IMG/VR virus record: IMGVR_UViG_3300031673_009861
Span: 1-21,605 of that record
From: a virus
Direction: 5' to 3' (one strand)
Length of the DNA: 21,605 bases
In this document: positions 1 through 21,605 of the stretch, one piece after another
Layout: the number at the start of each line of letters is the position of its first letter
Numbering within the stretch: position 1 is the first letter of the stretch
The notes under the pieces: model-generated
Databases searched by the model: none
The model's input: the letters and a program-made list of their open reading frames with translations, nothing else
Told to the model about the DNA's origin: nothing
Program-made: the position numbers and the translations under genes

Positions 1-628
1 CGTAGTTGCCGTGATAATTTGCATCATAATTAATACCTCTAAGGTTTATATTATCCGATATTGTCATGGCAGATTCTTGAATTAACATAGAAGACGAAGC
101 CAATCCGTTAAAAATTTGCATAAGAGCTCCAGGAGCTGAGCCTGAATTAGCCTTTATCAAACTACTTACTGTTCCTGATGAATTTTCTCCCCCTAAAGAA
201 GCTCCTCCATATTGTACAATAAGAGATGAGACTTCGTTTGAAAACTTATTAGATATAATAAACTGACCATCAACTGAAGAATCTCCAGATAAAACGAACT
301 TCCCAGAGCTCCCTCCCTCTATTAAAAATTCATTTAAGTGACCTATGTCAATTAGAGTGTTTCCTGTAAGAGTTCCTCCAAGAGTTATGTTATCTCCCGT
401 TTTTGTTAGACCATTTCCAGCAGTTGTTGAGCCACCTCCTCCAGTTGAGAAAATATTGTAAAGGTCTGTTCCACCAGAATAAATAACGCCACCCCCAGTA
501 CCTCCTGAAAAGTTAGCACCTGAATCTAATATAATATTATTAAATTCAGCAGTTCCGCTAAACGCATTGTTTAGAGCTATTCTTCCAACCCCGTAGGTTA
601 TTCCAGTTGCTATTAATTCTCCAATCAT
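1..628 (-). CDS. Tail-fibre-type structural protein, partial (C-terminus off the left edge)
   Basis: The reading frame opens at ATG 628 on the minus strand and stays open to the window edge, so only about 209 N-terminal residues are visible. The sequence is rich in Gly, Ser, Thr and Asn. It contains a phrase of the form NGLTKTGDNITLGGTL at about residues 65-80, a beta-strand repeat typical of trimeric phage tail fibres and spikes. No signal peptide or membrane segment is seen. It follows the 553-aa gene with a 27-nt gap, and a TATTTATA box sits 13 nt before its ATG, so it may have its own late promoter. A role in host binding or as a tail appendage is inferred from composition, the repeat phrase and the structural neighbours. 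The receptor-binding end, if there is one, is outside the window. Confidence 0.7.
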   Translation of the reverse strand, partial: MIGELIATGITYGVGRIALNNAFSGTAEFNNIILDSGANFSGGTGGGVIYSGGTDLYNIFSTGGGGSTTAGNGLTKTGDNITLGGTLTGNTLIDIGHLNEFLIEGGSSGKFVLSGDSSVDGQFIISNKFSNEVSSLIVQYGGASLGGENSSGTVSSLIKANSGSAPGALMQIFNGLASSSMLIQESAMTISDNINLRGINYDANYHGNY

Positions 629-641
629 CTTGTAAGTTTCT

Positions 642-654
642 TATAAATAGTTTG
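642..654 (-). promoter_or_regulatory. Candidate late-type promoter box before the tail-fibre gene
   Basis: The minus strand reads TATTTATAAGAAA, with the 8-mer TATTTATA at 649-642, ending 13 nt before ATG 628. The same extended box occurs before four other genes in this window, always in the same orientation relative to the gene. Promoter function is inferred from position and recurrence only. Confidence 0.4.
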
Positions 655-655
655 T

Positions 656-2317
656 TTAATATTTAATTATATCGTTTTCTTTGGTAGCGACTAAATCATA
701 AATATTATCCCACTTAATTTGAATCTCTATGGATACATTGGTGTCAGCGCTAATTACAATTGACCTACTATCAGCAGCATATCCTCTGTAAGTTGTATTA
801 AGCGTGTACGTTCCCTCTTCGAGGTCGTTGAACTCAAAGTACCCAACTGAATCAGTAGGCATTGTTACGAAGCTTGCATTAGGATATATAAGTTGCATTG
901 TAGCTCCAGTTACAGTTGAGCCAGAAACCGTACCACTAAGGCTGTATTCAGTAAGCGGACTCTCTGAGTCAAGAGAAGGTGGGCTTTGAAGTCCTGCAAT
1001 CTCAGAAGTCCAAGGGCTATCACTCTCAGTTCTAACAAATGTCTTCATTGGCTCAGCCTGAGTACAAATTGTTTTGTTGTCTGAAAATGTAACAACACTC
1101 TGTTTAACATCAAACAAGTTCTTCAGCACTTTAACATTACCAACTCTGTATAATAAACATTTGTTTGTCTTAAGTGATAGTTGATATTTTCTAATTGTCT
1201 TGTCTGTAGAGAATTCGGAGGTGCTATCTTTTGTTTTGCTCATAGCAACCTCTTTGTATTCATCCATCTTAGGGACTATGTATGTAAATACAGTTCCAGT
1301 AAATCCTGTGTCCCCAGTGTTGTAATTAACTTGAACCAGGTATTCATCAGCACCTTCACCATTTGTCCAGAATATCTCTGGAGTAAATGTTTCAATTTGA
1401 CCTTCTGGTGTAGGGTACTCAAGTATTGGCTTATCAGGAACTTCGAAGAATGAAAAATAATCTCCAGTTTTAAAATTAAGACCTTCAAAAGCTCCTTTGT
1501 CAATTGTTGCTCCAGAACTTTCTGTTACAGCAGTGATAGGATTAACATAAGTACTTGCAGAGACTATTCCATCTTCATTAATTATCTCGTAGTTAGTTAG
1601 ACCAGCGGTGACATCGACTTCAAATATGAAGTTGGTATCAATTATGTACTGGTCTCTATCTTTGAATAACTCAGTCTTATATTGTCCAAGATTTTTTGTA
1701 AACTGTTCAATTTGAAGGTCATATATATTTGTGGCTATATCCGTTGTATTTGCGGTTATAGAAAATATAGGAGTATCGAGTTGAGCTTGAATATCTGCAA
1801 CCGTTGGGAGAGTGACTAATTTATCTTCCCTTCCTTGTGATTCTTCAGAGGTTTTTCTTTTTGACTTAAGAACATTACTATCTGCGCTTATTGTTCTTGT
1901 AATTGTTTTTTTACTTGTTTGACCAGTTACCTCATCTACTTCTTCTATTGTTTCAGTGATTACGTCCTCTGTTTGAATTGCTTCGTTTGAATAAGCCCTT
2001 AATCCACTTTGAACTGTGTTATATAAATCCCATGTTACACGATATACATCGTGTTGCAATCTCACAGTTGGTCCGAAACTCGAAGTATTTGCACTGAAGT
2101 CAAATCTAATAAAAGGTTTTACAAGATTCGTAAATATAGAACGAGGGTCTTGCATATAATAATCCTTTGTGCCTCCAACAGTTGTGTATTGAGGAACGTC
2201 AAAAACAGAAGGTACAGTAACTCCATCCTTTGTAAGAAAGAATATATTCTGATAGAAACTTTGGGCTACATTAGTGCTATTTCCAGTTGTTTCTTGTATG
2301 GATTTCTTTACTATCAT
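656..2317 (-). CDS. Tail/baseplate-type structural protein with FnIII-like and carboxypeptidase-regulatory-like domains (553 aa)
   Basis: The N-terminal half (about 1-290) is not recognisable to me. Residues about 296-345 have the spacing of a fibronectin-III/Ig-like strand set (PILEYPTPEG, then PEIFWTNGEGADEYLVQVNY). Residues about 457-533 read LSGTVSGSTVTGATMQL, then SVGYFEFNDLEEGTYTL and SIVISADTNVSIEI. This is the layout of the carboxypeptidase regulatory-like fold that is common in Bacteroidota surface proteins. No signal peptide is seen, which fits a virion protein made in the cytoplasm. The gene starts 1 nt after the stop of the 816-aa gene, so the two are probably translationally coupled. 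It shares the peptides GDTGFTG (336-342) and TAVTES (262-267) with that neighbour. A tail or baseplate decoration role is inferred from context; no specific T4 equivalent is assigned. Confidence 0.65.
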   Translation of the reverse strand: MIVKKSIQETTGNSTNVAQSFYQNIFFLTKDGVTVPSVFDVPQYTTVGGTKDYYMQDPRSIFTNLVKPFIRFDFSANTSSFGPTVRLQHDVYRVTWDLYNTVQSGLRAYSNEAIQTEDVITETIEEVDEVTGQTSKKTITRTISADSNVLKSKRKTSEESQGREDKLVTLPTVADIQAQLDTPIFSITANTTDIATNIYDLQIEQFTKNLGQYKTELFKDRDQYIIDTNFIFEVDVTAGLTNYEIINEDGIVSASTYVNPITAVTESSGATIDKGAFEGLNFKTGDYFSFFEVPDKPILEYPTPEGQIETFTPEIFWTNGEGADEYLVQVNYNTGDTGFTGTVFTYIVPKMDEYKEVAMSKTKDSTSEFSTDKTIRKYQLSLKTNKCLLYRVGNVKVLKNLFDVKQSVVTFSDNKTICTQAEPMKTFVRTESDSPWTSEIAGLQSPPSLDSESPLTEYSLSGTVSGSTVTGATMQLIYPNASFVTMPTDSVGYFEFNDLEEGTYTLNTTYRGYAADSRSIVISADTNVSIEIQIKWDNIYDLVATKENDIIKY

Positions 2318-2318
2318 G

Positions 2319-4769
2319 TTATGGTACTATTGTAGTTTGAGACACGCTTGGTTGAATTTCTCCATAAATTTCGTGACCCCTGATTTCAGATACAAACCTG
2401 TTTTGGTTAACGGTTCCGCTTATAGAGAATGCGCTAATTCTTTTTCCTATACCTTGAGATACAGTACCAACTATTATTACAGGAGTTTGACTGCCGCCTA
2501 AAAAATCATTTATTGCAGGAGTGATTTTAGTAGGCGTAAGAGGTGGTCTCAAATCTGGAGGAAGAGCATTTTGAAATTCTGACCCATCATTAATACCTTC
2601 TTTATACACAAACCTCTGTCTATGGAACACAGTATTCCTATATGTAGTACCCTGACATTCAAGAATTGTTGTAGCAGGCAATAATTGCATCAAATAATCT
2701 TGAAAATTGACCTCCATCAAATCCAAAAAGGCTTCAAGTTTCTTGATTGTCAATTGGTTTGATTTAGGGTCTGCCATTAAATAGTAGTTCATATATATCT
2801 TCTTAAGCTCAGGATATGAGAAAGAAGTGTGAACTTGTGAGTTCGTTTTTCTATTTCGTGGTTCTACATTTGACTTGTAGATAAAATCTATATATTTAGT
2901 CAATGTCATCCCAGATATTTCTGCAGGATTAATAAACTCACAATTACCTACAGCATATTCAAAAGGTGTTGTATTTGAACTAAATGGAGGCGCAGCGCTT
3001 CCCCATACCCAACAAGTACCGCTTTGCTGATACCAACCTTTTACATCACATTCAATTGCTGCTGCTGGACTAAGTGTAGCGCAAAGTTCTTTTGTATTCA
3101 TTACATTCTCACTACCAGTGAATCCTGTGTCTCCAACTTGAACTTTTATGTTGTCATTTCTTTTTATAGGCGAGAACTCAGGTTCCCATTGGTTAATGTA
3201 CTTTTGTCCAGTACCTCTTCCTTCACCGCCTTCTTGAAATATAAGTTTACTCCATGAATAGTTTGGAAAACCTCTTGGATTTACTTTTGTAAAAGATATT
3301 CCAGTCTCTAATTGAATGGCGAGTTCTGGGTCTGGAATTTCTGTAGACATCGTTTGTTGTACATCGTACACAAACTCATTAAACACCACAAGGCATTCTG
3401 GGGCTCCCATTAATTTAAACAAAAACTGAAGCGCATCTCTCGTTCCTTTTTTCTTATAAAGCCAGTTGATGTTAATCAAAATCCTTTTCCAAATCTCTAC
3501 ATTGTAGTATGCAAAAGAATTTTGTTCAGGATTCTCCTCAGAAGCCAGGTATTCAAAAAGGTCAATTTCACTAAATGAACTTGACAGCTTCCATCCAAGA
3601 AGATTACTTAGTTTGACTAAGAATTTTTCTGGAATACTATTTTCATCATTGTAATTAATAGTGTGAGCATAAGCTATATTATCAATAAATTGTTTAATCT
3701 CATCGAACTGTTTTGCATAAGCTGATGTGAATTTTTTATATATCTGAGTATCTGTATCAAATTCAAGATAATTATCTGGCAACATAGTTTTAACCATGAT
3801 GTCAGTTTTATCCATATCAACGTTTCCAGCAAGAAGAAGTAAATCACTCTGATATGATTCAAAATTAGAACCCTTTGTATCTGGATTGAATCCATCAATA
3901 GTTCTTGGCCAAGGTAGTTTGTATGTAAAGTTTTGCTTCTCATCATCAACGTCTGGAATGTCAAACAAAGCTTCATTAAGCATTTGTCTTTCTAATCTTG
4001 ATTGTTGAATTCTATATTCGGTCATCCTTTTTCTGGATGGCCTGATGTATACTGGAAGTTTACTATAAGTTCCACCGCCCTCAAAAGGGGTAACTGCTCC
4101 ATTCGAAAGATGACCATTAATAACGAATTCAAGAACACCATTAGTCCCTCCAGTATAAGAGTATGACTTAATTCCAAAAGATTCAGTTACAGCCGTAGTT
4201 GCTCCACTAAGTTGTATCTCAAATAAATTAGTTTGAGTCATTAGACTTACTCGATTTCCAATTGTAGACCCAGAGTTAAATAAAATAAATCCTTGATTTA
4301 CAATTGTATCTGCTGGAATTTTAAAGGTTGATGTCTTTTCTCCAGTTATTTGGTTAAATGCTTGAGAATAATCATATATTGTGACACCTTCTAAGTTATC
4401 ATAAGCAAGTGCTGCATATGGAAATGTGTCAAGAATGTTGTTTATCGAACGTGCTACCTCTGTATAAAAAGACCCAAAATAAGAATAACTATAAGGGTCT
4501 GATGCAATAGGTCTAAGCTCATTGTTCTGAACTGATGTAGATACCACAGGATTGAAATCTTCAATGCCCATGTTTTCAAGAGTAGAAAAAGGAGTGAAGG
4601 TTACGTTCTTAGCAGTACCAGTTAGTGCATCCGACTCGCTGCTTCTCTCAATCCTAAAATCACCAAACGTAAATATCGACTCAGAATTCGTGTTAGGAAA
4701 CCTAAGGTCTTGGCCTGGTTGGAACGCTGGCGATAGCGAATTATTCGGATTTGAAGGAGTATCTGCCAT
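2319..4769 (-). CDS. Tail/baseplate protein with a P2 gpI-like (Tail_P2_I) core (816 aa)
   Basis: Residues about 328-456 match the pattern of the P2 tail protein I family: an LPDNYLEF opening, a helical stretch with FDEIKQFIDNIAYAH, then PEKFLVKLSNLLGWKL, WKRILININWLYKKKGTRDA and LFKLMGAP. The KKGTRDAL phrase is the family's RGTraGL-like signature. In P2-like tails this protein belongs to the baseplate, so a baseplate role is likely. About 330 residues precede the core and about 360 follow it, so the protein is far longer than the family's usual size of roughly 180-200 residues. The C-terminal part has cysteines at about 563, 574, 587 and 610 and a GDTGFTG peptide at 546-552. It is the first gene of a minus-strand operon. 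The start is ATG 4769, with a TATTTATT box 13 nt upstream. Confidence 0.65.
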   Translation of the reverse strand: MADTPSNPNNSLSPAFQPGQDLRFPNTNSESIFTFGDFRIERSSESDALTGTAKNVTFTPFSTLENMGIEDFNPVVSTSVQNNELRPIASDPYSYSYFGSFYTEVARSINNILDTFPYAALAYDNLEGVTIYDYSQAFNQITGEKTSTFKIPADTIVNQGFILFNSGSTIGNRVSLMTQTNLFEIQLSGATTAVTESFGIKSYSYTGGTNGVLEFVINGHLSNGAVTPFEGGGTYSKLPVYIRPSRKRMTEYRIQQSRLERQMLNEALFDIPDVDDEKQNFTYKLPWPRTIDGFNPDTKGSNFESYQSDLLLLAGNVDMDKTDIMVKTMLPDNYLEFDTDTQIYKKFTSAYAKQFDEIKQFIDNIAYAHTINYNDENSIPEKFLVKLSNLLGWKLSSSFSEIDLFEYLASEENPEQNSFAYYNVEIWKRILININWLYKKKGTRDALQFLFKLMGAPECLVVFNEFVYDVQQTMSTEIPDPELAIQLETGISFTKVNPRGFPNYSWSKLIFQEGGEGRGTGQKYINQWEPEFSPIKRNDNIKVQVGDTGFTGSENVMNTKELCATLSPAAAIECDVKGWYQQSGTCWVWGSAAPPFSSNTTPFEYAVGNCEFINPAEISGMTLTKYIDFIYKSNVEPRNRKTNSQVHTSFSYPELKKIYMNYYLMADPKSNQLTIKKLEAFLDLMEVNFQDYLMQLLPATTILECQGTTYRNTVFHRQRFVYKEGINDGSEFQNALPPDLRPPLTPTKITPAINDFLGGSQTPVIIVGTVSQGIGKRISAFSISGTVNQNRFVSEIRGHEIYGEIQPSVSQTTIVP

Positions 4770-4777
4770 GTAGTTGT

Positions 4778-4790
4778 TTTCTAATAAATA
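4778..4790 (-). promoter_or_regulatory. Candidate late-type promoter box for the minus-strand tail operon
   Basis: The minus strand reads TATTTATTAGAAA from 4790 down to 4778. The 8-mer TATTTATT (4790-4783) ends 13 nt before ATG 4769, the same spacing as at 642-649. Function is inferred from recurrence. Confidence 0.45.
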
Positions 4791-4819
4791 TTAGCGAAAA
4801 AGATTCCTAATGTCAATGC

Positions 4820-4874
4820 AAAATTTATTTTTATTGAAAACTATTTATATTAGGACAAATATTAAATAAATTTT
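4820..4874. repeat. 11-bp perfect inverted repeat in the divergent intergenic region
   Basis: AAAATTTATTT at 4820-4830 is matched by its exact reverse complement AAATAAATTTT at 4864-4874, with a 33-bp spacer. The centre of symmetry (4847) falls inside an extra TATTTATA (4842-4849). The region lies between two divergent structural operons, so an operator is possible. The arms are pure A+T, so chance is also possible. Confidence 0.4.
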
Positions 4875-4881
4875 ATCATTC

Positions 4882-4894
4882 TATTTATAGAAAA
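4882..4894 (+). promoter_or_regulatory. Candidate late-type promoter box before the 676-aa structural gene
   Basis: TATTTATAGAAAA, with the 8-mer at 4882-4889, ends 17 nt before ATG 4907. A second TATTTATA 40 bp upstream (4842-4849) lacks the AAA extension. No Shine-Dalgarno sequence is present in the leader. Confidence 0.45.
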
Positions 4895-4906
4895 AAACAC
4901 GCTGAA

Positions 4907-6937
4907 ATGAGTTACTTACCAAACGAGCCCACAACTTTTATAAACATAAAACTTACCGATGATGGTAGAAAACTATTGTCGTTAGGACAGCTTACTTTTA
5001 ATAAAGCGCTCCTTTCTGATAGAGAGATAAATTATGGAATTGATAGAACTGGTGCATATGATATAGGATGTAAAAATAGAATTATAGCACCCAAAGATGC
5101 TGCGCCTACTTTTGCAAACCCTTTTAATTTTGATAACAGCCCAGCTGTTGCAATCACAGTTGGCTCTGCAACTCAAGTTATTACAGCAGCAACCGAATCT
5201 ACTGGATTTTACACTGGAAGTACTGGAGCTTGGGGATATGATTCTGATGAAATATTAGGGTCTAATACAATAGATTATTCTTCATACACTCCAGATGGTA
5301 CAAATACAATTACTGTAGCTGGTGGTGGAACTGGATACTTTCCAACAGGAGGAGAGTTAATGTATATCCCTTGGGAGACAATTCCAAACAGCGCTGTTGT
5401 TTATGATTCGTCAACTGCAATTCTTTCAGCTAATCCTACAAATAAATTGTGGTACAGAGTTCTTTCTGCTGACACAGGAGCAACAACTGTAACTCTTGAT
5501 AGAGCGGTTCCAGATTTTGGAGCACCATCAACATCTCAGGTAATCAATTCTTATTTTTACCCATTCAATGGTATTGAAACTTATTACGGCTCTGCCGCAA
5601 CTGTTAATACCCAGGTTTGGAATATGAATATTGTTAGAACAAGTTCTGTAGAAGGAACTGATGCTTCTATTAGTGGGTATACCACATACGGTTCAATAGA
5701 ATATAATGGAACCAAACAATATCTTGGTTTCGAAGATGAGACAAGACAATTTGGAATCATCCATTATTCAAACGAATTTACTGGCAATACATATGCTGAA
5801 CAACTTGTTGAAAAGAGTGTTGAGGTGGATATGCCAGATGTTATGTGGCACAAGCATGCTGCCATTGCTGGACAAGGAACTTCTTATGGGCTTAAATTAT
5901 ATGATGTAGCAGGCGCTACTACTTTTGATGCTATTTCTCAAACAAGCTATAGATACCTAAGAGATGGGGTCACTACTTCAAGTTCAATTGTTGGTAGAGT
6001 TTATCACAAACTTAAAATGATTGTAATTACTGACCCAGAATTATTAACAGCTCTTACTTATAAGTCAAATAGAAATTATACACTACCTAACTTAAATGTA
6101 GATACATCATCGGTTCCTTTGGCTCCACTTGATACTTCTACATCTACAGGTTTGCTTAAAAGTGGATACACATATTTTGTAACTTACATAACAGAAAGTG
6201 ATTCCACCTATGCGAGTGGAACATCTTATGGATACCCTCAAACTTTGCCTTGCCAATACATTCAAAGAATTGACGGAGAAGAAGATTCATTTGGAAACCC
6301 TCAATATCTTAGAGCTTTCTACAACACTTCTTACTTCCCTTATCTTAGAACGTCTGCAGGTATGACTTCATACTCAGGAACTGGGTGGAATGCAAACAAA
6401 GTTCAACTACTTGTTAATGAAGTTAATTTAACTACAAGTCCAGATGTTAATTTTGACACAATACCAACCGATGGATGGAAATTGGTTTCTTCTGGAACTT
6501 CTGGAAACGGTATTTACACAGGAGCTACTGGTACCAGCACAATTTACCCTTCAGACCTTGCAGGTTTTCAATTCATAGTTTCGAGAGAAGACTTTGATAG
6601 CGGAACAACATATGTCTTGGATTCAACCTTCCATGACAATAATGATGCTACTATATCTGGAATGACTTTTGGAAATGAATCATTTTTCTTTGGAAACATA
6701 AAAGCAACTATAAGAGCAACAAGTTACAAATCTGTAATGACAGTTCTTGCTCCAGATACATTATTTAACACTTCAGTCAATTCAAGTTTTGATGGATTAT
6801 TAGACACAAACACTTACATAACAGAAGTTGGAATATTAAACAACGATGATGTCCTTGTTGCGGTAGGTAAACCTACATACCCAATCAAGAAAAGTTCAGC
6901 GAGATATTTAGCATTCCAACTGGAGATAGATTTTTAA
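4907..6937 (+). CDS. Large tail/fibre-type structural protein with paired terminal modules (676 aa)
   Basis: Residues 8-45 (TTFINIKLTDDGRKLL, then LLSDREINYGID) form an N-terminal module of the LT-x-x-GR-x-L, then F-x-LSD-x-x-NY type. A similar module opens the next gene. The last 40 residues (TEVGILNNDDVLVAVGKP, ending AFQLEID) match the end of the 382-aa gene and resemble tail-fibre/collar proteins that carry TEIGLYD-type phrases. The middle is a long Ser/Thr/Gly/Tyr-rich beta-type region with TESTGFYTGSTGAWG at about residues 96-110. No transmembrane or signal segment is seen. It is the first gene of a plus-strand structural block, divergent from the tail operon. Tail-fibre, collar or baseplate-periphery placement is inferred; I cannot name an exact homologue. 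Confidence 0.65.
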   Translation: MSYLPNEPTTFINIKLTDDGRKLLSLGQLTFNKALLSDREINYGIDRTGAYDIGCKNRIIAPKDAAPTFANPFNFDNSPAVAITVGSATQVITAATESTGFYTGSTGAWGYDSDEILGSNTIDYSSYTPDGTNTITVAGGGTGYFPTGGELMYIPWETIPNSAVVYDSSTAILSANPTNKLWYRVLSADTGATTVTLDRAVPDFGAPSTSQVINSYFYPFNGIETYYGSAATVNTQVWNMNIVRTSSVEGTDASISGYTTYGSIEYNGTKQYLGFEDETRQFGIIHYSNEFTGNTYAEQLVEKSVEVDMPDVMWHKHAAIAGQGTSYGLKLYDVAGATTFDAISQTSYRYLRDGVTTSSSIVGRVYHKLKMIVITDPELLTALTYKSNRNYTLPNLNVDTSSVPLAPLDTSTSTGLLKSGYTYFVTYITESDSTYASGTSYGYPQTLPCQYIQRIDGEEDSFGNPQYLRAFYNTSYFPYLRTSAGMTSYSGTGWNANKVQLLVNEVNLTTSPDVNFDTIPTDGWKLVSSGTSGNGIYTGATGTSTIYPSDLAGFQFIVSREDFDSGTTYVLDSTFHDNNDATISGMTFGNESFFFGNIKATIRATSYKSVMTVLAPDTLFNTSVNSSFDGLLDTNTYITEVGILNNDDVLVAVGKPTYPIKKSSARYLAFQLEIDF

Positions 6938-6956
6938 GGGTTTTTTTAAATTAACA

Positions 6957-6969
6957 TATTTATAATAAA
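6957..6969 (+). promoter_or_regulatory. Candidate late-type promoter box before the 146-aa gene
   Basis: TATTTATAATAAA, with the 8-mer at 6957-6964, ends 15 nt before ATG 6980. It shares the upstream letters ACA with the box before the gene at 21252. Confidence 0.4.
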
Positions 6970-6979
6970 ATAAAAAGAA

Positions 6980-7420
6980 ATGGGATATATACCTTCAGCA
7001 GATACAGTTTACGCAGTCGCTTACCTAACAGAGACAGGTAGGGCATACTTGTTCGATGATAATGGGAGTAGGTTTGACGTAAATGGTGATGATTTATTTG
7101 AAATCACTAAATTTACTCTTTCTGATACAGATACAAATTATCAAACAATTTTAAATCTATCAACAGGCGAGGTTCCAGATGTTACTGGTAAGTCTGAAGG
7201 GTGTTTAAAAACAACTGCAAACTACGTTCAAACAAATTTGCTCGCTTTTGTTTTTGATGATACACCTACAAACGTTGAGTACTCGACAGATTTAGATGGA
7301 GATATACTTCTTATTAAAGAAGGTGATTTACCTAATAAATCAGCTGGAGAGAACCCGCCAGCTCCGATTTTAGTACTTGGAGAAGGCCCTTTTACATTTA
7401 ATCCAGGAGGAATAAACTAA
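6980..7420 (+). CDS. Small structural protein with the shared N-terminal LT-x-x-GR module (146 aa)
   Basis: Residues about 10-55 (VYAVAYLTETGRAYLF, then FEITKFTLSDTDTNYQTI) line up with the N-terminus of the 676-aa neighbour: LT, GR, a short loop, then F-x-LSD followed by NY. The remainder (about 60-146) is unrecognised and ends in a Pro/Gly-rich tail (ENPPAPILVLGEGPFTFNPG). It lies 42 nt after the 676-aa gene and 17 nt before the next gene, in an all-plus structural block. It looks like the attachment module of the larger protein occurring on its own, so a role at the same site on the tail is plausible. The alignment was made by eye. Confidence 0.6.
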   Translation: MGYIPSADTVYAVAYLTETGRAYLFDDNGSRFDVNGDDLFEITKFTLSDTDTNYQTILNLSTGEVPDVTGKSEGCLKTTANYVQTNLLAFVFDDTPTNVEYSTDLDGDILLIKEGDLPNKSAGENPPAPILVLGEGPFTFNPGGIN

Positions 7421-7437
7421 TTATAAAAATTTAAAAA

Positions 7438-7986
7438 ATGGCAACAGCAAATCAAAACCCAGAAAATATAGGATTTCCAATGGCTCAAGTAGTTAATTTT
7501 ACAACTACTAACCTAAGTAATGGAGACCCATTTGTTGAACCTCATACAGTATCGGGACCATCTGGTTCTTTTAATGTGCCAGTTTCTGCAATTAATATTG
7601 GAAACAATAAAATTGTTATCCCTTTAACTTCTAATACTTCAACAGGAGCAAACTTCTTAAAACTTCACTTGCCACAACCTAACTCAAGTACTTTTTATGT
7701 AACTTTTTGTGTTAAAAATAGAGCAATGCAAGATGGATATTATGACTATACTACTGGTATTCCTTCGGACTATAGAACAGACCTTAGAACATTTACACGA
7801 GATGGTAGTGGGTTAATTCCTTCAGGAGGAGCTACATATGTAAAAACATTGGTATTCCAAGTTATTGGATTAGACACAAACGTAACATCTGCAGCAGTTC
7901 AATATATGGTTAAATTTTCAGCTGTATTTGCAGGAGCTGGAACAGGAGGAAGTTTTCCTGGCGTAGCAGGAAGCTTCCTGGCGTAG
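7438..7986 (+). CDS. Probable structural protein of unknown function (182 aa)
   Basis: I do not recognise this protein. It is rich in Ser, Thr, Asn, Gly and beta-branched residues, has no signal peptide or membrane span, and sits among structural genes with short spacing (17 nt before, 37 nt after). Residues about 40-75 (SGSFNVPVSAINIGNNKIVI) and 120-170 look like alternating beta strands, which fits a virion component. The last 15 residues (GGSFPGVAGSFLA end) are coded by an imperfect tandem duplication of about 20 bp at 7948-7986. The stop codon lies in the second copy, in a shifted frame, so the C-terminus may have been changed recently. The start is ATG 7438 after an A-rich leader without a Shine-Dalgarno site. 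Confidence 0.55.
   Translation: MATANQNPENIGFPMAQVVNFTTTNLSNGDPFVEPHTVSGPSGSFNVPVSAINIGNNKIVIPLTSNTSTGANFLKLHLPQPNSSTFYVTFCVKNRAMQDGYYDYTTGIPSDYRTDLRTFTRDGSGLIPSGGATYVKTLVFQVIGLDTNVTSAAVQYMVKFSAVFAGAGTGGSFPGVAGSFLA
7948..7986 (+). repeat. Short imperfect tandem duplication at the 3' end of the 182-aa gene
   Basis: GGAAGTTTTCCTGGCGTAG (7948-7966, 19 bp) is followed after 2 bp by GGAAGCTTCCTGGCGTAG (7969-7986, 18 bp). The unit differs by one base deletion and one substitution. In copy 1 GTA-G is read as Val-Ala; in copy 2 the same GCGTAG is read as Ala then stop. A further partial unit, GGAAGTTC, begins at 7985. Confidence 0.75.
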
Positions 7987-8023
7987 GAAGTTCGAATTCT
8001 TAAAACATTAAAAATTAAAAACA

Positions 8024-9172
8024 ATGGCAAATATTCCATATAAACCGATAACAAGCATAATCTCTACAAGACAAGAGACTTCTACGTTTAAAACAATACC
8101 AGGTGGTGTAGATAGTGCTCCGTATAGCGCTCTTACTTATACGTTATGTGGTAGAAATGACGAAACATCAAATGGAGGTCCAAATTGGTTAACATCAAAA
8201 GAGGCTAATTACTTCATTTCATTTAGAGTGCCTCACGCTGAAGACCAACTTAGTACTGGGTCAACTTTGTCATTACAAAATCCATCACTTCAACAGTTAA
8301 ATGTTGATAAAATTGTTGTATCTCCAATACCAAGAGAGTATTATAATGAAATTATAGATGGTAGAAGTATTACATTTACTGTCCCTCAATTAAGTGGGTC
8401 CACAGACATGTCTGGAATGACGGTTAACTCTTCTACTTATAGTCAACTTACTAAGTTTCAAGACTCAGTGCTTCTTGGTAACAACATAGCTTTCTTATTT
8501 GCAGATGATATTAACTTACCAAGAGTTGGTACAACTGGGGGTGGAAATACTTCTTTCTTTCCAAGAACAACTTGGAACGTGACTCCTTTTATAAACAAGC
8601 CAATGGCTCATTCTTATTCAGACCTTCAGTCTTCTGATATTAATACAGATACAAGACCTTGGTCTGGAGTTAACCTTGCAGTACAAGTTGAAGAAAAATA
8701 TCCAACAAGTACAAACCAAGGTTATAACTATGATATTCCTGTTGGATTTGTAGCTCTTGACAAAGGGTTTATGGTACTTACTCATCCTGATATTGTAGAC
8801 AATATTCCATGGGGACAAGGTTATGACCTTTATACAAATGCAGCAAATACACTTTCTGGTACAACGGATGTTTATTTTACAAACACAGCAGCGTCTCAAG
8901 TTATGTTCAATGATATTGACATTAACTTTAGAACATCTGTAGTTTGTCTTGCGCTTCCAGCTGAGTTTACATTTTCTACAAACCCATCTTGGAACCTTGA
9001 ATACAACCTTCAAGAACTTAATAATGGAACTAACGGTTTCGACCCTGTTCAAGTAACTGAAATAGGTCTTTACAATAAAAACAGTGAACTTATTGCTGTA
9101 GCAAAGATAGATAGACCAATTGAGAAAACTTACACAAACTTGATAACCTTCAATTTAGATATTGATGTTTAA
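8024..9172 (+). CDS. Tail/fibre-type structural protein sharing its C-terminal module with the 676-aa protein (382 aa)
   Basis: The last 38 residues (VTEIGLYNKNSELIAVAKID, ending ITFNLDID) match the end of the 676-aa protein position by position: TE-x-G-[IL], a two-residue turn, L-[VI]-AV, P-I-x-K, then F-x-L-[ED]-ID. A second shared stretch is FMVLTHPDI at about residue 250, compared with MIVITDPEL in the larger protein. TEIGLY phrases are typical of tail-collar/fibre N-terminal domains in P2-type phages; here the phrase is C-terminal. The rest is beta-rich with many aromatic, Asn and Thr residues. It is the last gene of the structural block and is followed 19 nt later by a strong terminator. 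The specific position in the virion is not known. Confidence 0.62.
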   Translation: MANIPYKPITSIISTRQETSTFKTIPGGVDSAPYSALTYTLCGRNDETSNGGPNWLTSKEANYFISFRVPHAEDQLSTGSTLSLQNPSLQQLNVDKIVVSPIPREYYNEIIDGRSITFTVPQLSGSTDMSGMTVNSSTYSQLTKFQDSVLLGNNIAFLFADDINLPRVGTTGGGNTSFFPRTTWNVTPFINKPMAHSYSDLQSSDINTDTRPWSGVNLAVQVEEKYPTSTNQGYNYDIPVGFVALDKGFMVLTHPDIVDNIPWGQGYDLYTNAANTLSGTTDVYFTNTAASQVMFNDIDINFRTSVVCLALPAEFTFSTNPSWNLEYNLQELNNGTNGFDPVQVTEIGLYNKNSELIAVAKIDRPIEKTYTNLITFNLDIDV

Positions 9173-9191
9173 ATCTTAAATAACAAATTTG

Positions 9192-9224
9192 AAAAAGCCC
9201 TTGATATTGTCAAGGGCTTTTTTT
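9192..9224 (+). terminator. Rho-independent terminator ending the plus-strand structural block
   Basis: AAAAAGCCCTTGA (9192-9204), loop TATTG (9205-9209), and TCAAGGGCTTTTT (9210-9222) form a perfect 13-bp stem with a GCCC core, running into a T tract to 9224. The A tract on the left arm means it could also stop transcription coming from the right, although no minus-strand gene is visible there. Confidence 0.9.
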
Positions 9225-9231
9225 ATGTTTT
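9200..9231 (+). promoter_or_regulatory. Weak candidate Bacteroidota-type promoter before the RuvC-like gene
   Basis: CTTG (9200-9203), a 20-nt spacer, then TATGTTTT (9224-9231) resembles the -33 TTTG / -7 TAnnTTTG layout, 13 nt before ATG 9245. It overlaps the terminator hairpin, and the last G of the -7 element is missing. I rate it lower than the candidates at 9856 and 19221. Confidence 0.25.
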
Positions 9232-9244
9232 ATAAAACAAAATT

Positions 9245-9793
9245 ATGATTCTTGCATTAGATGTATCAACAAGTTGTATCGGCTACGCTCTATTTAATGA
9301 GACTGGCGAAGAACTTATGGAATTGAACTACGTAAAGTTCGGAGCTAAACTAACCTTATTTGAAAAACTGAAGGAATTCAAAAAACAATTAAAATTTCTT
9401 GAAGGCAAAGATATACAGTATATTGTTATCGAGGAACCTTTGAAAAAGTTTGCAGGAAAATTCTCCAGTGCGAGTACAATTTCTATTCTTAATTTCTTCA
9501 ATGGAATGATTAGCGCATCTGTTTATGAAACATTTGGAGTGGAACCAATTCACTACAACGTAAACACTGCAAGAAAAACTGCATTCCCAGACTATAAAGC
9601 AAAACAGAAAAGTAATGAGAACAAGCATCAAGTGTGGACTCTTGTTCGTGACCTTGAGCCTCACATTGTTTGGAAATACGGGACACGTAGTCATAAGTTA
9701 TCTGTAGAGAATTATGACATGGCAGACGCATATACCATAGGAATATGCCACATCAACATCATGAATGAACAAAAGAAGATGAAAGATGAGTAA
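9245..9793 (+). CDS. RuvC-like Holliday-junction resolvase (182 aa)
   Basis: This is an RNase H-fold nuclease of the RuvC type, expected to cut four-way junctions during phage recombination and before packaging. The first strand is MILALDVSTSCIGYALF with catalytic D6. The second acidic site is IVIEEP (E63/E64). The C-terminal helix is NYDMADAYTIG with D158 and D161, the usual D-x-x-D spacing. Length fits the family (roughly 160-190 aa). T4 uses the unrelated gp49 endonuclease VII for this step, so a RuvC-type enzyme fills that place here. The gene lies between the structural terminator and the primase promoter, so it is probably transcribed alone. The start at ATG 9245 puts D6 exactly where expected. 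Confidence 0.85.
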   Translation: MILALDVSTSCIGYALFNETGEELMELNYVKFGAKLTLFEKLKEFKKQLKFLEGKDIQYIVIEEPLKKFAGKFSSASTISILNFFNGMISASVYETFGVEPIHYNVNTARKTAFPDYKAKQKSNENKHQVWTLVRDLEPHIVWKYGTRSHKLSVENYDMADAYTIGICHINIMNEQKKMKDE

Positions 9794-9855
9794 AGAATTT
9801 TTTTAGTATAAAATTTAGATTATCGTGTGATACATATACTGTTGGGTAATTAATT

Positions 9856-9887
9856 TTTGCAAAATTCAACCCAATTCTGTACATTTG
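9856..9887 (+). promoter_or_regulatory. Bacteroidota-type promoter directly before the primase gene
   Basis: TTTG (9856-9859), a 20-nt spacer and TACATTTG (9880-9887) match the Bacteroidota primary-sigma consensus (-33 TTTG, -7 TAnnTTTG) fully. The -7 element ends only 4 nt before ATG 9892, so the transcript would begin at or within a few nt of the start codon. Confidence 0.6.
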
Positions 9888-9891
9888 CAGA

Positions 9892-10905
9892 ATGGATGGC
9901 AATAATGATTACGCAATAGTTCAGATACTTAAAAATTTTTTAGGTAATCCAAAAGACGAGAATAATGCTTTGAGCAAGAAGCAGTGGCAGTTTAATTGCC
10001 CAGGTCCTACATGTCGTCATGATGTCGATAAATTCAACCTCGAATACAACTCTGATAAAAAAGCCTTTAAGTGCTGGAAGTGCGAGCCAAGATATGCTGG
10101 TTATGTCCACAAGCTTGTGGATGACTACGGCTCTCAAGAAGATTACAGAAAGCTTAATGTAGTTTTCCCAAAAGAGAATATAAAAACTCTCCAAAATCAG
10201 AATAACAAAAAGATAAAAGTTGACCATGAACTAATTACTTGTGAGCTACCAAAAGGTTATTTACCTCTTGGACAAAAGAGAAGTTCAAGACTTTATCAAC
10301 TTGCTTGGGATTATCTTACTGGAAACGGTAAAGGACAGAGAGCGGTTCCAGAATCATTCATTGATAAATATGAAATAGGCTACACTGAAAATGGTCCAAG
10401 AAAATTTAGAATAATAATCCCTTCTAAAAACAAGTTCGGAAAATTCAATTACTATGAGGCCAGGTCATTTATTCCAGGCCCAAAAGAAATACCTTATATT
10501 AAACCATCTGGAGAAGAGGTTCACAAGAACGACATCATCTTTAATGAGTATTTCATAAACTGGGATTTGCCAGTTTTTCTTGTAGAGGGTGTGTTTGATA
10601 TGTTTCGAATACCCAACTCAATTCCAATACTTGGGAAAGAAATTTCAGAATTATTGACTAATGAATTGTTGAAGCGTAAGTGTACAGTTATTTTATGTCT
10701 CGACCCTGATGCAATTAAAACAATTGTTGAAATTTATACACTACTTTCCTCTTTAGGTTTGGACGTTTTTTATGTAGATTTAACAGTGTACAACAAAGAT
10801 ATTTCTAAGATATACGAAGACCACGGAAGAGAAGAGGTAGCAAAAGCCTTGAGTCAACTTAAGCGTCTTGATTTGTCAATAGAAGTGCAAAAGAAATTAA
10901 AATAA
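9892..10905 (+). CDS. DnaG/T4 gp61-like DNA primase (337 aa)
   Basis: The N-terminal zinc-binding domain has C36-x4-C41 (NCPGPTC), H43, and C61-x2-C64 (KCWKC). The Toprim catalytic core has the conserved Glu in FLVEGVFDMF (E232, with D236) and the metal-binding pair in LCLDPDA (D271, D273), followed by KDISKIYEDHG, which resembles the DnaG region after Toprim. Such enzymes make RNA primers for lagging-strand synthesis together with a replicative helicase; no helicase partner is in this window. At 337 aa it is much shorter than bacterial DnaG (about 600 aa) and close to T4 gp61, so it lacks a large C-terminal helicase-binding domain. No other in-frame ATG exists before the zinc finger, which fixes the start at 9892. 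The SbcD-SbcC gene follows after 10 nt. Confidence 0.85.
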   Translation: MDGNNDYAIVQILKNFLGNPKDENNALSKKQWQFNCPGPTCRHDVDKFNLEYNSDKKAFKCWKCEPRYAGYVHKLVDDYGSQEDYRKLNVVFPKENIKTLQNQNNKKIKVDHELITCELPKGYLPLGQKRSSRLYQLAWDYLTGNGKGQRAVPESFIDKYEIGYTENGPRKFRIIIPSKNKFGKFNYYEARSFIPGPKEIPYIKPSGEEVHKNDIIFNEYFINWDLPVFLVEGVFDMFRIPNSIPILGKEISELLTNELLKRKCTVILCLDPDAIKTIVEIYTLLSSLGLDVFYVDLTVYNKDISKIYEDHGREEVAKALSQLKRLDLSIEVQKKLK

Positions 10906-10915
10906 TTACTACAGA

Positions 10916-13900
10916 ATGAAGATAGCTCACTTAGCAGATATACAGATTAGATTTGGAACAAGACATGAAGAATACAGAAGTGTATTTGAAAGATTGAACG
11001 AAGACCTTGAGAAGCAAAAGCCAGATAGAATTTATGTAGCAGGCGACCTTGTGCATCAGAAGATTAATATGTCTCCTGGTTCGTTTAACTTGCTTGCGGA
11101 GTTCTTGCTTAACCTTTCTAAGATTGCTCCTACGGATGTTATTCTTGGTAATCATGACCTTAATCTGCAGCAGTTGGAGCAGGGAGATGCTATATCTCCA
11201 ATTTTTCACCTTGCCAACATGATTGAAGAAGGTGATAACAAGAAAGCTTATGTTGTAAGTGAAGAAAACAAAGACTCAATAGATTACAATCAAAAAGCTG
11301 TCTACTATTTTCCTGATTCAGGTTTTTACAACATTGGAGAAGAACTTGTTTATGGAATATATTCTTGTAAGGATAATGAAATTCTAAGTTTAGAAAAAAA
11401 GGAGCCTGGAAAGAAATACGTTGCAATGTATCACGGTACCGTATACGGCTCAAGAGGTGACAATGGATATGAAATGCATGGAGATAATCTAATGCGTCTC
11501 AGCACCTTTAATAACTTTGACATGGTAATGCTTGGAGACATCCATGAATATCAAACATTTAGAGAAGATGAAACTGTTGCTTATGCGGGTTCTCTGATTC
11601 AACAAAACTTTGGAGAGTCAATTGATAAAGGATACCTCATGTGGAATACAGACACTTGCGAGCATGAGAGAAAGTTCATAATGAATGACTACGGTTTTGC
11701 TAAGGTTGACATTTCGAGGGGAGAAGATTTTGAAGAGAGAATTGAATTTATAAAATTCAGCAATAACAAAAGGAAAACAAAGGTTTACATCACTTGGGAA
11801 GATTATGAAGAAAACTATTCCATTGAAAAAGAGAACCAAATCAAGAGACTTGTAAAAGATAAGTACAAATGTGAAAGCGTAAGGGTTGAATTCAAGGAGA
11901 TAAGAAGGGATATTGCAAACATTGGCGAAGAAGAAGATTTTGATTACTTCAGTTTTGAAGACATGTTTGAAGAGTGGGTTGTTGAATCTGAGGCAGATGT
12001 AGACAAAGACCTTATGAAAGAGCTTTTGGATTTCTCCAGAGAAGTCGATACCACTCTTGAGATTGATGAAACTCAACTCAATTTAATTGATGATTGGGAT
12101 TTAAACAAAATAGAGATAAGCAACGTTCTGTCTTTTGATAAGAAACCTCTTGTAATCGACTTTGACCAAATTAGAGGTCTTACAGGTATTTTCGGAAAAA
12201 ACTTTAATGGTAAGTCGAATGTAATAAAAGCTATTGTCTGGGGCCTTTATAAGGAGATTATAGGAGGTAACCAAAGTAGCGCTAAGTATCTTGTAAACAT
12301 ATACACAGATTCTAACACTGGATATGTTAAGCTTTTCTTGACCATAAACGGAGAAAGTTATAGAATACATAGGCAAATCACTAATAGTGGTGGTAAAAAT
12401 ACTTTTAAGACAAAATATGAAAAATTAGTCAAAGAGTATGATGACGATGGTGTTGTTACTGGGGAAAGTTGGACTGATAAAATATCTGATAGAAAAACTG
12501 CAGAGCAAAAAGAAGTTCAACAACTCGTTAAAGATGCGATTGGTACTTATGAGGATTTCACTAAGACATCACTTCAAGCTCAAGGTGGTGCTGGAGACTA
12601 TATTAGTCAGCAGCAACAACCTAAGAATAATTTAATCAGTAGATTCTTCGGACTGGAAACTTATAAGATTAGACATGACTATGCTAAAGATTTCTTTAAC
12701 GATGTCAAGAGGAAGCAGAAAGACCTTGGGAACGCTATTGAGATAGAGGATAAAATAAAAGACATTGATGGCGAGATTAGTGATAAAAATAAAGAACTCG
12801 ACTCCTTCAATGAAGAGAAGAGTATATTTGAAGTTAAGTACAGCGATGTGAGTGACGACATTCTTGAGCTTACAAAAAAGTTAGAGAAAGTAGAGGACCC
12901 TGGAATAAAGAGCACAGAAGATTCTGAGCGTGAAATCGTATATCTTGAAAATGCAGTAAAAGCAAATGAAGAAATCGTCACGATGACAGAAGAGTGGTTG
13001 GCGAGTAATTTCAAAAAAGAACTTCCCTTTAAAGAGGGAGAAACTGTAGATAGCTTACAGATAAAGTTGAATACAGAAAATTCTACAATAAAATCTGCAG
13101 AAACCACTCTTGATACTATGAAGAAGTGGGCCAAAGAGAATCCTGAGAAAAAAGAGATTGATATTGATGGGTATGCTGAATCTATTAGTGACCTAAAAGA
13201 AAAAATCACCACATTAAAAAGCAAGCTACCCACCTATCAAGGGAAGAGTTGTCCTACGTGTGGTAATGTTGAACAAAAGGCTGACCCAGATAAAGAAGAA
13301 ATTTGTCTTGAAGACATCAAGATTAATCAAGAACTTATTGTTCACAAGGAAAAGAAAGTAAAAGATGCTGAAGAAGTTGTTTCTCATAATAATAAAGTAG
13401 CGACAACAAAAGAGAGAATAACATTGGCCGAACAATCAATTTCAGTTAAAAAAGATTCTGCAAAACTGATTCAAGACAAAATAGACTTAATCAATAACTC
13501 GAAAGATATTGTTGAGCATAACGATAAAGTGGAGAGTCAGACAAAAATCCTTAAAAGTAAAAAATCTCTAATTGAGAATGACAAAGAAAAGATTAAAGCG
13601 CTTAATGATAAGATAGCCAAATTTGAAGCTAACAAGGATAAAATCAAAAATAACGAGAAGACTCAAGACAAAATTGATTCTAAAGTTGAATTGAACAAGA
13701 CCTACAAATTAGCTATATTCAATTTAGACAAGAGTATTAATAAAGCTTTTGGAGAAGTTAAGGTGTTGGAGAATAATAAAGAAAACTTCGGAGATAAACT
13801 TAAGGACATTAAAAACTCTGAGAAGTTATTTAAGAAATACTCCATCTACCTTCAAGCGGTTCACAGAGATGGGATACCAGCTTCTATAATTAGAAAAAAG

Positions 13901-14362
13901 TTGCCAATTATTAATGGTAAGATTAACTCTATTCTACAAGAGGTCGTAGACTTCAAAATAGAGCTTGAGATTCTTGCTAACGGAGATATTGTGGAAACTT
14001 TCTTCTTTAGTGAAGATAAGTGTGATTCTCTTCCTCTTGCTTCTGCGTCTGGAAGTCAAAAGTTTATTGCGTCAATTGTAATAACTGAAGCTTTGAGGCA
14101 TATGAGCAGGCTTACAAAGCCGTCTGTCAGAATCATTGACGAAGGGTTTGGAACGCTTGATGACGAGCTTACAATCGGAATTGTTAATATTTTGAATTAT
14201 TTACGTAATAAGTACAAAAATGTACTGATTATTACTCATAGAAACGAGATTAAGGATTTTGCGGATAGCATAATTGAAGTTGTTAAAATACCAGGCAACT
14301 TGAGTCAAGAAGTCCTTGACAACAATCCTAAAGCTGGAGTTTCTGAAGTTACTATAACATAA
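10916..14362 (+). CDS. Single-chain SbcD-SbcC (Mre11-Rad50, T4 gp47-gp46) fusion nuclease/ATPase (1148 aa)
   Basis: Residues 1 to about 330 are a Mre11/SbcD-type metallophosphoesterase: LADIQ (D8, Q10), AGDL (D44), LGNHD (N79-H80-D81), MYHG (H173) and LGDIHE (D208, H210). Residues about 393-600 are the SbcC/Rad50 N-lobe with Walker A GIFGKNFNGKS (424-434). Long charged coiled coils flank a zinc hook CPTC at 779-782. The C-lobe has the signature-like SASGSQK (1043-1049), Walker B VRIIDEGFGTLDD (D1075, E1076) and the H-loop THR (H1108). The complex processes DNA ends for recombination and recombination-dependent replication. T4 and bacteria encode the two subunits separately; here both lie in one uninterrupted frame, joined by an acidic linker at about 331-392. 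Motif I has Gln where His is usual. It is cotranscribed after the primase and overlaps the next start (TAATG). Confidence 0.9.
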   Translation: MKIAHLADIQIRFGTRHEEYRSVFERLNEDLEKQKPDRIYVAGDLVHQKINMSPGSFNLLAEFLLNLSKIAPTDVILGNHDLNLQQLEQGDAISPIFHLANMIEEGDNKKAYVVSEENKDSIDYNQKAVYYFPDSGFYNIGEELVYGIYSCKDNEILSLEKKEPGKKYVAMYHGTVYGSRGDNGYEMHGDNLMRLSTFNNFDMVMLGDIHEYQTFREDETVAYAGSLIQQNFGESIDKGYLMWNTDTCEHERKFIMNDYGFAKVDISRGEDFEERIEFIKFSNNKRKTKVYITWEDYEENYSIEKENQIKRLVKDKYKCESVRVEFKEIRRDIANIGEEEDFDYFSFEDMFEEWVVESEADVDKDLMKELLDFSREVDTTLEIDETQLNLIDDWDLNKIEISNVLSFDKKPLVIDFDQIRGLTGIFGKNFNGKSNVIKAIVWGLYKEIIGGNQSSAKYLVNIYTDSNTGYVKLFLTINGESYRIHRQITNSGGKNTFKTKYEKLVKEYDDDGVVTGESWTDKISDRKTAEQKEVQQLVKDAIGTYEDFTKTSLQAQGGAGDYISQQQQPKNNLISRFFGLETYKIRHDYAKDFFNDVKRKQKDLGNAIEIEDKIKDIDGEISDKNKELDSFNEEKSIFEVKYSDVSDDILELTKKLEKVEDPGIKSTEDSEREIVYLENAVKANEEIVTMTEEWLASNFKKELPFKEGETVDSLQIKLNTENSTIKSAETTLDTMKKWAKENPEKKEIDIDGYAESISDLKEKITTLKSKLPTYQGKSCPTCGNVEQKADPDKEEICLEDIKINQELIVHKEKKVKDAEEVVSHNNKVATTKERITLAEQSISVKKDSAKLIQDKIDLINNSKDIVEHNDKVESQTKILKSKKSLIENDKEKIKALNDKIAKFEANKDKIKNNEKTQDKIDSKVELNKTYKLAIFNLDKSINKAFGEVKVLENNKENFGDKLKDIKNSEKLFKKYSIYLQAVHRDGIPASIIRKKLPIINGKINSILQEVVDFKIELEILANGDIVETFFFSEDKCDSLPLASASGSQKFIASIVITEALRHMSRLTKPSVRIIDEGFGTLDDELTIGIVNILNYLRNKYKNVLIITHRNEIKDFADSIIEVVKIPGNLSQEVLDNNPKAGVSEVTIT

Positions 14363-14907
14363 TGGCAAAAGAAGAGAATAAACCTGAAGAAAGAGAAAAG
14401 TCTATTGACGAACTTGCACGGGAAGCTATGGAGGCTATTAGGAAGTCTGAGATGAACGAAAAAAGGAAATCAGAAGACGAGGCTAAGAAATCATTAGAAC
14501 TCAAAGAGGAGGCTTTAAAGAACGAAATCAAGCAGAAGATTAAGCGCAAGCTTAGAAGGCTTGAGAAAGAAGAGGCTAAAAAGCCGAAAGTTGATGAGGT
14601 TGATACCAGTCACATGGTTCATTGGTCAAACCCAGATGGTAGAGGTATTAATTACATTGGAGAATACGAAGAAAATCCTTTGTTTAGAATTAGTCGTGGA
14701 ATGAACTTGTTTCACATGAAAGTTACAAGCAAAGACGTTTTGTGTGAGGAGTGGAGAATAAATTCTCATACATCTATAAATCTCATCACCCTAAAAGAAA
14801 AAGCTGACAAGATACTAAAAGAATCTAACAAAACTAAAGAAAAGATTAAAGCCGAAGAAAAGATTAAGGCTGAAGAGGAGCTTAAGAAACAGAATCCTCC
14901 GAAGTAG
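14362..14907 (+). CDS. Unknown protein with a charged coiled-coil N-terminus (181 aa)
   Basis: I do not recognise this protein. Residues 1-80 are strongly charged (Lys/Glu/Arg/Ala) and probably form a coiled coil. Residues about 84-150 look folded (HMVHWSNPDGRGINYIGEYE, then FRISRGMNLFHMKV and VLCEEWRINSHTS). The last 30 residues are again Lys/Glu-rich with the unit EKIKAEE repeated (AEEKIKAEEELKK). Its ATG overlaps the stop of the SbcD-SbcC gene (TAATG), so translation is probably coupled and a recombination or repair accessory role is plausible. Its last 26 bp overlap the 3' end of a convergent minus-strand gene. Confidence 0.6.
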   Translation: MAKEENKPEEREKSIDELAREAMEAIRKSEMNEKRKSEDEAKKSLELKEEALKNEIKQKIKRKLRRLEKEEAKKPKVDEVDTSHMVHWSNPDGRGINYIGEYEENPLFRISRGMNLFHMKVTSKDVLCEEWRINSHTSINLITLKEKADKILKESNKTKEKIKAEEKIKAEEELKKQNPPK

Positions 14908-15310
14908 TATCTTCTTTTGGAATATCTTGAGCTTTAGGTAACACGGAGAATCCTTTTGATTTAGCAAACTTTTCTAAAGCTATAATTCCAACGCTTGAAC
15001 CAGGTACCGCCTGTAATCCAATTAAAGCAAGGGCTTTCACAATATCTACTGATTGGTCTTTTAAAAACTCAACTTCTTTTTCGCTAATATCAGAATCTGA
15101 TAGGATTTTTAGAAAAATTTTTGCAGCCACTACAGTTTCTATAGTCTCTCTCTTAACGGCCTTGCCAGCGTTTTTAATTCCAGTCCACGCCTTGTCGATG
15201 TGGCCCCTGAGCCAACTCTTCGTCTCTTCGTCCTTAATTTCATCTAAGTTTTCAGCACCGAAGTGACTAAGTTCTTTATCAATAATTTCCTGCTTATCTA
15301 TGTTTTCCAT
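14882..15310 (-). CDS. Small protein of unknown function with a LETM1-like tail motif (142 aa)
   Basis: I do not recognise this securely. The first 45 residues are acidic. The middle (GIKNAGKAVKRETIETVVAAKI) is helical. The segment SEKEVEFLKDQSVDIVKALALIGLQAVPGSS, followed by ALEKFAKSKGFSVLPKA, recalls a small family of phage and bacterial proteins with a KxQ, a hydrophobic stretch ending in PG, and a closing ILPSA-type phrase that is sometimes called LETM1-like. The hydrophobic stretch is borderline for a membrane contact. I chose ATG 15310 over the in-frame TTG at 15316. The gene lies 17 nt after the 236-aa gene and converges on the 181-aa gene with a 26-bp overlap and no visible terminator. 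The similarity is from memory. Confidence 0.55.
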   Translation of the reverse strand: MENIDKQEIIDKELSHFGAENLDEIKDEETKSWLRGHIDKAWTGIKNAGKAVKRETIETVVAAKIFLKILSDSDISEKEVEFLKDQSVDIVKALALIGLQAVPGSSVGIIALEKFAKSKGFSVLPKAQDIPKEDTTSEDSVS

Positions 15311-15327
15311 AAGCAATTATACGAAAT

Positions 15328-16038
15328 TTATTTGAAAAAGTTTCTTACTTTCTTATTTTTCTCTTGAATTGGTTGGTCCTCATACCCCATTTGGTCAATA
15401 TCTTTATTTAATTGACTTTGAGCTTTTTGTTGTTGCTGAGGTTCTGGTTGCTGAGGTTGAATTTCTGGCGTAGCAGTAAGTTCTTTCTCTTTGGATTGAG
15501 CAACAAGACTATCTTGATATGCTTTTGCAGCACTTGGGCTATATACAGCGTACTTTGAAGACATTGCTTTGTCGTTAGGATTGTATCCTGGGATGTCATC
15601 ACTAAAGAATCTGTCTGTAAACCACATAGACCTCACATTTTCTCCTCTAAATAATCTCCAAGCATTGATTCCATCTCTTTCAGCTTCGACCTCTGCGCTT
15701 CTAACACCCGTCTCTCTGGCTGCTTTTTCTGATTGACCCGTAATGTGAAGCCCTCTTATTACCAAATTTCCATTTTTGTCAGTACCCATTGCAACTGGAT
15801 GAATAATCCTTGATTTGGCTACTGGCATTCTTGTTTTATCATTGTTTGTCTGGAAGTTCATCCCAACCTCACGACCCTGAAGAATAGCCTGTTTCATCAA
15901 CTCCCTATTAAAAGGAACTCTTTCGTTGCTCTTGGCCATAACTTTAGTTTTTTCTTCTGCAGAAATTTCTAAAATTAGAGTCTCAGAAAGTATTTCTCGA
16001 ATTACCCCCCTTATATATGATTCAGTTAATTTTGACAT
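15328..16038 (-). CDS. Phage protein with a possible WYL-like/SH3-like domain and Gln/Pro-rich tail (236 aa)
   Basis: Residues about 78-165 (IIHPVAMGTDKNGNLVIRG, then AWRLFRGENVRSMWFTDRFF and GYNPNDKAMSSKYAVY) follow the pattern of small beta-barrel, WYL-like segments found in several phage proteins: a strand with HP and GT, NGNLVIRG, WRLFR, then GYNPND. Residues 185-212 are a Gln/Pro-rich linker. The N-terminus (LTESYIRGVIREIL) is of the amphipathic xxLRxxIREE type often seen at the start of prohead-associated phage proteins and recurs in the gene at 21252. Function is unknown; a capsid or prohead-delivered protein is one possibility. It is the first gene of a two-gene minus-strand island, divergent from the nuclease gene across 75 bp. 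Confidence 0.55.
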   Translation of the reverse strand: MSKLTESYIRGVIREILSETLILEISAEEKTKVMAKSNERVPFNRELMKQAILQGREVGMNFQTNNDKTRMPVAKSRIIHPVAMGTDKNGNLVIRGLHITGQSEKAARETGVRSAEVEAERDGINAWRLFRGENVRSMWFTDRFFSDDIPGYNPNDKAMSSKYAVYSPSAAKAYQDSLVAQSKEKELTATPEIQPQQPEPQQQQKAQSQLNKDIDQMGYEDQPIQEKNKKVRNFFK

Positions 16039-16087
16039 TTTTCAATAAAATCTTCTAAATTTTTGATTTTTAGATGTTTTTTTCTTC

Positions 16088-16100
16088 TATTTAGTAAAAC
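16088..16100 (+). promoter_or_regulatory. Weak late-type box before the nuclease gene
   Basis: TATTTAGTAAAAC (8-mer at 16088-16095) ends 18 nt before ATG 16114 and matches the recurrent TATTTATW box at all but one core position. The divergent 16039-16113 region holds no clearer promoter that I can see. Confidence 0.25.
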
Positions 16101-16113
16101 CCGCTATAAAAAA

Positions 16114-17016
16114 ATGAATAAAGATTCAAACTATACAGCGCTTAATACTAAATATGCTAATAAAATTCATATTAGCTTTAGTGAGTTCAATCTGTTTAAC
16201 CAATGTGGACATAGGCATCTGGTTGAAAAGCATCTGAAGTTAACAGAGCAAGTGATGACTGTACATTTGTTTTTCGGTAACGCCATACATGCTGCGCTTG
16301 AAAAAACTTTAAAAGAAGCAGTTGGTCTAAAGAGGAGGGTTGATTTTTTTAAGAGAACTTTTACAAAAGACATGCTTGACCACATGAAGGATGAGCCAGG
16401 ATTTCAGCAGGAACTTAAAGAGTTTTTGCAACAAAGAGAAGATTTGCTAAATGTTTTATCAGTTGAAGACATCTTTAAGAAATACAAAATAGTCTCAGTT
16501 GAAGAACCTTTGTTTGAGCATGTATACGGAGAGTTCTACTTCAAAGGGTTTATAGACCTTGTGGTTCAAGATAGAGACACTGGTAGGTACGTTATAATCG
16601 ACTGGAAGACATCTGGGCAGAAATGGAACATTAAAAAGAAAATGACTGATGAAGCTTTTCTTGCTCAAATGAGATTTTACAAATACTTCTGGGCAAGAAA
16701 GAATGAAATCAATCTTGATGACATAGGTTGTGAGTATATTGTTCTGAATAGACTTAAGAACAAAAAGAAGCCTGAATCTGGAACTGGAGGAGTTCAGTAC
16801 GTAGAAGTAGATTCAACCAAAGATGAAATTTACGAATCTCTTGAAAAACTGGCAGAAACAGTTGAGAGCATTCATATTAATAAAAAGTTTCCAAAAATAA
16901 AGCATACAGGAAACGAATTTCTGGGATGTATGTTTTGCAAATTCAAAGGCGGGAGACACCCTCTTTGTAATAATAACAAAAATCAAGACACACAATTACT
17001 GTCTGAAAACAAATAA
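16114..17016 (+). CDS. RecB/Cas4-like PD-(D/E)XK nuclease with probable Fe-S cysteines (300 aa)
   Basis: Motifs in order: FGNAIHAALE with H59, FKGFIDLVV with D148, VIIDWKTS with D163 and K165, and AQMRFYKYFWA with Q185 and Y189. This is the H, GxxD, DxK, QxxxY order of the RecB/AddB/Cas4 exonuclease group. One N-terminal cysteine (C31, in NQCGHRH) and a C-terminal C272-x2-C275-x9-C285 give the four-cysteine layout that holds a 4Fe-4S cluster in AddB and Cas4. It probably trims or resects DNA ends in phage recombination or host DNA breakdown. No Cas1, Cas2 or CRISPR repeats are present, so a CRISPR role is not indicated. I start it at ATG 16114; the frame extends 17 codons upstream to a TTG, but those residues are hydrophobic and unlike the family. 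The next gene begins 12 nt later. Confidence 0.8.
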   Translation: MNKDSNYTALNTKYANKIHISFSEFNLFNQCGHRHLVEKHLKLTEQVMTVHLFFGNAIHAALEKTLKEAVGLKRRVDFFKRTFTKDMLDHMKDEPGFQQELKEFLQQREDLLNVLSVEDIFKKYKIVSVEEPLFEHVYGEFYFKGFIDLVVQDRDTGRYVIIDWKTSGQKWNIKKKMTDEAFLAQMRFYKYFWARKNEINLDDIGCEYIVLNRLKNKKKPESGTGGVQYVEVDSTKDEIYESLEKLAETVESIHINKKFPKIKHTGNEFLGCMFCKFKGGRHPLCNNNKNQDTQLLSENK

Positions 17017-17028
17017 CAAATAGAAATA

Positions 17029-18447
17029 ATGGGAAAACAAAAACTAATCGACAGCATTAAAAAAAATGCGCAAAGACAAATCGAAGCTGAAATTCAAGCA
17101 TCGGTTGTAAAAGAAATGTATGGTACTTCTAAGAGGGCTATAAAAAAACTTAAGAAGCAAATTTTAAAAGAGCTTCAGCAAGACATGTTTGCAGGTGATT
17201 CTAAGAAGAAGAAAAGCAAAAAGTCAAAACCATCTGATGTAGAAGAAACTTACGTACACACTAACACGGTGGATGTAGAGGAATTTACCAAAGAGACATC
17301 TAAGAAAGAAGAGACCAAAAAAGAAGAGGCCAAAAAAGAAGAACTTCCAGGAAACCTTCCTTATGTGCCAGGTAGAATATTCGAATATAGAGGATTCAAG
17401 TTCGATGTTGATAGAATGAGTATGTTCGTAACTGGAAAAAACAAAGAAGACATTAATGTGTTTAAAGATAAGCTAAGAGCTCCTTTGGACAAAATCAACG
17501 ATTTGTATGAAGGCAAAGATGCGCCAAAAGTTGATGCTAAAAAAGACAACCCTTCTCCTAACTTAATTAAAGGAACCCCTCCTGGAGTTGAAGATTTGAT
17601 TAAAAAAATAAAGAGCGGTAGCAATAGAGATTTAATTAACAAACATGTTTCTAAGCCAGCCCCAGCAACTGGAAGCCCAATTAGTTCATTTACACAAGGG
17701 TTCAATTTAAGACCAGGAATTTCATTCCCTACAGCAGTTCCTGCAACAAAGAATTTTGTAAAGACAACTGCACCAAAATTAACTCCAGCAAGAAAGGAAG
17801 AGGTTGAATTTTTCGTTGGAAAACTTAAAGAAGGAATTGACAATCTTGGAAAGGGAGAAAAGAACATCAACTACAGAAAAAAGGTTCTTTCACAAAAGGC
17901 GAACATTAGCCCAAACAGCGAAATCTATGTATTCACATATGAAAAGCTAATGAAGAACGCTGATGACTTCAGTCTTAGCTTCGAGTTAGACTTCGACATT
18001 TATACTTATGGTGCAAACGTTGTTAGATTCGACTTCAATATTGGAGGATTCAAATTTGATAACTCATTTGTTGAAGTTCTTGACATGGCCAAAGTTCTTG
18101 ATGCTGTAGGAATGAATCTTTCTTCTTATATTGAAGAAATTGAAGAAATCAATAACAGTACTCCTAAACACAAAAAAGGAATTCTTGAGAGAGGGGCTGA
18201 CAAGTTCACGCACCAGCCGTTAATCAAAGAAGAGGAGCCTAAAGTATTTGTAATTAGACCAAATACTAAAGTTGAAACTTTTATTGATGACACTAAAATT
18301 GTTAAAACACTTAACAACAATGAAATCTTCAAGATGAAAGACTTGAAAAGATATGAAGATTTCTCTGAAATAAAAGGAATTGGGGAAAAGAGTGCTAAAA
18401 AGATTACTGATAGCATCAATGATTATTTACTACTAAAACAACAATAA
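17029..18447 (+). CDS. Lys-rich protein with a C-terminal helix-hairpin-helix (472 aa)
   Basis: I do not recognise the whole protein. Residues 1-50 are a basic helix. Residues about 55-107 are low complexity (KKKKSKKSK, then repeated KKEE units). Residues about 108-165 (LPYVPGRIFEYRGFKFDVDR) and 300-360 (SLSFELDFDIYTYGANVVRF) look folded. Residues about 443-470 (FSEIKGIGEKSAKKITDSI) form a helix-hairpin-helix of the G-I-G-x-x-x-A type, a non-specific DNA-binding element in repair and replication proteins. Pro/Ala-rich stretches link the parts. It sits between the nuclease and small genes with gaps of 12 and 1 nt. A DNA-binding accessory of the replication or repair set is inferred; a DNA-associated virion protein is an alternative. 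Confidence 0.6.
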   Translation: MGKQKLIDSIKKNAQRQIEAEIQASVVKEMYGTSKRAIKKLKKQILKELQQDMFAGDSKKKKSKKSKPSDVEETYVHTNTVDVEEFTKETSKKEETKKEEAKKEELPGNLPYVPGRIFEYRGFKFDVDRMSMFVTGKNKEDINVFKDKLRAPLDKINDLYEGKDAPKVDAKKDNPSPNLIKGTPPGVEDLIKKIKSGSNRDLINKHVSKPAPATGSPISSFTQGFNLRPGISFPTAVPATKNFVKTTAPKLTPARKEEVEFFVGKLKEGIDNLGKGEKNINYRKKVLSQKANISPNSEIYVFTYEKLMKNADDFSLSFELDFDIYTYGANVVRFDFNIGGFKFDNSFVEVLDMAKVLDAVGMNLSSYIEEIEEINNSTPKHKKGILERGADKFTHQPLIKEEEPKVFVIRPNTKVETFIDDTKIVKTLNNNEIFKMKDLKRYEDFSEIKGIGEKSAKKITDSINDYLLLKQQ

Positions 18448-18448
18448 T

Positions 18449-18853
18449 ATGGCGTACTACACGAAACGAGATGTGCTTAATTATGTAAGTGAGAATCTAA
18501 AAGAAATCGAAGCCAAGGGATTGAGAATGCTTAATCCTGAAGCTGAGGTTATAAAAAGGATAAACGATGAAGAAGACATGGTTGGATTCTTTTGGATTGA
18601 CTTCAAAGAGGGAGAGACTGATGGTGAAAAGATTAAGATGGAAGGGAAGTCTTGGTACAAGATAGACACAGACATCTATACTGACGACAGATTTGCGATT
18701 GACCTATATCAAGCTATGATTAATGAGATAACTGTTTCTGATGTCATAAGAAAGAGAAGACAAGATATGGAGATTGCTAAGCATGGTCTTATAGATGCAC
18801 AGAATTTAGAAGAAAAAGTTAAAGAAAATATTAAGCAAGATGGAATTGAATGA
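18449..18853 (+). CDS. Unknown small protein (134 aa)
   Basis: I do not recognise this protein. It is mixed alpha/beta and acidic, with MVGFFWIDFKEGE at about residues 44-56 and SWYKIDTDIYTDDRFAIDLY at about 68-87, and a charged helical C-terminus. It starts 1 nt after the stop of the 472-aa gene and overlaps the next gene by 14 bp, so it belongs to a tightly packed operon and is probably translationally coupled at both ends. No Shine-Dalgarno site is visible. Confidence 0.6.
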   Translation: MAYYTKRDVLNYVSENLKEIEAKGLRMLNPEAEVIKRINDEEDMVGFFWIDFKEGETDGEKIKMEGKSWYKIDTDIYTDDRFAIDLYQAMINEITVSDVIRKRRQDMEIAKHGLIDAQNLEEKVKENIKQDGIE

Positions 18854-19208
18854 ATTAGAAAAGTTGAGAGACTACAATGAACTCGATTTGTTACACAAAA
18901 TAATCGAAGTAGCTGAGAAAAGCAAAAAGAGAGTGGAGCAAAACCTTAGAGGAAATAAAACTGCTGGAGTGGACGTAAGACACGCCATGCAAGATGTGCG
19001 TCTCTTAGCTGAGATAGTTCGTGAAAACGTTCAAATGAAAAAAGGCACAAAACAAACCGCTGTCGGTGAATACAAAGGTGAAGTTATTTCTTTGACAAAA
19101 TTAGAGAAAGCTATTGTTGACAAAAAAGAGAGCATCCGAAAAGAAGAAGTCTATATTAAGAGGGCTGAAAACTTAAGGAAAAAGAAGAGAAAAGAGAAGA
19201 TTCAATAA
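18840..19208 (+). CDS. Histone H1 (Hc1)-like basic protein (122 aa)
   Basis: The segment LRGNKTAGVDVRHAMQDVRL followed by LAEIVRENVQMKKG has the layout of Bacteroidota histone H1-like proteins of the Hc1 family (GNKAAG-x-RVRKAMQD, then LAQEIR and a Lys-rich end). The C-terminus is strongly basic (ENLRKKKRKEKIQ), as expected of a DNA-compacting or bridging protein. The N-terminal 25 residues (LEKLRDYNELDLLHKIIEV) and a second helix at about 80-110 are additional to the short bacterial form. It overlaps the upstream gene by 14 bp and lies 47 nt before the SNF2-type helicase. It probably binds phage or host DNA. The resemblance is from memory of the family pattern and could be limited to a helical hairpin. 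Confidence 0.55.
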   Translation: MELNELEKLRDYNELDLLHKIIEVAEKSKKRVEQNLRGNKTAGVDVRHAMQDVRLLAEIVRENVQMKKGTKQTAVGEYKGEVISLTKLEKAIVDKKESIRKEEVYIKRAENLRKKKRKEKIQ

Positions 19209-19220
19209 GGCGAGTTTTGA

Positions 19221-19252
19221 CTTGATTAACTCATTCAAAATTCTTACATTTA
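19221..19252 (+). promoter_or_regulatory. Bacteroidota-type promoter directly before the SNF2-like helicase gene
   Basis: CTTG (19221-19224), a 20-nt spacer and TACATTTA (19245-19252) have the same layout and spacing as the primase promoter, each element differing by one base. The -7 element ends 3 nt before ATG 19256, predicting a leaderless or near-leaderless mRNA. Confidence 0.5.
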
Positions 19253-19255
19253 GTA

Positions 19256-21187
19256 ATGGCAAAAAAGAAAGAAATAACCCCAGTCAGAATTAGAAAGCTG
19301 AGAACAAATTATGAACTTAGGTATGATTACCTCAAGGTTCTTACCACGTACATCAAAACGCTTCCTAAAGAACATAGAGAGATTAGGGTTGATAATGTTT
19401 TGGATGTTAATGGCGGCACCAGAGATGAGTGGGTGAGAATCATTAGAGAAGTGCAAATGGGGAATATTATTTCTTTTTTGGTGGATAACTCTATTCCATT
19501 TACATTTGAGAACCTTACTGAAGGTGAGTTGAATCATCTTAGGAAAGAATATGTTGATAGGCAGACAAGGATTTCCGATGCACTTCGCCTAAAAGAAGCG
19601 TCTCTTGTTTTTAATGACGAGGACTTCAATCACATGAAGATTCCTCCATATGACTATCAAAAACAAGCTGTAAAGTTTTTTGAGGTAAATAATGGTAAAG
19701 CAATTTTAGGTGACCAACCTGGAGTTGGTAAAACATTGCCACCAATAACATATGCATCAAAGCATAAGTTAAAAACTTTGGTTATTTGCCCAGCATCCCT
19801 TAAGTTAAACTGGAGGAAAGAGGTTTTAAATTTTAGCAATGAAAAAGCTCATGTGTATAAATACAAACCAACAAAGAGTAGTCTTAATGTTAATCATGGA
19901 AAAGATGAAAGTCTATTCCACATTATAAACTATGAATCAATTCAAAGTTATATTAAACTGGAGTATGTTCACAAGTGTCAGGGCAACGTCATTGTTCCTG
20001 GAAAAGGAACACAAAAGTGTGGTTGTGAAATAACCGACCTTACAAAGAAACACAAGAAGTGTGAAGATTGCAAAAACTCTAACTCATTCAAGACGAGAAT
20101 AAAAGGAGTTGTCTTCATTCAAGATAAAGACGGTTCTATTCTTGACCCAGATGATTATGACATGGTTGTAATTGATGAGTTTCACAGAATAAAGTCTGTC
20201 AAGACGGATTGGACCCAAATCATAAAGAGGGCGTTTAGAGATACTGTCGATAAGAAGATTCTTATATCTGGAACAGCGATTAAATCAAGACCTATGGAGT
20301 TTTTCTCTGGGCTTAATTTTATGGACCCAGAAATGTGGAACTCCTCTCATGATTTTGGAGTAAGATACTGCGCAGCCTATGAAGGTAATTTTGGATGGGA
20401 CTACAGCGGTGCATCCAATCTCGAAGAGCTATTTACCAGAATTTCTCCATACTTCCTCAGAAGGCTTAAAAAAGACGTTCTTTCTCAATTGCCTCCTAAG
20501 ACATATACTGAGATTGAAATAGAACTTACGCCAACCCAAAGGAAAGAATATAATAAGCTCGTCAAGGAAATGAAGCTTGTTGTAAACGCTGATGGCACAG
20601 AGGAAGAGAAAGAAGAAGGTTTTCTTGAGAAAATTCACAAGTTAAAACAATTCACTGGAATGGTTAAGCTTGAGAAGATGATTCAAGATGGCGTGGTTAC
20701 AGACATTACAAGTAATGATGAAAAACTTGTTGTAATGTCAGATTATCAAATCTTGGCAGAAACGCTCTACAAAGAATATAAGCACTCAGCGGTACTTCAC
20801 ACTGGAAGCATGAGCATGGAAGACAAGCAGGATTCTGTGGATAAATTCCAAGAGAACAAGAAGATTAATCTGTTTGCAGGCATGATTGGAGCGTCTGGTG
20901 TAGGAATTACTCTTACAGAAGCTTCTAAACTTATATTTATTGGATTCGCATGGACTCCTGGAGATATGGAGCAAGCAGAAGATAGAATTCACAGAGCCAC
21001 AACTGAACATGACAACATTCAAATTATCCAATACATCTGCGTAGACACTATTGATGAAGACATTAATGAGCTATTGAAAGAGAAGTCTCAAGTAGTAAGC
21101 AAAGTTCTTGACAATAAAGACTACAGCAAGAGTGTTAGTGTGGCTGACCAGAGCATAATCAAAAGTTTGATTAATAGATTGAAATAA
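19256..21187 (+). CDS. SNF2-family DNA helicase/translocase with a cysteine-rich insertion (643 aa)
   Basis: Superfamily 2 motifs in order: the Q-like PYDYQKQAVKFF (131-142), Walker A DQPGVGKT (153-160), motif Ia LVICPASLKLNW, motif II VIDEFHRIKS (DEFH 307-310), motif III LISGT (336-340), motif V GASGVGITLTEAS (545-557) and motif VI QAEDRIHR (573-580). The QAEDRIHR phrase and the motif order point to the SNF2/SMARCAL1-like branch, which anneals or remodels branched DNA; T4 UvsW is a functional parallel but not necessarily an orthologue. Between Ia and II an insertion at about 239-275 has C241, C255, C257, C269 and C272, probably a zinc site. The first 120 residues are unassigned. The start at ATG 19256 is the only early ATG. 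Confidence 0.85.
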   Translation: MAKKKEITPVRIRKLRTNYELRYDYLKVLTTYIKTLPKEHREIRVDNVLDVNGGTRDEWVRIIREVQMGNIISFLVDNSIPFTFENLTEGELNHLRKEYVDRQTRISDALRLKEASLVFNDEDFNHMKIPPYDYQKQAVKFFEVNNGKAILGDQPGVGKTLPPITYASKHKLKTLVICPASLKLNWRKEVLNFSNEKAHVYKYKPTKSSLNVNHGKDESLFHIINYESIQSYIKLEYVHKCQGNVIVPGKGTQKCGCEITDLTKKHKKCEDCKNSNSFKTRIKGVVFIQDKDGSILDPDDYDMVVIDEFHRIKSVKTDWTQIIKRAFRDTVDKKILISGTAIKSRPMEFFSGLNFMDPEMWNSSHDFGVRYCAAYEGNFGWDYSGASNLEELFTRISPYFLRRLKKDVLSQLPPKTYTEIEIELTPTQRKEYNKLVKEMKLVVNADGTEEEKEEGFLEKIHKLKQFTGMVKLEKMIQDGVVTDITSNDEKLVVMSDYQILAETLYKEYKHSAVLHTGSMSMEDKQDSVDKFQENKKINLFAGMIGASGVGITLTEASKLIFIGFAWTPGDMEQAEDRIHRATTEHDNIQIIQYICVDTIDEDINELLKEKSQVVSKVLDNKDYSKSVSVADQSIIKSLINRLK

Positions 21188-21213
21188 GTCTAACAGTTTT
21201 CCTTTTTTTGACA

Positions 21214-21226
21214 TATTTATTGTAAA
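21214..21226 (+). promoter_or_regulatory. Candidate late-type promoter box before the last gene
   Basis: TATTTATTGTAAA, with the 8-mer at 21214-21221, ends 30 nt before ATG 21252. This spacing is longer than the 13-17 nt at the other boxes. TTGAC just upstream (21208-21212) is a -35-like string but is too close for a classic sigma-70 pair. Confidence 0.4.
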
Positions 21227-21251
21227 CAACCGTTAATAACAAATTATTGTC

Positions 21252-21605
21252 ATGGCAAAAAAAGAAATAAACCTTGAGCAGTTCAGAGCTATCATCAAAG
21301 AAGAAGCAATGAAACTTAACAGGAGAGCGTTGCTCGAAAACGAAAAAAACTCACTTCAAGCAGAACTCAAAGAATTGCTTGGTGAATCTTATGAAGAGCA
21401 AGAGCTTGAAATGAACACAGGCGACACCATGGACGAAGCAGCTATGGAAGAGCTTTTCGGAGGAGCTAAGAGAAAAAAGGAAAACATGAGAAATGAATTC
21501 CTTAGGTATGCTAAAATTTGGAAAGCAAAAGGAGTTGTTAGAGGAATAAATCAAGAGATGCTTGACGAACTTATGGCTCAAGCTGAAGCTGATGGAGCCA
21601 TAAGT
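21252..21605 (+). CDS. Probable prohead/virion-associated protein, partial (runs off the right edge)
   Basis: 118 codons are visible from ATG 21252, and the frame is open at the edge. The N-terminus (INLEQFRAIIKEEAMKL, then ALLENE) is an amphipathic helix of the LRxIIREE type common at the start of phage prohead or scaffold-targeted proteins. The rest so far is a charged, mostly helical Glu/Lys/Ala/Met-rich sequence (NSLQAELKELLGESYEEQEL and MDEAAMEELFGGAKRKKENM). It has its own TATTTATT box and is separated from the helicase gene by 64 nt, so it probably opens a late structural operon to the right. Scaffold, internal head protein or similar roles are all possible; nothing in the visible part is decisive. 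Confidence 0.55.
   Translation, partial: MAKKEINLEQFRAIIKEEAMKLNRRALLENEKNSLQAELKELLGESYEEQELEMNTGDTMDEAAMEELFGGAKRKKENMRNEFLRYAKIWKAKGVVRGINQEMLDELMAQAEADGAIS

Follow-up and report, generated by a model that had tools for sequence, protein, structure and literature searches.

Our results identify the gene at 10916-14362 of the window, which is the whole 21.6 kb virus record analysed here, as a single-chain Mre11-Rad50 (SbcDC) of a tailed phage, most probably working as an M2R2-type end-processing nuclease (probability about 0.9). One open frame runs from the ATG at 10916 to the stop at 14362 and encodes 1148 amino acids, in which an SbcD/Mre11 phosphoesterase with its capping domain is followed by a full SbcC/Rad50 (Table 1). 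Both the uninterrupted frame and the single-chain nature of the protein had been claimed in an earlier note on this DNA, and they are borne out by translation, by the domain matches and their order, and by fused homologues. The fusion as such is not novel, since Mre11/Rad50 fusions were already described in Mimivirus (R555), Bacillus phage 0305phi8-36, plasmids (Deferribacter, C. kluyveri), moss and several eukaryotes; their abundance in viral metagenomes from aquatic habitats and a probable phage origin were noted as well (Yoshida et al., 2011; PMC3175470). The window protein is a further member of this common, known aquatic phage family. What is new, and the most interesting result of this work, is that some relatives have the gene divided again next to its active site, a state that the window itself does not display.

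The assignment of the two halves is consistent across databases, as Pfam, PHROGs and NCBIfam agree in placing SbcD/Mre11 at residues 1-212 and SbcC/Rad50 from about 398 to 1132. Matches over the Pfam cut-off are Metallophos (PF00149) at residues 1-212 (E 1e-11) and AAA_23 at 398-628 (E 7e-9), and SbcC_Walker_B at 1042-1092 is sub-threshold (E 0.009). In addition, PHROG 100 (SbcD) matches residues 1-372 (E 2e-22) and PHROG 77 (SbcC) residues 160-1132 (E 3e-43). The phosphoesterase motifs, Walker A, the CPTC hook, the signature and Walker B all lie where the earlier note had located them. D8, D44, N79-H80-D81, H173, D208-x-H210, the Walker motifs, the signature and the hook vary little or not at all among 65-68 aligned fused homologues (19-76% identity), which excludes chance as an explanation for the motif set. 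In the Rad50 half, a bipartite ABC head (Walker A, signature and Walker B) flanks an antiparallel coiled coil with a CxxC zinc hook at its apex (CPTC 779-782). A longer coiled coil is found in locus L100 (5341-9411), whose fused protein of 1356 aa has some 200 residues more than its relatives between the two lobes of the ATPase.

The Mre11 metal-ligand motifs (D-x-H, GD, GNHD, H and H-x-H) are all present, with two substitutions that are conserved in the window's clade and give D-x-Q at 8-10 and D-x-H at 208-210. Throughout this clade Gln occupies position 10, where both the canonical motif and fused homologues at greater distance carry His. All fused homologues examined have Asp at position 208, the counterpart of His206 in Mre11 of P. 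furiosus. Gln10 and Asp208 could change metal binding or the mode of nuclease action.

Table 1. Features of the fused gene and of its neighbourhood in the window
Feature	Position	Strand	Basis
RuvC-like Holliday junction resolvase, upstream, same replication/recombination block	9245..9793	+	PHROG 159, 827
DnaG-like primase, immediately upstream of fused gene	9892..10905	+	PHROG 47
Fused SbcD-SbcC (Mre11-Rad50) gene, 1148 aa	10916..14362	+	Frame, domain matches, fused homologues
Mre11/SbcD phosphoesterase domain, residues 1-212	10916..11551	+	PF00149, residue invariance
Phosphoesterase residues D8, Q10 (canonical His), D44, N79, H80, H173, D208, H210	within 10916..11551	+	
Codons 215-216, split point of relatives, intact in window	11558..11563	+	
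Mre11 capping domain, about residues 239-330	11630..11905	+	Model; colinear with 3qg5_C
Acidic disordered stretch, residues 332-343	11909..11944	+	pLDDT < 50
Mre11 Rad50-binding helix-loop-helix, helices 347-357 and 364-381	11954..12058	+	Alignments, model
Inter-subunit tether proper, residues 382-392	12059..12091	+	Model, conservation
Rad50/SbcC ATPase N-lobe, residues 393-580	12092..12655	+	Pfam AAA_23, profile, model
Walker A GKNFNGKS, residues 427-434	12194-12217	+	
Coiled coil, about residues 581-982	12656..13861	+	Model, conservation
Zinc-hook CPTC, residues 779-782	13250-13261	+	Both cysteines invariant
Rad50/SbcC ATPase C-lobe	13862..14359	+	Motifs, conservation, model
Signature SASGSQK, residues 1043-1049	14042-14062	+	
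Walker B, residues 1071-1076 (IIDE about 1073-1076)	14126-14143	+	
PD-(D/E)XK (RecB/Cas4-like) exonuclease	16063..17016	+	PF12705, PHROG 69
SNF2-type helicase	19256..21187	+	PF00176, PHROG 62

The contig is metagenome-derived, and a merging of two genes by assembly or sequencing error would also give a single frame. Such an artefact is practically negligible as an explanation, however, given that at least 116 distinct phage proteins, counted after removal of duplicates among the 51 IMG/VR relatives found with one alignment query and the best 80 of more than 400 for each of two short queries, are fused at the same place and with the same linker length. These proteins carry the nuclease and both ATPase lobes in a single frame, are 19-97% identical to the window protein and span 943-1356 residues (before de-duplication); the fused form is their usual state, and they include Microcystis phage Mel-JY01, Tenacibaculum phages and a 735 kb uncultured phage. 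In the isolate Mel-JY01 the fusion is annotated as one CDS. Moreover, neither a stop nor a frameshift was found in any full-length homologue in the stretch equivalent to 11900-12150, where the earlier note had suggested that one might have been missed. Loci with a partial fused gene are mostly interrupted by contig ends. L006 (ambiguous bases and a stop near codon 618), L207 (overlapping frames near residue 834) and L052 (5935-9475; a single-base frameshift near residue 235, close to the split point described below, though without insert or tails) were set aside as probable sequence errors and not counted as splits. Beyond the viruses, the genomes of 84,980 bacterial and archaeal species were scanned for close relatives only, which gave one piece of the gene, on a 3.9 kb MAG contig that is probably phage; within that scope, the fusion is frequent among aquatic phages but rare in the genomes of cellular organisms.

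A different reading concerns the join between the two halves, which had been proposed to be an acidic linker of about 60 residues (331-392) replacing the Rad50-binding helices of Mre11. The segment is strongly acidic (23 D/E against 4 K/R), and its total length of 62-69 aa is kept down to 20% identity. Nevertheless, a new interaction module in this place is very improbable, as the segment itself contains the predicted helices 347-357 and 364-381 (pLDDT 85-88), with a conserved hydrophobic pattern in both, and aligns with Mre11 of T. maritima. In this regard, phmmer aligns the window protein up to residue 372 with T. maritima Mre11 up to residue 372, and a profile of 68 fused homologues matches residues 1-376 of the 379 in the T. 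maritima chain (E 6e-24), with Rad50 starting 15 profile positions after the end of this match; the same profile matches Rad50/SbcC structures with E down to 4e-43. The model came from AlphaFold with 65 homologues in the alignment (pLDDT 82), and its pTM of 0.49 leaves the mutual placement of the domains unsure; an earlier run with 6 close homologues (pLDDT 50, pTM 0.26) was discarded. Searched with Foldseek, the model matches MR complexes and, among viral models, homologues of comparable length from giant viruses and Tenacibaculum phages. Taken together, the T. maritima alignments, the modelled helices and the conserved hydrophobic positions argue that the helix-loop-helix of Mre11, which is in contact with Rad50 at the base of its coil (PMC7260605), is retained in the fused chain. 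With residues 332-343 predicted to be disordered and the first Rad50 strand modelled at 393, the tether proper shrinks to about 11 residues (382-392), in agreement with an estimate of 9-12 residues based on the T. maritima structure (Yoshida et al., 2011; PMC3175470).

All canonical MR domains are present in the chain, and a dimer of this one chain acting like SbcCD or T4 gp46/gp47 is thus the simplest reading of the window gene. From the domain order, the catalytic residues, the helix-loop-helix and their conservation, all of them observed, we infer dimer assembly, biochemical activity and a role in replication. Two fused chains would dimerise into the usual M2R2 head, in which two nuclease/capping modules would be held by their helix-loop-helix to the coiled-coil bases of both ATPase halves, and the CPTC hook would link the coils of the two chains. 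Whether DNA ends or hairpins reach the nuclease would be controlled by ATP binding and hydrolysis. The fusion would merely add an 11-residue tether between subunits that already bind each other, and we accept the earlier proposal that it would also fix a 1:1 stoichiometry. The enzyme may resect ends for recombination-dependent replication or degrade host DNA, the two roles thought to be played by T4 gp46/gp47. A function in replication and recombination fits the genomic setting, with a resolvase and a primase upstream and an exonuclease and an SNF2 helicase downstream. The window is a 21.6 kb fragment, and a second, separate SbcC or SbcD may be encoded elsewhere in the genome. Farther upstream, positions 656-9172 encode large virion-like proteins (553, 816, 676 and 382 aa, plus smaller ones) almost without Pfam or PHROG match, several of which recur at the relatives' loci.

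In seven relatives the gene is split again after residue 215, three of them complete (L008, L009 and L010, one with 96% identity) and four partial or distant. The split point lies directly past the metal-ligand motif G-D208-I-H210-E-Y-Q-T-F and corresponds, in the model, to the loop between strands 203-207 and 221-223. In the three complete cases the frame of the N-fragment stops 25-26 codons beyond residue 215, and the C-fragment, of 941 residues (949 counted stop-to-stop in L010), restarts 535, 2374 and 957 bases downstream in L008, L009 and L010, respectively, as measured between homologous codons. L055 and L056 show the same N-fragment and tail before the contig ends, LR756508 (L065), a 484 kb phage, is broken at the same point, and L117 begins within such a tail, followed by an endonuclease ORF and the C-fragment, its N-fragment being off the contig. 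Homologues of the same lineage in which two adjacent genes are split between the halves had been named beforehand as evidence against a fusion. Two-gene forms do exist in the lineage, but their break falls inside the nuclease domain and not in the linker, and they do not refute the fusion, since the splits look derived from fused ancestors.

Homing-endonuclease genes or their remnants occupy the gap in four of the seven split relatives. The gap of L009 holds an endonuclease ORF that is matched by homing-endonuclease and HNH profiles, those of L065 and L117 hold TnsA-like ORFs related to each other, and L008 keeps a truncated remnant only; no endonuclease was found in the gap of L010. A homing-endonuclease ORF thus lies between intact fragments in L009 and L065, and also in L117 apart from the off-contig N-fragment.

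Other genes were also noticed in and around these insertions. An ORF that matches head maturation proteases over its first ~65 residues (PHROG 207; Peptidase_S77 sub-threshold) lies between the split halves in L009 (5700-6182), L010 (9038-9529) and L008 (8719-9108), and in L008 it is joined by a deletion to the endonuclease ORF remnant. The insertion in L009 also carries, beside the endonuclease ORF, an N6/N4 DNA methyltransferase gene (6437-7048; PF01555) that is open on its 5' side. In L007, a TnsA-like/NUMOD3 homing-endonuclease-like gene (7126-8007) sits just upstream of, and overlaps, an intact fused gene, and its product is 34% identical to the endonuclease inside the split gene of LR756508. 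GIY-YIG/NUMOD3 homing endonuclease genes lie between the structural genes and the RuvC-like gene in L003 (1266-1997) and L006 (3686-4390), and are absent at that place in the window.

The break is accompanied by paired extensions, namely a tail on the N-fragment (EDELExY...GWEI before the stop) and a head on the C-fragment (M..KIRIRR...). At the complete junctions the tails read ...EDELEDYEASGWEILK (stop), VVEEDELEKYLNSGWKL... and IDESEIDKYIAKGWEIVE (stop), and the heads MGKKIRIRRKSPTA, MSDDKYRVKRVWPEA and MAKIKIRKTYPAI. The tails are alike across three phage groups, beating nearly all of 2000 shuffles, and the heads somewhat less so. The tail motif was found neither elsewhere in 5.1 Mb of related sequence nor in intact homologues, no domain family was matched by the tail, and a contiguous tail-head insertion occurs in none of the 116 fused homologues. 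An intron was considered for the split relatives and rejected, as no Rfam match to a group I/II intron core was obtained in L008, L009, L010 or the window, and tail and head behave as coding sequence. Fractured genes with split inteins have reportedly been described by Dassa et al. in 2009; a split intein was likewise rejected here, given the lack of any Pfam intein match at the junction and the shortness of the tail (25-26 aa) and the head (about 14 aa).

The pieces of the split gene are under strong purifying selection, to judge from dN/dS, which is 0.02-0.11 in the two fragments, 0.05 in the head and 0.13 in the tail; with synonymous sites close to saturated, these figures are rough. In a tree that contains phage fusions only, split forms included, the latter are scattered among the fused ones: L009 groups with the window and L002 (96-97% identical), L008 falls just outside, L010 is, at a modest support of 86, the neighbour of the fused L004, and both L065 and L117 are far off. 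In addition, the first 112 bases past the break (the tail plus 37 nt) are the same in L008 and L055, whereas the gene before the break is just 70-92% identical in 90-base windows; this looks like recent transfer of the break.

These findings point toward the idea, which we regard as fairly likely, that homing endonucleases inserted after codon 215 fractured the fused gene in some relatives, and that the two polypeptides reassemble non-covalently through tail and head, the pieces being the nuclease core (1-215) with its tail and the head with the capping domain, linker and Rad50. The gap ORFs, the tails and heads, the dN/dS values, the scattered tree and the L008/L055 identity would be accounted for by a fused ancestor, repeated fracture by homing endonucleases and selection on the pieces. 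A functional precedent exists in NrdA of phage Aeh1, which is split by mobE (PMC2988022). Against it stand the few contigs, several of them partial, the roughness of the dN/dS estimates and the empty gap of L010, as well as tails that resemble those of Aeh1 NrdA no better than shuffles do, save for one marginal pair. Such fracture supplements the single-chain reading of the window gene and is no rival to it, because it concerns a derived state of the gene in relatives. The tails would dock the two fragments. Whether homing endonucleases repeatedly break the fused gene after residue 215, with a docking-peptide pair restoring the nuclease active site in trans and with break and tails spreading by homing, is in our judgement an evenly balanced proposition.

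The window protein is one more well-behaved single-chain MR that could ease structural work on the complex. Its split relatives are natural experiments: an enzyme that is elsewhere a single chain is made there in two pieces, with up to 96% identity between the two forms, and the break lies next to the metal-binding loop and comes with candidate docking peptides of merely 14-26 residues. They make testable how a phage survives when a selfish endonuclease lands in a recombination gene, and whether split proteins can be rejoined by a small, portable peptide pair.

With respect to known systems, the split relatives, and not the window, resemble the nrdA-A / mobE / nrdA-B arrangement of Aeromonas phage Aeh1 in having an endonuclease gene between two intact halves, but the gene and the endonuclease families are others and the tails are dissimilar in sequence. 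Like the published viral and plasmid fusions (PMC3175470), the window carries both domains in one chain, Mre11 before Rad50. It shares with Mimivirus R555 the His in place of the third Asp of GDxxD and the Asp in place of His206, and the helix-loop-helix is kept in both; R555 differs as a giant-virus protein of 1351 aa, whereas the window protein belongs to a tailed phage, has 1148 aa and shows the Gln10 of its clade. Microcystis phage Mel-JY01 (WWT39521), Tenacibaculum phages pT24 and PTm1 and the uncultured huge phage LR756501 encode single-frame proteins with the same order and linker length at 20-26% identity, which are annotated just as AAA protein or metallophosphoesterase, or not at all. 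T4 gp47/gp46 and E. coli SbcD/SbcC have the fold, the catalytic motifs and the hook in common with the window protein but are encoded by two separate genes, and the SbcD and SbcC genes of phages Staphylococcus K and Aeh1 also stand apart, unlike the single gene of the window.
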